DNA of 64,000 bases from Nocardiopsis alkaliphila YIM 80379. GTDB taxonomy: Bacteria; Actinomycetota; Actinomycetes; Streptosporangiales; Streptosporangiaceae. Under the pieces are notes generated by a model. It ran no database searches. It worked only from the letters and a program-made list of their open reading frames with translations, and was not told the origin of the DNA. Of the stretch, positions 1-64,000 are shown piece by piece; position 1 is the stretch's first letter, and every line of letters starts with the position of its first letter. Position numbers and translations under genes: made by a program. The stretch covers positions 9,207 through 73,206 of the forward strand of contig NZ_ANBD01000044.1 in assembly GCF_000341005.1 (NCBI RefSeq), written 5' to 3'.

Positions 1-480
1 AGGGTGGACGTCCCCCTCGGCGGTGGTCGGGTCATCGAGGCGGGTTCGCCCATTCTGTTGGGCTTCGCCGCGGCCAACCGGTTCTTCGTCGAGGAGAACG
101 CCGAGGAGATGGTGGAGTCGGGTAGCCGTGCCCACGTGGCCTGGGGCGCCGGTTCGCACCGATGCCCGGCACGTGAGGAGGCGGTCACGATGACGATCAT
201 CGCGTTGCGTACGCTCTTCGAACGACTCCCAGGATTGCGGCAGACGGTTCCTTCGGAGGAACTTCGGTGGCAACTGTCCGCCCTGTCCTGGGTCCCCGTC
301 CAGCTTCCGATCCAGTTCACTCCACAACCCCCTGTCACCCCCCGAGCCCCCGCGGAAGGAACACCTTGGAACGAATCCGACTCGCCCCCGGAAACCTCAG
401 AGCCCAAGCGGCCCACCTCCGGGAAATCGCCCCTGTCGTCCCTGTCGAGCTTCCTGGTGAGGTTGATGCGTGGGTCGTGA
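1..480 (+). CDS. Cytochrome P450, C-terminal part (5' end outside window)
   Basis: The reading frame is open at the left edge, so only the last ~159 residues of a haem monooxygenase are seen. The haem-ligand segment reads WGAGSHRCPAREEA, with the Cys that would bind the haem iron; the usual Gly two residues after the Cys is Ala, which is atypical but tolerated in the family. A P450-like ending (WVPVQLPIQF) is followed by a low-complexity Pro/Ser/Thr-rich tail of about 55 residues that overlaps the start of the next P450 gene. Substrate cannot be deduced. The tail may be a genuine extension or may mean that the original stop was lost by drift. Confidence 0.8.
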   Translation, partial: RVDVPLGGGRVIEAGSPILLGFAAANRFFVEENAEEMVESGSRAHVAWGAGSHRCPAREEAVTMTIIALRTLFERLPGLRQTVPSEELRWQLSALSWVPVQLPIQFTPQPPVTPRAPAEGTPWNESDSPPETSEPKRPTSGKSPLSSLSSFLVRLMRGS

Positions 481-1577
481 CCACCCACCAGGCGGTCACC
501 GAGGCCCTGGCGGATCAACGAATCCAGAAGAACAAGAAACATTGGAAGGCCTTCAACGCCGGGGAGATCCCCGCGGACTGGCCGCTGATCTCCTGGATTA
601 TCAACGAGAACATGCTGTCCAAGGACGGCGAAGACCACACCCGGCTGCGCAGGCTGGTGTCCAAGGCGTTCACGCCGCGTCGGGTCGAGAAGCTGAAACC
701 GACCGTCGTGGGCATCGTCGACTCCCTGCTCGACGACCTGGAGCGTGCGGCGACCGAGTCCGAGGACGGGGTCGTGGACCTCAAGGCCCTGGTGGCCCAG
801 CCCTTGCCGCTCACGGTGATCAGCGACCTGTTCGGGGTCGATGAACGGACCAGACCCGAACTGCACCGGCTGGTCGGTGTCTTCTTCGACCAGAGCGTCA
901 CCCCCGAAGAGGCGATGGGGACCTTCTTCGAGATGTGGGCGGTCCTCACCGACCTGGTCGCGACCAAGCGGGCCGAGCCCGGTGACGACCTCACCACGGC
1001 CCTCATCGCGGCCCGGGACGAGGAGGACAAGCTCACCGAGGACGAACTCATCTGGAACCTGGTGCTGTTCATCAGCGCCGGCTACGAGACCACGATGAAC
1101 CTCATCACCAACGCGGTGCGCGCCCTGGTCGCTCATCGTGACCAGCTCGACCTGATCATGAGGGGCGAGGTCGAGTGGTCCAAGGCGATCGAGGAGGTAC
1201 TGCGTTGGGACGGCCCGGGTGAGTACGTGCCGATGCGCTACACCACTGAGGACATGAGTCTGGCGGGTGTCGACCTCCCCGCCGGAGAACCGCTCCTGCT
1301 CGGCTACGGTTCGGCCGGTCGGGACGAGGAACGCTACGGGCCCACCGCCGGGGAGTTCGACGTCACCCGGCAGGACTCCTCACACCTGACCTTCTCCCAT
1401 GGTCGGCACTACTGCCTGGGCGCCAACCTGGCCCGTATGGAGGTCAACGAGGTCCTGCCGCGTCTGTTCGAACGCTTCCCCGAACTCGACGTGACGGTGG
1501 AGGACACGGAGCTGAGCGCCTCTCCCTCCATCATCGCGTCCGGGGTCGAGACCCTACCGGTACGCCTGAAGGGCTGA
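366..1577 (+). CDS. Cytochrome P450 monooxygenase
   Basis: A complete bacterial class I P450 of about 403 residues. The hallmarks occur in order: the I-helix AGYETT oxygen-activation motif, the ExxR motif in EEVLRW, and the haem loop FSHGRHYCLGANLAR with the Cys ligand. It would hydroxylate or otherwise oxidise a small molecule using electrons from a ferredoxin not encoded nearby. The frame is open back to a GTG at 267, but family proteins start just before the ERIRLAPGN-like strand, and a TTG at 366 is preceded by GGAAGGA at good distance, so TTG 366 was chosen. It overlaps the preceding P450 by 115 bases, suggesting co-transcription. Substrate is unknown; tandem P450s often serve secondary metabolism. 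Confidence 0.9.
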   Translation: MERIRLAPGNLRAQAAHLREIAPVVPVELPGEVDAWVVTTHQAVTEALADQRIQKNKKHWKAFNAGEIPADWPLISWIINENMLSKDGEDHTRLRRLVSKAFTPRRVEKLKPTVVGIVDSLLDDLERAATESEDGVVDLKALVAQPLPLTVISDLFGVDERTRPELHRLVGVFFDQSVTPEEAMGTFFEMWAVLTDLVATKRAEPGDDLTTALIAARDEEDKLTEDELIWNLVLFISAGYETTMNLITNAVRALVAHRDQLDLIMRGEVEWSKAIEEVLRWDGPGEYVPMRYTTEDMSLAGVDLPAGEPLLLGYGSAGRDEERYGPTAGEFDVTRQDSSHLTFSHGRHYCLGANLARMEVNEVLPRLFERFPELDVTVEDTELSASPSIIASGVETLPVRLKG

Positions 1578-1825
1578 GCCCTTTCGGGACACGCCCGGTT
1601 TTCACGCTCCCGCCGAGAGCCACCGCGACGGATCTCGGCGGGATCCTCGCATTTCACGGGTGTTCTGGGCGGTCCTGTCACTGTATGGGGACAATGTTCG
1701 CACCTCAGTGGGGGCACCGAGAGGGGTCGGTGACTCCTAGACTCATCATGGCCCCCCACATCGCCCAGCCCCTGATCACGCACTTGCCCTTCCCTCCGAA
1801 CGGGCTCTCCCGAGATTGCGCACAT

Positions 1826-3568
1826 ATGAACAGTTCGGAAGCCGAATCCGGTCGCGTCCTGGTCGACCGCTACCGCCTGGACGAGGTCATCGGCGTGGGC
1901 GGCATGGGCCGGGTCTGGAGAGGCACGGACACCCTGCTCGACCGCCCCGTGGCGGTCAAGGAGTTGACCACTCCCCCCAACCTGCCCGCGCACGAGGTCG
2001 ACGTCCTGCGAACCCGGATGATCCGTGAGGCCCGCAGCGCCGCCCAGCTCAGTCACCCGGCCATCATCACGGTGTTCGACGTGGCCGAGGAGGATGGCCG
2101 CCCGTGGATCGTCATGGAACTGGTCGCGGGCCCCTCGCTGGGTGATCTCATCCGTGGGGAAGGGGCCATCTCGGTGCGGCGGGCCGCGGACATAGGGGAG
2201 CAGATGGCCGCCGGGCTGGCCGAAGCGCACGAGCGTGGCATCGTGCACCGCGACATCAAACCCGGCAACGTGCTCATCGCGGGCAACGACCGGGCGGTCC
2301 TCACCGACTTCGGTATCGCCCACCTGGACGGCTCCACCCACCTGACCAGCACGGGACTGCTCATCGGCTCTCCGAGCTACCTGGCTCCGGAGATCGCGCA
2401 CGGGCGCTCGGCCACACCCGCCTCGGACATGTGGGCCCTGGGCATCACCCTCTACCAAGCCGTAGAGGGCTCCCTGCCCTTCGACCGGCCCACCCCGATG
2501 GCCACGCTGACGGCCATCGTCACCCAAGACCTGCCCGAGGCACCGAACGCCGGTGCGCTCCGCCCCGTCCTGGAGGCCCTGACCGAGAAACGGCCCGAGG
2601 ACCGCCCCTCGGTTCGTGAGGTCCGCGCCTTGTTGCGCGAGGTCCGCGACGCCGAACAGGACGCGCGGTCGGCGGCCACCGCCGTGGCACCGGTCTCGCC
2701 ACCGGAGGCCGAGGACACGCCCTCGAAGTCCCCCGAGGCCGCCGAGGAGGCGAATCGGAGGCCGGTGGCCGATGGGGGCACGGCGGACCGCGCGGTCCAC
2801 GCCGCCGCGCCCGACCAGGACGCGCCGTCCTCGCCGACGGCCACGCCCCAAAACACCCGTGGGGGCGGGAGAAAGACGCCCGTACGCTCCCTTCTGGTGG
2901 TGGCGGCCGTTTTCGTCCTGCTGCTCGGGGCGGCGGTCACCACCGTCTTCGTCAGCGCGAATCGGCCCGGGGAGATCGCCGCGACCGGAGGAGGAACCGC
3001 TGAGGGAGAGGCCACCGAATCCGACGAACCCCAGGAAGCCGCGATCGATGCCGAAGGCGAGGAGGAAGCCGAGGGGCAGGACGTGGAGACCTCGGGAGAG
3101 GCCTCGGAGGAACCCGAGGAAGACGACGAGTGGGACTTCCTCACCCGCCACGAGGACTCCAGTGGTTTCGCCGTGGACGTTCCCCAGGACTGGAACCTCG
3201 ACCGCGATGGGCACATGGTCTACTTCCGCAACCCCGACGGTGGGTACCTGCTCGTCGACCAGACCGACAACCCCAATCCGGACGCCGGAGACGACTGGCG
3301 TGACTTCGAACCCCGCGCCAAGGGCAACTTCTCCGGCTACTCGCTGATCGGGATCGAGGACGTGGAGGCGGATTGGGCCGAGGACTACGTCAGCGCCGCC
3401 GACTGGGAGTTCACCTTCAACGGACGCAACGGAAAGATGCACGCGATCAACCGTGGCTTCCACACCGAGAACAAGGGATACGCGCTGTTCCTGGTCAGCC
3501 CCCAGGACGCGAACATCAACCACGCGCTCCTCGACCGGATCTCGGAGTCCTTCGAGCCCGCCGACTGA
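1826..3568 (+). CDS. Membrane Ser/Thr protein kinase with extracytoplasmic domain
   Basis: A Hanks-type kinase of about 580 residues. The Gly loop GVGGMGRVW, the VAVKEL lysine (~45), the HRDIKPGN catalytic loop (Asp ~143), DFG (~161) and the SPSYLAPE activation segment are all present, so it should be active. A proline/acid-rich juxtamembrane linker leads to one membrane helix (~353-376). Outside lie a very acidic Glu-rich stretch and a ~130-residue C-terminal domain without PASTA repeats that probably senses a ligand. The frame runs back to 1685, but kinase homology begins at RYRLDEV shortly after the ATG at 1826. It converges on a two-component pair with a 27-base gap. Confidence 0.92.
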   Translation: MNSSEAESGRVLVDRYRLDEVIGVGGMGRVWRGTDTLLDRPVAVKELTTPPNLPAHEVDVLRTRMIREARSAAQLSHPAIITVFDVAEEDGRPWIVMELVAGPSLGDLIRGEGAISVRRAADIGEQMAAGLAEAHERGIVHRDIKPGNVLIAGNDRAVLTDFGIAHLDGSTHLTSTGLLIGSPSYLAPEIAHGRSATPASDMWALGITLYQAVEGSLPFDRPTPMATLTAIVTQDLPEAPNAGALRPVLEALTEKRPEDRPSVREVRALLREVRDAEQDARSAATAVAPVSPPEAEDTPSKSPEAAEEANRRPVADGGTADRAVHAAAPDQDAPSSPTATPQNTRGGGRKTPVRSLLVVAAVFVLLLGAAVTTVFVSANRPGEIAATGGGTAEGEATESDEPQEAAIDAEGEEEAEGQDVETSGEASEEPEEDDEWDFLTRHEDSSGFAVDVPQDWNLDRDGHMVYFRNPDGGYLLVDQTDNPNPDAGDDWRDFEPRAKGNFSGYSLIGIEDVEADWAEDYVSAADWEFTFNGRNGKMHAINRGFHTENKGYALFLVSPQDANINHALLDRISESFEPAD

Positions 3569-3595
3569 GCGGCGCGGCGTCGCGAATCCTGCTGC

Positions 3596-4285
3596 TCAGG
3601 CGTGATCGTCGTCGAGGAGTTCGGCGTCGTGCACGAGCAGAGCGATCTGCACCCGATTGTTCAGGGCGAGCTTGGTGAGGATGCTGGACACGTGCGTCTT
3701 CACCGTTGGCACGCTCAGGAACAATCGGGCGGCGATGTCGGCGTTGGAACGACCCTCGCCGACGGCCACCGCCACGTCGGTCTCCCGGGCGTTGAGCACG
3801 GCCAGGCGTCGCCGGGCCCGATCGGCCCGTTCGCTGTGGTCGGTGTGGGCCACCCGATCCATCAGGCGACGTGTCACGCTCGGGGACAGTACGGGCAGCC
3901 CCCGCGCCACCCGGCGGACCGATTCGACGATCTCCTCGGGCGGGGTGTCCTTGAGCAGGAACCCCGCGGCCCCCGCGCGCAGGGCCCGCAGCACGTGTTC
4001 GTCCGCGTCGAAGGTGGTGAGTACCAGTACCTGGGGCGGATCCGGCAACGCCCGCAACGTTTCGGTGGCGGTCAGTCCGTCCACGGTGGGCATCCGGATG
4101 TCCATCAACACCACGTCGGGAGAGTGCCGTTCCACCAGGTCCAAGACCTGGCTTCCATCCTCCGCCTCGGCCAGGACCCGCACGTCCGGGGCGCCCCCCA
4201 TCATCATCACCAGGCCGACCCGCACCAAGGCGTCGTCGTCGACGATCACCACGCCGATCCGCCGATCGTCATCCCGCTCGCTCAT
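3596..4285 (-). CDS. NarL/FixJ-family response regulator
   Basis: A two-domain response regulator of about 229 residues. The N-terminal receiver has the acidic pocket VDDD (~16-18), the phosphoacceptor Asp ~62 in VLMDIRMP, and the conserved Lys in LLKDTPPEE. The C-terminal LuxR-type helix-turn-helix contains NARETDVAVAVGEGRSNADIA. The ATG at 4285 overlaps the kinase stop as ATGA and was preferred over an in-frame ATG at 4318. The partner is the histidine kinase directly upstream; the target genes are not evident, although the adjacent small membrane protein is a candidate. Confidence 0.93.
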   Translation of the reverse strand: MSERDDDRRIGVVIVDDDALVRVGLVMMMGGAPDVRVLAEAEDGSQVLDLVERHSPDVVLMDIRMPTVDGLTATETLRALPDPPQVLVLTTFDADEHVLRALRAGAAGFLLKDTPPEEIVESVRRVARGLPVLSPSVTRRLMDRVAHTDHSERADRARRRLAVLNARETDVAVAVGEGRSNADIAARLFLSVPTVKTHVSSILTKLALNNRVQIALLVHDAELLDDDHA

Positions 4286-5451
4286 GCCGACCACGGTAGC
4301 CATGCGGTGAGGCGCCAACCACCATCGTCGGTCGGTCCGTACTCCAACCTGCCCGAGGCCAACGACACTCGTTCGGCCAGACCGACCAGGCCCCGTCCCT
4401 CGCCCTTGGAGGGGGCCGTTCGGGGGTCGTCGCCGGTGGGCCCGTTGACGACCTCCACGGTGAGCCCCTCACCGGCGCCCCCGGACAGACGTATGGAGGT
4501 GTCGGCGCCGGGCGCGTGCTTGCGCGTGTTGGTCAGTGCCTCCTGGACGATTCGGTAGACGGTGCGTCCGGTCCGTTCCGGAACCGGTCCGAGGTATTCC
4601 TCGGCGCACTCCACACCGACCCCGGCGTCACGGGCCTCGGCGACCAGTTCCGCCAGGTCGGCCAAGGTGGGTTGTGGCAGCTCACCCACGGGCGCGCGCA
4701 GCACACCGATGACCTCGCGCAGATCCTGGAGGGCCTGATGCGCGCTCTCTCGGATCACCTTCGCCGAGCGGGCCACCTCCTCGGCCGGCGCCTCCGGCCG
4801 GTACTCCAACGCGCCCGCGTGCACGCTGAGCAGGGACAGTCGATGTCCGAGGACGTCATGGATCTCTCTGGCGATGGATTCGCGCACTTGGTGTTGGGCT
4901 TGCTCGGCCCGAAGTCGCGCCTCGGCCTCGGCGTGCACGGCCCGCTCCCGCAGGGAGGCGAACAGTTGGCGTCGGTGTTGCACGGAGATGCCCCACCCGG
5001 CGACCGCGCCCTGGAAGACCGCGCTGAGCAGGAACATCACCAAGAACGGCGCGTGGGGCTCGGGGTGCAGGACCACGTTGACCAAGGAGGCCAAAAAGCT
5101 CAGCCCCAGAACGCACAGGCCGACCTTGGGCGGACGGTGCACGCACAGGGAGAACAGGGCGGCGAGCATGGCCCCGCCCACCAGGGGGAAGAAAGCCGAC
5201 AGCACGACCAGCGTCACCGCGATCCCGAACGGCCACCGGCGCCGCCACCACAGCGCCGCGCAACCGGCCAGGGCGATCAGCTGGTCGGCGATGGTGAACA
5301 GTTCCGGTTTCGGTGGGGGAGGTGGGTCCCCCGGGACGGAGATCGCTCCCAGCAACCCGAACCCCAGGGCGATCACGAACATCAGGGAATCCACGACCCA
5401 GTCGCGCGCGCTGCGTCGATACGGCTGCCGGGGCGAGGTCGTGTCGTTCAT
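4282..5451 (-). CDS. Sensor histidine kinase, HisKA_3 type
   Basis: A 389-residue membrane sensor kinase with several hydrophobic helices in residues ~20-155, a short coiled linker rich in Ala/Glu/Arg, the phosphoacceptor His ~198 in AREIHDVLGHRLS (HisKA_3), and an HATPase domain with the N-box QEALTNTRKHAP and the GRGLVGL G-box. The lack of a large periplasmic domain suggests it senses membrane state or signals from within the bilayer (inference). It starts at ATG 5451 and is translationally coupled by ATGA to its response regulator, to which it should transfer phosphate. Confidence 0.93.
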   Translation of the reverse strand: MNDTTSPRQPYRRSARDWVVDSLMFVIALGFGLLGAISVPGDPPPPPKPELFTIADQLIALAGCAALWWRRRWPFGIAVTLVVLSAFFPLVGGAMLAALFSLCVHRPPKVGLCVLGLSFLASLVNVVLHPEPHAPFLVMFLLSAVFQGAVAGWGISVQHRRQLFASLRERAVHAEAEARLRAEQAQHQVRESIAREIHDVLGHRLSLLSVHAGALEYRPEAPAEEVARSAKVIRESAHQALQDLREVIGVLRAPVGELPQPTLADLAELVAEARDAGVGVECAEEYLGPVPERTGRTVYRIVQEALTNTRKHAPGADTSIRLSGGAGEGLTVEVVNGPTGDDPRTAPSKGEGRGLVGLAERVSLASGRLEYGPTDDGGWRLTAWLPWSA

Positions 5452-5626
5452 CGACGGATTCTACGAGCGGCCGGCCGTCCCAGGAACGGCACGCGAGGGA
5501 CGCGGTACCGAAGGTGGTCGGGTCCATACTTTGGTCGAACACCGTGAATGGGTCGTGGACCTTGGTTCCTCGATCGGGTGCCGTCGGCCGATCCGCCGAA
5601 AGCGGGCGGCGCCCTAGGTTCGACGT

Positions 5627-5869
5627 ATGCGCAAGGTGATTCAGGGAGTGGGAGCCCTCCTCGTCCTCATGGGGATCAGCGGGGCCATCGACCATTTGTG
5701 GACCCAGCCGGTCCTGGGCATCGTGCTCAATGCCTTCGACCGGCTCGTGGTGGCGCACGTTCCGTTACTCCAGGAGAACGCCGTCCTGGCCAACCTGGGT
5801 CTGGCCGCCTGCGGTGTCGTGCTGGTGGGCATCGCGGAGGCGCTTCCACGTGCCCGAAACCGTCCCTAG
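5627..5869 (+). CDS. Small two-helix membrane protein, unknown function
   Basis: An 80-residue protein with two hydrophobic segments, one in the first ~35 residues (GVGALLVLMGISGAIDHLW) and one near the end (LANLGLAACGVVLVGIAEAL), joined by an amphipathic stretch. No enzymatic motif is seen and the family is not recognised. It is transcribed away from the histidine kinase pair, whose start lies 175 bases upstream, so a shared promoter region is possible. Codon use matches its neighbours, supporting a real gene. Confidence 0.65.
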   Translation: MRKVIQGVGALLVLMGISGAIDHLWTQPVLGIVLNAFDRLVVAHVPLLQENAVLANLGLAACGVVLVGIAEALPRARNRP

Positions 5870-5974
5870 CCGTCCTTGAGCCCTCCGGGTGCGTCGTTGT
5901 GTTCCCCGCCCACCCCGGAGAGTGGGTAGCGTCGGTGCTCGGAGCACCCACTCGGGAACCTGGGGGAACACCCG

Positions 5975-6790
5975 ATGAGCACACTGGTCACCGGCGCCAC
6001 CGGACAGGTGGGCCGACGTGTCCTGACCGAACTGCGCACACGCGGCCTGTCCGCCGTGGGCGCCTCCCGGAGCGGAGAAAGACGCCTGGACTGGACGGAC
6101 ACCAGTAGCTGGAAACCGGCATTGGAGGGTGTGCGGAGTCTGTTCGTCACGGTTCCCATGGCCAGTGGGCTCACCGAGAGGGCGGGGGCCTTCCTCGAAT
6201 CGGCGGCCGACTCGGGGGTGGGCACCGCCGTGCTCGCCACCGCCATGGGCGCGGAGAACGGCCCCCCGGACTCCGAGCAACGATTCCTGGAGTCACGGGT
6301 CCGGGAGTCGTTCGACCGTTGGACCATCGTGCGACCCAACTGGTTCGACCAGGACTTCACCGAAGGTCTCTTCGCCCGACTGGCCCGCTCCCGCAACGGG
6401 CGGCTGGAGCTACCGGTACCCAAGCGCTCCGCGGTGAGTTTCGTGGACGCGCGGGACGTCACCGACACCATCGTCGCCGCCTTGATCGACGAGCGACACC
6501 ACGAACACGAGTACACGCTCACCGGCCCCGCTCCGGTCACCTTTCGCGAGATGGTGCGGATGACCAAGGGCACGGACAGCCCGGTGTGGCGCTACAAGAA
6601 GGTGGACGAGGCGGGCTTCTACTTCCGCGCCACCGACATGGGCCTGTCGGACCGGTACGTGGACACCCTCAACGAACGCTTCCGCGCCATCGCGAACGGT
6701 CAGGCCGCCAAGGTCACCGAGGACGTTCGCCGTGCCCTGGGGCGCGATCCCGTCCCGATGGCCAAGTTCGTTCGCGAGGCCGTCATCTGA
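5975..6790 (+). CDS. NmrA-like NAD(P)-dependent reductase/epimerase
   Basis: A 271-residue atypical short-chain dehydrogenase. The N-terminus reads MSTLVTGATGQVGRRVL, the dinucleotide-binding GxxGxxG of NmrA/ergot-alkaloid AgnA-type reductases. The classical YxxxK pair is not evident, as is usual in this class, where members act as quinone/flavin reductases or as redox-sensing regulators. The ATG at 5975 follows GGGGGAA. It stands alone and is followed by a GC-rich hairpin. The substrate is unknown. Confidence 0.85.
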   Translation: MSTLVTGATGQVGRRVLTELRTRGLSAVGASRSGERRLDWTDTSSWKPALEGVRSLFVTVPMASGLTERAGAFLESAADSGVGTAVLATAMGAENGPPDSEQRFLESRVRESFDRWTIVRPNWFDQDFTEGLFARLARSRNGRLELPVPKRSAVSFVDARDVTDTIVAALIDERHHEHEYTLTGPAPVTFREMVRMTKGTDSPVWRYKKVDEAGFYFRATDMGLSDRYVDTLNERFRAIANGQAAKVTEDVRRALGRDPVPMAKFVREAVI

Positions 6791-6808
6791 GGCCTTTCGG
6801 CCACGGCG

Positions 6809-6842
6809 GAGCCCCGGACGGTCGAGAGCGCCTCCGGGGCTC
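6809..6842 (+). terminator. Factor-independent terminator after the NmrA-like gene
   Basis: Perfect 10-bp arms GAGCCCCGGA and TCCGGGGCTC begin 19 bases after the stop at 6790. No T-tract follows, which is common for actinobacterial terminators. Confidence 0.6.
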
Positions 6843-6863
6843 GGGTACGGGTCGCGCCGGGTC

Positions 6864-6917
6864 CTACTTCAGCAGCCGGCGGGCCATGACCATGCGCCGG
6901 CTCCGGTTGGTGCCCTC
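6864..6917 (-). pseudogene. Relic of an acyl-CoA dehydrogenase 3' end
   Basis: Read on the minus strand this stretch encodes EGTNRSRRMVMARRLLK followed by TAG, matching the last 17 residues of the intact acyl-CoA dehydrogenase (EGTNQIQRMVMARQLLK, stop at 9409) at 13 positions. At DNA level 51 of 58 bases (6864-6921 against 9409-9466) agree. Similarity stops abruptly on both sides, and an in-frame TAG sits directly before the first codon, so nothing can be made from it. It is a displaced or duplicated gene end in the same orientation as the intact gene 2.5 kb away. Confidence 0.85.
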
Positions 6918-7069
6918 CTAGCTTCGGGTGTTGTGCCCAAGTGGTCCGAGGCGACCTGGGTGGACCCGTGGAGTTCTTGTGATGGCAGGGGAGGGGCCTT
7001 CCTTCGGTGCCCGGTGTTTCTCACGGTTGTTCGGCCTTCGACGGAACACCCTCACCGGCTACCCGGATA

Positions 7070-7206
7070 TGTGGTCGAGTACCGAAACGTCTGCGGGTGC
7101 GATATCAATACAGGAAGCACGTCGACGCCGGTTGGGGCTTATGTCCGTTTCTCAACAACTTGCAAATTCGAGGGGTTCGGGCGGATAGAAGCCCAGGTCA
7201 GCGAGA
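7070..7206 (+). other. Probable CRISPR leader
   Basis: A relatively A/T-rich stretch, for example GATATCAATACAGG near 7100 and the run around TTCTCAACAACTTGC near 7150, lies immediately before the first repeat. In the repeat orientation used by E. coli-like type I-E arrays the leader is on this side. No promoter was identified with confidence, and no protein-coding signal is seen in 6921-7206. Confidence 0.4.
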
Positions 7207-7357
7207 CTGCTCCCCGCGCACGCGGGGATGGACCCTCGCAACGGATGATGGTGCTGAACCGCTTGTGCTGCTCCCCGCGCACGCAGGGATGGACCCACGC
7301 GGTCGGCCATCGAACGGTCGAGCAACGTCTGCTCCCCGCGCACGCGGGGATGGACCC
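7207..7357 (+). CRISPR. Short orphan CRISPR array (3 repeats, 2 spacers), type I-E-like repeat
   Basis: Three 29-bp repeats lie at 7207-7235, 7269-7297 and 7329-7357. Each starts CTGCTCCCCGCG, has a 7-bp stem (CCCCGCG/CGCGGGG) around CA, and ends GATGGACCC, the layout of type I-E repeats. Repeats 1 and 3 are identical; repeat 2 has one change (CGCAGGG for CGCGGGG) that weakens the stem. The spacers are 33 and 31 bases and unrelated to each other. No cas gene is present in the window, so the array must rely on cas genes elsewhere or is a decaying remnant. Confidence 0.88.
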
Positions 7358-7443
7358 GTTGCGGTAGGGCCTGCCCGGCTCAAGGCCTTCTCGCTCCAGA
7401 AGCTCCCACAACCTGCCGGAGCAGCTTGTTGTGGTCTACGTGC

Positions 7444-8280
7444 TTACGCCTCCCAGGTCTTGCCGGTGATCCGTTCGTAGACCTCGATGTACCGGGCCCG
7501 GGTCGCTTCCACGATCTCATCCGGGATCTCGGGGCCGGGCGGGGTGCGGTCCCAGTCGGTGACCGTGCTGGACCAGTCCCGCACGAACTGCTTGTCGAAC
7601 GCGTGCTGGGGCCTGCCCGGCTGCCAGTCGTCGGCGGGCCAGAACCGCGAGGAGTCCGAGGTCAGTACTTCGTCGGCGAGTATGAGCGTGCCGTCGGCCG
7701 CGCGGCCGAACTCCAGCTTGGTGTCAGCGATGATGATGCCGCGCTCAGCGGCGATCTCAGCGCCGCGCTTGTACACGTCCAGGGTCACCGTGCGCAGGCG
7801 GTCGGCGGTCTCCTGGCCGATCTCCTCCACCACGTCCGCGAAGGTGATGAACTCGTCGTGGCCCTCGGTCGCCTTGGTGGTGGGGGTGAAGATCGGCTCC
7901 GGAAGCTTGGATGCCTCCACCAGGCCCTCGGGGAGCTCGACCCCGGAAACGGTGCCCTGCTTCTGGTACTCCTTGAGCCCCAGGCCCGCGAGGTAGCCGC
8001 GAGCGATCCACTCCACGGGCAGCATGGTGAGCCTTTGGCAGCGCACCGCACGCCCGGCCCACTCCTCGGGCACGTCGGTGGCGGAGATGACGTGGTTGGG
8101 CACCACGTCGGCCAGTTGCTCGAACCACCACAGCGAGAGCCGGGTAAGGATCTTGCCCTTGTCGGGGATGGGCGTGGGCAGCACGACGTCGTAGACGCTC
8201 ACGCGGTCCGAGGCCACCAGGATGAGGTCATCACCATCGGCGTAGACGTCGCGCACCTTGCCCGAGTGCAGCAGTTCCAT
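7444..8280 (-). CDS. purC: Phosphoribosylaminoimidazole-succinocarboxamide (SAICAR) synthase
   Basis: A 278-residue cytosolic ligase of purine biosynthesis that joins aspartate to CAIR using ATP. The N-terminus ELLHSGKVRDVY is the family signature (GKVRD nucleotide loop); LVASDRVSVYDVVLPTPIPDKG and the SAICAR synthase signature regions around PVEWIARGYLAGLG and IIIADTKLEFGR follow. Length is normal for the monofunctional enzyme. The ATG at 8280 lies 6 bases after the stop of an upstream GntR-type regulator, so the two are co-transcribed and purC is probably controlled by that regulator. Confidence 0.97.
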   Translation of the reverse strand: MELLHSGKVRDVYADGDDLILVASDRVSVYDVVLPTPIPDKGKILTRLSLWWFEQLADVVPNHVISATDVPEEWAGRAVRCQRLTMLPVEWIARGYLAGLGLKEYQKQGTVSGVELPEGLVEASKLPEPIFTPTTKATEGHDEFITFADVVEEIGQETADRLRTVTLDVYKRGAEIAAERGIIIADTKLEFGRAADGTLILADEVLTSDSSRFWPADDWQPGRPQHAFDKQFVRDWSSTVTDWDRTPPGPEIPDEIVEATRARYIEVYERITGKTWEA

Positions 8281-8286
8281 GTTTTC

Positions 8287-9033
8287 CTACCTGGAGATCT
8301 CGTAGTCGTAGGTGGCCCAGCGGCGCGCCACCGAGACGGACTGGCCGAACTCGATCACGTCGCCTTCGGCGCTGAACACCCAGTTCTGCTTACGCAGGAC
8401 CGGGGAGCCGAGCGGGATGCCGAGTGTCGCGGAGTCCTCTTCGGAGGCGATGTCGGCACGGAGTTGGTCCTTGCCGGTCGCGGGTGTGAGCCCCACGCTC
8501 TCCTCCACGTACTTCGGAGTGCCCTGGCGAATTCGCTGGGCTTCAAGCAGCAGCGGGGCCGACCCAGCCAGTTCCCCGCTGTACCAGGACGTGCTCGCTG
8601 AGGAGGGCACGTCATCGCGAAGGGTGATCCGTTGGCGTCGGATCACGTCGGCCCCGACCGCAACACCCATGGCGTTCGCGACGTCCTCGGGCGCCGGTAC
8701 CAGTTCGGCCACCCGGATCTCGGTCCGCTCGTCGTCCGTGTAGATGTTGCCTTCAAGGCTGCGCACCACGCGATCCTTGGCGCTGGCCGTGGTCTGGTGG
8801 CGAGTGACGATGCTGCCCCTGCCCGGCTCGCCGCGCACCAGGCCTTCGGCCTTGAGTACACCGACGACCTTGGTCGCGGTGGCGAGCGAGATCTTCCACT
8901 TCGCGGCGATGGTGCGCACCGAGTCGATCTTCTCCCCCTCGGGGAGGGCCCCGGACTCGATCTCTGCCTTGATGTGCTTGGCGACCTGTAGGTAGGGCGG
9001 GTCGGTGCGTTGGATCCGAGGCTGAGGTGACAC
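8287..9033 (-). CDS. GntR/HutC-family transcriptional regulator
   Basis: A protein of about 248 residues with an N-terminal winged helix (PPYLQVAKHIKAEIESG, then SVRTIAAKWKISLATATKVV) and a C-terminal UTRA-type effector domain (FSAEGDVIEFGQSVSVARRW). The frame is open to 9156, but GTG 9033 has AAGGAG six bases before it and places the GntR domain at the N-terminus. It forms an operon with purC. A perfect palindrome lies 31 bases upstream and is the probable autoregulatory operator. Similar regulators occur both beside metabolic genes and in actinobacterial integrative elements (KorSA-like); the ligand is unknown. Confidence 0.9.
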   Translation of the reverse strand: MSPQPRIQRTDPPYLQVAKHIKAEIESGALPEGEKIDSVRTIAAKWKISLATATKVVGVLKAEGLVRGEPGRGSIVTRHQTTASAKDRVVRSLEGNIYTDDERTEIRVAELVPAPEDVANAMGVAVGADVIRRQRITLRDDVPSSASTSWYSGELAGSAPLLLEAQRIRQGTPKYVEESVGLTPATGKDQLRADIASEEDSATLGIPLGSPVLRKQNWVFSAEGDVIEFGQSVSVARRWATYDYEISR

Positions 9034-9063
9034 GGGCGGCTCCTTCGCGGCGAACACGATCAG

Positions 9064-9075
9064 TGTACTAGTACA
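9064..9075. promoter_or_regulatory. Perfect palindrome upstream of the GntR-purC operon
   Basis: TGTACTAGTACA is a 12-bp perfect dyad, 31-42 bases before the GntR start codon. Its TACTAGTA core resembles sites bound by HutC/KorSA-type GntR proteins, so autoregulation is likely. This is inference from sequence shape and position. Confidence 0.65.
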
Positions 9076-9338
9076 TATGACTGTTCGGTCGTGGGGCCGA
9101 AGATCTACGAGGCACGACGTCCTCGGGGTCGTTGGATGCTGAAACCGTTCTAGCACGCGAACGTATGGCGTGCCGAAGCGGTTCCACGGCCACGGGCCGC
9201 AGCCGCTCGACCTTCACCCGGCAGGCCGGCCGTTGGCGGGGGGGCCGTCCGCCGTGGCCGAGCGGAACATGACGGAACATAGACGGAACAGGCTCCTCAC
9301 GGAGCGGGTTCCGAACCTTTGCACACGGCACGCGGAAC

Positions 9339-9393
9339 AGCCCTGCCCACGGTTCGGGCCATTTGACGAAGGCCACCGTGAGCAGGGCTTTTT
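9339..9393 (+). terminator. Strong hairpin with T-tract
   Basis: Arms AGCCCTGCCCACGGT (9339-9353) and ACCGTGAGCAGGGCT (9374-9388) pair with a single mismatch and are followed on the plus strand by a T run. The T-tract fits transcription from left to right although no plus-strand gene is seen upstream; the same hairpin lies 21 bases beyond the stop of the minus-strand acyl-CoA dehydrogenase and could also terminate it. Confidence 0.7.
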
Positions 9394-9408
9394 TGTGTTC
9401 GGGGCGGC

Positions 9409-10563
9409 CTACTTGAGCAGCTGGCGGGCCATCACCATGCGCTGGATCTGGTTGGTGCCCTCGTAGATCTGGGTGATCTTGGCGTCGCGCATCATGCGCT
9501 CCAGCGGGAAGTCCTTCACGTAGCCGGCGCCACCCAGGAGCTGCACGGCGTCGGTGGTGATCTCCATGGCGACGTCGGAGGCGTAGCACTTGGCGGCCGC
9601 GCCGTAGAAGGGCAGGTCCTCGTCGCCCCGCTCGGACTTGGCGGCGGCCACGTAGACCATCTGGCGGGCGGTCTCCAGCTTCATGGCCATGTCGGCCAGC
9701 ATGAACTGGATGCCCTGGAAGTCGGCGATGGACTTGCCGAACTGCTTGCGCTCCTTGACGTAGGCCACGGCGTGGTCCAAGGCGCCTTGGGCGATGCCGA
9801 CGGCCTGTGCGCCGATGGTGACGCGGGTGTGGTCCAGGGTGCGCAGGGCGATCTTCAGGCCCTCGCCGGGGGCGCCGACGATGCGGTCACCGGGGACGAG
9901 GACGTCGTCGAAGAACAGCTCACGGGTGGGAGAGCCCTTGATGCCGAGCTTGCGCTCGGGCTCGCCCAGGGTGAAGCCGGCGTCGTCGGCGTGTACGACG
10001 AAGGCCGAGATGTTGCGGCCGCGCGGTCCCTCGGGGTCGGTGACGGCGAGCACCGTGTAGTACTTGCTGACCCCGGCGTTGGTGATCCACGACTTCTGGC
10101 CGTTGAGGACCCAGTCGTCGCCCTTCGGGGTGGCCTGGGTGCGCATGGATGCGGTGTCGGAACCGGCCTCGCGCTCGGACAGGCCGTAGGAGAACATCGC
10201 CTCGCCGCGAGCCACGGGGGTCAGGTAACGCTGCTTGACCTCCTCGGAGGCGCCCAGGATCAGCGGCATGGTGCCGAGCTTGTTCACCGCCGGGATCAGG
10301 GAGGAGGAGGCGCACACACGGGCGACCTCTTCGATGATGATGCAGGTCGCCAGGGCGTCGGCGCCCACGCCCTCGTAGTCCTCACCGATGTGCGCGGCGT
10401 GGAAGTCCGTCGCGGTCAGGGCGTCGAGGGCGTCCTGGGGGAAGGCCGACTTCTCATCCACCTCGGCGGCGTGCGGAGCGATCTTGTCCTCGGCCACGGA
10501 ACGCACCGCCTCGCGCAGCTCCTCGTGCTCCTCGCTGGTCTTGAACAGATCGAAGTCGCTCAT
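9409..10563 (-). CDS. Acyl-CoA dehydrogenase
   Basis: A 384-residue FAD-dependent dehydrogenase that oxidises the alpha-beta bond of an acyl-CoA and passes electrons to ETF. Seen are the N-terminal helical region, the YGLSEREAGSD middle-domain flavin segment, the second signature around QFGKSIADFQGIQFMLADM, and the catalytic Glu in QIYEGTNQIQRMV close to the C-terminus. The frame is open to 10605, but ATG 10563 follows GGGAAG and gives the standard N-terminus (MSDFDLFKTSEEHEELR). It is divergent from a TetR regulator across a large inverted repeat, so that regulator probably represses it. Its 3' end is duplicated as a relic at 6864. Confidence 0.95.
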   Translation of the reverse strand: MSDFDLFKTSEEHEELREAVRSVAEDKIAPHAAEVDEKSAFPQDALDALTATDFHAAHIGEDYEGVGADALATCIIIEEVARVCASSSLIPAVNKLGTMPLILGASEEVKQRYLTPVARGEAMFSYGLSEREAGSDTASMRTQATPKGDDWVLNGQKSWITNAGVSKYYTVLAVTDPEGPRGRNISAFVVHADDAGFTLGEPERKLGIKGSPTRELFFDDVLVPGDRIVGAPGEGLKIALRTLDHTRVTIGAQAVGIAQGALDHAVAYVKERKQFGKSIADFQGIQFMLADMAMKLETARQMVYVAAAKSERGDEDLPFYGAAAKCYASDVAMEITTDAVQLLGGAGYVKDFPLERMMRDAKITQIYEGTNQIQRMVMARQLLK

Positions 10564-10576
10564 GTGCTTCCCTGGT

Positions 10577-10617
10577 CTCTGGCACTTAGTGCCGATATTT
10601 GGCATTCAGTGCCAGAG
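10577..10617. promoter_or_regulatory. TetR-type operator between acyl-CoA dehydrogenase and tetR
   Basis: Arms CTCTGGCACTTAGTGCC (10577-10593) and GGCATTCAGTGCCAGAG (10601-10617) form an inverted repeat with two mismatches, and each half is itself a shorter dyad built on GGCACT/AGTGCC. It lies 14 bases from the dehydrogenase start and 77 bases from the regulator start. This layout suits cooperative binding of two TetR dimers. Confidence 0.75.
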
Positions 10618-10693
10618 TAGGGGGTGGGGGCGAGGAAGTACACCGGCCGGGGTCGACTACCTTCCGAAGGACGCTGGCGTAGCGGAAGGACGT

Positions 10694-11404
10694 ATGGACT
10701 CGATGGGCGAACAAGGCGCCGGACAGGTCAAGGGTGAGACCCGAGCGGTGGTCCTGGCCGCGGTACGGCTGTTCACCGAAGCCGGCTACGAAGCCACCAC
10801 GATGGCGGAGATCGCCGAAGCCACCGGGATGAGTCGCCGCAGCCTCTTTCGTCGATTCCGTTCCAAGGAGGACATCCTCTTCGCCGAACACGACGAGCTG
10901 TTCGAGACGGTCGTGCGCTACATGGAGGCCTCCCCGGAGACCCCGGTGGACACGGTGGTGAGCGCCGCACGCCTGGTCTTTCAGGGGTATGTCGGCGCAC
11001 CTGAGATCACCGTGCCCCGTTACCGTCTGGTGCGAGCCCACCCCAGGCTGCGCGACCGGGAGGTGGCGATGACCGCGCGCTACCAGGCGGCCTTCAGCCG
11101 GCACCTGGCGCGAAGAACCGGGGAAGGGCGGCCCTCACTGGAGGTCGAGGTGGTCGCCGCCGCCGTGATCGCCGCACACAACCACGTCCTGCGCGGGTGG
11201 CTTCGGGACCCGGCGGAGGGGGCCGTGTGGGAACGCTTCGGCGAAACGATGGACCGGGTCCACGCCCTGGCCGGCTCGCTCCTGGAAGGTGCCGAGGCCG
11301 GGAACGAGGGCGCCGAACGTGTCCTGGTCGCCGTCTATCCCAGTGGTGTGGAGCGCACCGAACTCCTGCGTCGGGTAGCCGATGCGGTCGCGCCCCCTTC
11401 GTGA
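10694..11404 (+). CDS. TetR/AcrR-family regulator
   Basis: About 236 residues. The N-terminal TetR helix-turn-helix is clear (VVLAAVRLFTEAGYEATTMAEIAEATGMSRRSLFRRF), with a helical ligand-binding C-terminal part of variable sequence. ATG 10694 has GGAAGGA three bases upstream; the longer open frame to 10388 overlaps the dehydrogenase promoter and is rejected. The divergent layout over a dyad implicates it in control of the acyl-CoA dehydrogenase, possibly responding to an acyl-CoA (inference). Confidence 0.9.
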   Translation: MDSMGEQGAGQVKGETRAVVLAAVRLFTEAGYEATTMAEIAEATGMSRRSLFRRFRSKEDILFAEHDELFETVVRYMEASPETPVDTVVSAARLVFQGYVGAPEITVPRYRLVRAHPRLRDREVAMTARYQAAFSRHLARRTGEGRPSLEVEVVAAAVIAAHNHVLRGWLRDPAEGAVWERFGETMDRVHALAGSLLEGAEAGNEGAERVLVAVYPSGVERTELLRRVADAVAPPS

Positions 11405-11498
11405 TCGGACATGGGCCGTCCTCCGTACGGCGCCCACGCGCGTAGGCTGTACAAGGCCCGGAACGGGGAGAAGACACGAGGCGGGACGGACGACGGGA

Positions 11499-13121
11499 AT
11501 GAGCGTGGACACGGCGGGAGCGGCCAAGCAGGAGTCAGAGGTCGCACATGAGGCGGAGCGGCGCCGGACCTTCGCGGTCATCTCGCACCCCGACGCCGGT
11601 AAGTCGACGACCACCGAGGCCTTGGCCCTGCACGCCGCGGCGATCTCCTCCGCCGGTGCCGTGCACGGTAAGGGCGATCGCAAGGGCGTCACCTCCGACT
11701 GGATGGAGATGGAGCAGGATCGAGGGATCTCCATCACCTCCGCCGCCCTGCGCATCGACTACAAGGGACACGTCCTCAACCTGCTGGACACCCCCGGCCA
11801 CGCCGACTTCTCCGAGGACACCTACCGGGTGCTCTCCGCGGTCGACTGCGCCATCATGTTGCTGGACTCGGCCAAGGGTCTGGAGCCACAGACCCTCAAG
11901 CTCTTCGACGTGTGTCGGGCCCGCAAGATGCCCGTCATCACCTTCGTCAACAAGTGGGACCGTCCGGGTCGTGAACCCCTGGAACTCCTCGACGAGATCG
12001 AGCAGCGCATCGGATTGCGCCCCACCCCGCTCAATTGGCCGGTCGGCATCGCCGGTGACTTCCGCGGACTGATCGACCGCACCTCGAACACCTACACCAA
12101 GATGACCCGGACCCCCGGCGGTGCGCGGAAGGCCATCGAAGAGGTACTGGACGACGACCGCGCGGCCGAGATCGAACTGGACGCCTGGGAGCAGGCCCGA
12201 GAAGAGATCGAACTCCTGGAGGCCCTGGGGGCCGACTTCGACCACGAGTCCTTCATGGCGGGGGAGTCCTCCCCGGTGCTGTTCGGCGCGGCACTGTCCA
12301 ACTTCGGGGTGGGTCAGTTGTTGGAGGCGATCGTGGGCCTGGCCCCGGCGCCCTCGGCCAAGGTCGACGATCAGGACCGGCCGCGTCCGGTGGAGCGGCC
12401 CTTCTCCGGCCAGGTCTTCAAGATGCAGGCCAACATGGACAAGAACCATCGGGATCGGATGGCGTTCGTGCGGGTCAGCTCGGGCCGCTTCGATCGGGGC
12501 ATGGTGCTCACCCACGCGGCCACCGGTCGTCCCTTCGCCACCAAGTACACCCAGGCCGTGTTCGGTTCGGATCGCTCCACCATCGACACCGCCTACCCGG
12601 GTGACGTGATCGCGCTGGTCAACGCGCAGGTGTTGTCGGTCGGCGACACCCTCTACGACGGTCCCAAGGTCTCCTATCCGCCGATCCCCAGCTTCGCTCC
12701 GGAACACTTCGTGGTGGCACGGGCCGTGGACGCGGGCAAGTACAAGCAGTTCCAGCGGGGGATCGCCCAGCTCGACGCCGAGGGCGTGGTGCAGGTGCTC
12801 ACCTCGGACGTGCGGGGTGAGCAGGCTCCGGTACTGGCGGCGGTGGGCCCGCTCCAGTTCGACGTGGTCAAGCACCGTATGGAGCAGGAGTTCCGCAGCC
12901 CCATCGAGGCTTCGCCGCTGGAGTATTCGGTGGCTCGGCGCACCGACGCCGAGTCCGCGCCGACCCTGCACGGGTTGTCCGGCGCCGAGGTGCTGCGTCG
13001 GCGCTCCGATGGTGAGCTCTTGGTGTTGGTGCACAACAAGTGGCGGCTGAAGGTGATCGAGCGGGACCACCCGTCGCTGTTCATGGAGCCGCTTCTGGCG
13101 GGTGGTGTCGACGAGGCGTAG
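11499..13121 (+). CDS. prfC: Peptide chain release factor 3
   Basis: A 540-residue translational GTPase that recycles RF1/RF2 after termination. G motifs: SHPDAGKST (P-loop ~29-37), the GISITSAAL switch I region, DTPGHADF (G3) and NKWDR (G4), followed by domain II/III segments (RPFSGQVFKMQANMD, GPLQFDVVKHRMEQEF) typical of RF3 rather than EF-G. ATG 11499 follows a purine-rich stretch; the open frame extends to 11382 inside the tetR 3' end. It appears monocistronic. Confidence 0.96.
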   Translation: MSVDTAGAAKQESEVAHEAERRRTFAVISHPDAGKSTTTEALALHAAAISSAGAVHGKGDRKGVTSDWMEMEQDRGISITSAALRIDYKGHVLNLLDTPGHADFSEDTYRVLSAVDCAIMLLDSAKGLEPQTLKLFDVCRARKMPVITFVNKWDRPGREPLELLDEIEQRIGLRPTPLNWPVGIAGDFRGLIDRTSNTYTKMTRTPGGARKAIEEVLDDDRAAEIELDAWEQAREEIELLEALGADFDHESFMAGESSPVLFGAALSNFGVGQLLEAIVGLAPAPSAKVDDQDRPRPVERPFSGQVFKMQANMDKNHRDRMAFVRVSSGRFDRGMVLTHAATGRPFATKYTQAVFGSDRSTIDTAYPGDVIALVNAQVLSVGDTLYDGPKVSYPPIPSFAPEHFVVARAVDAGKYKQFQRGIAQLDAEGVVQVLTSDVRGEQAPVLAAVGPLQFDVVKHRMEQEFRSPIEASPLEYSVARRTDAESAPTLHGLSGAEVLRRRSDGELLVLVHNKWRLKVIERDHPSLFMEPLLAGGVDEA

Positions 13122-13899
13122 CGGCCGCTTCGTGGAAACGACTCTCGGATGGGATCGCTTTTTCGCAAAGCGCGCGATTTATTTACCCCGAGTGAATGGT
13201 TATCACCCTTTGTGTTTAAGTCGCCTTGTCGAGTGGCCCTACCCTTGCCCTTTCGGGTCTTTCGGCTTGATCGGAAGAGGCGCGGCACCGGCCTCCCCGG
13301 GGGAGGGTGGAGAAAAACCGTGAATTCTCCCGCCGGACGCACATGCTCGCTCCGTCGAGTGGGTAGGACAAGGTGCCCGATGGTGGTCGGGGGCGCCGAG
13401 CCGGACGGTAGAGGCCAAGATCACCGAGCCGGAGGTACCCCGCGTCGAGCCTGGTGATCAGGGCGAAGGTACCCTGATGCCGGGCCACTAGGGCGCGTTC
13501 GACCACCCGGCCACATCGAGTTCTGTTGGGATATGTCTCGATCTGTGAAGGACACCCCATCAGGGTGGGTGTGGGGGTTTCGGCGTGCCCAGGGGACCTG
13601 GCCAGGAGGTCCACGGTGGGCGGACGGGCCAACCCCGTCGCGATCCGTGACACTTCAGGGCGATCGCGCTGTTAAGGACAGTCGGCAAAGTTTGTAAATC
13701 TTCACCGAACGATAATTCTGATCACGTCTGGGTATGTGTTGCATGTCACCTGTTCGTGAATCGGTGAAACTTATATGATTTTGCTTAACTGGCGTTTAAC
13801 AAAACAGAACAATAACGAGTGAATCGAGAACGTGGCGGCGGACCGCCCCACGTCTGACGCACCTCACGTATCCCCCGCCTGGAAAGGTTGACCTCGGGC
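13122..13899. other. Long intergenic/upstream region of citrate synthase
   Basis: No coding frame is convincing in this 778-base gap. It holds two A/T-richer islands (13155-13225 and 13680-13830); the second, directly upstream of the citrate synthase gene, contains the inverted arms TTCACCGA (13701-13708) and TCGGTGAA (13761-13768) and a -10-like TATGAT at 13774. The middle part (about 13400-13600) has small dyads such as GATCACCG with CTGGTGATC. A regulated promoter with a long leader is the simplest reading. Confidence 0.5.
13701..13768. promoter_or_regulatory. Inverted repeat in the citrate synthase promoter region
   Basis: Perfect 8-bp arms TTCACCGA and TCGGTGAA, 52 bases apart, lie in the A/T-rich island; the second arm sits just before the -10-like TATGAT at 13774-13779. 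A paired regulator site controlling entry into the TCA cycle is plausible, but the spacing is long and chance is not excluded. Confidence 0.35.
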
Positions 13900-15186
13900 A
13901 TGAGCGATGACAAAGAGCGCACGGTGGAGCTCCACTACGAGGGCGGCGTGCTGAAGCTGCCGGTTTTCACCGGTACCGAGGGTGAGAGCACCATCGAGCT
14001 GAAGACCCTGCTGGGGTCGACCGGTATGACCACCCTGGATCCGGGGTTCGGCAACACCGCTTCGTGCAGCTCGGAGATCACCTACATCGACGGGGACGCG
14101 GGCATCCTGCGTTACCGCGGGTACCCGATCGAGGACCTCGCCCTCCACAGCACCTTCCTTGAGACCGCCTACCTCGTGATCTATGGGGAGCTGCCGGAAC
14201 CCGGCCAACTCAAGGAGTTCTCCGACAAGCTGCGCGACAACGCCGACATCCCGGCCGAGATGGGCGCGTTCCTCGACGCGATGCCCCGCAACGGCCACCC
14301 GATGGCGCTGATGGCCAGCGCCGTGAACACCCTCGCCGCGTACTACGACGACAGCGTGGACCCGGAGAACGAGGACCAGGTCGAGCTCGCCACGATTCGG
14401 CTGATGGCCAAGCTGCCGACGATCGCGGCCCGTATCTACCGCAACTCCATCGGCCAGACCCCGATCGATCCGGACGGCTCGCTCGACTACGTCGACAACT
14501 TCATCCGGATGACCTTCGGCGACAAGGCGCCCACCGGTGAACTCGGCGACCTGTTCAACAAGGCCGTCGGCATGCTGCTGGTCCTGCACGCCGACCACGA
14601 GCTGAACTGTTCCACGGCCACCGTGCGCGTGGTCGGCTCCGCCAAGGCCGACATCTTCGCCAGCGTCGCCTCCGGCATCAACGCCTTGTCCGGCCCGTCC
14701 CACGGCGGCGCCAACCAGGCCGTGCTGGAGATGCTGGAGGAGATCCGTGACTCGGGCATCTCCATCGAGGACTTCCTGGCCAAGGTCAAGTCCCGCGAGG
14801 TCCGGCTCATGGGCTTCGGCCACCGGGTCTACAAGAACTTCGACCCGCGCAGCAAGGAGATCAAGGTTCTGGCCAGCCAGATCCTCGACCAGGACGAGAA
14901 CCCGGACGAGCTCTTCAGGCTGGCTCTCAAGCTCGAGGCCGCCGCGCTCGAGGACTCGTACTTCACCGAGCGCAAGCTTTACCCGAACGTCGACTTCTAC
15001 ACCGGCGTCATCTACCGCACCATGGGTTTCCCGACCAACATGTTCACCGTGTTGTTCGCCCTGGGCCGTCTTCCCGGCTGGATCGCCCACTACCGCGAGC
15101 AGCTGCGTGACCCGGCCTTCCGGATCGCGCGCCCGCGTCAGCACTACGTCGGCTCCGCCGAGCGCCGTTACCCGGGCCAGGGGTAA
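13900..15186 (+). CDS. gltA: Citrate synthase, type II
   Basis: A 428-residue enzyme condensing acetyl-CoA and oxaloacetate to citrate at the entry to the TCA cycle. The N-terminal beta region of hexameric type II enzymes (LHYEGGVLKLPVFTGTEG) is present. ITYIDGDAGILRYRGYPIEDLA is a strong signature, the catalytic histidines lie in GPSHGGANQA and GFGHRVYKNFDPR, and an Asp follows in the C-terminal active-site region. ATG 13900 is 12 bases after GGAAAGG; an in-frame TTG at 13888 sits too close to that Shine-Dalgarno. Monocistronic, with its own long upstream region and a terminator. Confidence 0.97.
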   Translation: MSDDKERTVELHYEGGVLKLPVFTGTEGESTIELKTLLGSTGMTTLDPGFGNTASCSSEITYIDGDAGILRYRGYPIEDLALHSTFLETAYLVIYGELPEPGQLKEFSDKLRDNADIPAEMGAFLDAMPRNGHPMALMASAVNTLAAYYDDSVDPENEDQVELATIRLMAKLPTIAARIYRNSIGQTPIDPDGSLDYVDNFIRMTFGDKAPTGELGDLFNKAVGMLLVLHADHELNCSTATVRVVGSAKADIFASVASGINALSGPSHGGANQAVLEMLEEIRDSGISIEDFLAKVKSREVRLMGFGHRVYKNFDPRSKEIKVLASQILDQDENPDELFRLALKLEAAALEDSYFTERKLYPNVDFYTGVIYRTMGFPTNMFTVLFALGRLPGWIAHYREQLRDPAFRIARPRQHYVGSAERRYPGQG

Positions 15187-15209
15187 CACCCGCACACGAG
15201 TGCGTTGAA

Positions 15210-15240
15210 CGCCCGCCCACGTCACCGACGAGGGCGGGCG
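15210..15240 (+). terminator. Terminator hairpin after citrate synthase
   Basis: Perfect 9-bp arms CGCCCGCCC (15210-15218) and GGGCGGGCG (15232-15240) with a 13-base loop, 24 bases after the stop. No T-tract. Confidence 0.7.
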
Positions 15241-15391
15241 CTTCCATGTCCGGAAGGCGTGCCCGAGACCGGAGGAGAACCTCCCTTTCCCTGTGCTTTG
15301 CGTACTTTCTGTCATCAGTGTGCGACGTTGAGGGAAAGTTCATTAGGGCGACCCCTATCGAGAGGGGCCGTACGAGGGAGGAGGACCGACT

Positions 15392-16222
15392 ATGGTCCGG
15401 TACGCGTTGGCCGGTGGCATGCTCGGCGATCTGAGCCGGAACTGGTGGCTCCTGGTCGTGCGTGGTGTGGCCGCCGTGATCTTCGGTGTCCTGGCCCTCT
15501 TGTGGCCGGGAATCACCATGGTGGCCCTGGCCGTCGTCTTCGGCGCCTTCGCGCTGGTGGACGGTATCGCCCTGGGCGTCTCCGCCTTCCGAACGACTTC
15601 GGGCACCCGGACCCCGATGGTGATTCAGTCGGTGCTCGGCGTCCTGCTGGGTCTGGGAGCCCTCATCTGGCCGATCATCGCGGTGTTCGCGCTCGTCATC
15701 ATCATCGCCGCCTGGGCGATCGTCACCGGTGTCGCCGAGATCGTCACCGCCGTGCGCATGCGCTCCCAGATCGGTTCCGAGTGGTTGCTGATCTTCGTGG
15801 GCGCCCTGTCGGTGATCTTCGGTCTTTTGCTGCTCCTGTGGCCAGGGCTGGGAGCATGGGCGCTCATCACCGTGATCGGTGTCTACGCCGTCATCTTCGG
15901 CGTGGCCATGGCGATCGCGGGTTGGCGCCTGAAGGGTGAGGCCGCACGCACGGCGCCCACCGACACCGAGGGCGATGGATCCGCCGAAGAGCCGGACGTG
16001 GAGGGCGTCGACCTCCTCGACGGGCCCACCGGTGAAAAGGACTCCCAGGAGGTGAGCGCCTTCGATGACGGTTACGGGGAGGGCTACCGTGCCGGCTACG
16101 AGGGTGACCAACGGTCCACCGGAGCCACCGAGGCATCCGTCTTCGACGAGCGCGCGGCCTCGGAGAGGGTCGGCAAACACCGGGCGCCTAAGGAGCCGCC
16201 CGAGGGTACCGACACGCCCTGA
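15392..16222 (+). CDS. HdeD-like/DUF308 membrane protein
   Basis: A 276-residue protein with six hydrophobic helices in the first ~190 residues arranged as repeats of a two-helix unit with LLWPG-type turns (ALLWPGITMV, LIWPIIAVFA, LLLWPGLGAWA), as in the HdeD/DUF308 family linked to acid or general stress in enterobacteria. A hydrophilic acidic tail of ~85 residues follows and is presumably cytoplasmic. ATG 15392 has GAGGGAGGAGG upstream. It stands alone; function in actinomycetes is not established. Confidence 0.85.
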   Translation: MVRYALAGGMLGDLSRNWWLLVVRGVAAVIFGVLALLWPGITMVALAVVFGAFALVDGIALGVSAFRTTSGTRTPMVIQSVLGVLLGLGALIWPIIAVFALVIIIAAWAIVTGVAEIVTAVRMRSQIGSEWLLIFVGALSVIFGLLLLLWPGLGAWALITVIGVYAVIFGVAMAIAGWRLKGEAARTAPTDTEGDGSAEEPDVEGVDLLDGPTGEKDSQEVSAFDDGYGEGYRAGYEGDQRSTGATEASVFDERAASERVGKHRAPKEPPEGTDTP

Positions 16223-16230
16223 TCCGGGCG

Positions 16231-16539
16231 TCAGCCCTCACCGAACAGAAGAGGGCCGAGCCGGTCGACCTGACTTTCGGGGACGACCAGTTCGGCCTTC
16301 TCGTCCTGCCAGGCGAGAAAGTGCGGAGTGCGTCGGTGCGCGGCCAGAGCATCGGTGTCGGTGAAGACCTCGTAGACCCAGAAGGCGTTCTCGTCCTCCG
16401 GATCCCCGATCACGTCGAACCGTAGACAGCCCGGCTCCTCCCGTAGGGCATGGGCGGCATTGCGCGAGATCCCGCGCAGGAACGCCGCGCGTCGGCCGGG
16501 CAGGGTGCGTATCGAGATGATGAGACAGAGGGGGGTCAA
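16231..16539 (-). CDS. Antibiotic biosynthesis monooxygenase (ABM)-domain protein
   Basis: A 102-residue ferredoxin-like dimeric alpha/beta protein of the ABM/YgiN class. The ILISIRTLPGRR opening, the EEPGCLRFDVIGDPEDENAFWVYEVFTD core and the AHRRTPHF helix match the family, which includes quinol monooxygenases and stress enzymes acting without cofactor. TTG 16539 was chosen because GGAGGAG precedes it by five bases; the frame itself is open to 16863 but that part lacks homology. It converges with the DUF308 gene, 8 bases apart. Confidence 0.85.
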   Translation of the reverse strand: MTPLCLIISIRTLPGRRAAFLRGISRNAAHALREEPGCLRFDVIGDPEDENAFWVYEVFTDTDALAAHRRTPHFLAWQDEKAELVVPESQVDRLGPLLFGEG

Positions 16540-16852
16540 GGGGGCTCCTCCGAAGCGACGCGGGAATCCGACCCGGCTCGCGGTGACGAGACGACCCCCT
16601 CTCCCAGGGCATCGTGCCTGGAACGGGCCGGATGCGTCCGCGACGCCTTGGTCGTGGACCCACCACACCTGCCGTCGTGATTCCTGGGACGTACTCCATG
16701 TTGTGTCTGTGACCGTACAGGGTCGTAAATCGGGGAGCCCCTTGTGGTTCGGGGTGGGCGGGTACACACTCTTTCTAGACATCGAGACACGACCGGGGCG
16801 CGGCCGGTCGGTGGGGGTGATCCGGCAGGTGGCGAGCGCGGCTGAATTCGGC

Positions 16853-18115
16853 ATGCCGCCCATGAGTTGGGAAGGGATCGATCACGCGCTCGATCGTGTC
16901 CTGGGCGAGGCGGACCGGATCTCCCTGGACCTGGCCGACCTGGAGCGTCACGGGGTGTACCGGTTGCTTCAGGACGCCGACCCGATGGGCCTCACCCGGT
17001 TTCGTTGGGAGAGGGCCGACGGTCACGTGCGGCGGCTGTGGCGGACCCGCACGATCTTCGACACGGTGATCGACCGGGCCGTGCGTTCGCGTGAGTCCGG
17101 CGGCGGATCCCAGACCGAACTCACCCACCTCCTCACGGGGGAGTCCGTCGAACTCTCCCAGGCCGATACGCCGCCGCGCGAACGCGGCCTGCCCCTCCCG
17201 AAGGCCGAGAACATCACCTTGGCCGAGGCCACGGCCCGGATGATCGCGGACCACGAGGCGATCACCGAGGTCGTTTCGGCGGTGGAGACCGCATGGGACG
17301 CCCTGTACCCCCGTCTGGGAGAACTGGAGGCCATGTGGCAGGAGGTCGGCACACTCGCGGACATGGTCGAGGTTCCCGAGGACGAGTACGAAGGTCTGCG
17401 CGAGGACCTGGCGCGTGTCGGTGAGACCGTACGCCGCGATCCGCTGGCCCTGGTGACCGAGAAGGGTGTGGACACCTCCGCCTTGGACCACCTCAGAGCG
17501 GCCTTGGGCCAGACCCGCGGAGAACTCCGTGACGCCCTACGAATGCGTGACTCCTACACCGAGAACGTCGGTCGGCTCGCTTCGGCGATCGACGACCTCG
17601 ACCAGGTCGTGCGGCGTGCCCGGGAACTGCGTGTCCGGGTCATGGCGAAGATCTCCACCCCGTCGGCCATCGAGGTTCCCGACCCCGTACCGGACCTTCG
17701 TGAGGCCGTCACCCGGATGGACGTCCTGCGTTCCCGAAGGGAATGGAGAGGGTCGGGCGCCCGCTTGGGGGAACTGCAACGTTCCGTGCACGAGGCCGGG
17801 GACGACGCGCGTGAACGAGAGCGCGAGCTCACCGGGCTCCTGCGACGCCGGGCCGAACTCCGTGGTCGGCTGGATGCCTTCCGCGCCCGGGCGGTGCGTC
17901 TTGGGGTGGCCGAACACGAAGGGCTCGTCGAAGCCTATGGACGCGCCCACTGGGAACTGTGGAACGCCCCCTGCGACCTGGAGGCGGCCACCGTGGCGTT
18001 GTCCGCGTACGAGGGGACGCTCCGGCGACTTTCACGTACCGAACCGCTTCCGGACAGAACCAGAGTGGACGAGGGGGCGTCAGAGGTCGAGAACGGTGGT
18101 GGTGTGAGTAGATGA
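16853..18115 (+). CDS. Coiled-coil protein of a phosphatase-linked operon, unknown function
   Basis: About 420 residues, soluble, highly charged, predicted largely helical. After an N-terminal part (MSWEGIDHALDRVLGEADRI, then GVYRLLQDADPMGLTRFRW) come long heptad-like stretches (LREDLARVGETVRRD, AALGQTRGELRDALRMRDSY, ERERELTGLLRRRAELRGRL). No catalytic motif is seen. The frame is open far upstream; ATG 16853 or 16862 and GTG 16811 are all possible and none has a clear Shine-Dalgarno. The stop overlaps the next start as ATGA, and a PP2C phosphatase follows, so it may be a structural partner or substrate in Ser/Thr phospho-signalling (inference). Confidence 0.75.
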   Translation: MPPMSWEGIDHALDRVLGEADRISLDLADLERHGVYRLLQDADPMGLTRFRWERADGHVRRLWRTRTIFDTVIDRAVRSRESGGGSQTELTHLLTGESVELSQADTPPRERGLPLPKAENITLAEATARMIADHEAITEVVSAVETAWDALYPRLGELEAMWQEVGTLADMVEVPEDEYEGLREDLARVGETVRRDPLALVTEKGVDTSALDHLRAALGQTRGELRDALRMRDSYTENVGRLASAIDDLDQVVRRARELRVRVMAKISTPSAIEVPDPVPDLREAVTRMDVLRSRREWRGSGARLGELQRSVHEAGDDARERERELTGLLRRRAELRGRLDAFRARAVRLGVAEHEGLVEAYGRAHWELWNAPCDLEAATVALSAYEGTLRRLSRTEPLPDRTRVDEGASEVENGGGVSR

Positions 18116-18465
18116 CCAGATGCGTTTCCCCCGGCGGTCAGGGGTGGTTCGAGGACGGCTTCCGTGGTGTGTGCGACCTGGCGGCCATGGACGACGCTTC
18201 CTTCATCGTTCCCCGAGAACGGTCCTTCGGTCCTTCGAGGGGTCGGCTCCCCTGGGGTGCCCGCTCCCTCTCATTTCCTTCCTCCCTTCCTTGGGAACGG
18301 GTCGGGCTGGACGAGGAATCCTTCGGCCGGCGGCCGGCCGTACGGATCCTGGAGTCCGTTCTGGAGCGTCGCTGCCGGCCCCTGGCGCACCGCAAGGGCG
18401 GGGCCAAGGAGCGGTACGAGCTCATCGACAAGGCGAACCCGATGCGTCCCATGACCCTGCCCTGA
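18112..18465 (+). CDS. Hypothetical protein coupled to coiled-coil and PP2C genes
   Basis: A 117-residue protein in ATGA overlap with the preceding gene and 16 bases before the PP2C gene. Codon third positions are mostly G/C, supporting expression. The first half is Pro/Ser/Trp-rich without structure clues; the C-terminal part (AVRILESVLERRCRPLAHRKGGAKERYELIDKAN) looks helical and basic. No known family was recognised. Its position inside the unit is the best clue: a small accessory of the phosphatase operon. Confidence 0.6.
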   Translation: MTRCVSPGGQGWFEDGFRGVCDLAAMDDASFIVPRERSFGPSRGRLPWGARSLSFPSSLPWERVGLDEESFGRRPAVRILESVLERRCRPLAHRKGGAKERYELIDKANPMRPMTLP

Positions 18466-18481
18466 GGATCGAAGGAACACG

Positions 18482-19711
18482 ATGACAATGGTGCGGACCT
18501 GCCCTGCCTGCGCCGACACGGTGTCGGCGGTCGACGTCTTCTGTGAGGGTTGTGGACGGGCCCTCCCAGGGCCGGAGCCTTCCTCGAAGCGTTCCCACGA
18601 AAGGGGCGCGGTCGGTCCCGACAGTGTGCCGACGACTCCCCAGGAAAGTCTGGCCGGGGCAATGCCTTGGGAGGACGTCGACTCCCAGGCCACTCGACCC
18701 TTCCGACGCCGGACCGTGGCCCGGCCTGAGGGGTCGGAATCGGCCCCGGAGTCATCGTCTTCGGTCCCCGAGGGGCCATCGCCCGCCACCGGTGGTGGTC
18801 CGATCGCGGAACGGAATCCCGGCCGATGCGCGTGGTGCCCGGGGCGGGTGAGGGAAGGCTACTGCGACGCGTGCGGGCTCCTCCAACCCACCGGGCGCGA
18901 CCACGTCGAGGTGCGGGCCAAGAGAGCGTTCGGGGTCAGCGACCGGGGTCTACGGCACGAACACAACGAGGACGCCATGGCGATCCGGGTGATCGAGGAC
19001 GAATCACCCCACGCGCCGGGTGCGGTCATCGCCGTGGTCTGTGACGGGGTTTCCAGCTCGCCCCGCTCCGACGAGGCGTCGCGGGTCACCGCGGAGACCG
19101 GTGCCACCGTACTCGCCGAACGCATTCGGCGGGGGGACGATCCCAAGGAGGCCACCGGTACGGCCATGACGCGTGCGGCCCAGGCGGTCGCGGCCATCGC
19201 GGATTCGCCGGAATCGGCCCCCGCCTGCACCTTCGTGTCAGCGGTGACGGATCCGCGGACGGGATCGGTGACCGTCGGCTGGGTCGGGGACAGCCGTGCG
19301 TACTGGCTCTCCGGTGGCCCCGACTCCAGCGAATCGGCCCTGCTCACCAGGGACGACTCCTGGAGCGAAGCGATGGTGCAGATGGGTGCCCTCTCCCGAG
19401 AGGAGGCCATGCGCTCGGCCAACGCGCACGCGCTGATCGCCTGGATGGGAGCGGACTCGGGTGAGATCGACGCGCACGTCCGTACGGTGACCCCGACCGG
19501 CCCCGGAAGCGTCGTGTTGTGCAGTGATGGTCTTTGGAACTACTACCCGGAGGCCAAGGACCTGGCCGACGCCGTCCCCGGAGCGGGGCGGTCCCCATTG
19601 GAGGCCGCCCGCGCCTATGTCGGTCACGCGTTGAAGGCCGGTGGCAGAGACAACATCACCGTCGTGGTCATCCCCATGCCCCCAGGGGAGCCTCGCGCCG
19701 AGCCCGTCTGA
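18482..19711 (+). CDS. PP2C-family Ser/Thr phosphatase with N-terminal double zinc ribbon
   Basis: A 409-residue protein. Residues 1-30 hold one Cys-x2-Cys pair set (CPAC ... CEGCG), a disordered linker follows, then a second set (CAWC ... CDACG) at ~118-137. The PP2C domain is complete: RHEHNEDA, VVCDGVSSSP, WVGDSRAYW, VVLCSDGLWNYY and GGRDNITVVV supply the metal-binding Asp residues. It should dephosphorylate Ser/Thr-phosphoproteins; the zinc ribbons probably mediate protein contacts. ATG 18482 follows GAAGGA. Co-transcribed with the two genes upstream. Confidence 0.93.
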   Translation: MTMVRTCPACADTVSAVDVFCEGCGRALPGPEPSSKRSHERGAVGPDSVPTTPQESLAGAMPWEDVDSQATRPFRRRTVARPEGSESAPESSSSVPEGPSPATGGGPIAERNPGRCAWCPGRVREGYCDACGLLQPTGRDHVEVRAKRAFGVSDRGLRHEHNEDAMAIRVIEDESPHAPGAVIAVVCDGVSSSPRSDEASRVTAETGATVLAERIRRGDDPKEATGTAMTRAAQAVAAIADSPESAPACTFVSAVTDPRTGSVTVGWVGDSRAYWLSGGPDSSESALLTRDDSWSEAMVQMGALSREEAMRSANAHALIAWMGADSGEIDAHVRTVTPTGPGSVVLCSDGLWNYYPEAKDLADAVPGAGRSPLEAARAYVGHALKAGGRDNITVVVIPMPPGEPRAEPV

Positions 19712-19967
19712 GCGGGGCCTCGCACTCGCACGGCGGGCGGGAGAGGAGGAGACGGCGAAGATCCTCACCCGGATGGTCGAGGGGAGGGACAGACCGAGTG
19801 TCGAGGGCTCCTCAGTCCTCGATGGGCGATCCCGTGGCTGAGGATGAACGGGGGAGTGGCCCGTGGGGGCATCGGTCGACGGGGATCTGCCAGGGTGGTC
19901 CGAGAGGGTCATATGGCAGATACTGAACCTTATGTAGGGACTTGGGGGACAGAGGAGGAGTTGTCCG
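19712..19967. other. Intergenic region upstream of the DUF6221 gene
   Basis: Nothing beyond a probable promoter region is seen; the segment just before the DUF6221 gene contains CATATGGCAGATACTGAACCTT-like lower-GC sequence around 19910-19930. Confidence 0.35.
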
Positions 19968-20264
19968 TTGACCATCGTCGAGTTCCTGAAAGCACGTCTG
20001 GATGAGGACGAACGCGCGTCCAAAGCCGTGCCCGTGGGTTCACGCGGTCGGGAGCGAGCGCTGGCCGAAGTCGCCGCCAAACGCAAGATCGTCCACGGCT
20101 ACACCGAGGCGCACACCGCCAGTATGCGCATGCTCGACGAATCCGGTGGGGCGAAGGACAAGGGCGACCCCTGGTCGGAACTACTGGCCTGGCGGCTCGC
20201 GGTGAAGTACCTCGCCGCCGTCTATCGTGGCCACCCCCACTACGATCCCTCCTGGGAGAAATAG
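19968..20264 (+). CDS. DUF6221 family protein
   Basis: A 98-residue soluble protein starting MTIVEFLKARLDEDERAS, the typical opening of DUF6221 proteins, which are numerous in actinomycetes and often multi-copy. The ending LAAVYRGHPHYDPSW is the other family hallmark. TTG 19968 follows GAGGAGGAG at suitable distance. Function is unknown. It converges with the HAD gene, whose stop is 3 bases away. Confidence 0.85.
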   Translation: MTIVEFLKARLDEDERASKAVPVGSRGRERALAEVAAKRKIVHGYTEAHTASMRMLDESGGAKDKGDPWSELLAWRLAVKYLAAVYRGHPHYDPSWEK

Positions 20265-20267
20265 GAC

Positions 20268-20933
20268 TCAGTTCGACAGGGTCAACAGGCCCCGGACCGT
20301 CTCGGCCAGGTCGCGGCCGTGCACGTGCGCGGGGTCGAACAACACGGAGAAACGCCCCTCCACGTGGGACGACCAGCCGGTCACCAGACCGGCCGCGCGC
20401 CCACCGGCCACGTCCCACCCGTGCGCCGTGACCAATCCCGTCCGCTCCGGTGGCACCCCCAGGGCCTGCGCTGCGGCGAGGTAGGCCGTGGGAAGCGGCT
20501 TCCATCCGCTCGGCCCAGCGCCGTCGACGACCGCGTCCACCTCGAGCCCCGAACGGTCCAGGAGTCGCCGGGCGTCCGCACCGCCGAGGTGGCCCAGAAC
20601 GGCCGTGGGGACCCCGGCCCGCCTGGCGGTGTCCAAGGCCTCGCCGGCCTCCCGGCGTGGTTCGAGGCGAGTGAGCCCGTCGATGATGTCGTCCTCGGCG
20701 GACGGCGCGATCTGGTGTCCGGTGATGTCGCGCAGTGACCCCCGCGCCACGTCCTCGAATTCCCGGTCCCCACCCAGCAGGGACAGCGCGAACGCGTCCC
20801 GAAGCAGGTGATCGCACCAGCGGTTCATCAGTACCCGGGGGATTCCGGCCTCCCGGAAACGCCACTCCAGGGGGCTCAGAGGGAAAAGGGTGTCCAGCAG
20901 GTCGAAGACCAGGGCGGTGGGGCGGTCGGGCAT
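20268..20933 (-). CDS. HAD-superfamily hydrolase
   Basis: A 221-residue HAD-IA type phosphatase/dehalogenase-like protein. Motif I is VFDLLDTLFP with the nucleophile Asp10; the second acidic position expected two residues later (DxD) is absent, as in haloacid-dehalogenase-type members. A later GLVTAHGWDVAGGRAAGLVTGW segment corresponds to the motif IV loop, although its acidic pair is reduced to one Asp. The substrate is unknown. It starts at ATG 20933 and stands alone between convergent and tandem genes. Confidence 0.85.
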   Translation of the reverse strand: MPDRPTALVFDLLDTLFPLSPLEWRFREAGIPRVLMNRWCDHLLRDAFALSLLGGDREFEDVARGSLRDITGHQIAPSAEDDIIDGLTRLEPRREAGEALDTARRAGVPTAVLGHLGGADARRLLDRSGLEVDAVVDGAGPSGWKPLPTAYLAAAQALGVPPERTGLVTAHGWDVAGGRAAGLVTGWSSHVEGRFSVLFDPAHVHGRDLAETVRGLLTLSN

Positions 20934-21006
20934 GGACGCTCCAACTCGATCGGGGGCGCCGGGGTACCTACCCGGTTCCGAACGCCTCGCACCACCCCGA
21001 TGGGGC

Positions 21007-21549
21007 TCAGCCCGTCGCGTTCAGCCGTGGAATCTGCTCAGCCGACCATGGGCTGATCACCCAGGGCGTGTGTTCGGCGAGGGCGACCGCGTCCTTCCAG
21101 GGCACCCAGGTGAACTCGCCGACCTCAGTGGCGTCCGGGGACGGCTCGTCCTCGGTTCGGGCCCAAAAGACCGGGCAGAACTCGTTCTCCACGATGCCCT
21201 CGGCCGAGACCGCACGGTAACGGAAGTCCGGCAGGGCTTCGGTGACCTCTGTCAGCTCGATCCCCAACTCCAGACGGGCCCGGCGACGTACCGCGTCCAC
21301 CAGGGATTCTTCCGGCGCCGGGTGCCCACAGACGCTGTTGGTCCATACTCCGGGCCAGGTGATCTTGTCCAGTGCGCGCCGGGTGAACAGTACCCGGTCG
21401 TCCGGCCCCATCACGTAACAGGAGAAGGCCAGATGCAGTGGAGTGTCCTCGGTGTGCACGACCGCCTTGTCCGCCACCCCCGCAGGGCGGTGCTCCTCGT
21501 CCAGCAACACCACGAACTCACGATCCGAACCGGATGCCGGCTGGGTCAC
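21007..21549 (-). CDS. idi: Isopentenyl-diphosphate delta-isomerase, type I
   Basis: A 180-residue Nudix-fold enzyme interconverting IPP and DMAPP for isoprenoid synthesis. WTNSVCGHPAPEES carries the catalytic Cys and a metal His; YRAVSAEGIVENEFCPVFWA holds the second active-site Glu region; RALDKITWPGVWTN is a family signature. GTG 21549 is preceded by AGGAGG at five bases, and the remaining open frame to 22047 is not homologous. Monocistronic in this window; no other isoprenoid gene is nearby. Confidence 0.95.
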   Translation of the reverse strand: MTQPASGSDREFVVLLDEEHRPAGVADKAVVHTEDTPLHLAFSCYVMGPDDRVLFTRRALDKITWPGVWTNSVCGHPAPEESLVDAVRRRARLELGIELTEVTEALPDFRYRAVSAEGIVENEFCPVFWARTEDEPSPDATEVGEFTWVPWKDAVALAEHTPWVISPWSAEQIPRLNATG

Positions 21550-21730
21550 GGGGCCTCCTTCGCTCACGGACACTCGGTGTCCCACGGGTCGACACTGGCT
21601 CCATCGTCGCCGCTTCTCCCCTTTTGGCCAAACCGATGACTCGGGGGGATGGGTCATCTCGGTCCGTTCGTGCGCATAAGGTTCCTCATGGTCCGGCGAA
21701 GCGGGCCTGAGAACGGCGGCGGGTGCGGTG

Positions 21731-23197
21731 ATGACGGAGACGGTGACGAAGACGACGGTCGAGGGGATCGACCCCGAGGACTTGAAGGTGTGTCTGGAGG
21801 TGCTCGCCAAGGTCGACGAGCTCCCCGCCGACCACGCCGACTCCCTCCTTCTCCAACGCGCCACCGCCCGATTGTTCAAGAACCTCAAGGAGCGTCGGCG
21901 TAGGGAACGCAGGGCCGCCGAGAAGGCCCACGACAAGGCGGTGTTCGCCGCCACGGCCACCGCCGCCCCCGACCGGATCGACGACGAGACCAGCGGTCGG
22001 GCGCTCACCAGCGCGAGCACCGGGGCACTCGCCGGTGTCCTGCGCAAAGCCCGCCCTTGCTACATCTGCAAACAGAAGTACCGCGAGGTCGACGCCTTCT
22101 ACCACCAGCTCTGCCCGAAGTGCGCCGCCTTCAATCGGGAACGTCGTACCGCCAGGACCGACCTGACCGGGCGCAGGGCCCTGCTGACCGGTGGCCGAGC
22201 CAAGATCGGCATGTACATCGCGCTGCGCCTGTTGCGCGACGGCGCCCACACCACCATCACCACGCGCTTCCCCAACGACGCGGTGCGCCGCTTCGCCGCC
22301 ATGCCCGACAGCGACCGATGGCTGCACCGACTCCGGGTGGTCGGCATCGACCTGCGCGACCCCGGTCAGGTCCTGCGCCTGGCCGACTCGGTGGCCGCCC
22401 AGGGGCGCCTGGACGTCCTCATCAACAACGCCGCTCAGACAGTGCGGCGCTCACCCGACTCCTACGCACCGCTCCTGGCCGCCGAAGCCGAACCGCTCGC
22501 TGGTGCCGGGCTTCCCGAACCCCTCGTCCTCGGCGGGGTCTCTCCCCGTGCGCTGGAAGAGGCGACCGAGGCGCAAGACGCGCGAGTGACTCCGCACGCG
22601 CTCACCCCGGAAATGCTCACCACGCTGGCGCTGACCACCGGTGCGGCCCACCCCGCCAAGGTCCGCGCGGGAGGGACCATCGACGCGGGTGGCCTGGTCC
22701 CCGACCTCGCACCGGTCAACAGCTGGACACAGCGGGCCGGGGAGATCGATCCGGTGGAGATGCTGGAGGTGCAGCTGTGCAACGTGAGCGCTCCCTTCCT
22801 CCTGGTGAACCGGTTGCGTCCGGTGTTGGCGGCGTCTCCGGCTCGGCGCACCTACATCGTCAACGTGTCCGCTATGGAGGGGGTGTTCGGCCGCGGCTAC
22901 AAGGGCCCGGGCCACCCGCACACCAACATGGCCAAGTCCGCGTTGAACCAGCTCACCCGGACCAGCGCCCCGGAGATGTTGGAGACCGACGGCATCCTCA
23001 TGACCAGCGTCGACACCGGGTGGATCACCGATGAACGCCCGCACCCGGACCGGGAGCGGATGGCCGAGGCCGGTTTCCACGCCCCGCTCGACCTGGAGGA
23101 CGGAGCGGCGCGTGTCTACGACCCCATCGTCCGAGGTGAACTGGGCGAGGACGTGCACGGCTGCTTCCTCAAGGACTATCGGCCCTCGTCCTGGTAG
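21731..23197 (+). CDS. SDR-like protein with N-terminal zinc-ribbon-like domain and altered active site
   Basis: A 488-residue protein. The first ~105 residues are helical and basic; a CYIC ... CPKC module (Cys 110, 113, 128, 131) should bind zinc; then a Rossmann fold starts with LLTGGRAKIGMYIA (TGxxxGxG ~153-160), followed by VLINNAAQ (NNAA motif). The active-site Ser is present (VNVSAMEG, ~380), but the position of the catalytic Tyr in YxxxK is Thr (TNMAK, ~398-402). Catalysis by the classical mechanism is therefore doubtful. A ~90-residue insertion separates NNAA from the Ser. ATG 21731 (or GTG 21728) is the start. Function unknown. Confidence 0.85.
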   Translation: MTETVTKTTVEGIDPEDLKVCLEVLAKVDELPADHADSLLLQRATARLFKNLKERRRRERRAAEKAHDKAVFAATATAAPDRIDDETSGRALTSASTGALAGVLRKARPCYICKQKYREVDAFYHQLCPKCAAFNRERRTARTDLTGRRALLTGGRAKIGMYIALRLLRDGAHTTITTRFPNDAVRRFAAMPDSDRWLHRLRVVGIDLRDPGQVLRLADSVAAQGRLDVLINNAAQTVRRSPDSYAPLLAAEAEPLAGAGLPEPLVLGGVSPRALEEATEAQDARVTPHALTPEMLTTLALTTGAAHPAKVRAGGTIDAGGLVPDLAPVNSWTQRAGEIDPVEMLEVQLCNVSAPFLLVNRLRPVLAASPARRTYIVNVSAMEGVFGRGYKGPGHPHTNMAKSALNQLTRTSAPEMLETDGILMTSVDTGWITDERPHPDRERMAEAGFHAPLDLEDGAARVYDPIVRGELGEDVHGCFLKDYRPSSW

Positions 23198-23227
23198 CGC
23201 TGGTGAGTCGAAATCCGGGACCGGGTC

Positions 23228-24241
23228 TCAGGGTTGGAGTACCAGCCGGACCGAGGTCCCCGACCGACCCCCCAACCTCTCCACGGCTTCGGGTACCTGT
23301 TCCAGGGAGAAGGTGTCGCTGATGGAGCGGGAAAGATCCAGACGGCCCGAGCCGATCAGGTCGACCAACTGCACCACGTGTTCGGGCTCCGAACCGTGAT
23401 GACCGAGAATCCGCTGGCGTAGGTAGCCGAACCGGGCGCCGTTCTCGACGTCCAGGGGGCGGCCGGTCGATCCCACCAGTATCAGGCGGCCGTGCTCGCT
23501 CAGGAGGCGAACGGCCTGTTCACGGACGGCCCGGACCCCGGTGAAGTCGAAGGCGACGTCCAGACCACGTCCGTGGGTCAGCTGCCCGACCCGGGTGAGG
23601 AAGCCCGACGAGGTGGGATCCAACGCCTGGTCCGCACCGAGTTCGAGGGCGCGGGCACGCGCCCGTTCATCGGGGTCGGTGGCGATGATCGGGGCCGCGC
23701 CGACCATGCGCAGCAGCTGGATCGCGTGGGCGCCCAGCCCTCCCAGGCCCCACACGCACACCGCTTCGGCGGGGCGTACGTCTGCGGTGGCGGTGATGGC
23801 GGCCCAGGGCGTGGACACCGCGTCCGGGATGATCGCCGCCTGGTCGAAGGACAGGTCGTCAGGGATCGGTACGAGGGTGTCCTCACCGGCCAGAACGTAC
23901 TCCGCCCAGCCGCCGTCGTAGTCCACACCACGGGTGAGGACCCGGCCCTGGCGGTCCTGTTCGCCCGACTGGAGCGTCACCCGGTCACCGACCCTCGCGC
24001 CGACCACGTCCGGTCCGAGCTCCTCGACCACACCCGCCACTTCATGACCCAGAGTGACGGTGTCCCCCTTCAGGTGGAGTGGGGTCAGGGTGCCGTCCAT
24101 GAGATGGGCGTCGGACGGGCAGATCCCGGCGGCCCTGACCCGAACCAGTACCTGGCCCCGCCCTGGAATCGGTTTGGGGACGTCGGTGACCCTCAAAGAG
24201 CGATCGGTGATGTTCAACCGGGCCGCACGCATGGTGACCAT
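23228..24241 (-). CDS. Zinc-binding medium-chain alcohol dehydrogenase
   Basis: A 337-residue NAD(P)-dependent dehydrogenase. The catalytic-zinc region GICPSDAHLMDG (Cys41), the LGHEVAGVVEELG signature (His66-Glu67) and the cofactor motif VWGLGGLGAHAIQLL are present. The four-Cys structural zinc lobe normally found around residue 95 is missing; the region reads LQSGEQDRQGRVLTRGVDYDG. The frame is open to 24274, but ATG 24241 with GAGGAA upstream gives the standard N-terminus. Substrate unknown. It is convergent with the SDR-like gene (30-base gap). Confidence 0.92.
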   Translation of the reverse strand: MVTMRAARLNITDRSLRVTDVPKPIPGRGQVLVRVRAAGICPSDAHLMDGTLTPLHLKGDTVTLGHEVAGVVEELGPDVVGARVGDRVTLQSGEQDRQGRVLTRGVDYDGGWAEYVLAGEDTLVPIPDDLSFDQAAIIPDAVSTPWAAITATADVRPAEAVCVWGLGGLGAHAIQLLRMVGAAPIIATDPDERARARALELGADQALDPTSSGFLTRVGQLTHGRGLDVAFDFTGVRAVREQAVRLLSEHGRLILVGSTGRPLDVENGARFGYLRQRILGHHGSEPEHVVQLVDLIGSGRLDLSRSISDTFSLEQVPEAVERLGGRSGTSVRLVLQP

Positions 24242-24373
24242 GGAGCATTCCTCGCAGTAGTGTCGTCGGCGCACGATTCCCCACGATCATCACTCTCCGT
24301 GCATGATTTCGGCTGTGGACGACACAGGAGATAAGGGTCAGAACCCGCTCACTTTTTCGTCAAGTGGGACAGT

Positions 24374-25024
24374 TCAGGCGACCAGACCGGCACGGTAGGC
24401 CCAGGCGGCGACCTCCACCCGGTTGCGCGTTCCCAGTTTCTCCTGCACCCGGGCCAGGTGCGTTTTGACCGTGCTCACCGTGACGTACAGCTCCGCGGCG
24501 ACCTCGGTGTTGGTGAGACCGCGCGCCACCGAACGCACGATGTCCAACTCCCTCGTGGTCAATCCGCCGGTGTCCGGTTCGGTGCGCCGGCCACACGTTC
24601 GGGCGAAGTGCCGTAGGAGTCGGATGGTGATCCGCGGCGACACCAGGGCGTCCCCGCGCGCCGCCGCGCGCACCGCCTCGATCAGGAGGGCGGGCCCGGC
24701 GTCCTTGAGTAGAAACCCCACCGCGCCGCCGCTCAACGCGGCATGCACGTATTCGTCGAGGTCGAAGGTGGTCACCACGACCACCTTCACTGGATCGGCG
24801 ACCCCCGGACCGGCGAGCCTTCGAGTGGCCGACAACCCGTCGATCCCCGGCATTCGGATGTCCATGAGGACCACGTCCGGACGCAGTTCCCCGGTCAGCC
24901 GGACCGCCTCGACTCCGTCTCCGGCCTCACCCACCACCTCGATGTCGTTCTCCGCGTCGAGCATGAAGCGAAAGCCCGTACGGACCATCTGTTGGTCGTC
25001 GGCCAGCAGGACCCGAATCGTCAC
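24374..25024 (-). CDS. NarL/FixJ-family response regulator
   Basis: A 216-residue regulator with receiver residues LADDQQMVRTG (Asp9-Asp10), phosphoacceptor Asp54 in VLMDIRMPG and Lys in LLKDAGPA, and a LuxR helix-turn-helix (TTRELDIVRSVARGLTNTEVAAELYVTVSTVKTHL). GTG 25024 overlaps the kinase stop (GTGA), fixing the start and coupling translation with its partner. Confidence 0.94.
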   Translation of the reverse strand: MTIRVLLADDQQMVRTGFRFMLDAENDIEVVGEAGDGVEAVRLTGELRPDVVLMDIRMPGIDGLSATRRLAGPGVADPVKVVVVTTFDLDEYVHAALSGGAVGFLLKDAGPALLIEAVRAAARGDALVSPRITIRLLRHFARTCGRRTEPDTGGLTTRELDIVRSVARGLTNTEVAAELYVTVSTVKTHLARVQEKLGTRNRVEVAAWAYRAGLVA

Positions 25025-26244
25025 CGTGTTCCCCTTCTCGGTATCGGGATCGTCGCCGACACCACCCAGCCCCGACCCTGATCGGCCGGTCCGGCGGATA
25101 GGTCACCGCCGAGGAGCCTGGCGCGTTCGGCCATCCCCACCAACCCATGACCACCGGCGGAGGAGCCACCGCCCCGACCATCGTCGTCCACCCGGAGCGC
25201 CACCAGGTCGTCGTCGGCCCTCACCGTCACACCCACCCGGCCCGCCCCCCGGGCGTGGCGCAGCGCGTTGGTCACCGATTCCTGGGCGATCCGCCAAACC
25301 GCCGTGCCGACCTCTACGGGCAGTTCCGACACCGGACCCTCCAGCCACACCGACACCTCCGGCCGTCCTGGAGCGGCCGGTGCGGCGAGTGCCCGCAGCC
25401 CGTCGGCCGGATCGGAGGTCAAGGGCACCTCCTCCGGACCACGCAGCCGAGAGACCATACCGCGCATCGACTCCAACGCCCTCGTCCCCGCCTCCTCGAT
25501 CTCCGGCAGGGTCTCATCGACCAGTTCGGGCCTGCGGTCGGCCGCGTACCGCAGCGCTTGGACCCGCACCACGATTCCGGTCACCTCGTGGGCCACCACG
25601 TCGTGCAAGTCTCGGGCGATCGCCAGCCGTTCCTCGGCACGGACCCGACGTACCCGGGCCTGCCGGTCGGCCGCCCGCCAGCGCAGGTACAGCCCGGGCG
25701 CCAGCCCCACCAGCACGAGCGACAAGGCGGCGGCCGGTTGGGGATCGAAGGGCTCACGCAGGTAGTCGGACAAGCCAGCGAGGAAGCACAGAGCCGACAC
25801 CAGCAGGACCTGCCAGAGGTGACAGCGCAGGGCGACCAAGGCCAGTACGACCAAGAGCCCCATGGTCTCGGTGACGGAGAGGGGGAACCCGTACATGCCC
25901 TTGGGCAACGGCCACAGTGATGCCGAGACCACGAGGACGGCCAGGGGAACGGCCACCCCGGCGGACGCCGTGGCGAGGGTGGCCGGTCGACCGTCTCGTG
26001 GCCACACCGCCAGGCCGACCGCCAGCACGCAGACCATCCCGGCGAACCAAGGGGCGAAGTCCATCGAAGAGTGCGGCGGCCCCGCCCAGCCCTCCACCGT
26101 CCGCGATCGGAGGACGCCACGCAGATCCGCCACAAAGACCACGACCATCGCGGCCATCAGCCCCGACGCCGCCAGACGTGACAGGGGCCGGGACCTTCGC
26201 TCGACGGCGGTGAACAGCCTGTTCCCGAGGGTGGCACGGCTCAT
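25021..26244 (-). CDS. Sensor histidine kinase, HisKA_3 type
   Basis: A 407-residue membrane kinase with about six hydrophobic helices in residues 25-190, the phosphoacceptor His214 in IARDLHDVVAHEVTG, and an HATPase domain (QESVTNALRHARG N-box, GGHGLVGMAERA G-box). No extracytoplasmic sensory domain is visible. The ATG at 26244 gives a membrane-anchored protein; the open frame beyond it overlaps a divergent gene and is rejected. It pairs with the coupled regulator; the divergent DUF418 gene is a plausible target. Confidence 0.92.
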   Translation of the reverse strand: MSRATLGNRLFTAVERRSRPLSRLAASGLMAAMVVVFVADLRGVLRSRTVEGWAGPPHSSMDFAPWFAGMVCVLAVGLAVWPRDGRPATLATASAGVAVPLAVLVVSASLWPLPKGMYGFPLSVTETMGLLVVLALVALRCHLWQVLLVSALCFLAGLSDYLREPFDPQPAAALSLVLVGLAPGLYLRWRAADRQARVRRVRAEERLAIARDLHDVVAHEVTGIVVRVQALRYAADRRPELVDETLPEIEEAGTRALESMRGMVSRLRGPEEVPLTSDPADGLRALAAPAAPGRPEVSVWLEGPVSELPVEVGTAVWRIAQESVTNALRHARGAGRVGVTVRADDDLVALRVDDDGRGGGSSAGGHGLVGMAERARLLGGDLSAGPADQGRGWVVSATIPIPRRGTR

Positions 26245-26391
26245 GTCGTCCAAGGCTAGACCGCTCCGCCCGGCTCGGGCATCGGCCGAAGGGATGACCC
26301 GGGCGCGAGGGCTTCGGCTATTCGGTGGATGTGTGCGAGAGGGCGCGGGAGCGAGGCTGGGTTCCTGGTCCGAACAGGAAGAGGCACGACC

Positions 26392-27645
26392 TTGACCGCA
26401 GCCACGAACCCGGGCGCCGTCTCGTCCGGTGATGATGTCGCATCGGCTCCGCCGAACCACGGTCGACGAGTGGTGTTCTTGGACGTCGCACGTGCGATCG
26501 CGATGCTCGGTGTGGTCATGATGAACGCGACCATCGTCGTCTTTCCGGCGGAGATGGCCGGTGAGAGTGAGCCGAGTGTCCTCACGTCGGTCCTGGACAC
26601 CGGCCTGACCCTGCTCATGTCCGGTAAGGCCAGAGCCATGCTGATGGTGCTGCTCGGCGTGGGAACCTTGTTGGCCTGGCGTTCCGCGGCCCGCCACGAC
26701 GGCCGTCCCCTGGTGACCATGCTCCGTAGGTACGTGGTCCTCGGTCTGCTCTTCGGGATACCGCACCTGTTGGCGTTCAGCGGGGACATCCTCACCCACT
26801 ACGCGATCACCGCGCTGCTCCTGGCCCCGTTGATGCCGCTGTTGTCGATGGGATCGCCGCACCGGCCGCTGTGGGCCGCGGGTGTGCTGTTCTCGTTCGC
26901 GCCGCCGTTCGAGTACCTCCTGGGAGCGGGGCCGATCCAGAGCACACTGATCGGGCCGATCCCACAGACGCTCGGATTCTTCTGTGTGGGAGTGTGGCTG
27001 GCCCGCCGCCCCGAACTCTCACCGGACTTCACGCGCCCGAACCGGCTCATCGCACCGATGGTCTGGGGCGGTCTGGGCGGGCAGTTTCTGGGTGTGGTCC
27101 TCCTGGTCGGCGCCGACCTCCTCTTCCCCAGGGAGTTCGATGCAAACGGTGTTCCGGTGTTGGGCCCCGACGGCGTGCCGGTGACCCCGCCGCCGGCCGA
27201 ACTGATGGGGACCCTCTCATCCACGCTGACGGGTCTGGGCGGGGCACTCTTCTACCTCGGGCTGGTGTGGTGGCTACTGGGCCGTGGCGGTCCCGGCGCT
27301 CGGATGTTGGGCACTTTGGCCCCACTGGGGCGGGTGACGCTCACCACGTACCTGGCCGGCACGGTGGTGTTCCTGTCGTTGAAGCCCTTCGAGGGCCAAG
27401 TGCCCATGATCGCCCAGTACGCACTCGCCGCCTCCTATTTCGTGCTGATGGCTTTGGTCGCCACCTGGTGGCGACGTCGGTTTCGACTCGGTCCCCTGGA
27501 GTGGCTCTGGCGGACTCTCACCTACCTGAGGCCCCGGCCCATGCGTCGTGCTCGCATGGCCCCGAAGGAGGCGGTCGGATCCGTGGGACGGGAAGGGACC
27601 ATGGACGCTCCCAGGCCGTCAACCACCGGCGACGGAGGGGAGTAG
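26392..27645 (+). CDS. DUF418/YeiB-type multispanning membrane protein
   Basis: A 417-residue integral membrane protein with about ten helices. The RVVFLDVARAIAMLGVVMMN opening and the C-terminal LGRVTLTTYLAGTVVFL, where DUF418 proteins carry a conserved YLxQ-like region, place it in this family of unknown function. TTG 26392 was chosen because GGAAGAGG lies upstream; a GTG at 26329 is the alternative. It is divergent from the histidine kinase with a 147-base shared control region. The last ~35 residues are a basic hydrophilic tail. Confidence 0.87.
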   Translation: MTAATNPGAVSSGDDVASAPPNHGRRVVFLDVARAIAMLGVVMMNATIVVFPAEMAGESEPSVLTSVLDTGLTLLMSGKARAMLMVLLGVGTLLAWRSAARHDGRPLVTMLRRYVVLGLLFGIPHLLAFSGDILTHYAITALLLAPLMPLLSMGSPHRPLWAAGVLFSFAPPFEYLLGAGPIQSTLIGPIPQTLGFFCVGVWLARRPELSPDFTRPNRLIAPMVWGGLGGQFLGVVLLVGADLLFPREFDANGVPVLGPDGVPVTPPPAELMGTLSSTLTGLGGALFYLGLVWWLLGRGGPGARMLGTLAPLGRVTLTTYLAGTVVFLSLKPFEGQVPMIAQYALAASYFVLMALVATWWRRRFRLGPLEWLWRTLTYLRPRPMRRARMAPKEAVGSVGREGTMDAPRPSTTGDGGE

Positions 27646-27903
27646 CCGAACATCGGCGCCCTCGGGTACGGGTGCGTCCAGGCCACCGGTGGCACGGCAC
27701 TCGGTCTGGTCCACGAACACGTTCACGTACCGGCGCAACCGCCCCTGGTCGTCCCGGATCCGTCGGTCCAGCCCGGGGTGACGCGTGGTCAACTCGTCCA
27801 AGACCTCGCGCAGTACCACGGCGTCGTCGAATTCCAGGGGGATGTGAGCGGCCCCGTCGGCGTCGGCCCGCAACAGTCCGGGCAGGTGCACGGTCACACG
27901 CAT
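27619..27903 (-). CDS. MoaD/ThiS-family ubiquitin-like protein
   Basis: A 94-residue beta-grasp protein: MRVTVHLPGLLRADADGA, the VNVFVDQTECRATGG central strand and the C-terminal LLPSVAGG. The terminal Gly-Gly is the site activated to a thiocarboxylate or adenylate in sulfur-carrier proteins, so it is likely functional. ATG 27903 lies one base after the stop of the BNR-repeat gene upstream (TGAGATG), with GGAGG before it. This pairing with a BNR-repeat protein recurs in actinobacteria from general knowledge. The E1 partner is not in the window. Its 3' end overlaps the DUF418 3' end by 27 bases. Confidence 0.9.
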   Translation of the reverse strand: MRVTVHLPGLLRADADGAAHIPLEFDDAVVLREVLDELTTRHPGLDRRIRDDQGRLRRYVNVFVDQTECRATGGLDAPVPEGADVRLLPSVAGG

Positions 27904-27904
27904 C

Positions 27905-29008
27905 TCACACCTCCGCCGCTCGCAGGCACAGGACGTCGGGCAGATGGGCGGCCACCTGGTGCCAGCGGTCCCCGTCATCGGTGAGGGCGTACACGTCACC
28001 GGTACGAGTGCCGAAGTAGAAACCGGGCACCTCGGCGCCGTCGGTGCAGGCCGCGTCGCGCAGCACGATCCCGAAGTAGGGTTCCTCCGGGAGCCCGTCG
28101 TTGATCGCCCGCCAACCGTTGCCGGAGTCATCGGTGCGGTAGGCGCCGAGTCGGTTCTTTGGTGGCAGGTGCACCTCCTGACTCACCACGGGAAAGTTGA
28201 GCGCGGACTCGGCTCGGTGGGGGTGGGCGACCATCGCGAAACCGAAGTCGGTGGGCAGTCCCGTCTCGATCCGGTTCCACCCCTGGGCGGCCGGTGAAGC
28301 GCTGCGGTAGACCCCGTGGTGGTTCTGCGCGTAGAAGGAGCCGTCCGCCGCCGCGGCGACCTTGTGCACGCACTGGCCGTACTCGGGTTCCTCGTCGGGA
28401 AGGAAACCCGCGACGATGCCCCGGTTGGTCGGTGCCCAGGTGGCCCCGGCGTCGGCGCTCTGGTAGACACCGCCGGTGGACATGGCCACGGTGATGGCGT
28501 CGGGTGAGTGCTGACCGGAACCGAGCGTGCCGGGCAGGATGGTGTGGATGGCGCCGCCACCCGCTCCGGGAAACCAGTCGGAGCGGTGGGGATGGTCCCA
28601 TAGGGATCGGACCAGGGTGAAGGAGTCACCGCCGTCCGTGGAGCGGAACAACGCGTGCGGTTCCACACCGGCGTAGACGGTCCCGGGCTCCTCTCCGAAG
28701 GCGAATTGCCAGGTGCGGGTGAGCGAACCGTCGGTGTCCTTCGGGAAGCGGATCGGTGGTGTGGAGGGTTCGGACCAGTTCGCGCCGAGATCGTCGCTGT
28801 GCCAGACGCTCGGGCCGAATTGCCAACTCTCCGTACCGACGAGCAGACGTCGTGTACGCGGGTCGATCCCGACCGCGTAGACCGGGCTCATCCCGGCGTC
28901 GTTGGCCTCGTCGAGGCGGTGTGGATCGCTCACCCTCCACGTGCGTCGGTCCTCGCTCCGAGCGGTGAACAGTCCCTTGCGTGTTCCTATGACCAGGAGA
29001 TATGTCAT
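27905..29008 (-). CDS. BNR/YVTN-repeat beta-propeller protein (exo-sialidase-like)
   Basis: A 367-residue cytoplasmic beta-propeller. Repeated Asp-box-like segments occur: RSEDRRTWRVS, HSDDLGANWSE, RSTDGGDSFTLV, QSADAGATWAP and RTDDSGNGWRAI. There is no signal peptide, and sialidase catalytic residues could not be identified, so enzymatic activity is doubtful. ATG 29008 was chosen (GGGGGT before it); ATG 29023 is an alternative. It is coupled to the MoaD-like gene, suggesting a joint role in sulfur transfer or protein modification (inference). Confidence 0.85.
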   Translation of the reverse strand: MTYLLVIGTRKGLFTARSEDRRTWRVSDPHRLDEANDAGMSPVYAVGIDPRTRRLLVGTESWQFGPSVWHSDDLGANWSEPSTPPIRFPKDTDGSLTRTWQFAFGEEPGTVYAGVEPHALFRSTDGGDSFTLVRSLWDHPHRSDWFPGAGGGAIHTILPGTLGSGQHSPDAITVAMSTGGVYQSADAGATWAPTNRGIVAGFLPDEEPEYGQCVHKVAAAADGSFYAQNHHGVYRSASPAAQGWNRIETGLPTDFGFAMVAHPHRAESALNFPVVSQEVHLPPKNRLGAYRTDDSGNGWRAINDGLPEEPYFGIVLRDAACTDGAEVPGFYFGTRTGDVYALTDDGDRWHQVAAHLPDVLCLRAAEV

Positions 29009-29493
29009 GGCGACCCCCAACATGTGATCTAGGTCTCCACTGTGTCACGGGGTGGGGACATTCCAGGGCCGTTCGTCGAGTGAACGGCGAGCCGGGGTTC
29101 GACGATGATCATGCCCCGGAGGAGCGGGGTTACGGATGTTTCGGAAAGTTGATATCTGGGAACCCGAAAGATTCACTCTGAGTGTTTTATACACGGCGCT
29201 GGAAAATGTACACCCGCCTGGAGGGATAATCTCCCTCAGTGGGGAACTCTTTCCAGGCAGGGACCTCCGTTCGGTGGAAGGTGGTTGCCAGCCCCCTACT
29301 TTTTTGCAATAAAATTCCGGGCTGACCGGTGTCGGCCGAAGTCCCCAGGGCTTCGGCCGCCGGCCGCGCAAGCCCCCTCGACAACCCGACGATTGCCCGC
29401 TCCCTCGAACTTCAGGTCCGTTTAGGGACCACAGTCCCAATGGTCGGTTCCACGTACCTAAAAGTATCGAGTTCCCATTGATAGGGTCGCCTC
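29009..29493. other. Divergent promoter region, BNR protein / TetR
   Basis: This 485-base region has no convincing coding frame. It is richer in A/T at 29140-29320. A small dyad GAGGGA-TAATC-TCCCTC lies at 29221-29237, a T6 run at about 29300, and GGGAC-CACA-GTCCC at 29425-29438 close to the tetR start. Confidence 0.45.
29425..29438. promoter_or_regulatory. Possible TetR operator
   Basis: GGGACCACAGTCCC is a perfect 5-bp-arm dyad 56-69 bases upstream of the tetR start, in the region shared with the divergent BNR gene. Autoregulation is inferred only from position. Confidence 0.35.
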
Positions 29494-30087
29494 ATGCACC
29501 ACCCCCCGGACACGCTCCACGCTCGCAAACGGCGTAAGGCGCGAGCCACGATCGTGTCAGCCGCCTTCCAACTCTTCGCCGAACATGGATTCGACAATGT
29601 GACCGTCGCGGCCATCGCCGAGCGGGCCGAGGTCGGCCGTACCACCTTCTTCCGGTACTTCGGTGACAAACAACAGGTGTTGTTCGCCGACGACGCCTCC
29701 GAGGTGGACCGTATGTGCGCCTACGTGCGAGAGCAGAAGGGGCGCCCCCTCGGCTCCGACCTCGGCGCGGCACTCGCCTTGTTGCGTGAGGCCGGCACCG
29801 TCACCCGCCCCCACGCGGCGCTCTCCCCGGCGCACTCCGCGGTCTTGGTCCGCCTTCTCCGAGAGAGCGTGGACCTGCGGTCCCGTTACCTGCTCACCCG
29901 TCAACAACGGGCCCTTCGTTTGGCGGGCGCTCTGATCGAGGCGGGATCGGTCGAGGGCGTCGCGGTCCTGGCCGCCCATACCGCGATGGCCTGCGAACTC
30001 ACCGCCATGAAACTCGCGGAGAACCCGGAGGCCTTCCCGCACCGCGTGGACGAAGCCCACCGGATGCTCCGAACGCTGGGGAACTGA
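29494..30087 (+). CDS. TetR/AcrR-family regulator
   Basis: 197 residues. The N-terminal DNA-binding domain reads ARATIVSAAFQLFAEHGFDNVTVAAIAERAEVGRTTFFRYFGDKQQVLF, a canonical TetR helix-turn-helix. The C-terminal domain resembles regulators with MftR-like helices (EAGTVTRPHAALSPAHSAVLVRLLRES). ATG 29494 is the start. The natural target could be a lost neighbour: the region just downstream carries a possibly decayed membrane-protein gene on the opposite strand. Confidence 0.9.
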   Translation: MHHPPDTLHARKRRKARATIVSAAFQLFAEHGFDNVTVAAIAERAEVGRTTFFRYFGDKQQVLFADDASEVDRMCAYVREQKGRPLGSDLGAALALLREAGTVTRPHAALSPAHSAVLVRLLRESVDLRSRYLLTRQQRALRLAGALIEAGSVEGVAVLAAHTAMACELTAMKLAENPEAFPHRVDEAHRMLRTLGN

Positions 30088-30164
30088 AGGCCGGGGAGAG
30101 CACGCTCGGAGGGGGTGGTGACCGACCACGGTCCGGCAGAGGAGGTACTCACACACCCTCCGTG

Positions 30165-30420
30165 TGGGTCGGCGACCAAAGGAGAGCGCCACGGCCAGGC
30201 CGGTCACCGCCATCAACACGTGGAGCGTGCGTGAGGAGTCGGCCCGTCCCAGGGCCGGGGCCAAGCCGGCCAGGGCGAACCCACGGTGCCCACGCCCCAC
30301 CCGACGTGCCCCGTCCCCAGCATCTTGAACACCGTCCCGTAGCGGGCGAACCCCGAGCGCCACGGTGTCGGTGGCACCAAAGAGCCAGGGGTCGACCTGG
30401 TTTCGGTAGGACGTCCGAAT
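30165..30420 (-). pseudogene. Possible frameshifted small membrane-protein gene
   Basis: No open frame spans this part of the 469-base gap 30088-30556, but pieces in two minus-strand frames join into a membrane-protein-like sequence: DPWLFGATDTVALG, then FARYGTVFKMLGTGHVGWG in another frame, then GFALAGLAPALG and LHVLMAVTGLAVALSFGRR back in the first. At least two frameshifts would be needed. It sits beside a TetR gene, a common place for its target. The rest of the gap shows nothing. Confidence 0.3.
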
Positions 30421-30556
30421 ATATGGTGAGGGCGTCGCGGAACCACCCCGCAGGGCATGGACGAGGCCATGCGTGATCTGGGGCGTTCCGAACCCTGGAA
30501 GGAATCGATGAGATCATGAGCCTGCCCACCGCTCGCGGACTCACCGGGGCCGCCTG

Positions 30557-31660
30557 ATGTCCGGGGCCGCCACCTCCACCGAGGAAACGGTGCTGCTGCG
30601 GGTCGAGAACGGCCTGGCCCGCGCCACCCTCAACCGGCCGCGTGCCATCAACGCCCTCGACCACGAGATGGTCCGGGCACTCGCTGTGGCCCTCGATTCT
30701 TGGGAGAAGGACGACTCCGTCGCGGTGGTGCTCGTCGATGGCGCCGGGGAGCGAGGGCTGTGCGCCGGTGGTGACGTCCGTGCCATCCGGGCCAGCGCCA
30801 TGGACGGCGACGACCGGGCTGCGCGGTTCTGGCGGGACGAATACCACCTCAACGCACGCATCGCCCGCTACGCCAAGCCCTATGTCGCCTTCATGGACGG
30901 CGTGGTCATGGGTGGCGGCGTGGGCATCTCCGCGCACGGTGCGGTCCGGGTGGTCACCGAGCGCTCCAAGGTGGGGATGCCGGAGACCACCATCGGTTTC
31001 GTTCCCGACGTGGGCGGTACCTACCTGTTGTCGCGGGCACCCGGGCAGATAGGTGTCCACCTGGCGTTGACCGGAGCGGCGGTGGGAGCCGCGGACGCCC
31101 TGTACGTCGGGTTGGCCGACCACTACGTGCCCTCCGAACGGCTGTCCGCCTTGGCCGAGGTGCTCACCGAGGCCGATTCCGAAGCCGCCGTCACCGAGGC
31201 GGTGGGTCGGTTCGCGCAGATCGCCCCCGCGAGCACGCTGGCCGGTCATCGATCGTGGATCGACACCTGCTACGCCGCGGACACCGTCGAGGAGGTCATC
31301 GAACGGTTGCGCGCCCACCGCGACCCGGCGGCGGTCCAGGCGGCCGAGACCATCGAGACCAAGTCGCCGACCTCGTTGAAGACCACTCTGGCCGCGCTGC
31401 GTCGGGCTCGGGAGGCGGGCTCCCTGGAGGAAGTCCTGGAACAGGAGTACCGGGTCTCCTGCGCCACCCTCGCCTGGCCGGACCTGGTGGAGGGCGTTCG
31501 GGCGCAGGTCGTCGACAAGGACCGTACGCCGAGGTGGTCCCCGCCCACGCCGGCCGATGTCGACCCGAAGGTGGTGGAGCGTGCCTTCCTTCCCGCGCCG
31601 GATGGACCGCTCGGGTTGGCCGAGCCCCGCCTCACCAAGGAGGAGCGGGAAGGGGCGTGA
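30557..31660 (+). CDS. 3-hydroxyisobutyryl-CoA hydrolase / enoyl-CoA hydratase family
   Basis: A 367-residue crotonase-fold enzyme. LCAGGDVRAI and FMDGVVMGGGVGISAHG form the oxyanion-hole loops, and VGMPETTIGFVPDVGGTYLLSR carries the active-site Glu and Asp typical of HIBYL-CoA hydrolases rather than short hydratases; the length of ~360 residues also fits. It would release 3-hydroxyisobutyrate in valine breakdown. No branched-chain catabolic neighbours are present. ATG 30557; stands alone, convergent with the GH64 gene across a hairpin. Confidence 0.93.
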   Translation: MSGAATSTEETVLLRVENGLARATLNRPRAINALDHEMVRALAVALDSWEKDDSVAVVLVDGAGERGLCAGGDVRAIRASAMDGDDRAARFWRDEYHLNARIARYAKPYVAFMDGVVMGGGVGISAHGAVRVVTERSKVGMPETTIGFVPDVGGTYLLSRAPGQIGVHLALTGAAVGAADALYVGLADHYVPSERLSALAEVLTEADSEAAVTEAVGRFAQIAPASTLAGHRSWIDTCYAADTVEEVIERLRAHRDPAAVQAAETIETKSPTSLKTTLAALRRAREAGSLEEVLEQEYRVSCATLAWPDLVEGVRAQVVDKDRTPRWSPPTPADVDPKVVERAFLPAPDGPLGLAEPRLTKEEREGA

Positions 31661-31671
31661 GCCCGCGATGT

Positions 31672-31702
31672 CCCGCCGCCCGAAGGTGTTCGGGGCGGCG
31701 GG
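31672..31702. terminator. Bidirectional terminator hairpin
   Basis: Arms CCCGCCGCC (31672-31680) and GGCGGCGGG (31694-31702), extended by CGAA/TTCG with a one-base bulge, lie between the convergent HIBYL-CoA hydrolase and GH64 genes. Confidence 0.65.
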
Positions 31703-31726
31703 AGGCCGGGTTCGTTCCGCCTTCGG

Positions 31727-32905
31727 TCAGAACGGGGTCAGGGTGATCTCCAACTTGGAAGGGCCGTGATCTTGGACGTAGGACGCGAAGTCCTCGACGT
31801 CGTCGAACGCGAACCCGTACGCCTTGCCGTCCTCGGTGTGCTCGTGGAAGACGGCGGCGTAGTGGTTGGCGATCTCGTTCAGGTAGAAGGTCGCCGGGTC
31901 GTTGGTGGGTTGGGCGGCGGAGTCCAGCAGGGTGGACCGGTTGAGGGCGGCACCGACGATGGCGGCGACCGGACCGGTGATGCCGTCGTTGGGCGCGGCC
32001 AGGGCTCCGTCACAGAAGAACACGTCCCGAGTGCTGGGTCGTGGGATGGCAAAGACACCGCCGTCGAACAGTAGTCGGTCGCCCTCCACCCGACCGGTGA
32101 AGGTGCCGGCGTTGGTGGTGACGCTCAGGTCGGTGCCCGCGTAGTGCGTCCAGACCTGGTCGACGTAGGGGTCGAAGTAGTCGGTGGGGAAGAGCCCGGC
32201 GTCGAGACCGTGACCGGGGGCGATGATGCGGTGCTGATCGAAGACCAACGGGGAGAAGTCGGGGTCGGCGGCGAGGGTCTCGAAGATCGCGTCGCGCCCC
32301 CCGGGCAGGAGGAAGCCGGTGCTCTGGTCTTGGTCGCCGGTCAGGCGGATCCCGATGGGGACGCTGAACTGGTCCACCATGGAGGTGTTGCAGAACATGC
32401 CGTCCTCGTTGTGGGTGAACTCCACGGTGTCGTGCAGGACGTCGAAGGAGCCGTCGCCGTCGACCCACCCGGCGGGGAGCTGAAGGGCGGGGTCGCCGTT
32501 GCCGTCCTCGACGATCCGGATCCCGAGTTCGCCGCCCATGGCCAGGTAGATCCGGCCGGACATGTAAGGGAGCGTCATGTCCGCGGACAGGGCGCCCAAG
32601 GGGATCGAATAGTCCGTGTATCCGTCGTTGGTGTTGTCGTCGATGCTCACGGGGTGGGGCGTACCGGTGGAGTCCACCCAACAGTGTCGATCCGTGGTCA
32701 GGTCGGTTCCGACGATGTACAAGAGGATCTCATCGTCCGTGTAGCGACCGCTGTTGTTGGTCACGCTGATCGGGAGCGCTCCCATGTTGGCCGCGTCACT
32801 GATCGGTGTGGCGGCCCGGGGGTTGCCGGCGCAGCCGACCGTGCCCAGCAGGGGTGTGGCGGCGGCGATCGACGCTCCGCCCAGGAAGAGTCTGCGGTTG
32901 ATCAT
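31727..32905 (-). CDS. Secreted glycoside hydrolase family 64 beta-1,3-glucanase
   Basis: A 392-residue exported protein. The N-terminus MINRRLFLGGASIAAATPLLG has an Arg-Arg pair and a long hydrophobic stretch consistent with Tat export; TVGC at ~25 could be a weak lipobox. The mature part matches laminaripentaose-producing beta-1,3-glucanases (GH64): LPISVTNNSGRY, YLAMGGELGIRI, FTHNEDGMFCNTSMVDQFSVPIGIRL, and a C-terminal DGKAYGFAFDDVEDFASYVQDHGP with the last strand LEITLTPF. It would cleave fungal or algal beta-1,3-glucan outside the cell. ATG 32905. Confidence 0.9.
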   Translation of the reverse strand: MINRRLFLGGASIAAATPLLGTVGCAGNPRAATPISDAANMGALPISVTNNSGRYTDDEILLYIVGTDLTTDRHCWVDSTGTPHPVSIDDNTNDGYTDYSIPLGALSADMTLPYMSGRIYLAMGGELGIRIVEDGNGDPALQLPAGWVDGDGSFDVLHDTVEFTHNEDGMFCNTSMVDQFSVPIGIRLTGDQDQSTGFLLPGGRDAIFETLAADPDFSPLVFDQHRIIAPGHGLDAGLFPTDYFDPYVDQVWTHYAGTDLSVTTNAGTFTGRVEGDRLLFDGGVFAIPRPSTRDVFFCDGALAAPNDGITGPVAAIVGAALNRSTLLDSAAQPTNDPATFYLNEIANHYAAVFHEHTEDGKAYGFAFDDVEDFASYVQDHGPSKLEITLTPF

Positions 32906-33044
32906 GCTCTGGGTTCTCCTCAGTAGCGGGGTGAAGAGGTGGACCCATGGAGCCAGGTGGGGCGAAGGCGCGTCAATAGGGGCAAGGAGATGGTTCCTGT
33001 GGCACTCGCGTTACCCATGGTGACAAAGGTATGTGTGTCACGCA

Positions 33045-34070
33045 TCACATTGGATGGCCCAGGGTGAACTCCAGCAGCGAGACCCTTTTGGACACGTGAT
33101 CCCCCGCGAGACTCAGTCCCGCCTGTTCGGCCAAGGCCGTCAGGGCCTCGGTGTCTCGTTCTCGGCCGTTGAAGTAGGCCAACATCCGCAGATCCAGTTC
33201 GCTCGCCGCACCCTCCGAGGCGTACTCGGCGACCAGGACCCGCCCATTCGCCCCGATCGCCTCGGCACAGCGCCGCAGGATGGCGACGGCCGATTCGTCG
33301 TCCCAATCGTGCAGGATCCAGCACAACAGGTAGGCGTCCCCGCCTGGGGGAAGCGGGTCGAAGAAGCTGCCCTCGACGGCATCGGCACGGTGCTCCAGGC
33401 CCGTGGTCCGGAAGGTTTCGCGAGCCGCCGCGACGGGGCCGGGCAGGTCCAGGACCGTCCCGCGTGGTCGAGGAAAACGTGTCAACAGGGTGCTCAGCAG
33501 GGTTCCGTCTCCACCGCCCACGTCCACCAGATGCTCCAGCGCCTCCCACTCGTACATCCCGGCCAAGGTTCGGGCGTGCTCGACCATACGGGAACCCATC
33601 AGCGAGTCGAAGGAGCGCGACAGCACCGGATTCGCGGCCAGGTCCGTCCAAAAGTCCGAACCGTCGAAGCGCAGTGAGTAGGCGCTCTCGCCGCTGCGCA
33701 GGGCCTCGGCCAGCTCCGACAGACACAGGTCGGCCCGCCCATGCGCACCGTCCCCGGTGAACCAATCGAGGAGAGAACGCGGGTGGTCCGAACACAGGAC
33801 CGCACCCACCTCGGTGAGTGCGAACCGGTCACCGTCCTGGGTGAACAGGCCCTGCCGAGCCAGGTACCGCAGTACTCGGGCCAGGCCGCCCGGGTCCGCC
33901 CCTACCGCCGTGCCGAGCTCGTCGGCCGTGCGTGGACCCTGGGAAAGGTGATCGGCGACGCGCAGCGTGGCCACCGCGCGGATCGCCATCGGGGTGACCG
34001 GCTCGGCCAGGGCCCAGAGCCGCTCGGCGGCCTGCCGCGCCGGTTCGAAATCCTCGTGTTCCTCGCGCAC
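33045..34070 (-). CDS. SAM-dependent O-methyltransferase (acetylserotonin OMT-like)
   Basis: A 341-residue enzyme with an N-terminal winged-helix dimerisation domain (MAIRAVATLRVADHLSQGPRTADELGTAVGADPGGLARVLRYL) and a C-terminal Rossmann methyltransferase domain: motif I LVDVGGGDGTLL, then GTVLDLPGPV, and CWILHDWDDESAVAILRRC, where His-Asp is the catalytic pair of this class. GTG 34070 has AGGAGA upstream. Such enzymes methylate phenolic secondary metabolites. It is separated from other genes and is alone of its kind here. Confidence 0.93.
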   Translation of the reverse strand: MREEHEDFEPARQAAERLWALAEPVTPMAIRAVATLRVADHLSQGPRTADELGTAVGADPGGLARVLRYLARQGLFTQDGDRFALTEVGAVLCSDHPRSLLDWFTGDGAHGRADLCLSELAEALRSGESAYSLRFDGSDFWTDLAANPVLSRSFDSLMGSRMVEHARTLAGMYEWEALEHLVDVGGGDGTLLSTLLTRFPRPRGTVLDLPGPVAAARETFRTTGLEHRADAVEGSFFDPLPPGGDAYLLCWILHDWDDESAVAILRRCAEAIGANGRVLVAEYASEGAASELDLRMLAYFNGRERDTEALTALAEQAGLSLAGDHVSKRVSLLEFTLGHPM

Positions 34071-34387
34071 GTGATGTCTCCTGTCGAATCCGCCCCACTT
34101 TTGGGCCGTGGACGGACCTACCCAGAGCGCTCCTTTCCAACAGTGGCGTTCGAGCGGTTCGGTCCAAAGGCCCTCGCCCGGTGCGTTCGACCTCGACGCA
34201 GCGGTAGGTGGCCCCGTCGGTGGCGTTCATCCCCGCCCGGTCTACGCAGCACGCGGCCGACCTCGATGAACCCGGATCGCCCGGTCACCCCGGTGAGTGC
34301 CTCGGTGGGCGAAAGGACCCTTGTGGGGCCGCGGGTCGACGCGCAGCGGTCGTGAACGGGCGCCGTGCCGCCGGCCCCGGCCTTCCC
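34071..34387. other. Intergenic region between kinase block and methyltransferase
   Basis: A 317-base stretch; no coding frame, repeat or clear hairpin was found. It must contain the methyltransferase promoter, of which nothing distinctive is seen. Confidence 0.4.
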
Positions 34388-35953
34388 CTAAGCACAGTCC
34401 TCCGGTTCGGGGGACAACTTCCCGGCCGATGCGTCGTAACAGATGCTGATGGGCGGAAACCCCGAAACCCCGGGAACGTGCTCAGGGTCGGTGAACGTGA
34501 ACTGCCCCTCCGCGGGGGCCTCGGGGAAGGTGAGGTCGAGTTCGTCACCGACTTCCACCGGCCCCGGCGACTCCACGGGCGACAGGGGCGCCTGCGGGGT
34601 GGTGACGGTGAGCATCGTGGGCAGGTCGTGCCCCTCCAACAGGTTGAGCACGCTCAAGGAGAACCGCACCCCCTCGGAAACCTCTTCCACCGATGTCACG
34701 GACACATAGGTCAGGCTCGCGAACCGGTCGGGGGTCACTTGGAAGGTCGTGAACCCCTCCGGGGAGATGATCACCTGGGCCTCCCACTCGGCATTGGTGC
34801 CGAACCGAGCGGGTCCGGGTGCTTCCCAGTCGGGACCCTGCGCGACATCCTCGGCGGCTTCGCCGGCCCCTTCCGTGACCTCGCCGGAGGCCTCCTGCGT
34901 GGTGCCGGCCGTCTCATCGGGGAGTTCTTCCTCCCCGGAGGCGAGCATCCGGGCGGTCAACAGCCCACCACCGGCGGCTGAGAGCACCAGGACGGCCGCG
35001 CCCACAGCCAAGAGCGCCTTCGGGGCTCGGCGCGAGGAAGGCACGGATGGAGTGGTGACCTCGATACCGTGCCACTCGCGATCCAGCAGGGAGCCCACGG
35101 CCACCGAAAGCCCTTCTCCACCGGGGTGTCCGGTCAGCGCGGACACGACCTGTTCGGCGGTGGGGCGTCGGAGTGGATCCTTGTCGAGGGCGGCGGTTAC
35201 CAAGGGCAGTAGGGGTGCGGGCACCCCGGCCAGGTCGGGCTCTCGGTCCAGTACCCGGTAGGCGAGCGACTCGGTGGAGCCTGATCCGAACGGTGGCCGT
35301 CCGGTGGCGGCGAAGGCCACCAGAGCACCCCAGCCGAACAGGTCGGCGGCCGGGGTGGGGGTCGCTCCTCGCAGAACCTCCGGGGCGATCCACCCCGGAG
35401 TCCCCACGAGGCCACCGGTACGGGTCAGGGCCGTCTCGTCCACTGCTCGGGCGATCCCGAAGTCGAGGACCTTGGGGCCGTCGGGGGCGAGGATGACGTT
35501 GCCGGGCTTGAGGTCACGGTGCACGATCCCCGCGGCGTGGGCCGCTACCAGAGCCTCCGCGACCCCTGCGGCCAGACCACGCAACAGATGGGGCGGGAGA
35601 GGCCCGTGGTTTCGCAGGTGCTCCGAGAGTGAGGGCCCGGGTACGAACTCGGTGGCCAGCCACGGCCCACCACCGTCCTGTCCGGAGCCGAGCAGCGCGG
35701 GAACACAACGGCTGCGTACCCGGCCGAGGAGCCGGATCTCACGGGTGAAGCGTTCTCGTAGCCCGGGGTCTTCGGTGAGTTCCTCCCGGATGACCTTGAT
35801 GGCCGTGTACCGGCCGCGACGGCCGACCCCGGCGTAGACGGTCCCCATGCCGCCGGTACCGACCCGACCGACGACGCGCATGCCGCCGACGGTCTCCGGG
35901 TCGTCCGGGCGGAGCGGGGAGAACACCGTGGTGGAGGTGGTCGGTCCGGTCAT
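34388..35953 (-). CDS. Membrane Ser/Thr protein kinase
   Basis: A 521-residue kinase. GTGGMGTVYAG, AIKVI, HRDLKPGNVIL, DFGIARAVDETALTRTGGLVGTPGWIAPE and the DPLRRPTAEQ helix mark a complete catalytic domain in the first ~275 residues. One membrane helix (LLAVGAAVLVLSAAGGGLLTA) leads to an acidic linker and an extracytoplasmic domain with two Cys near the C-terminus (ISICYDAS, PEDCA) that could pair. ATG 35953 overlaps the upstream kinase stop as ATGA. Its catalytic domain is closely similar to that of the upstream kinase, so the two arose by tandem duplication. Confidence 0.93.
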   Translation of the reverse strand: MTGPTTSTTVFSPLRPDDPETVGGMRVVGRVGTGGMGTVYAGVGRRGRYTAIKVIREELTEDPGLRERFTREIRLLGRVRSRCVPALLGSGQDGGGPWLATEFVPGPSLSEHLRNHGPLPPHLLRGLAAGVAEALVAAHAAGIVHRDLKPGNVILAPDGPKVLDFGIARAVDETALTRTGGLVGTPGWIAPEVLRGATPTPAADLFGWGALVAFAATGRPPFGSGSTESLAYRVLDREPDLAGVPAPLLPLVTAALDKDPLRRPTAEQVVSALTGHPGGEGLSVAVGSLLDREWHGIEVTTPSVPSSRRAPKALLAVGAAVLVLSAAGGGLLTARMLASGEEELPDETAGTTQEASGEVTEGAGEAAEDVAQGPDWEAPGPARFGTNAEWEAQVIISPEGFTTFQVTPDRFASLTYVSVTSVEEVSEGVRFSLSVLNLLEGHDLPTMLTVTTPQAPLSPVESPGPVEVGDELDLTFPEAPAEGQFTFTDPEHVPGVSGFPPISICYDASAGKLSPEPEDCA

Positions 35954-37665
35954 TGGGGCCTCTCCGCGGGACAGGGCACGAACTCCTCATCGGTCATGTC
36001 GACCGGAGGGTAGGGGTGCCAGTTCATGTAACAGGTGTAGACCCCGCCCACCCGTGCCTCACCACCGAGGGCGTCGGCGGCGGGCAGGTAGGCGAGCAGA
36101 CCGCTCTGCGGAGCGTCGGGGAAGTCCACCTCGAACTCGGAGTCGGGGGAGTCCGGGGAGACGGTGGCGAGTACCCGCCCGGGGTCGGCGGTGTGTGCGC
36201 CACGTCCGTCCGCGGTGGGGTCATCGGGTAGAGGATCCAGCCCTTGGCCCACCTCCAAAAGGGTGAGGTCGCCGGCGCGCAACGTGAATTCCCCCTCGTC
36301 GGCCAGGTACTCCACCTCGCCGAACACCCGGACACCGGTCTGGGTGGCGCTGTCCGCGGAGACGGTGTTCACACGCACGCTCGCCACGACGTACTCGTCC
36401 CGGGCCACCCCCTGGGGAAGGCCGAGTCCCACCCCGGCGAACCCCGGGGTCACGTCGAGTGCCCCGGAGGTGTCGGCGTGCACCATGAACAGGCCGTTTC
36501 CGGCGACCTCGACCAGGACCCGTTCATCGGAGCCGGTCGCTTCGGGGTCTGTCGCTTCCTCGTTCCGACCCTCTTCGGTGCCGGCGGCGGCGGCCCCACC
36601 GCCGGGATCCTCCACGGGATCTTTCGAGAGCCGGTCCCCGGCCGCCCAGGCGCCCGCCGCCACCAGCGCCAACGCGCCGATCGCCGCGCCGGTCAGGAGC
36701 CAGGGGCGCCCTCGTTTCGGTTCCGTGCGCGGGAGCGGGTCACCGGTGAACACGGTCGGTGGGGGAGGCGCCTCCCAGCCGGCCCTCAAGACCCGAGTGA
36801 CCAACTCGGTCGCTTCGGGCCCGGCCCCGACCACGGTGGCCTGGTCGGTACCGAGCAATTCGGCGAGGGCCTGCTCTACGGTCGGTCGCCGGTTCGGATC
36901 CTGGCCGGTGGCCGCTCGAACCAGCGGCGCTAGGTGTTGTGGGACCCCTTCCAGGTCCGGTTTCCCGTCCAAGACGCGCACGGCCATGGTTTCTGCCGAG
37001 CCCTTCCCGAACGGGGCGCGTCCGGTGGCGGCGAACGCCACCAGACCACCCCAGGCGAAGACGTCGGCCGCCGGGGAGGGCGGCGCACCGCGCAGGAGTT
37101 CGGGAGCGACCCAACCGGGGGTACCGAACAGTCCACCGGTTCGGGTGATGGCGGTCTCGTCCACTGCTCGGGCGATCCCGAAGTCGAGGACCTTGGGGCC
37201 GTCGGGGGCGAGGATGACGTTGCCGGGTTTGAGGTCGCGATGAACGATCCCGGCGGCGTGGATGGCGCGTAGGGCCTCGGCCACACCGAGGGCGAAGGCG
37301 TGCAGGGAGTCTCCGCTGAGGGGGCCGTGCTCACGGACGTGCTGGTGCAAGGTCGGGCCGGACACGTATTCGGTCGCCAGCCAGGGCAGATCCGCTTCGG
37401 TGTCACGGTCCAGGAACCTGGGCACGCAGGGGCCGACGACCCGACCGACCAGGTCGGCCTCACGGCGGAATCGGGCCCGGAACTCGGGGTCGGTGGCGAG
37501 GTCTCCGTGGACGAGTTTGATGGCCACCAGGGATCCGGAGGGGGCCCGGCCGGCGTAGACGACGCCCATGCCACCCGCACCCAGGCGGCCCACCGTTCGG
37601 TAACGGCCGACCGAGGTGGGGTCTCGAGGCTTGAGGGGAGGGAACGGAGGATCGGAGGTGGTCAC
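35950..37665 (-). CDS. Membrane Ser/Thr protein kinase
   Basis: A 571-residue kinase with GAGGMGVVYAG, AIKLV, HRDLKPGNVILAPDGPKVLDFGIARAVDE-like catalytic segments, a TPGWVAPE activation site, a membrane helix (WLLTGAAIGALALVAAGAWAA) and a ~190-residue outer domain containing CYMNWHP and a final PCPAERPQ. GTG 37665 was chosen: GGGAG lies six bases upstream, while the frame itself is open to a TTG at 37728. Coupled by ATGA to the next kinase; co-expression is certain from layout if the promoter is upstream of 37665. Confidence 0.92.
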   Translation of the reverse strand: MTTSDPPFPPLKPRDPTSVGRYRTVGRLGAGGMGVVYAGRAPSGSLVAIKLVHGDLATDPEFRARFRREADLVGRVVGPCVPRFLDRDTEADLPWLATEYVSGPTLHQHVREHGPLSGDSLHAFALGVAEALRAIHAAGIVHRDLKPGNVILAPDGPKVLDFGIARAVDETAITRTGGLFGTPGWVAPELLRGAPPSPAADVFAWGGLVAFAATGRAPFGKGSAETMAVRVLDGKPDLEGVPQHLAPLVRAATGQDPNRRPTVEQALAELLGTDQATVVGAGPEATELVTRVLRAGWEAPPPPTVFTGDPLPRTEPKRGRPWLLTGAAIGALALVAAGAWAAGDRLSKDPVEDPGGGAAAAGTEEGRNEEATDPEATGSDERVLVEVAGNGLFMVHADTSGALDVTPGFAGVGLGLPQGVARDEYVVASVRVNTVSADSATQTGVRVFGEVEYLADEGEFTLRAGDLTLLEVGQGLDPLPDDPTADGRGAHTADPGRVLATVSPDSPDSEFEVDFPDAPQSGLLAYLPAADALGGEARVGGVYTCYMNWHPYPPVDMTDEEFVPCPAERPQ

Positions 37666-37767
37666 GGACGCTCCCGGTGCTCTGGGGACGGATGCGATCG
37701 GGTGTAAGCGGGTAAGCGTTGTGCTCAACCACGTGAGACACCGATCACCCCCTTCTGGTTCCCGACA

Positions 37768-38490
37768 TCAGGGGTGGTGGTGGCCAAGGCCCCCAGGGTG
37801 CCCGCCGGGGTGTCCGGGGTGACCGGGCCATCCATCGGGCCGGCCACCCCGACCCTGGGACCGTTCCGCGATCAGTTGCCTGCGGTGACGGCCGCGGCGC
37901 ACACCGGTCACGACCATGACCGTGATACCGACGATCGCTCCGATGAGGGGGAGTCCGACCATGAAGGCCACACCGGTGAGGGCACCGCGCACGAAGTCCT
38001 CCTCACCGTTACCGACGTCCCCTAGGGCGTAGGTCGTGTCCATGCCCGTGTACTGACAGTCCATCGTGTGTTCGCCGGGCTGCGCGGCGTCGTGGACGCC
38101 GACCAACCGCCACGATTCCCCGTTCAGGGCGCCGGTGTGGCTGTAACCCGGGTAGTCGAACCCTTCGGTCCGACCATCGGGGGTGCTCAGGGTGCAGTCG
38201 CCCACGATGGCGTTGCCGTTGGCGTAGAGACCGAGGTTGACCGTTTCGGTACCGGTCACTTCGAAGGTGATGCTCTCGCCTGCCCGCACCCGGTGTTCGA
38301 GTTCGGGCAGACCCACCGAGCTCGCGAGGCTGATGACGAAGCCGAGGATGCCACCGATGATCCCGAGTACCAGGACGAGGGCGCCCACGAAGAACCAGAC
38401 CCGCCCGGGACGCAGCTCCTTGCCGTCGACCCGGGGAGGGAACGAGGGCTGTGGATAGGGCGGGTACTGGGGGTGGTGGGGCATCGCCAT
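37768..38490 (-). CDS. Two-helix membrane protein with extracytoplasmic beta domain
   Basis: 240 residues: a Pro/Tyr-rich N-terminus (MAMPHHPQYPPYPQPSFPPR), a first helix (VWFFVGALVLVLGIIGGILGFVI), an outer domain of ~110 residues with two Cys (GDCTLS, MDCQYTG) and a second helix (GALTGVAFMVGLPLIGAIVGITVMVV), ending in a Gly/His/Pro tail. Built like the next gene downstream on the map (38612-39715), with which it shares the outer-domain pattern, so the two are paralogues. Function unknown; location beside kinases suggests they could be substrates or partners. Confidence 0.8.
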   Translation of the reverse strand: MAMPHHPQYPPYPQPSFPPRVDGKELRPGRVWFFVGALVLVLGIIGGILGFVISLASSVGLPELEHRVRAGESITFEVTGTETVNLGLYANGNAIVGDCTLSTPDGRTEGFDYPGYSHTGALNGESWRLVGVHDAAQPGEHTMDCQYTGMDTTYALGDVGNGEEDFVRGALTGVAFMVGLPLIGAIVGITVMVVTGVRRGRHRRQLIAERSQGRGGRPDGWPGHPGHPGGHPGGLGHHHP

Positions 38491-38543
38491 GGTCGTTCTT
38501 CTTCCCTGAGTGGAAACCTTCCGTGCCTGCTATGACGCGCCGA

Positions 38544-38587
38544 AGGGCGAATACGTTGCCGAATCATCGGCGACACGTATTCGCCCT
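38544..38587 (-). terminator. Hairpin between the two membrane-protein genes
   Basis: Perfect 12-bp arms AGGGCGAATACG (38544-38555) and CGTATTCGCCCT (38576-38587), with further inner pairing GCCGA/TCGGC, lie 25 bases beyond the stop at 38612. No T-tract; factor-independent termination is likely. Confidence 0.7.
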
Positions 38588-38611
38588 CCGTCGCGGGTCG
38601 GGAACCAGGGA

Positions 38612-39715
38612 TCAGTGGGGCGATCCGGCCCGGTGCCGTTGTCCGGCCACGCGTTCGGGATAGGTGCCACGCCGAACCCCGAGGATGATGACGGTCACGA
38701 GCATCGACAGGAAGCCCACCGAGCCGCTCAGCATGAGGGTCAGGGCCGTGGCGGCCCCATGGTCGTCGTTCTTGGCCGCCGTGCGGGTCTCCGCGACGAC
38801 GTACGACCGGTCCGAGGGGCCATCGCAGGTCAGTGTGTACCGGCCCGGGGCGTCGACCTGAACCGCGTACTCCAGCCGCCATTCGTCCCAGCTGTGCGGG
38901 ACTTCGCGCTCGGTGAGTCTGGGATATCCGGGGCCGTCGATGGAACAGTACGTCGCTCCGCTGTCCACAGGAGAGGCGTACAGGCCGAGCGAGGGCGCGT
39001 CCTCGCTGATCACGGTCATCGTGGTCGACTCTCCGCCCACGATGACCTCGGAGACGAGCTCGGGTGGTTCGGAGGACATGAAGGCGTTGGCGCCGGTCAG
39101 GGTGAGCACCAACAGACCCACACCCATGAAGCCGGGTGGGAGCAGGAGCGCGGCCCCGAACCACAGGCGTCGTGGGCGCAGGTCCTTGGCCGGAACCTTG
39201 GGAGGTAGGGGCCGTGGGGGAGAGGGGCGCGGCGGGACGAGGGGGTGCCCGTAGTGGGCGGCTTGGATCGCTCGCATTCGATCCGTACGCATACGTGACA
39301 TGTGGTTGCCGCGCATGATGGCCACGGTGACGACGATGACGAGCGTGGCCCAGAAGGAGAGGGCCACCGTGATGGAGGAGAGAACACCCAGCCAGACCGG
39401 CACGGCGAACCACTCGGTGAGGATGAGCACCGTGCTCATGAAGGCGATCGACGCCGGAAGCAGGGACCCGCCGATCCAGTACCAGCGTGTGCTCGGCTTG
39501 ATCAGCTTCGGATCGGGCTCGGGAGGGAGCGGCGGCGTGGGCGGAGCCGCCGGGCCGGAGGGTGGCCCCCCTGGCTGGAGGATCGGCCCCGGAGGCAGCA
39601 GGTTCGGTCGGTGCTGCTCCCGTCCGAGCCCGGGGGCGGAGTCGGGACGTCCTGGGCCGCCGGGAACAGCAGGCGGTACGGGGTTCCCATGTGGATGCCG
39701 AGGGGGGTTGTGCAT
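38612..39715 (-). CDS. Four-helix membrane protein with proline-rich N-terminus
   Basis: 367 residues: a ~75-residue Pro/Gly-rich cytoplasmic N-terminus, two close helices (WYWIGGSLLPASIAFMSTVLIL and LGVLSSITVALSFWATLVIVV), a basic loop, a third helix (LLLPPGFMGVGLLVLTLTGA), an outer domain with two Cys (ATYCSIDGPG, LTCDGPSD) and a last helix. The second half repeats the plan of the 37768-38490 protein, including the GGEST-V-sed-LGLYA and W-lEY-v-d-PGrYTLtCd patterns. ATG 39715; an enormous open frame continues antisense through the aldehyde dehydrogenase and is rejected. Function unknown. Confidence 0.8.
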   Translation of the reverse strand: MHNPPRHPHGNPVPPAVPGGPGRPDSAPGLGREQHRPNLLPPGPILQPGGPPSGPAAPPTPPLPPEPDPKLIKPSTRWYWIGGSLLPASIAFMSTVLILTEWFAVPVWLGVLSSITVALSFWATLVIVVTVAIMRGNHMSRMRTDRMRAIQAAHYGHPLVPPRPSPPRPLPPKVPAKDLRPRRLWFGAALLLPPGFMGVGLLVLTLTGANAFMSSEPPELVSEVIVGGESTTMTVISEDAPSLGLYASPVDSGATYCSIDGPGYPRLTEREVPHSWDEWRLEYAVQVDAPGRYTLTCDGPSDRSYVVAETRTAAKNDDHGAATALTLMLSGSVGFLSMLVTVIILGVRRGTYPERVAGQRHRAGSPH

Positions 39716-40108
39716 GTACGAAGTGTTGCAGAATCCCCTGACAGGAGAGGAATCGGGCGACCACGGGCCGGGAGGTCGAAACCACGTCCGATCGCCGCGT
39801 CGGTCGGGGTCTTCGGCCGAACCGGCTCCCTCCGTGAGCGATGGCCCCGTTCGGGTACACACATGGTGTGAGCGGAGCGACCCGAATGGCGAAACGATCT
39901 CCGTGCTCTCGGTGCCGTGCTGCGGGCCGTTGGCCCCGGTTCGCCCCGATGCGCCCTTTCTCCGGTCGTCCGCGAGGACTCGGCGAACGAGGGCGCGCCT
40001 TCGCCACGTGGTCGCGACCTTGGTGTAACCAAGGTCACAGTCCATCGTTTTCGGGGAACGGCGCCGGAACACGGTCACCGGCGCGTCCATGTGCAAGGAG
40101 GCACGACC
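39716..40108. other. Divergent control region, membrane protein / aldehyde dehydrogenase
   Basis: 393 bases without a credible gene. The right part holds the 21-bp palindrome described separately; elsewhere nothing clear was found. Confidence 0.5.
40016..40036. promoter_or_regulatory. Perfect 21-bp palindromic operator upstream of aldehyde dehydrogenase
   Basis: Arms GACCTTGGT (40016-40024) and ACCAAGGTC (40028-40036) flank GTA without mismatch, 73 bases before the dehydrogenase start. A specific regulator binding site is very likely; the regulator is not encoded next to it. Confidence 0.7.
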
Positions 40109-41631
<1,523 letters not shown>

Positions 41632-41632
<1 letters not shown>

Positions 41633-42033
41633 TGGACGCTCACGGCGATGACACGACGGTCGAGCGGGTGGCGGTCACCGATCGGGCGGCGGCCCTGATC
41701 CGGGAGCTGACCACCGATCACGGCCCGTTGATGTTCCACCAGTCCGGCGGCTGCTGTGACGGCAGTTCCCCGATGTGCTATCCGGTGGGGGAATTCCGTA
41801 CCGGAGCCTCCGACGTGCGTCTCGGGGACCTGGACGTGGGGCTTTCGGACCCGGTGCCGGTGTGGATGTCGCGCTCACAGTTCGAACTGTGGAGCCACAC
41901 CCACTTGACCATCGACGTCGTCCCGGGGCGGGGCTCGGGCTTCTCGGTGGAGGCCCCGACCGGACAACGGTTCCTGATCAGGTCGCGGTTGATGAGTGAG
42001 GAGGAGTCGGCTCGGCTGGAGAACGAGGGCTGA
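41632..42033 (+). CDS. DUF779 protein
   Basis: A 133-residue soluble protein with the family pattern MFHQSGGCCDGSSPMCYP, a Cys-rich loop (three Cys in 11 residues) that may bind metal, followed by FELWSHTHLTIDVVPGRGSGFSVEAP, which in the family forms a beta core. It overlaps the aldehyde dehydrogenase by one base. DUF779 proteins accompany acetaldehyde dehydrogenases in many bacteria; the biochemical role is not established. It converges on mnhG. Confidence 0.9.
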
Positions 42034-42129
42034 ACCGTCTCCGACCGACCACGACACAGGCCCGAACGGGGGATGGGGCGGGGCCGACCGGGGAAGGGGC
42101 CCGACCGGCCGGCGCCCGTGTGCACACGT

Positions 42130-42534
42130 TCAAGAGACGTTGTTCTCGGCCCCGCTCTTGGTGAAGCGATCGCTTTCCAGCCGGTCGGCCAGCTCGTCCG
42201 TGCCCAGCAGGTCCCGACGGATCCGACCGGTCCGATACCCGACCCGGGCCACGATGTGGCCGGCGACCGGAACCGTCACCACCTGGAACAGGCCCACCAG
42301 GACCAGGGTCCCGGCGCTGAACACACCGGTCTCCTCCTGAGGAAGGATTCGCAGACCGATTCCCACCAACACCAGCAACAGCCCAAGGACCTGGGGCTTG
42401 GAAGCGGCGTGCATACGGGAGAGCAGGTCGGGGAAGCGGAGCAGACCGATTCCGGCGATGAGGGACAACAGCGCCCCGGCCAGAAGGCACAGAATCGCGA
42501 TCCAGTCCAGGATCTGGACGAACTCTTCGCTCAC
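42130..42534 (-). CDS. mnhG: Mrp/Mnh cation/proton antiporter subunit G
   Basis: A 134-residue membrane protein with three helices, including the family stretch ILCLLAGALLSLIAGIGLLRFPDLLSRMHAASKPQVLGLLLVLVG. It is the last gene of the antiporter operon; GTG 42534 overlaps the mnhF stop (GTGA). Part of a multi-subunit complex exporting Na+ (or other cations) in exchange for H+. Confidence 0.95.
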   Translation of the reverse strand: MSEEFVQILDWIAILCLLAGALLSLIAGIGLLRFPDLLSRMHAASKPQVLGLLLVLVGIGLRILPQEETGVFSAGTLVLVGLFQVVTVPVAGHIVARVGYRTGRIRRDLLGTDELADRLESDRFTKSGAENNVS

Positions 42535-42863
42535 GAGGTCTTCCCCTCCTCTTCGACCGTGTCCTCAGCGAGCCGGAAGACCGACGGGCCCTCATCGTCG
42601 TGACTCTCGGTGCGTCGGGCGACGAACTTGGCGATACTGACCGACCCCACGAAACCCAGCAGCGACAACACCAGCAGGGTGGGCAGGACCGTGGGGTCGC
42701 GGTTGAACGCCGCGTAGGCACCCAGACCGGTCAGGGAGAAGGCCAGCAAGGCGTCGACGGACAGTGCCCGGTCGAGGATGCTGGGCCCCAGCAGGAGTCG
42801 GACCATGCTCATCAGCGCGGCCACCGCGAGCAGGACGGCGATGATGATCCACAGCGTGTTCAC
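42531..42863 (-). CDS. mnhF: Mrp/Mnh antiporter subunit F
   Basis: A 110-residue protein with three helices and the subunit F core RLLLGPSILDRALSVDALLAFSLTGLGAYAAF. GTG 42863 overlaps the mnhE stop (GTGA). A ~25-residue acidic cytoplasmic tail follows the last helix. Confidence 0.95.
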   Translation of the reverse strand: MNTLWIIIAVLLAVAALMSMVRLLLGPSILDRALSVDALLAFSLTGLGAYAAFNRDPTVLPTLLVLSLLGFVGSVSIAKFVARRTESHDDEGPSVFRLAEDTVEEEGKTS

Positions 42864-43483
42864 ACGCTCCCCCTCTCAGAGGCCAACACGGCCTCCAGAT
42901 CGGCGATGTTCTCCCGGGTACCGATCCCGCGGGCGATGCGCTCCTCCAGCGCGTGGACGTCCTTCTTCGCCTTGGCCGCCTCCTCCTGGTTCCGCGCGCC
43001 CAACACGTGCACGTACAGCACGTGTTCGGGCTGGGAAGCCTCCACGATCACACTGCCCGGGATGATCGACGTGGCGATGGCGACACACACCATGATCAGG
43101 TCGGAATCGGTGCGCATCCGTACGGCGATCACCGAGCTCTTCACCGGTGGGCCGGGGCGGAGCACCCAGGAGCTGACCTCGATGCTCGCGGCGAACATCT
43201 TGCCCAGGATGTACAGGAGCATGTAGACGCCCTGTACCGGCCAGAACCGGAAGCCCGGAACGATCGGTGGCAGTGGAAAGACCATCATGATGGCCAACGA
43301 GACCAGGAACCCCAGGACGGCGAGCCCCAACGACTCTGGCCGTGGCTGGAAGGCGTTGAAGAGCAACATCCAGACCACGGTCATCCCCAGGGCCACCGGG
43401 ATCTGAACCTTGCCCAGCCGGCTTCGGACCGCGCGCACGCGCAGCTTCTTGCGGACCTTCTTCTTGGTCTGCGGTTCGTTCAT
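42860..43483 (-). CDS. mnhE: Mrp/Mnh antiporter subunit E
   Basis: A 207-residue protein. After a very basic N-terminus (KKKVRKKLRVRAVRSRLGK), hydrophobic helices and the family segment GVYMLLYILGKMFAASIEVSSWVLRPGP appear, with VCVAIATSIIPGSVIVEA typical of subunit E. The ATG at 43483 overlaps mnhD (ATGA). The C-terminal region (EEAAKAKKDVHALEERIARGIG) is a charged helix. Confidence 0.94.
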   Translation of the reverse strand: MNEPQTKKKVRKKLRVRAVRSRLGKVQIPVALGMTVVWMLLFNAFQPRPESLGLAVLGFLVSLAIMMVFPLPPIVPGFRFWPVQGVYMLLYILGKMFAASIEVSSWVLRPGPPVKSSVIAVRMRTDSDLIMVCVAIATSIIPGSVIVEASQPEHVLYVHVLGARNQEEAAKAKKDVHALEERIARGIGTRENIADLEAVLASERGSV

Positions 43484-45138
43484 CGAGAGCCTCCCAGGAC
43501 CGCGTCGATGTAGGGAGTGCGTGCCATCAGATCGGTCGCGGCCTCCGAGGAGTAGGCGATGAGCGGTCCGGCGAACACGGTCATGGCCAGGCCGAAGGCG
43601 ACCAAGGCCACGGTCGCGCCCACCATGCTCTTGGGCAGGACCACCGAGGTCACCACTGGAGTGGCCGCGGTGGAGGTGTCCCCCAGACGGGAGGACGGGC
43701 CGACCGCGTCGCCCGGACCCAGGGCCGCGGTGGAGGTGTCATCGTCCTCGGTGTCCTCCAGTACGGTGCCGGGCTCGGCGACCATGCCTTCGGACGGGGC
43801 GCGCCAGAAGGCGTAGTTCCACACGCGGGCGATGACGTACAGGGTCAGCAGGCTGGTGAGCACCGAGGCGCCGACCAAGGTGTAGGCGAGAGGAGTACCC
43901 GCGTCGACACCGGCCTGCATCAGCCCGATCTTGCCGAGGAAGCCCGACAGCGGCGGGATGCCGCCCAGATTCATCGCGGGGATGAAGAACAAGATGGCCA
44001 GGATCGGCGCGATCTTGGCCAGGCCACCGAGGTTGTCCAGCGCCGTGGATCCGCCTCTGCGTTCGATCAGACCCGTCACCAGGAACAACGTGGTCTGCAC
44101 GGTGATGTGGTGGGCGATGTAGTACACCGCGCCGGCCATGCCCAGCTGGCTGCCGAGGGCCACGCCGAACACCATGTAACCGATGTGACTGATCAAGGTG
44201 AACGACAGCAGACGCTTGATGTCGGTCTGCGCCACCGCGCCCAAGATGCCCAAGAGCATGGTGGCCAGGGCCACCCACATCAGGGCGTCGTTGAGCTGGA
44301 CGCCGGGGAACAGTAGTGTCTGCGTCCGAATGATCGCGTACACGCCCACCTTGGTGAGCAGCCCCGCGAACACCGCGGTGACCGGAGCCGGAGCGGTGGG
44401 GTAGGAGTCCGGCAGCCAGGCCGCGAGGGGGAACACCGCCGCCTTGATACCGAAGGCCACCAGCAGGATGACCTGTAGGATCAAGGCCAGGTCCGAGGAG
44501 AGCTCGGGTAGGCGCTCACCGAGCTGGGCCATGTTCACGGTTCCGGTCGCACCGAAGATCAACGCGATGGCGAGCAGGAACAGCACAGAGGAGACCAGCG
44601 AGACCACCACGTAGGTGGCGCCCGCCCGCATCCGCGACTGGGTACCGCCCAGGGTCAACAGCACGTAGCTGGCGGTCAGCAGGATCTCGAAACCGACGTA
44701 GAGGTTGAACAGGTCACCGGCGAGGAAGGCGTTGGAGACACCGGCCACCAGGATCAGGTAGGTCGGCTGGTACACCGACAACGGCGCCACCTCGGCCTTG
44801 CCGGCCATGCCCTGACCGATCGAGTAGATCAACACGGCCAGGGTCACGGCGGCGGAGACCGTCACCATCAACGCGGACAAGCGATCGGCGACCAGCGTGA
44901 TGCCGATCGGAGTCTCCCAGCCGCCCACTTGGACGGCCTGGGGCCCGAACACGTCGGCACCCACCATCAACGCGGCACCGATGACCAGCACGAGCGTCAG
45001 GGCGATGACACTGAGCCATTGCTGGACCCGCGGCCAGCGGATGCCCATCGCGAGCTTCACGCCGGCCGCGAAGAGCGGCAGCACCACCGGCAAGGGGACG
45101 AGGTAGTGCAGGAGTCCGGCGAAGTGGTCCCATCCCAT
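43480..45138 (-). CDS. mnhD: Mrp/Mnh antiporter subunit D
   Basis: A 552-residue multispanning subunit related to NuoM/N proton-pumping proteins. Conserved segments: LFNLYVGFEILLTASYVLLTLGGT, AFGIKAAVFPLAAWLPDSYPTAPAPVTAVFAGLLTKVGVYAIIRT (proton-path Lys) and LLSFTLISHIGYMVFGVAL. A ~60-residue polar loop near the C-terminus carries two copies of DTSTAA. ATG 45138 lies two bases after the mnhC stop. Confidence 0.95.
   Translation of the reverse strand: MGWDHFAGLLHYLVPLPVVLPLFAAGVKLAMGIRWPRVQQWLSVIALTLVLVIGAALMVGADVFGPQAVQVGGWETPIGITLVADRLSALMVTVSAAVTLAVLIYSIGQGMAGKAEVAPLSVYQPTYLILVAGVSNAFLAGDLFNLYVGFEILLTASYVLLTLGGTQSRMRAGATYVVVSLVSSVLFLLAIALIFGATGTVNMAQLGERLPELSSDLALILQVILLVAFGIKAAVFPLAAWLPDSYPTAPAPVTAVFAGLLTKVGVYAIIRTQTLLFPGVQLNDALMWVALATMLLGILGAVAQTDIKRLLSFTLISHIGYMVFGVALGSQLGMAGAVYYIAHHITVQTTLFLVTGLIERRGGSTALDNLGGLAKIAPILAILFFIPAMNLGGIPPLSGFLGKIGLMQAGVDAGTPLAYTLVGASVLTSLLTLYVIARVWNYAFWRAPSEGMVAEPGTVLEDTEDDDTSTAALGPGDAVGPSSRLGDTSTAATPVVTSVVLPKSMVGATVALVAFGLAMTVFAGPLIAYSSEAATDLMARTPYIDAVLGGSR
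43663..43740 (-). repeat. In-frame direct repeat in mnhD
   Basis: GGCCGCGGTGGAGGTGTC occurs at 43663-43680 and exactly 60 bases later at 43723-43740. Both copies encode DTSTAA in the polar cytoplasmic loop before the last helix of MnhD. A 20-codon duplication that then diverged between the copies is the likely origin. Confidence 0.75.
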
Positions 45139-45140
45139 GG

Positions 45141-45974
45141 TCAGTCGTTCCCTTGCAGGTCGCTGTCCTCTGCGCGAGCCAGGCGTTCACGCTCTGCCCG
45201 CATGGTCTGACGTGCCTGACGCCGTTGCGAACGGATGCGGCGACGCAGCTCGCGCCACAGTTCGCGTTCGGCGGCGCGGTCCGCACGTCGATGCTCACGC
45301 AGCCGCTTGCGGCCCAGACGAATGCGGCCACGCAGCTCCGTCACCTGATTGACCATGCTCTGTTGCCGGTCGGCCAGGCGACGCACCTTCTCCTGGGACC
45401 GTTCGTCGACCTTGCCGTCCTCGGCTTCCACCTCGAATCGGGCCAGCTCGGCCTGGGCGGCCGCGATCTCCGCCTTGATTCGGGCCTGTTCGGCCAGCTC
45501 TTGGGCGTCGGCGGCGGCGATGGTCGCTTGGAGCTCGGCGCGCTGCCTGCGGATGTCCGCTCGCAGTCGGCGACGCTCCTTCAGGAAACGCTGACGTACC
45601 GCGCGTCGACCCTCGCCCTGCACGATCCGCAGGTCCTCGGCGTCGTCTTGGACCTCGTCGTTGCCCTCCAGCTGCCAGCTCCGGTAGGCCAGGGCCAACA
45701 GGAAGGCCGTGATGCCGAGGGTGATGACGATCGCCGTCAAGATCAACGCCTGTGGCAGTGGGTCGGTCATCTCCTCGATGTCGGAGGTGAACCACCGGAC
45801 CGGAGGGCCACCCGGCTCCCCCGCCATGGCCAGGATCATCAGGTTGACGCCGTTGCTCATCACGATGAAGCCCAGCAGTACCCGGGTGAGGCTGCGTTCC
45901 AACAGGAGCACCACACCGACCGCGACGAGGAAACCGATGACGATGACGAGGGTCAGGCTGGGTGTCTCGCTCAC
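45141..45974 (-). CDS. mnhC: Mrp/Mnh antiporter subunit C with long coiled-coil tail
   Basis: 277 residues. Residues 1-100 are a normal subunit C, homologous to NuoK: three helices with RVLLGFIVMSNGVNLMIL and DPLPQALILTAIVITLGITAFLLAL. Subunit C is normally about 110-130 residues; here a further ~175 residues follow, extremely charged (RRAVRQRFLKERRRLRADIRRQRAELQ, EIAAAQAELARFEVE, RELRRRIRSQRRQARQTMR) and forming probable coiled coils on the cytoplasmic side. GTG 45974 overlaps the mnhA stop (GTGA). The tail may tether or regulate the complex; it is the operon's most unusual feature. Confidence 0.93.
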   Translation of the reverse strand: MSETPSLTLVIVIGFLVAVGVVLLLERSLTRVLLGFIVMSNGVNLMILAMAGEPGGPPVRWFTSDIEEMTDPLPQALILTAIVITLGITAFLLALAYRSWQLEGNDEVQDDAEDLRIVQGEGRRAVRQRFLKERRRLRADIRRQRAELQATIAAADAQELAEQARIKAEIAAAQAELARFEVEAEDGKVDERSQEKVRRLADRQQSMVNQVTELRGRIRLGRKRLREHRRADRAAERELWRELRRRIRSQRRQARQTMRAERERLARAEDSDLQGND

Positions 45975-48955
45975 GGAGTGACCTCCTCGGCTCGTGCGGG
46001 GGCTCCGTGCGCGGCCGCGTCCTCCTCGTACAGGGCGTCCCGTTCGATCTGTTCGTCGATCCGAGCACCGAGGCTGCGCAGGATATCCAGGATCAGACCG
46101 ATGACCAGCAGGTACACACCGATGTCGAAGAGCAGCGAGACCGTCACGTGGGCTTGGCCCAAGAGCCAGAAATCGATGTAGAAGTCGGCCCCGGCGAGCA
46201 CGTCCTCGAGGAAGATGGCGCCACCGAGCGCCGTACCCGTGGCTATGGCCAGACCGGCGCCGATCAGTGCGCCCGGCTGCACCCACGCGGTGGCGTACAG
46301 CTCGAACCTGCCACCGGCGAGGTAGCGGACGATGAACGCCAGACCCGCCACGATGCCACCGGCGAAACCACCGCCGATGTCCGTGTGACCGGTGAGCAGC
46401 AGGTACACCGAGATCGCCATGATCACGGGGAAGAGGAAGCGCGAGACCACCTCGAAGATGATCGACCGGCGTTCGGTGGGTTGTGCTTCCGCACCGGGCA
46501 ACCAAGCGCGGTTCCACTGCGGCCTGACGTGCATGTGCTGCGGAGCGACCCGCAGGTCGCCCAGCTCCACTCGATCGTGCCCGTTGGTGGGCTTGGGCGG
46601 AGGAGCGACGGACAACGCCATCACACCACTGGGTGCCTTCCGGGGCTGGGCCCGGCGGCGCACGAACATCAGGCTCGCCACACCGGCGGCCGCGGCGGCC
46701 AGCACCGCGATCTCGCCCATGGTGTCCCAGGCGCGGACGTCGACCAGCAGCACGGAGATGATGTTGTAGCCGCCGGCCTCGTCGGCCGCGTCCACGTAGG
46801 ACGGGCCATCGGGGCCGCCCAGGGCGATGGAGGGTTCTTGCCGACCGGCCAGGGCGTACCACGTCATGGTGGCCGCGAGCAGGCCGGTGGCGGCGCCGAT
46901 CGTCAGGTTCCAGATCCGGCGGCCTCTGAGCGCGGGTGCCGAGAACTGGGCCGGGAAGCGGCGCAGCACCAGGACGAAGACCACCAGGCTGACGGTTTCG
47001 ACGAGGAACTGGGTGAGCGCGATGTCGGGTGCGCCCTGCAGGTAGAACAAGGCGGCCACACCGTAACCGCCGACACCGACGAGGATGACCGCGTACAGAC
47101 GGCGCCGCACGAACAGGATCAACAGACAGGTGATGACGATGATCAGCGCGGGGATGACCTGAACCGGGGTGTCCCACAGGCGCAGTGGCGGGTAGTCGCC
47201 CACCCAGATCCGGCCCGTGATCATGGGGACGCCCGCACAGACCACGAGGAACACCAGGATGGTGCCGAGGTAGACCGGGAGCGAACCGCGCTGGGTGCTA
47301 CCGGTGACCTGGAGGGCCAGGCTCTCCAACCCCGCCGTCATCCGACGGTAGTTGCGCTCGGGATGAAAGACCGTGAACCGAGTACCGAGCCAGGCCACCC
47401 GGTGGCGGAAGTAGAACAGCACCAGACCACCGGCGACGCAGACCGCCGACAGCAGCAGGGGCGCCTCCCATCCGTGCCACAGGGCCAGGTAGGAGGGGTG
47501 TTCCTCGTGCGGTCCCGGAGGGACCGTGTCGGCGTAGACGGCGAAGAGCGGGTCGATCCAGGAGGAGAGGAGACCGCCGAACAGGCTGAGCACGGCCAGG
47601 ACCACGGCCGGTGCGAGGAAGGGGGCACCGGGGGCCTGGACCGGGGTGGGCGGCACACCCTCCTTGTCGAGGAAGGCGCCCCACAGGAAGCGCAGACTGT
47701 AGGCCACCGTGAAGGTCGAACCGACCACCAGGCCGAGCAGGACCAGGGCGTCGATGACACCGCCCTCGGTGTAGGCACCGAAGGCGAGTTCCTTGGCGAC
47801 GAAACCGGCGGTGGGCGGCAGACCGGACATGGAGGCCAGGGCCACGACCGTGACCCAGAAGGTGCCCGGCATGGCTTTGCGCAGTCCGGAGAGTTCACGC
47901 AGGTCTCGGCTCCCGGTGCCGTGATCGATGATGCCGACCACGAGGAACAGGGGAGCTTTGAAGAGGGAGTGCGCGACGAGCATCGCGATTCCCGCGAGGG
48001 CGGCGGCCCGGGTTCCGGTGCCCAGCAGGGCGATGAGGAAACCGAGCTGACTGATGGTGCCGTAGGCCAGAACGAGCTTGAGGTCGACCTGGCGTAGTGC
48101 TTTCCATCCACCGAGCACCATGGTGATGACACCGAAGAACAGTGCCATGGCCTGCCAGACGAGGACGTCGCCGAAGACGGGGGTGAGACGGGCGACCAGG
48201 TAGACACCCGCCTTGACCATCGCCGCGGCGTGCAGGTAACCGGAGACCGGTGTGGGAGCCTGCATGGCGGCGGGGAGCCAGAGGCTGAAGGGGAACAGCG
48301 CCGACTTGGACATGGCGCCGATCATGATCAGCACGAGGGCCGCGTCGACGATGGCACCGGAGGTCGGAGGGTCGGCGACGATCTCGGAGATCACGTAGGT
48401 CCCGGCGGTCTCGCCGAGCATGACCATGCCGACCAGCATCGCCAGACCGCCGAAGGTGGTGACGGTCAGGGCCGTCATCGCAGCCCGGCGACTGTCCTTC
48501 GATTCGGCCTTGTGGCCGACCAGAAGGTAGGAGAAGACCGTGGTCAGTTCCCAGTAGATGAAGAGCTGGATGAGGTCATCGGCCAGTACGAGACCGAGCA
48601 TGGCGCCCGCGAACGCGACGAACACGCCGGCGAAGCGGGGCAGTCCCGGTTCGGAGTCACTGAAGTAGCGCGCGCAGTAGACCAGGATGAGGGTGCCCAC
48701 GCCCGCGGCGATGAGCGTCATGACCAGTCCGAGGGCGTCCATGTGCAGGCCGAGCCGCAGCGAGAACTGTGGTGCCCACTCGACGGCTTCGGACAGGCCC
48801 TCGCCGTTCAGGATGGTCGGTAGCTGGAACAGGGCCCATATGGTCGACAGACCGGGAACGATCGCGAGCGCGTAGAAGCCGTTGCGGCCCCACAGGCGCA
48901 CTAGTAACGGCGCGACCGCTGCGGTGATGAAATGCGCGACCAGCACTGTTGTCAA
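45971..48955 (-). CDS. mnhA: Mrp/Mnh antiporter subunit A fused to subunit B domain
   Basis: A 994-residue polytopic protein. The N-terminal ~500 residues are NuoL-like (VYCARYFSD, QLFIYWELTTVFSYLLVGHKAESKDSRRAAM, LWLPAAMQAPTPVSGYLHAAAMVKAGVYLVARL with the proton-path residues). A middle MrpA-specific part follows, and the C-terminal ~150 residues (FPVIMAISVYLLLTGHTDIGGGFAGGIVAGLAFIVRYLAGG) equal subunit B. TTG 48955 with GGGAGGGG upstream is preferred over the open frame to 49078. First gene of the operon A(B)-C-D-E-F-G, divergent from a MarR gene. Confidence 0.95.
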   Translation of the reverse strand: MTTVLVAHFITAAVAPLLVRLWGRNGFYALAIVPGLSTIWALFQLPTILNGEGLSEAVEWAPQFSLRLGLHMDALGLVMTLIAAGVGTLILVYCARYFSDSEPGLPRFAGVFVAFAGAMLGLVLADDLIQLFIYWELTTVFSYLLVGHKAESKDSRRAAMTALTVTTFGGLAMLVGMVMLGETAGTYVISEIVADPPTSGAIVDAALVLIMIGAMSKSALFPFSLWLPAAMQAPTPVSGYLHAAAMVKAGVYLVARLTPVFGDVLVWQAMALFFGVITMVLGGWKALRQVDLKLVLAYGTISQLGFLIALLGTGTRAAALAGIAMLVAHSLFKAPLFLVVGIIDHGTGSRDLRELSGLRKAMPGTFWVTVVALASMSGLPPTAGFVAKELAFGAYTEGGVIDALVLLGLVVGSTFTVAYSLRFLWGAFLDKEGVPPTPVQAPGAPFLAPAVVLAVLSLFGGLLSSWIDPLFAVYADTVPPGPHEEHPSYLALWHGWEAPLLLSAVCVAGGLVLFYFRHRVAWLGTRFTVFHPERNYRRMTAGLESLALQVTGSTQRGSLPVYLGTILVFLVVCAGVPMITGRIWVGDYPPLRLWDTPVQVIPALIIVITCLLILFVRRRLYAVILVGVGGYGVAALFYLQGAPDIALTQFLVETVSLVVFVLVLRRFPAQFSAPALRGRRIWNLTIGAATGLLAATMTWYALAGRQEPSIALGGPDGPSYVDAADEAGGYNIISVLLVDVRAWDTMGEIAVLAAAAAGVASLMFVRRRAQPRKAPSGVMALSVAPPPKPTNGHDRVELGDLRVAPQHMHVRPQWNRAWLPGAEAQPTERRSIIFEVVSRFLFPVIMAISVYLLLTGHTDIGGGFAGGIVAGLAFIVRYLAGGRFELYATAWVQPGALIGAGLAIATGTALGGAIFLEDVLAGADFYIDFWLLGQAHVTVSLLFDIGVYLLVIGLILDILRSLGARIDEQIERDALYEEDAAAHGAPARAEEVTP

Positions 48956-49191
48956 TGCGCCCCTCCCGGACCGGTCCGGGCCCACCCGGGAACCTCGGGC
49001 GGACGTCCACTGCCCCGCAGTAAACGACGCCGCCCACAGTCGGACCGAAGGGGATGTCGTTTCCGTGTCGAGGGGCATGGATCTACTTGAATTTGCGTGC
49101 TTAAGCTATTTAATAGTTAGGCTACACACACGTCAAACTACCGCGCGGGTCGGGTACCCGTGCGCAGAGCCCAGCCAGCGAGGACCGTTTC
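48956..49191. promoter_or_regulatory. Divergent promoter region mnh operon / marR with dyads
   Basis: An A/T-rich patch (49085-49135) in an otherwise GC-rich region contains two touching dyads, GCTTAAGC (49099-49106) and CTATT-T-AATAG (49106-49116). They lie 76 bases before marR and 144 bases from the mnhA start. They are the best candidate operator for the MarR protein and may control both directions (inference). Confidence 0.5.
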
Positions 49192-49686
49192 GTGCTCGAT
49201 GAGACCCCCGAGGCCTGTTCTGAACAGCAGGGACGCACTGAGCCGAACTCGGCTGAACTCGAAGAGTTCCAGCGCGTGTGGACCGAACTCATCAACGCGG
49301 CGCTTCATGCCCGATCCCGGGGCGGGCACGGGCATCGCGGTGTTGATGAGGTCACCTTGACGCAGTCGCTCCTCATGGAGACGGTGCGTGGGATGGAGAA
49401 CCCGAGTGTCGGTGCCATCGCCCACATCGTCGGTGTGTCCTCGCCCTCGGCCACTCGGATGATCCAGCAGTTGGAGCGTAAGGGGATGATGGCCCGACGG
49501 CGCTCGGAACGTGACGAACGCAGCACCGTGGTCACCATCACGGAGGAGGGCGAGCGAGCCCTGGCCGAACGTCGCAAGTACATGGAACGAAAGCAACGCC
49601 AGGTCTTCGACGCGATCAGGCCCTCACTGCGCCCGCTCGTTCTCGACGTCCTGCGTGATCTGCGCGACGCCATAGACGAGACCTGA
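49192..49686 (+). CDS. MarR-family regulator
   Basis: 164 residues with a winged helix (MENPSVGAIAHIVGVSSPSATRMIQQLERKGMMARRRSERDERSTVVTITEEG) and flanking dimerisation helices; the acidic N-terminal ~20 residues are extra. GTG 49192 follows GAGGA at seven bases. Divergent from the mnh operon over an A/T-rich dyad region, so regulation of the antiporter is possible. Confidence 0.9.
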   Translation: MLDETPEACSEQQGRTEPNSAELEEFQRVWTELINAALHARSRGGHGHRGVDEVTLTQSLLMETVRGMENPSVGAIAHIVGVSSPSATRMIQQLERKGMMARRRSERDERSTVVTITEEGERALAERRKYMERKQRQVFDAIRPSLRPLVLDVLRDLRDAIDET

Positions 49687-49953
49687 TCTGGGTCCTGGCG
49701 AGACGGTCCTCGGCTTCGACCGTGGTTCTCAGGGGTCTCCTTCGTCCACCCCGGTCACTTCCTCCATCGAGCGGTTCGCCCTGTGGGGCGGGCGACCAGG
49801 CTCGCCTGATCGATTCCCGGATGCTCTGCCCTGGGCAGATCTGCTCAAGGGCGAAACGATGGCGAGCCCGCCCCCGCCCGGCACAGGCTGGAAACACCGG
49901 TCCGGAACGAGCGCACGGCTCGTTCCCGACGACGCCGGTACGAGGAGGGATCG
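49687..49953. other. Upstream region of the clpP pair
   Basis: 267 bases with no coding frame; the right end carries the 23-bp palindrome at 49904-49926 described separately. No clear terminator for marR was found. Confidence 0.4.
49904..49926. promoter_or_regulatory. Perfect inverted repeat upstream of the clpP operon
   Basis: Nine-base arms GGAACGAGC (49904-49912) and GCTCGTTCC (49918-49926) flank GCACG without mismatch, ending 27 bases before the first clpP start. In Streptomyces a clpP3-clpP4 operon is controlled by PopR, and a PopR/ClgR-like gene lies just downstream here, so this is a probable site for that regulator. The match to a published consensus was not verified. Confidence 0.7.
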
Positions 49954-50604
49954 ATGTACGCCACACTCGCCACCGAGTACTCATCGAGCGGTGGGTTCGA
50001 CGACCAATTGGCGGCGCGCCTGTTGCGCAGTCGCGTCGTCCTGCTCGGCGGCCAGGTCGACGAGGAGAGCGCCAACCGGGTGTGCGCGCAGATCCTCCTG
50101 CTGGCCGATGACGATCCGCACAAGGACATCACCGTGGCGATCAACAGCCCCGGTGGAGTGATCAGCGCCGGACTCGCCATCTACGACACGATGAACTTCG
50201 TGCCCAACGACGTGTCCACTCTGGTCATGGGCTTCGCCGCCAGCATGGGGCAGTTCCTGGCCTGTACCGGGGCGTCGGGCAAGCGTTACAGCATGCCGCA
50301 CGCGCGGATCATGATGCACCAGCCATCCGGAGGACTCGGCGGGACCGCCGCCGACATCGCGATTCAGGCCGAGAACCTGGCGCACACCAAGAGCACCATG
50401 GTGCGGCTCATCGCCGAACACAGTGGCCAGAGCGAACGGACCATCGCTGAGGATCAGCACCGGGACGCCTGGTTCACCGCTGAGGAGGCCCGGGAGTACG
50501 GCTTCATCGACCACGTGGTCGAGACCGCCGATCAGATGGCGGGTGGGATGCGGTTCGGTGGCTCGGCGCCGGGGTTCGCCCACCGGACGGGAGGTGTCCG
50601 ATGA
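49954..50604 (+). CDS. clpP: ATP-dependent Clp protease proteolytic subunit
   Basis: A 216-residue serine protease that forms tetradecameric chambers fed by Clp ATPases. The triad is intact: Ser97 in GFAASMGQ, His122 in ARIMMHQP, Asp171 in QHRDAWFT; the oxyanion strand INSPGG is present. No long propeptide is obvious. ATG 49954 follows GAGGAGGGA. Its stop overlaps the start of a second clpP (ATGA). Such pairs form mixed ClpP rings in actinobacteria; location with a ClgR/PopR-like gene suggests the inducible ClpP3/ClpP4-type set. Confidence 0.95.
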
Positions 50605-51218
50605 GCGGGCGTTACACGGTGCCGATGGTGGTCGAACGGACCCCGCGAGGAGAGCGTTCGTTCGACGTGTTCAGCAGGCTGTTGTCCGAACGGATCATCT
50701 TCCTGGGCACACCGATCGACGACGACGTCGCCAACGTGGTCATGGCGCAAATGCTGCATTTGGACCATGAGAGTCGCGAGACCGACATTCAGCTCTACAT
50801 CAACTCGCCCGGGGGATCGAATACCGCGCTGACCGCCATCTACGACACGATGCGGTTCGTCAGGGCGGATGTGGCCACGGTATGCATGGGGCAGGCGGCC
50901 TCGGCCGCCGCGGTCCTGCTCGCGGCGGGTACCGCCGGCAAGAGGTCCGCTCTGGAGCATTCCCGGGTACTGCTGCATCAGCCCTCCACCGAAGGACGGG
51001 GGCAGGCGGCGGATCTGGAGATCCAGGCGGCGGAGATCTTGCGAGTGCGCTCCCAGGTGGAGGAGATCCTGTCCCGACACACGGGGCACAGCCAGGAACG
51101 GCTGCGGATCGATACCGACCGGGACAAGATCTTCACCGCCGCACAGGCCAAGGAGTACGGCCTGGTGGATCAGGTGATCGCCACTCGGGAGACGACACCC
51201 TTGGCGGCCCGGAGGTGA
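50601..51218 (+). CDS. clpP: ATP-dependent Clp protease proteolytic subunit, second paralogue
   Basis: A 205-residue ClpP with triad Ser101 ([10 protein letters not shown]), His126 (SRVLLHQP) and Asp175 (DTDRDKIFT), plus INSPGG. It differs clearly from the upstream paralogue (for example SALEHSR against SMPHARI), as expected for a heteromeric pair. Translationally coupled by ATGA, guaranteeing balanced synthesis. It is followed by a 12-bp stem hairpin shared with the convergent regulator. Confidence 0.95.
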
Positions 51219-51224
51219 AAAAGG

Positions 51225-51262
51225 GGCGGTGGTTCCGACCGGGGCGCGCCGGAACCACCGCC
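51225..51262 (-). terminator. Bidirectional terminator between clpP pair and XRE regulator
   Basis: Perfect 12-bp arms GGCGGTGGTTCC (51225-51236) and GGAACCACCGCC (51251-51262). On the minus strand the hairpin is followed by CCCTTTTTC, a good T-tract for the regulator transcript; the stem also lies 6 bases after the plus-strand clpP stop. Confidence 0.85.
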
Positions 51263-51320
51263 GTGCGCCGCGCGCCTGGGGACGAGCCGCGAAGGCGGCG
51301 CCGTCCCGTGGAGGTGGGGG

Positions 51321-51719
51321 TCAAGCGGCCAGGGAGAGCACCCGTGCCTGCTGGGGAGAGGAAGGAAGGAGCGGTCCCGGAGCCGGGTTCGGCCGTCGCC
51401 GTTCGACCCGCTCCAGATGGAACGGCACGGTGCGTTGGTACAACTCACCGAGCACGTCGGTGATGCTCAGCCCCAGTGACCGGTACACCGCGGCCAGGAG
51501 TTCGGAGGAAGCCTCTTTGCGCCCGCGCTCGATCTCGGACAGATAGGGCAGGGAGACCTGGGCGTCCTCGGCGACCTCGCGCAGGGTTCGCCCCTGCTCC
51601 ACGCGGGTGCGGCGCAACAGGTCGCCGATGAGATCCCGCATGAGCGGCTCGCCCTCCGGCCCGGCGGGGCGAGGACCCCTGCGTGCCTCGTCCAGGGAGT
51701 GCAGGACGCTCTCGCTCAT
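51321..51719 (-). CDS. XRE-family regulator of ClgR/PopR type with C-terminal Leu-Ala-Ala
   Basis: 132 residues. [54 protein letters not shown] is nearly a textbook ClgR helix-turn-helix region. In Streptomyces, PopR and ClgR activate clpP operons and are themselves ClpP substrates, recognised through terminal alanines. This protein ends VLSLAA, so the same feedback is likely. ATG 51719 follows GAGGGGG; ATG 51641 is a shorter alternative. It is convergent with the clpP pair that it probably controls. Confidence 0.9.
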
Positions 51720-51731
51720 CGGTGCCCCCTC

Positions 51732-51758
51732 GTCGAAAGGATCTTTTGGGATTTCGAC
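51732..51758. promoter_or_regulatory. Inverted repeat just upstream of the XRE gene
   Basis: GTCGAAA (51732-51738) and TTTCGAC (51752-51758) are perfect 7-bp arms with 13 bases between, starting 13 bases before the start codon. It could be an autoregulatory site, but short arms leave room for chance. Confidence 0.35.
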
Positions 51759-51994
51759 CCTACGCTCCGAAACGCTGTGCGGGGAGGGGGTCCGTGGCCT
51801 TATGCGGACGGCAGAAGTGGAGTGGCCTCGTCGCCTGAGGCGTTCCCTGCTGGTCTGAGGTGGTCGGGCTCGGGCCTAAGGCAGGGAGGGGGACACGGAT
51901 CTAGCGCACTCTTGCGATGTGCGGCAGGGGGCCTTAGCACGAGTCTGGAACCAGTCGAGGGAACGACCCCGGCACCCGACCAAGAGGAGAGACC

Positions 51995-52165
51995 ATGTAC
52001 GCCGACCTCACCGCTCAGGCCGCTGACATCTACCGTGCCGAGGCCGAGCGTACGGCTCGCCATGAGCGCTTGATCGCTGAGGCCCAGGGGGGTGAACAGG
52101 ACCGGTTCCGCCGTGTCTGGGCGCGGCTTCGGGTACAGCGCACCCCTCGCACCCTGGCCGCCTGA
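51995..52165 (+). CDS. Small 56-residue protein ending in Leu-Ala-Ala
   Basis: An ORF below usual length cut-offs: it opens MYADLTAQAADIYRAEAERT, is highly helical and charged (Arg/Glu/Ala), and ends RTPRTLAA before TGA. AAGAGGAGAG lies five bases upstream of ATG 51995, one of the strongest Shine-Dalgarno sequences here. It is divergent from the XRE regulator with 275 bases between. The shared Leu-Ala-Ala terminus suggests it may also be a Clp substrate, perhaps an adaptor or anti-regulator (inference). No family recognised. Confidence 0.6.
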   Translation: MYADLTAQAADIYRAEAERTARHERLIAEAQGGEQDRFRRVWARLRVQRTPRTLAA

Positions 52166-52577
52166 GGACCGGCCCGGGGGGAACACGAGGTGACGTGTCG
52201 AACAGGGGTCGACACGACACCTTCGTGGGCGCGTGGGGGTCGACCTCGGCCGCGTCCCGACGCACGCGCCGAGGAATATACGGCAAGGGTCCTTGGAACG
52301 CGCGTAATTCACGTGCGGTCTTCGGGAAACGCCGGCGCCATTGATGCCGAACGTGCGCACCATGGCTTGATCTTCTGTTCTCCCGGGTCGATTTCGTGGG
52401 GATCGGAGAAGGTTCTGCGGGCAGATTCGCGGGAATTCGTCGTCGATTCTCCGATCTCGAATCAGCGGAGGGTCTTGGCCGTCGAGCGCGGGCCTGAAAG
52501 CCCCGGGAAACGGCACCGCCGAGAGGGGCCTCGCCCGGCACGCCGAACTCGGTGTGGATCTTCGTGCGGAGGACGAG
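52166..52577. other. Intergenic region, small ORF / NB-ARC gene (convergent)
   Basis: 412 bases with lower GC than average in 52270-52480. No frame with plausible codon use, no repeat and no distinct terminator were found; short dyads around GGGTCGATTT and GAATTC are not distinctive. Confidence 0.35.
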
Positions 52578-54686
52578 TCAAGAGCGAACGCGTTCGTTCG
52601 GCTCGGGGGACAGCGGTTCCGCGTAGGCGGACAGTGCCGCGTCGAGGAGGTCGTGGGCCTCACCGATTCTCGCCTCGGATTCGGCGAGGTCGGCGAGCAT
52701 GGCGTGCGAGTCCGCCTTCTCGAGGCGGGTGCTGACGCGCTCACTCAGCCGCAAGACGTCCTCCAGGGCCGGCTTGGCGCCGGCCGGATCGGCCGCCGCC
52801 AGCTTGGTGGTGGCAAGCCCCATCAGTACCCCGATCCGGGCGAAGGTCTCTTCCTCCTCGGTGAAGAATTCCAGTGCCCGATGGAAGTAGTCGATGGCGG
52901 ATTCGTGTTCCCCCAGGTCACGATTGGTTTCTCCCAGACGTCGCAGCATGAGGGCGATTCCTCGGTTGCGGCCGAGCCGGGTATGGATGGCCAGTGCGCT
53001 CTCGAAGTGGGTGCGTGCCTGGACGGGGCGACCTCTGGCCAGTTCGCACACCCCGAGCCCTTCCAAGGAGGAGGCCTGGCCCAGCGTGTGTTCGGCCCGC
53101 CGCCATAGGCCCAAGGCCGACTCGTTGAGTTCGGCGGCCCGGTCGGGTTCATGAGCGTGTAAGTGCCGAGTGGCGAGCACCGTCGACATCATGGCCTGGG
53201 CCGCGGGATCATCGAGCGCGCGGGCGGAGGCGGCGCCGATCTCGCAGATCCGTTCCCACGTGCCCGACCGTTCGCGCAACAGGAAGAAGCCGAGCAGGGC
53301 CTCGCACAGCTGCCAACAGGTGGAGTGCCGATCGGTGGACGCGCTGAAGCGCACGATGGCCTGGAGGGTTTCCAGCTCGGCCTCCAACCATTCCACCGCC
53401 CGCAGTTCGGAGGGGAACCTTTGCTTGGGCAGGCGCTCGTAGACGGGGGCCAAGTGCCAACGGCCCGGATTCAGGGTCCGATCGGCCGAGGCGGTGGTGG
53501 TCAGGTAGTACTCCAGCACACGGTCGAGGGCCGCCTCGGCCTCCTCCGCGGGTTCGTCCTCGATGGCTCGGGACCGCGCGTGTGGCCGGATCAGGTCGTG
53601 CTGGCGGAACCGACCCTGGGGGAGCCTCTCCAAGAGATCGGCCGTGACCAGGTGATCCAAGAGGTCCTCGGTCTCGGATGGCTCCGTGGACAGGAGCGCG
53701 GAGGCGACCTCCACGGTCAGGTCCCGGCCGGGCAGCAGACCGAGTAAGCGGTGGAGACGCCGTGCCGGAGCGGACAGCTGCCGATAGGAGGCGGTGAACA
53801 CGTCCTCCACCGAGGACTCCCCGGTGCGGCTGAACCGGGCCGGACGCTCGCTCCCCTCCTCCGCCAAGCAGGAGACCAGACGGCTCAAGGGCTGGTGCGG
53901 GCGCAAGGTCAGTCCGCTGACGGCGACGCGTAGGGCCAGGGGGAGTCGCCCGCACAGTCCCACCAAGGCGCGGGCCGAGGAGGGGTCGGTGTGGGTTCGT
54001 TCGTCACCGAGCAGGCGCGCCACGAGTTCGATGGCCTCGATCTCTCCCAAAGGGCGGATGTCCAGGTACTCGGCACCGTCCAGGCGCAGTCCCGCCGGCC
54101 GCAGCCGGGTGGTCACCAGGATCAGGTGCGGGCCTCGACCTGGGGCCAGGGCGCGGACTTGTGCGGCGGTCGCGGCGTTGTCGAGGAGGAAGGCGACCCG
54201 TTTGCCATGGGTGTGGTCACGGAAGGCCTCCGCCCGGGCGGCGAACGTGGTGGGGACCGAGCCCGGTCGGACGCCCAGTGCGCGTAGGAACGAACCCAGT
54301 ACCTCCGAGGGATCGGCCGGGCCGGTCTCGATGAACCCTTGGAGGTCGGTGTGCAGGACGCCATCGGGGAAGTGCTCCGCGACCGCGTCGAGGAAGTGGG
54401 TGGCCAAGGCGGTCTTGCCGACACCGCCGGTGCCGGTGAGCACCATGGTCCGGCCGTGCCCCTCACGGGCGATCTCGTGCTGGAGGACGTTCAGGCGGTG
54501 GAACTCGGGTTCGCGGTCGGTGAAGATCCGCGGTGGCATCGGCAGTCGGTGGGGCATGGCAACGGAGCGGCCCGTGCCCAGGTCCAGGGAGCCGGGAATC
54601 GCTCCCGCCTGGATCAGCGCACCGCCGTGCGCCACCCCCGCTTCGCCGTCGACGGGGGCGCGCCGTTCACTCTCATGAGGGAGCAT
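52578..54686 (-). CDS. NB-ARC ATPase with TPR repeats (AfsR-like, no DNA-binding domain)
   Basis: 702 residues. The P-loop GTGGVGKT (85-92), the kinase-2 strand RVAFLLDNA, the sensor LILVTTRLRP and the GLCGRLPLALRVA motif define an NB-ARC STAND ATPase. The second half consists of TPR helices (AIHTRLGRNRGIALMLRRLGETNRDLGEHESAIDYFHRAL). AfsR-type SARP regulators add an N-terminal OmpR-like DNA-binding domain; here there are only ~50 unstructured residues, so it must act through protein partners. ATG 54686 follows AGAGAGG. STAND proteins are switches in regulation or phage defence; no partner is adjacent. Confidence 0.88.
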   Translation of the reverse strand: MLPHESERRAPVDGEAGVAHGGALIQAGAIPGSLDLGTGRSVAMPHRLPMPPRIFTDREPEFHRLNVLQHEIAREGHGRTMVLTGTGGVGKTALATHFLDAVAEHFPDGVLHTDLQGFIETGPADPSEVLGSFLRALGVRPGSVPTTFAARAEAFRDHTHGKRVAFLLDNAATAAQVRALAPGRGPHLILVTTRLRPAGLRLDGAEYLDIRPLGEIEAIELVARLLGDERTHTDPSSARALVGLCGRLPLALRVAVSGLTLRPHQPLSRLVSCLAEEGSERPARFSRTGESSVEDVFTASYRQLSAPARRLHRLLGLLPGRDLTVEVASALLSTEPSETEDLLDHLVTADLLERLPQGRFRQHDLIRPHARSRAIEDEPAEEAEAALDRVLEYYLTTTASADRTLNPGRWHLAPVYERLPKQRFPSELRAVEWLEAELETLQAIVRFSASTDRHSTCWQLCEALLGFFLLRERSGTWERICEIGAASARALDDPAAQAMMSTVLATRHLHAHEPDRAAELNESALGLWRRAEHTLGQASSLEGLGVCELARGRPVQARTHFESALAIHTRLGRNRGIALMLRRLGETNRDLGEHESAIDYFHRALEFFTEEEETFARIGVLMGLATTKLAAADPAGAKPALEDVLRLSERVSTRLEKADSHAMLADLAESEARIGEAHDLLDAALSAYAEPLSPEPNERVRS

Positions 54687-54851
54687 GGAGGGCCTCTCTC
54701 GACGTCGACGGAAAAGATTCTGCCCTTGACCGGTGCCGGTAATCCCGGAGTGGGGTTCCTCACATGTCCTCACGTTCCGGGCGTGGGTCCTTGAAGTGCG
54801 AAAGGCAGGTAAGGGCCGGCAAAAGCTCTTACCGATATTCGTGTCTTCTGT

Positions 54852-54875
54852 GTTTAATCCTCTTTGTTCGGGAAG
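54852..54875 (+). promoter_or_regulatory. Sigma-B-like stress promoter
   Basis: GTTT, 14 bases, then GGGAAG, close to the GNNT-N14-16-GGGTAT form of actinobacterial general-stress sigma factors. It ends 33 bases before the GTG of the GlsB-family gene, a stress-response family, which supports the call. Confidence 0.5.
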
Positions 54876-54908
54876 GACGGGAGAGCGTCTAACTGTGGGA
54901 GGTCTTAA

Positions 54909-55175
54909 GTGGAGATCACCGGCATTATCAGCGCACTGATCGTCGGACTGATCGTCGGTGCGCTGGGACGACTCGTCGTTCCCGGCAAGCAGCACCTGCC
55001 GATCTGGTTGACCCTGATCCTGGGTATCGTGGCCGCGTTGCTCGGAGGGTGGATCGCGGCGATGTTGGGGGTGGCGAACTTCTTCCTCGTGTTGCTCGTC
55101 CAGGTCTTGGTGGCGGCGGGGATCGTCTACCTCGCCGATGGGCTGTACTCGAAGAACGCACGCAGCACCGCATGA
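54909..55175 (+). CDS. GlsB/YeaQ/YmgE-family stress-response membrane protein
   Basis: An 88-residue protein with three helices: GIISALIVGLIVGALGRLVVPGKQ (family pattern with the R-V-PG-Q turn), LTLILGIVAALLGGWIAAMLG and FFLVLLVQVLVAAGIVYLAD. GTG 54909 has GGGAGG upstream. The family is induced by stress in many bacteria (transglycosylase-associated protein domain), exact function unknown. A sigma-B-like promoter precedes it. Its transcript would run into the hairpin at 55203. Confidence 0.9.
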   Translation: MEITGIISALIVGLIVGALGRLVVPGKQHLPIWLTLILGIVAALLGGWIAAMLGVANFFLVLLVQVLVAAGIVYLADGLYSKNARSTA

Positions 55176-55187
55176 CAGGCCGCGTTT

Positions 55188-56132
55188 TCACGAATCTCGA
55201 CCCGAGGCCACCGGATTCGATCCGGTGGCCTCGACCACGTGTACGGTTCGTCCTGAACGTGTTGATTCCTCCGCCGCCGCCAGTACGGCCACCACGTCCC
55301 GGCCGAATCGCAGGTCACACGGATCCCCTGGATCACCGTTCACCTGGGCCGCGAGCCGGTCGATCGCGGCACCGAACGCCTCCACTGGGTCGCCCTCCCC
55401 GCCGGGGACCGAACGCCGACCACGTTCCCCGTACAGATCGATGCAGAACGTCTCCGTTCCGGGGGCCGCGTCCAGCGTCATCGAGAACGAACCGACCGCT
55501 CCGCCCCGGTGACGGGTCAACAAATGTGTGCTGTCCCGAGGTCCGGTCAACGCGGTGACCTCTTCCACCGATCCCAGTACCGGGAGTACCACCGACAGCA
55601 GGTGCGGGCCCACGTCCCATAGGCCCCCCTTCTCCCGGCGCCAAGGGGAGGCACCGTAGGGGTTGCCGGGTTGGAAGATCGACGCGAACAGGGTCGCCCG
55701 TGCCCCATGCCAATCGCCTTCGGCCGCGCCGGCGCGCAGGAAGTCGTTCACGTTGTCGAAGAACCGGTTGGTGAAGAAGACCACGGAGGCCAGCCCACGT
55801 GTCTCGGTCTCGGTGAGCAGGGCGTCGGCTGCCTCCAAGGTCAAGGAGACCGGTTTGTCCAGGAGTAGGTGTCGGCCGGCCCGGGCCGCACGTAGCGCGA
55901 GGTCGCCCTGGACGTGCGGGGGCAACGCGATGGCCACGGCGTCGACGTCGGTGATGAGCGCGTCCACGTCCGTGTAGGGGCGGGTGCCCAGATGCGCGGC
56001 CAGGTGGGCGGCCTTGTTCGGATCACGTCCCCACACACCGATGAGTTCCACCTTCGGGTGCGCGGCCAAGGCGGCCCCCTGTGTTTCCCGGGCCCAGTGA
56101 CCGGTGCCCAGCAACCCGAATCGCAGTCCCAT
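55188..56132 (-). CDS. Gfo/Idh/MocA-family NAD(P)-dependent oxidoreductase
   Basis: 314 residues. N-terminal Rossmann fold LRFGLLGTGHWARETQGAAL, then GRDPNKAAHLAAHLG, and LLDKPVSLT, the conserved Glu/Asp-Lys-Pro motif of the family. The C-terminal alpha/beta domain is normal. Substrates are usually sugars, inositols or bile pigments; none is indicated here. ATG 56132. The final codons (VEATGSNPVASGRDS) overlap a 14-bp-stem hairpin. Confidence 0.92.
   Translation of the reverse strand: MGLRFGLLGTGHWARETQGAALAAHPKVELIGVWGRDPNKAAHLAAHLGTRPYTDVDALITDVDAVAIALPPHVQGDLALRAARAGRHLLLDKPVSLTLEAADALLTETETRGLASVVFFTNRFFDNVNDFLRAGAAEGDWHGARATLFASIFQPGNPYGASPWRREKGGLWDVGPHLLSVVLPVLGSVEEVTALTGPRDSTHLLTRHRGGAVGSFSMTLDAAPGTETFCIDLYGERGRRSVPGGEGDPVEAFGAAIDRLAAQVNGDPGDPCDLRFGRDVVAVLAAAEESTRSGRTVHVVEATGSNPVASGRDS
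55203..55233 (+). terminator. Hairpin inside the 3' end of the Gfo/Idh gene
   Basis: Perfect 14-bp arms CGAGGCCACCGGAT (55203-55216) and ATCCGGTGGCCTCG (55220-55233) with a TCG loop. It lies 27 bases after the GlsB stop and can terminate that transcript, while on the opposite strand it is coding sequence for ATGSNPVAS of the oxidoreductase. Confidence 0.75.
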
Positions 56133-56595
56133 GCGTGTCCCTTCGAGATCGAGGATCCATCAGTTGAACCTTGGCTTACGGGAGCGCTCCCAGCAAGGGG
56201 AGGGCCCAGAGGCCGGTCTCGTCCCGATGTGTGGGGCCGCCGTTCGAGGTGGCCGGATGCGGACGTTGATTCGGGCTGTTTCCGAACAAAAGCGCTGGTG
56301 GTTCGGGTTCTCCCGATCCGATGGCGTTGATGGGGCTCGGCGAGCTTCGGTAAACGCCTGGTGGTTTCCGGCGGGCTCCCGCATGATGGTTTCTCGGAAG
56401 ACGCAGGTCACAGAAGGAACCGGAACGAGGGCCCGGCCTCGACCTGCCAGAGACTTTCGCGAAACGGGGCCTGCCGCCGTGATCGCCACTCCCCGCCGCC
56501 CTGGAACCGATGACCGACCCCTGGTGACCAAGGCACCTTCCCACGGGTGCCGCCACACCCCGCTGCTCGCGCTCACATCCAAGGGGGACGACGTG

Positions 56596-57618
56596 GTGAG
56601 CCTCGACCCGACGAGTCTGGACCTGGAGCCGATCATGGCGCGGGAGGTGATCGAGTCCGTGTTCGTCGACCACTTGGCCGAGACCGCGATCCGTGCCGCC
56701 GGACTCATCTCCCATCGTTGGGCCCTGGCCGTGCCGGAGCGACCCACCGAACCGATCAAGTTCGAGACCGCCCGCCAGGCCCGGGTGTGGCTGGACACCA
56801 AGACGGGGGTGTTGCTCGACTGCGCCGATCACGCGCAGGCCATGGGTGAGCACTTGACGGTCTGCCGGATCGCCGAGTCGCTCGAGGCCCACCTACGCGG
56901 TGGAGGCGACTTCCAGACGCGTGTCAGGTTGTTGCGCTCAGGGGTACGTTCCGCCCGGTGCGCGGCGGACACGGTGTGGGAGGCGCGCCTGCGCAACCTC
57001 CTCGGGTTGGTCTTGGCCGAGTCGGGAGAGCTCCAGGCGGCGAACACGGAACTCGTCGCCGCACTGGACCTGGCGGAAACGGACGGGGATGACCGAGGAC
57101 GTGCCTCGTCCTTGCGATGCCGGGGCATCGTGGCCCAGCGGGACCGGCGGGACGAGGACGCGTTGGCGTTGTTCGATCGGGCCCGTTCGTACATGGGATC
57201 ATGGGCCGGGCGAAAAGAGACCGCCGCACTGGATCTGTCGACCGGTCGGTCGCTGGTGAACCTGGGCAGGTTCGACCACGCCCTGGAGGCCCTCGACGGC
57301 GCGATGGGGGTTCTCTCCGACCCGGACGGTGCCGGGGGAGTCGACGAGGTCGAGGTCGCCGCGGTCCGATCGGAGCGAGGACGTGCGCTCATCGCCAAGC
57401 GCAGGACCGACGAGGCCCGGGTGGAACTGGAGCTGGCACTGGAGGGGTTCGCCGCTCACGAGAAGATCACCCGGATGGCCCGGGTGCGTGAGCTGCTCGC
57501 GGGGCTGGGACAGCTGGTCGGGGAGACCGACTGGCGGCGGCATCTGGTGGAGGCCGCACGGCTCCACGAGGAGGCCGGCGACGATGGCGCCGCGGAGCGG
57601 GCTCGCCGCCACCTTTGA
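56596..57618 (+). CDS. TPR-repeat protein
   Basis: About 340 residues of helical repeats, for example LLGLVLAESGELQAANTELVAALDLAE, GIVAQRDRRDEDALALFDRA, GRSLVNLGRFDHALEALDGAM and RGRALIAKRRTDEARVELELALEGF, the A-x-G-x-x-x-A spacing of TPRs. No enzyme or DNA-binding domain. The frame is open to 56104, but GTG 56596 (or 56593) with AAGGGGG upstream fits best. It resembles the TPR half of AfsR-like proteins such as the one at 52578-54686. A scaffold role is likely; partner unknown. Confidence 0.8.
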   Translation: MSLDPTSLDLEPIMAREVIESVFVDHLAETAIRAAGLISHRWALAVPERPTEPIKFETARQARVWLDTKTGVLLDCADHAQAMGEHLTVCRIAESLEAHLRGGGDFQTRVRLLRSGVRSARCAADTVWEARLRNLLGLVLAESGELQAANTELVAALDLAETDGDDRGRASSLRCRGIVAQRDRRDEDALALFDRARSYMGSWAGRKETAALDLSTGRSLVNLGRFDHALEALDGAMGVLSDPDGAGGVDEVEVAAVRSERGRALIAKRRTDEARVELELALEGFAAHEKITRMARVRELLAGLGQLVGETDWRRHLVEAARLHEEAGDDGAAERARRHL

Positions 57619-58050
57619 CGAGTCAATGCGGCGATCGACCAACGAACCTTCTATCGGGGTGGCCTGCGGTTTCGGGCTTGGGATACGAAACCACCCTTGA
57701 CAGGTGGTTCCGATGAACCGACTATGGGCGCACGAAAAGGTGCAAGCGCTTGCACCTTTCAGGTCACGTTCCGGTGGAAAGACACCGCTGATCGTCCCCT
57801 GGGGACTGTTTTTGGATGCCTTCGGTCGGCTCGGCGCCTGCGCCGACCGATGCGAGCGGCCGTCCACGCGATCTCTGGCCAGACGATGAGCGAAGGTCGG
57901 CCCGGGTTCGGCCGTCCGAGCGACATCGGCGCCGCCAGAGGCGGCGTGGTGACCGCGAGCCCGGAATGACCCGAAAAACAGGACCTGGCCCCACCGGCGG
58001 ACTCGGCGCCGCACCGAAACCGTTTGCGCACAACCCGCCTCAGCGCCGGG
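57619..58050. other. Convergent intergenic region with orphan operator
   Basis: 432 bases between the TPR gene and galK, which converge. No credible gene on either strand. The notable element is the 24-bp palindrome at 57736-57759. Confidence 0.5.
57736..57759. promoter_or_regulatory. Orphan LacI-type operator palindrome
   Basis: Two 12-base arms, AAAGGTGCAAGC and GCTTGCACCTTT, abut as a perfect 24-bp palindrome. The TGCAAGCGCTTGCA core is typical of LacI/CcpA-family sugar regulators, with the central CG dyad they require. No LacI gene and no gene start lies within reach, since both neighbours end here. Confidence 0.7.
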
Positions 58051-59193
58051 TCAGAGCAGGCGACGCGCCCCGGCCGACGGCAACGCCGTGAACACCTCCG
58101 GCACGCCGAACCCACGTTCGGCGAAGGCCGCGAGCACCATCTGTTCACACGGCCGGACATGGTCGTTCTCCACGAGCGCGATCACGCAACCGCCGAACCC
58201 GCCCCCGGTGATCCGCGCCCCCAGTGCGCCCGCCGAGAGCACCGCGTCGACCGCGGTGTCCACCTCGGGAACGCTCACCTCGTAGTCGTCGCGCAGGGAG
58301 AGGTGCGAGGAGGTGAACAAGGGGCCGATCTCGCGCGGGCGGTCGGCGCGCAGCAGCTCCACGGTTTCCAGGACGCGCTCGTTCTCCGTCACCACGTGCC
58401 TGACCCGGGCACGGGTGGATTCGTCGGGGAGCTCGGCCAAGACCTCGGGAAGGTCCTCGGCACCGACCTCCCGCAGTGACCGGACCCCCACGATGGCGGC
58501 GGCCTTCGCACAGGACCTTCGGCGCTGGGCGTAGGCGCCACCTGCGAGCCGGCGCGGTGCCCTGGTGTCCACCACCAGCAGCGACATGCCCCTCGCGGCC
58601 AGGTCGAACGGTACCTGCTCGGTCTCCATCGAGCGGCAATCCAGGAACAACGCCCGCCCCCGCTCGGCCAGCATCACCGCGGACTGGTCCAGGTTCCCGC
58701 AGGGTACGCCCACGAAGTCGTTCTCCGCACGTTGGGCCATACGTGCCACCTCGGTCGGCTCGGGTTCCTCGCCGTACAGTCCGGTGGCGGCCAAGATCGT
58801 GGCACAGCACAGCGCCGCCGACGTCGACAGTCCGCTTCCGGCTGGGAGGGAGCTGCCCACCAACAGGTCCAACCCACCGATCTCATACCCCTCGTCGAGC
58901 AGGGTCCACAGGGAGCCCGCCTGGTAGGCAACGCCGTCCGGAACCTCGCCCGGGGCGAGACCGACCAAGGAGAACTCGTCCTTCGTGGGAAAACGAAGGG
59001 AGTACGGTCGCACCAGCCCGTCCGGCCGCCGCGCAGCCGCGATGGTGAGTGAGCGGGGTAGTGCCATGGGAAGGGCGAAGCCGTCGTTGTAGTCGGTGTG
59101 CTCCCCGATCAGATTGATCCGACCCGGAGCGACCCACACCCCTTCGGGTTCGCGCCCGAAGGTCTTCGTGAACCCGTCCACCAGGCCGTTCAC
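58051..59193 (-). CDS. galK: Galactokinase
   Basis: A 380-residue GHMP kinase phosphorylating galactose at C1 for the Leloir pathway. The galactokinase signature GRINLIGEHTDYNDGFALP, the ATP-binding GSSLPAGSGLSTSAAL and the C-terminal GARITGGGFGGCVIAL are all intact, as is NLDQSAVMLAERG. GTG 59193 overlaps the stop of the galE relic (GTGA), so translation is coupled to that small ORF. Last gene of the operon. Confidence 0.96.
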   Translation of the reverse strand: MNGLVDGFTKTFGREPEGVWVAPGRINLIGEHTDYNDGFALPMALPRSLTIAAARRPDGLVRPYSLRFPTKDEFSLVGLAPGEVPDGVAYQAGSLWTLLDEGYEIGGLDLLVGSSLPAGSGLSTSAALCCATILAATGLYGEEPEPTEVARMAQRAENDFVGVPCGNLDQSAVMLAERGRALFLDCRSMETEQVPFDLAARGMSLLVVDTRAPRRLAGGAYAQRRRSCAKAAAIVGVRSLREVGAEDLPEVLAELPDESTRARVRHVVTENERVLETVELLRADRPREIGPLFTSSHLSLRDDYEVSVPEVDTAVDAVLSAGALGARITGGGFGGCVIALVENDHVRPCEQMVLAAFAERGFGVPEVFTALPSAGARRLL

Positions 59194-59330
59194 CTTCTCG
59201 GCCGCCCTTCGGTCCGGCTTCGGGCGAACTTGCGAGCGCCGGTATCGACCACGGGGACCTCGTGCCCGATCTTCGTCACCAGGACGGTAACGACATCGCA
59301 CACGTGACCGGCGGTGACGAGGGGTTTCAT
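59190..59330 (-). pseudogene. galE relic: 46-codon ORF between galT and galK
   Basis: The ORF starts ATG at 59330, overlapping the galT stop (ATGA), and ends TGA at 59190, overlapping the galK start (GTGA). It encodes MKPLVTAGHVCDVVTVLV then TKIGHEVPVVDTGARKFAR. This aligns with the N-terminus of UDP-galactose 4-epimerase (consensus about MKLLVTGGAGYIGSVVT ... EAGHEVTVVD), but the GxxGxxG NAD loop is shortened by two residues and destroyed, and the remaining ~280 residues are absent. The actinobacterial order is galT-galE-galK, so the epimerase was deleted in place while coupling was retained. Confidence 0.75.
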
Positions 59331-60352
59331 GGGGCGAGCTCCCGGAGGCGTTGGGCGGTGGCCTCGGGTGCGACGTCGTTGATGAACACACCGACGCCGG
59401 ACTCGGTGCCGGCCGGATACTTGAGTTTGTCGGGGGCACGGCGAACGGAGAAGACCTCCAGCCGAAGTCGGGACAGGTCCCGGTCACCGTGGACGGGTGC
59501 CTGGTGCCAGGCGGAGACGTAGGGCAAGGGCTTGTCGAAGAACCGGTCGAGGCGGCCGAGCAGGTCGGTGTAGAGCACGGCGAAGGAGCCACGTTCGGCG
59601 TCATCGAGGGCGGGTAGATCGGGCACGGACCGGTGCGGGTACACGTGGACCTCCACCGGCCATCGGGCGGCCTCGGGCACGAACGCGGTCCAGTGCTCGT
59701 TGTCCAGCACCACGCGCGGTCCGGTGCGTTCGGCACTCAATACGTCCTGGAACAAGTCGCCACCGGTGGTGCCCCGGTGGGCGCGGGCGGAGGCCAGGAC
59801 CGTGGCCGTGCGGGGGGTGACGAACGGTAGCGCGTAGATCTGACCGTGCGGGTGGGACAGGGTCACCCCGATCTCCGGCCCCCGGTTCTCGAAGCAGTAC
59901 ACCTGCTCGATGCCGGGCATGGCTGCGAGGTCGGCGCTGCGATCGGCCCAGGCGTCGACGATGGTGCGCATCCGTTTCGTGCCCACCCGGGCCAGGGAGG
60001 TTTCGTGGTCCGAGGAGAAGCAGAGCACCTCGCACCGCCCATCGTCGCCGCTGAGCGAGGGGAAGCGGTTCTCGAAGGCGACCACGTCGTAGTCGGATGC
60101 GGGGATCTCGGTGTGGCGGTCCTTGGTGGAAGGACACAGTGGACACCGGTCGCTGGGCGGCAGGTGGGTGCGGCCCTGTCGATGAGTGGCGACCACGACC
60201 TGCTCCCTGGTCAGCGGGTCCCGGCGCAGTTCGGACCCCGGAGCGCGTTCGGGCAGGTCGCGGGGGTCGTGAAGGTTCCGGCGGAGCTCGTCGGACTCGT
60301 CGTAATAGATGATCTCCCGACCGTCGGCCAGGTGTGCGGCGGTCTTCCTCAC
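59327..60352 (-). CDS. galT: Galactose-1-phosphate uridylyltransferase
   Basis: A 341-residue enzyme exchanging UMP between UDP-glucose and galactose-1-phosphate. CPLCPS supplies zinc ligands, ENRFPSLS and the active-site SHPHGQIYALP (His-Pro-His-x-Gln nucleophile) are intact, as are EVHVYPHRS and the C-terminal SAWHQAPVHG. GTG 60352 overlaps the deoR stop (GTGA). Confidence 0.96.
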   Translation of the reverse strand: MRKTAAHLADGREIIYYDESDELRRNLHDPRDLPERAPGSELRRDPLTREQVVVATHRQGRTHLPPSDRCPLCPSTKDRHTEIPASDYDVVAFENRFPSLSGDDGRCEVLCFSSDHETSLARVGTKRMRTIVDAWADRSADLAAMPGIEQVYCFENRGPEIGVTLSHPHGQIYALPFVTPRTATVLASARAHRGTTGGDLFQDVLSAERTGPRVVLDNEHWTAFVPEAARWPVEVHVYPHRSVPDLPALDDAERGSFAVLYTDLLGRLDRFFDKPLPYVSAWHQAPVHGDRDLSRLRLEVFSVRRAPDKLKYPAGTESGVGVFINDVAPEATAQRLRELAP

Positions 60353-61137
60353 CGGCTCTCCCTAGGAACGTCGGCGACCACCACACGGCCCACGTGGTCT
60401 TGGAGCGTGCGCTGGGCGTTCGGGTCGAGTCCGTCGTCGGTGACGAGCACGTGGCAGCTGTCCAAAGGAGCGATGGTGCTGATTCCGACGGTGCCCCACT
60501 TGCTGGAGTCGGCGGCGACCACCAGGTTCTCGGCCGACTCCACCAGGGCCCGGTTGGTCTCGGACTCCACCAGGTTGGGGGTGGTGAATCCGGCACGTTC
60601 GTGTACGCCGTGCACGCCCAAGACCAGGGTGTCCAGGTTGATCCCGCGTACGGAGGCCAGGGCGAGTGGTCCGACCAGGGCGTCGGAGGGGGTACGGAAC
60701 CCTCCGGTGAGCGCGACGGTTCGGTCGGAGCGTTGTGAACGGTGGAAGACCTCGGCCACGTGTAGCGAGTTGGTGATGACGGTGAGTCCGGGGGTCTGGC
60801 GCAGGTACTCGGCGACCAGGGCGGTGGTGGTTCCGGCGGACAGGCCGACGGCACTGTGTGGTGCGACGAGGTCGGCCACGGCGCGGGCGATGGCGTGCTT
60901 CTCGGCGGCCCGCAGGGTGGACTTGGCCTCGAACCCGGGTTCCTCGGTGCGAGGGCCTTCGGGGGCGATGGCGCCGCCGTGCACCTTGCGCAGGGCGCCG
61001 CGCCCCTCCAAGACGTCGAGGTCACGCCGGATGGTCATGTCGGACACGGCGAGGGTCTCGACGAGGTCGGTGACACGCACACTCTTGTCCCGTCGAATCC
61101 GCTGGAGGATCAACTCCCGCCGTTGCGCGGCCAGCAT
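60349..61137 (-). CDS. DeoR-family regulator of the galactose operon
   Basis: 262 residues: N-terminal helix-turn-helix (RRELILQRIRRDKSVRVTDLVETLAVSDMTIRRDLDVLEGRGALRKVHGGA) and a sugar-phosphate-binding C-terminal domain (AVGLSAGTTTALVAEYL, VITNSLHVAEVF, LTGGFRTPSDALVGPLA). First gene of the operon, so it regulates itself and galT-galK, with a sugar phosphate as probable inducer. ATG 61137. Four TGTTCG-type repeats lie upstream. Confidence 0.92.
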   Translation of the reverse strand: MLAAQRRELILQRIRRDKSVRVTDLVETLAVSDMTIRRDLDVLEGRGALRKVHGGAIAPEGPRTEEPGFEAKSTLRAAEKHAIARAVADLVAPHSAVGLSAGTTTALVAEYLRQTPGLTVITNSLHVAEVFHRSQRSDRTVALTGGFRTPSDALVGPLALASVRGINLDTLVLGVHGVHERAGFTTPNLVESETNRALVESAENLVVAADSSKWGTVGISTIAPLDSCHVLVTDDGLDPNAQRTLQDHVGRVVVADVPRESR

Positions 61138-61159
61138 TCCGCTCCCAGGTGGTCATATG

Positions 61160-61239
61160 TGTTCGAAACTGTTCGATCTTAGTCTGTTCGGTCGATTCCT
61201 GGGTGTCAATGGGAGCCTTGGGCGTGTTTTCTTGTTCGA
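61160..61239. promoter_or_regulatory. Repeated TGTTCGA boxes upstream of the gal operon
   Basis: TGTTCGA occurs at 61160-61166, 61170-61176 and 61233-61239, and TGTTCGG at 61185-61191. The first two are spaced exactly one helical turn apart. Direct repeats of this sort are typical DeoR-family operators, and the boxes start 23 bases before the deoR start codon. Confidence 0.65.
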
Positions 61240-61497
61240 AGTAGTTGATAAGTGTTGAAGAGCTTTCGGTGAGGTGTCGCATGCGTAGGTGTTCGTGACA
61301 GGGTCCACGGCGTGTTCGGCCCGCCTTGGGCGCGGGGCGAGAGCGACCGACCAGCGCGTCATCACCTTGGGCGCCTGGGGAGCGCCCGGGTGCTGCCCGT
61401 GGAACCGCGCGGTCGAGGGGACCGCGCGGTGTCCCCACGAGCCGGTCGCCCAGAACCGGGGCAGCACCTACGCCTGGAGGCCGAAGAGCATGGGGGT
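61240..61497. other. Rest of the deoR upstream region / end of DMT transcript
   Basis: Apart from the TGTTCGA boxes to its left and the hairpin at 61404-61430, no gene or repeat was found here. Confidence 0.4.
61404..61430 (-). terminator. Terminator hairpin downstream of the DMT transporter
   Basis: ACCGCGCGGT occurs twice (61404-61413 and 61421-61430). The unit is self-complementary, so the copies form a 10-bp stem with a CGAGGGG loop, 67 bases beyond the transporter stop. No T-tract. Confidence 0.6.
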
Positions 61498-62472
61498 TCA
61501 GCCTCGTGTGGCCCGGGCGTCCCGTTCGCCCACCGGCCGACCATCGCCGAGCCTCGACTCCGGCGGGGTCTGGTCCGGCTCCATGACCGGGTCGTCCTTC
61601 TGCGGGGGTCGGCGCGCGGTGAACTGAACCAGCAGCACCGCCCCGATCGCCGTCAGTGCCCCCGCCCCCTGCGCGAGGGTGAGGGTCTCGTTCAGTACCA
61701 GGTAACCCAGGAGGGTGGCGGTGAGCGGGCTGGCGAAGGAGAGGAAGGACACGGCCAGCGCGGGTAGCCGCTCCAGACCGCGGAACCACAGCGCGTACGC
61801 CACCAGAGCACCGATCAGCCCCAGATAGGCGAAACCGCCCAGGTTGGCCAGGGTGATCGAGGGCGGCAGCTCTTCCACTAGGAGGGTGGCCGGCAGTAGT
61901 ACGAGTCCGCCCGCGGTGAGCTGCCAGCCGGTGATCCCCAACAGGCTCACCCCCTCCGGGCGTCCCCAGCGCTTGGTGAGCACGATGCCCGTGCCCATGG
62001 AGCACGCGGCGGCCAAACCGGCCAGGACCCCGATCGGGTTCAGAGCGGCCTCGGGGCCCAGTACGAGCAGTGCCACCCCGATGGCGCCGAGCAGGCAGGC
62101 CAGGAGATGGATCGGGCGGATCGCCTCGCCTAGCAGTAGCGCCCCGAGCAGTAGCACGATGACCGGTTGGACCGTCATCACCAAGGCGGCGATTCCCCCG
62201 GGTAGCAGGTAGGCGGCCACGTAGAGCAGGTAGAGGAAGGCGCCGATGTTGAGGGTGCCCAATACCAGCGATCGCCACCACCACACACCGTGGGGCAAGG
62301 CCCGTGTGATCGCCAACAGGAGGATCCCGGCGGGAAGGGCGCGGGTGAGCGCGGCCAGGAACGGCCGGTCCGGCGGCAGGAATTCGGTGGTGACCAGATA
62401 GGTGCTGCCCCAGACCATCGGAGCCAGGACGGTGAGCAGGGAGTCGGCGGCGACTCGTCCACGGTCGGTCAC
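61498..62472 (-). CDS. EamA/DMT-superfamily transporter
   Basis: A 324-residue inner-membrane protein with ten helices in two EamA repeats (APMVWGSTYLVTTEFLPPDRPFLAALTRALPAGILLL and GITGWQLTAGGLVLLPATLL). Such proteins export amino acids or metabolites. GTG 62472 overlaps the nitroreductase stop (GTGA), so the two are coupled. The hydrophilic C-terminal ~40 residues are cytoplasmic. Confidence 0.92.
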   Translation of the reverse strand: MTDRGRVAADSLLTVLAPMVWGSTYLVTTEFLPPDRPFLAALTRALPAGILLLAITRALPHGVWWWRSLVLGTLNIGAFLYLLYVAAYLLPGGIAALVMTVQPVIVLLLGALLLGEAIRPIHLLACLLGAIGVALLVLGPEAALNPIGVLAGLAAACSMGTGIVLTKRWGRPEGVSLLGITGWQLTAGGLVLLPATLLVEELPPSITLANLGGFAYLGLIGALVAYALWFRGLERLPALAVSFLSFASPLTATLLGYLVLNETLTLAQGAGALTAIGAVLLVQFTARRPPQKDDPVMEPDQTPPESRLGDGRPVGERDARATRG

Positions 62473-63116
62473 AGTGTCTCCCCGTAACGGTCACCGAAGG
62501 CGAGACGATCCAGCGGGAGGCGGCCCGGGTGGGAGGGCTCCTCGGCCGGGAAGCCAACGGAGAGCAGTAGTGCGACGGCGAGGTCGTCTCGGTGGTCGGC
62601 GCCGATCACCTTGAGCACCTCGGTTTCGTTCCAGCCGTTCATCGCGGAGGTGGCCAATCCGGCCGCCGACGCGGCGAGCATCGCGTGGGTGGCGGCGATG
62701 GTGGCGTCCTTGATCGCGTACTCGCGACCGAGCCCGCGCTCTTCGAGGTCGCGCTGGAAGTCGATGCCGTGCGTGGCGGTGGCCCGGAGGAATTCCTCGT
62801 CCCAGGCCCGGCGTGCGCGTGCGCTCTCGTAGACCTCGGTGAGGTCCTCGCGCCAACGACCGGTCTCGGCGAGGAAGACCAGGGTCACGGGGGCCTCGCG
62901 GGGCTGGCGTTGACCGTTGGCGGCGTGGGAGAGCGCCTCCCGGGCCGCGGGATCGCATACGGCCACCACCGACCGGGACTGGAAGTTCCAACTGGAGGGG
63001 GCCTCCATGCTGAGTTCGAGGAGCTCACGCAGCAGTGCCCGGGGGACCGTGTCCGGCCGGAACCGGCGCACGCTGCGTCGTCGGCGGATGATCTCGGTGA
63101 AGGTGGGGGGAATCAT
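62469..63116 (-). CDS. Nitroreductase-family FMN oxidoreductase
   Basis: 215 residues with the family opening FTEIIRRRRSVRRFRPDTVP (FMN-binding Arg residues), the SSWNFQSRSVVAV active-site segment and the C-terminal ADHRDDLAVALLLSVGFPAEE. It reduces nitro, quinone or flavin substrates with NAD(P)H. ATG 63116 has GAAAGG seven bases upstream; ATG 63122 is too close to it. Coupled to the DMT transporter and divergent from a MarR regulator. Confidence 0.93.
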   Translation of the reverse strand: MIPPTFTEIIRRRRSVRRFRPDTVPRALLRELLELSMEAPSSWNFQSRSVVAVCDPAAREALSHAANGQRQPREAPVTLVFLAETGRWREDLTEVYESARARRAWDEEFLRATATHGIDFQRDLEERGLGREYAIKDATIAATHAMLAASAAGLATSAMNGWNETEVLKVIGADHRDDLAVALLLSVGFPAEEPSHPGRLPLDRLAFGDRYGETL

Positions 63117-63126
63117 GAGCATACCT

Positions 63127-63153
63127 TTCGATGTCGAACTATTCGATGTCGAA
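63127..63153. promoter_or_regulatory. Tandem near-palindromes between nitroreductase and marR
   Basis: TTCGATGTCGAA occurs twice (63127-63138 and 63142-63153), 15 bases centre to centre; each copy is a dyad of TTCGA and TCGAA around TG. The pair lies 11 bases from the nitroreductase start and 53 bases from the marR start, right for repression of both. Confidence 0.75.
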
Positions 63154-63205
63154 AGATTAGGGCGTGGGTCCGAAGACGTCAAGGAGAGGCCGCTATGCTC
63201 GCGGG

Positions 63206-63739
63206 ATGAACGACGCCGTCGACCTCTACCTCGCCCAATGGAATCGGGAGCGTCCCGACCTCGACGTCTCGCCGATGGCGATCGTCGGACGAATGAACCG
63301 TCTTCAGCGGTTCCTGGGCCGCGGAGTCGGTGATGGCCTGGCCGAACACGGCCTGGAACGTTGGGAGTTCGACGTGCTGGCGACCCTGCGGCGGTCCGGC
63401 GCGCCCCACCGCCTCACCGCCAAGGAACTGGTGCGAATGTCGATGGTCGGTTCCTCCGCCATGACCAACCGGGTGGATCGCCTGGTTCAGCGTGGATTCG
63501 TGGACCGGGAGATCGACCCGGACAACCGGCGTCGTGTCCTGGTCGGCCTCACCGACGAGGGGTTCGAATTGGTGGACCGGGTGGTGGAGGACCACGTGGC
63601 CAACGAGGCGCGTCTGCTACGAGGGCTCGACGCAGGGGAACAGGAACGGTTGGTCGTCCTGCTGCGTAAACTGCTGCTCTCCTTCGGAGACGATGCTCCA
63701 GAGGAGGTCACCGGCCCAGGGCGCTCCTCGCCGGAGTAG
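63206..63739 (+). CDS. MarR-family regulator
   Basis: 177 residues; a winged helix (LRRSGAPHRLTAKELVRMSMVGSSAMTNRVDRLVQRGFVDREIDPDNRRRVLVGLTDEG) between dimerisation helices. The N-terminus LAQWNRERPDLDVSPMAIVGRMNRL is typical of regulators of redox or detoxification genes. ATG 63206 was chosen; GTG 63164 is an alternative without Shine-Dalgarno. Divergent from the nitroreductase-transporter pair. Confidence 0.92.
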   Translation: MNDAVDLYLAQWNRERPDLDVSPMAIVGRMNRLQRFLGRGVGDGLAEHGLERWEFDVLATLRRSGAPHRLTAKELVRMSMVGSSAMTNRVDRLVQRGFVDREIDPDNRRRVLVGLTDEGFELVDRVVEDHVANEARLLRGLDAGEQERLVVLLRKLLLSFGDDAPEEVTGPGRSSPE

Positions 63740-63954
63740 GTAGGGGGCACGACATCCGTTGTCGTGGTGGTCTCCGCCACGTGGGGGAGAGCAGGGCAGG
63801 ACCACCGAGTCCGCGCCCCGCGCAGCATGCTCCCCGACGTCGATGCCGCGCGCCGCTCGCCCACGTGCGGCCGGAACACCCGCGTCGCGGGTCACCGGCC
63901 CGATGTTCGAGCCCGGCCCCGCCTTCTTCCTCGAGTCGGTGCCGGACACACGAA

Positions 63955-63983
63955 GGGGAGGCCTCCGTTGACGGGGCCTCCCC
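63955..63983. terminator. Hairpin near the right edge
   Basis: Perfect 9-bp arms GGGGAGGCC (63955-63963) and GGCCTCCCC (63975-63983). It probably ends a gene outside the window or the marR transcript. The rest of 63740-64000 shows no gene. Confidence 0.55.
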
Positions 63984-64000
63984 TCGATGTTCGTGGCCGG

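Follow-up and report, generated by a model that had tools for sequence, protein, structure and literature searches.

A predicted helical hairpin of variable length on subunit C of a Nocardiopsis Mrp antiporter

Mrp complexes have a relative in the ancestral module of complex I. The topology shared by NuoK and MrpC places the residues that follow the third membrane helix in the cytoplasm. Solved MrpC chains (6z16_C, 7qru_C, 7d3u_C (Dietzia)) have the same three-helix membrane fold as the MnhC protein considered here. The solved MrpC-type chains that we found are 109-137 aa long and their matches to MnhC end at residue 109 or before; they lack the hairpin that is predicted below for the Nocardiopsis protein. 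In Bacillus, the interface between MrpA and MrpC contains a cytosolic cavity with its mouth close to MrpC Arg27 (PMC9568556), and the MrpC-Q70A substitution weakens complex assembly (PMC5703873). Cation entry from the cytoplasm beside MrpC is debated (PMC9568556, PMC7419157).

The mnh operon and its extended subunit C

Within the 64,000-nucleotide stretch of Nocardiopsis DNA that was analysed (the window), mnhC lies on the minus strand and is open from a GTG at 45974 to a TGA at 45141, encoding 277 aa, with a 4-nt overlap between its 5' end and the stop of mnhA. It forms part of an operon, mnhA-C-D-E-F-G, whose other members, also on the minus strand, are mnhA (45971..49078, start codon putative; Proton_antipo_M, MbhD, MbhE and MnhB domains), mnhD (43480..45138; Proton_antipo_M), mnhE (42860..43483; PF01899), mnhF (42531..42863; PF04066) and mnhG (42130..42534; PF03334). 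The MnhB domain occupies residues 874-997 of MnhA, an MrpA/MrpB fusion of the kind that defines group 2 Mrp operons (PMC9568556). MnhC itself matches PF00420 (Oxidored_q2, NuoK-like) over residues 9-110 (79.3 bits, cut-off 26.1) and the subunit C equivalog NF005929 (NCBIfam) over residues 4-205 (254.6 bits, cut-off 157). Judged by these matches and its place in the operon, Nocardiopsis MnhC is an Mrp (CPA3) antiporter subunit C, and cation/proton antiport is predicted for the complex.

Several features of the neighbourhood deserve mention in their own right. MnhD carries a late acidic low-complexity insert (EDTEDDDTSTAALGPGDAVGPSS) near residues 455-510 and is 543-555 aa long in the Nocardiopsis-like clade, against about 506-530 aa in most other fetched loci; MnhE bears a very basic extension (MNEPQTKKKVRKKLRVRAVRSRLGK) ahead of its first membrane helix. 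Genes for a MarR-type regulator (49192-49686) and a ClpP protease (49954-50604) adjoin or lie near the operon on the plus strand, opposite to it, and different genes occupy the upstream flanks of mnh operons in other genera. Among the other Mrp subunits, no companion change was tied to the hairpin, and the lengths of A, D and F track clade.

The membrane part of MnhC, residues 1-98 (45681..45974, minus, as are all segments below), is a three-helix MrpC/NuoK-like domain by PF00420 and AF2 (helices 6-23, 28-49 and from 71 onward), after which a cytoplasmic extension of about 179 residues follows. The initial annotation had given the tail about 175 residues; the stretch 45141-45650 encodes 169 of them (residues 109-277), and a long charged C-terminal tail on an open frame is indeed present, composed of 28% Arg/Lys, 18% Asp/Glu and only 9% G/P/S/T/N. 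Its predicted cytoplasmic location is supported by homology to the NuoK/MrpC topology and by the R27/R31 loop. An acidic juxtamembrane segment, QLEGNDEVQDDAEDLRI (residues 99-121, 45612..45680), leads into two predicted helices, the amphipathic arm 1 (residues 122-185, 45420..45611) and arm 2 (residues 191-255, 45210..45404), separated by a predicted turn, or tip (residues 186-190, 45405..45419). Conserved Arg residues line one face of arm 2 towards its base, and the protein ends in a conserved C-terminal motif, RAERERLARAEDSDLQG (residues 256-277, 45144..45209).

The annotation had also foreseen that a stop or frameshift near 45650, or absence from close relatives, might explain the extension away. 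Neither was encountered, as 33 further fetched loci encode this MnhC at 276-278 aa and 74-94% identity: 31 are labelled Nocardiopsis, with two MAGs among these 31, and the other two are labelled Streptomonospora and Glycomyces. The last, a record labelled Glycomyces fuscus (L057), has an MnhC that shares 85% identity with the Nocardiopsis form and is possibly a mislabelled genome. Across the 34 aligned genes, pN/pS is 0.27 in the tail and 0.31 in the membrane part, falling to 0.10 in the juxtamembrane segment and 0.14 in the C-terminal motif and rising to 0.45 at residues 183-200 around the turn. Purifying selection on the tail is thus as strong as on the membrane domain, and together with the 33 loci these values rule out a frameshift or assembly error.

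Two other accounts of the conserved coding sequence were set aside. An antisense ORF (45153-46181) is not a true gene, since the antisense frames are broken in 4, 24 and 34 of the 34 relatives and that of mnhC is the only frame open in all 34. Nor is the C-terminus kept merely for the likely mnhD ribosome-binding site, AAGGG at 45150..45154 (minus; assigned from sequence), which falls within the LQG codons: synonymous change at the C-terminus (pS 0.387) is not reduced relative to other regions, and only the LQG codons may therefore be constrained by that site.

Predicted shape and conservation of the extension

With a 28-sequence alignment, AF2 places helices at 71-184 and 190-274 (numbered without the first residue) with tail pLDDT 78-92; for the tail alone, without an alignment, it places them at 122-185 and 191-275 with pLDDT mostly 85-97 and low confidence for the acidic segment before arm 1. 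Both models break at residues 186-190. AF2 readily makes hairpins, and these are models of monomers from 28 sequences or one, with pTM 0.42 and 0.60. Independently of AF2, we sought the strongest helix breaker between two anchors, DDxED and RxxRxx(Q/L)ARA, in 59 distinct sequences, and found it near the midpoint in most, the exceptions being about a quarter of the rows, in which another weak breaker scored higher. Inter-anchor lengths span 42-141 residues, approximately threefold, and the breaker divides them as 19/23 (42 residues), 26/19 (45), 29/25 (54), 48/44 (92) and 71/70 (141, the window), with one off-centre case among the relatives, 42/21.

Hydrophobic columns recur at 98-100 degrees in both arms (0/5000 shuffles as high), as they also do in a single sequence, pointing to an 11-residue hendecad repeat. 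A heptad period (3.5 residues, 102.9 degrees) was not detected in either arm (p=0.34 in arm 1, p=0.10 in arm 2), which sets the tail apart from canonical coiled coils, and opposite-charge i,i+4 pairs of the single alpha-helix type are not in excess in the tail. A mirror test of hydrophobic positions gave several equal peaks and is compatible with an antiparallel register, though not uniquely. Structural matches to the tail are mostly two-helix hairpins, among them a designed one that superposes over 79 residues with an rmsd of 1.0-1.2 A, and an antiparallel packing of the arms is suggested because the PDB matches take this form. Taken together, the models and patterns are best read as a hairpin whose two helices run antiparallel and whose length varies; of the "charged coiled coil" first proposed, the charge and the long helices stand, and the heptad gives way to a hendecad and a predicted hairpin.

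Pairs of long antiparallel helices with a short connecting turn are likewise found in the LSD1 tower, the seryl-tRNA synthetase arm, PspA/Vipp1 and HP0958. Such generic matches reach a Z of at most 11.3, in the common range for long helices and at low identity, and we claim no kinship; the ESCRT-III-like PspA/Vipp1 match (Z 9.6-10) lies inside this generic range.

Conservation of the tail and distance from the tip rise together, with a Spearman coefficient of 0.57 (p=4e-15). Across 18 sequences, identity is 0.14 at the turn, the least conserved part, 0.19-0.29 in the distal arms, 0.55 at the base of the C-terminal arm, 0.66 in the C-terminal motif and 0.79 in the juxtamembrane segment, with 0.67 in the membrane part. 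Conserved Arg columns (R237, R241, R248, R252, R255, R259 and R262) share one helix face. Among full-length relatives, the net charge of the tail lies anywhere between -1 and +16, and this lack of conservation argues against anchoring to DNA or ribosomes through charge, which the initial annotation had offered.

Tail types and their distribution among actinomycetes

A class-wide survey showed that extensions are common in actinomycete MnhC, in answer to the question of how widely the tail occurs. NF005929 was matched at E <= 1e-15 in 123/296 genomes of the class, 99 of them over its cut-off; in the window's family, 61/150 genomes had an MnhC match, and 24 matches reached nearly to the protein end. 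Tails read from about 70 fetched loci fell mainly into two types. The first is R/E-rich and helix-prone, 80-160 aa long with few G/P/S/T/N, and occurs in the window's family (f1), including shorter MnhC versions of 225 and 195 aa, and in one other family (f18), whose tails have a short hairpin form with other sequence beyond. The second, in the remaining families read, is up to 193 aa long and follows the DEVQDDxED motif at the same place; it differs from the hairpin in being acidic, rich in G/P/S/T/N and devoid of the C-terminal ARA motif. Such acidic and probably disordered tails are carried by most of the other MnhC proteins of actinomycetes. One tail (L114) is intermediate.

The acidic juxtamembrane motif is conserved class-wide and is present even where the hairpin is missing, and the RxxRxxQARAxD element of the C-terminal motif recurs in family f18. 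Five f18 proteins (L084, L088, L092, L115, L118) have a conserved motif (ILGADPE region) after the hairpin, in some followed by a disordered tail. In a tree of the membrane part, a short alignment, the hairpin label needs at least 3 changes, compared with 19 in shuffles, and a single origin of the hairpin would still be conceivable. The same Nocardiopsis genome encodes two tail-less MnhC paralogs of 103 aa each.

How far the extension is new depends on where one looks. The suggestion that it has no counterpart in studied complexes holds for structures, as it is missing from every solved MrpC-type chain found, but not for sequences: NF005929 reaches residue 205, and about 20 genera in the window's family have the hairpin tail. 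The model (PRK07946.1; 204 positions) matched all 12 members of the tested set and gives no account of the hairpin, turn and C-terminal motif of the 277-aa form. A search covering open-licence papers found no description of the extension. Being partly inside an existing family model, it is not unseen but unremarked in the searched literature, and the extension is a real and conserved addition, apparently undescribed, to a well-known subunit.

A possible role at the membrane base

Prediction and comparison support a path in which the tail leaves the membrane at residue ~98 through its acidic segment (GNDEVQDDAEDLRI), continues as a straight hendecad helix of about 64 residues, turns at 186-190 and comes back as an antiparallel helix, which would bring the C-terminal motif (RAERERLARAED) to the membrane surface, alongside the acidic segment; the return of this motif to the hairpin base is a prediction of the models. 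The working part would be that base. Perhaps the Arg-rich C-terminal helix sits against the acidic juxtamembrane segment and the cytoplasmic sides of MnhA and MnhD, so bracing MnhC in the complex and shaping the cytosolic cation entry adjoining it, with the shaft as a spacer of variable length. Because this contact would be ionic, its strength may vary with cytoplasmic salt. A part in sensing ionic strength, as the initial annotation suggested, is conceivable.

A role at the membrane base, in assembly or cytosolic cation access, is favoured over tip docking or nucleic-acid binding because the hairpin is best conserved at its base and least at its tip, and because its net charge varies; the base-level function is itself deduced from conservation. 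The bracing and entry role is preferred in view of the Bacillus cavity near MrpC Arg27 and the assembly defect of MrpC-Q70A. Counting against it, most actinomycete Mrp complexes work without a hairpin, and the charge stripes of the two arms, described below, fit an antiparallel pair poorly; we hold the explanation as a whole tentatively, a little short of an even call.

The hairpin might instead be a stalk whose shaft or tip ties a cytoplasmic partner (kinase, cytoskeleton, enzyme) to the antiporter. Arms of ~87 residues would reach ~13 nm from the membrane (87 x 1.5 A), arm 1 is strongly conserved within Nocardiopsis (identity 0.87 at residues 119-182), and some of the long hairpins among the fold matches, the LSD1 tower and the dynein stalk, serve docking. 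Across genera, however, identity is lowest at the tip and in the distal arms (0.14-0.29), which disfavours docking through the tip; hairpin length varies threefold, and no genomic partner is common to all hairpin loci, the best upstream ORF cluster occurring in at most 13 of 27. We consider such a stalk unlikely. A different geometry, parallel pairing of arms between two MnhC copies, could join protomers or neighbouring complexes: R/K and D/E stripes flank the hydrophobic core on opposite sides, with the same handedness in both arms, an arrangement that in an antiparallel pair would bring like charges together along one edge and that suits parallel pairing better. Mrp is indeed a dimer (PMC7419157), but its solved contact runs through MrpE and MrpB, not MrpC (PMC7419157, PMC9568556), and both AF2 and the central position of the breaker point to a hairpin, making this pairing quite improbable.

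Binding of acidic lipids by an Arg-rich face resting flat against the inner membrane seems more doubtful again; the columns R237-R262 on one helix face and the generic likeness to the membrane-binding hairpins PspA/Vipp1 would agree with it, but the hydrophobic stripe is required for arm pairing and net charge drops to -1 in some relatives. As for a nearly neutral helical leftover with little function, the absence of the hairpin from most Mrp complexes and from the two paralogs is what speaks for it, and purifying selection and the retention of the base motifs across genera render it very hard to credit.

Returning to the base-level reading, a clean truncation test is available because hairpin-less paralogs exist in the same genome. 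It is tempting to speculate, though we think it rather unlikely, that the length-variable hairpin is a dedicated gate or brace for cation entry in an actinobacterial class of Mrp complexes, absent from the studied Mrp complexes and from complex I. A conserved element at the cytosolic end of MrpC would in any case offer a natural handle on the debated route of cation entry.
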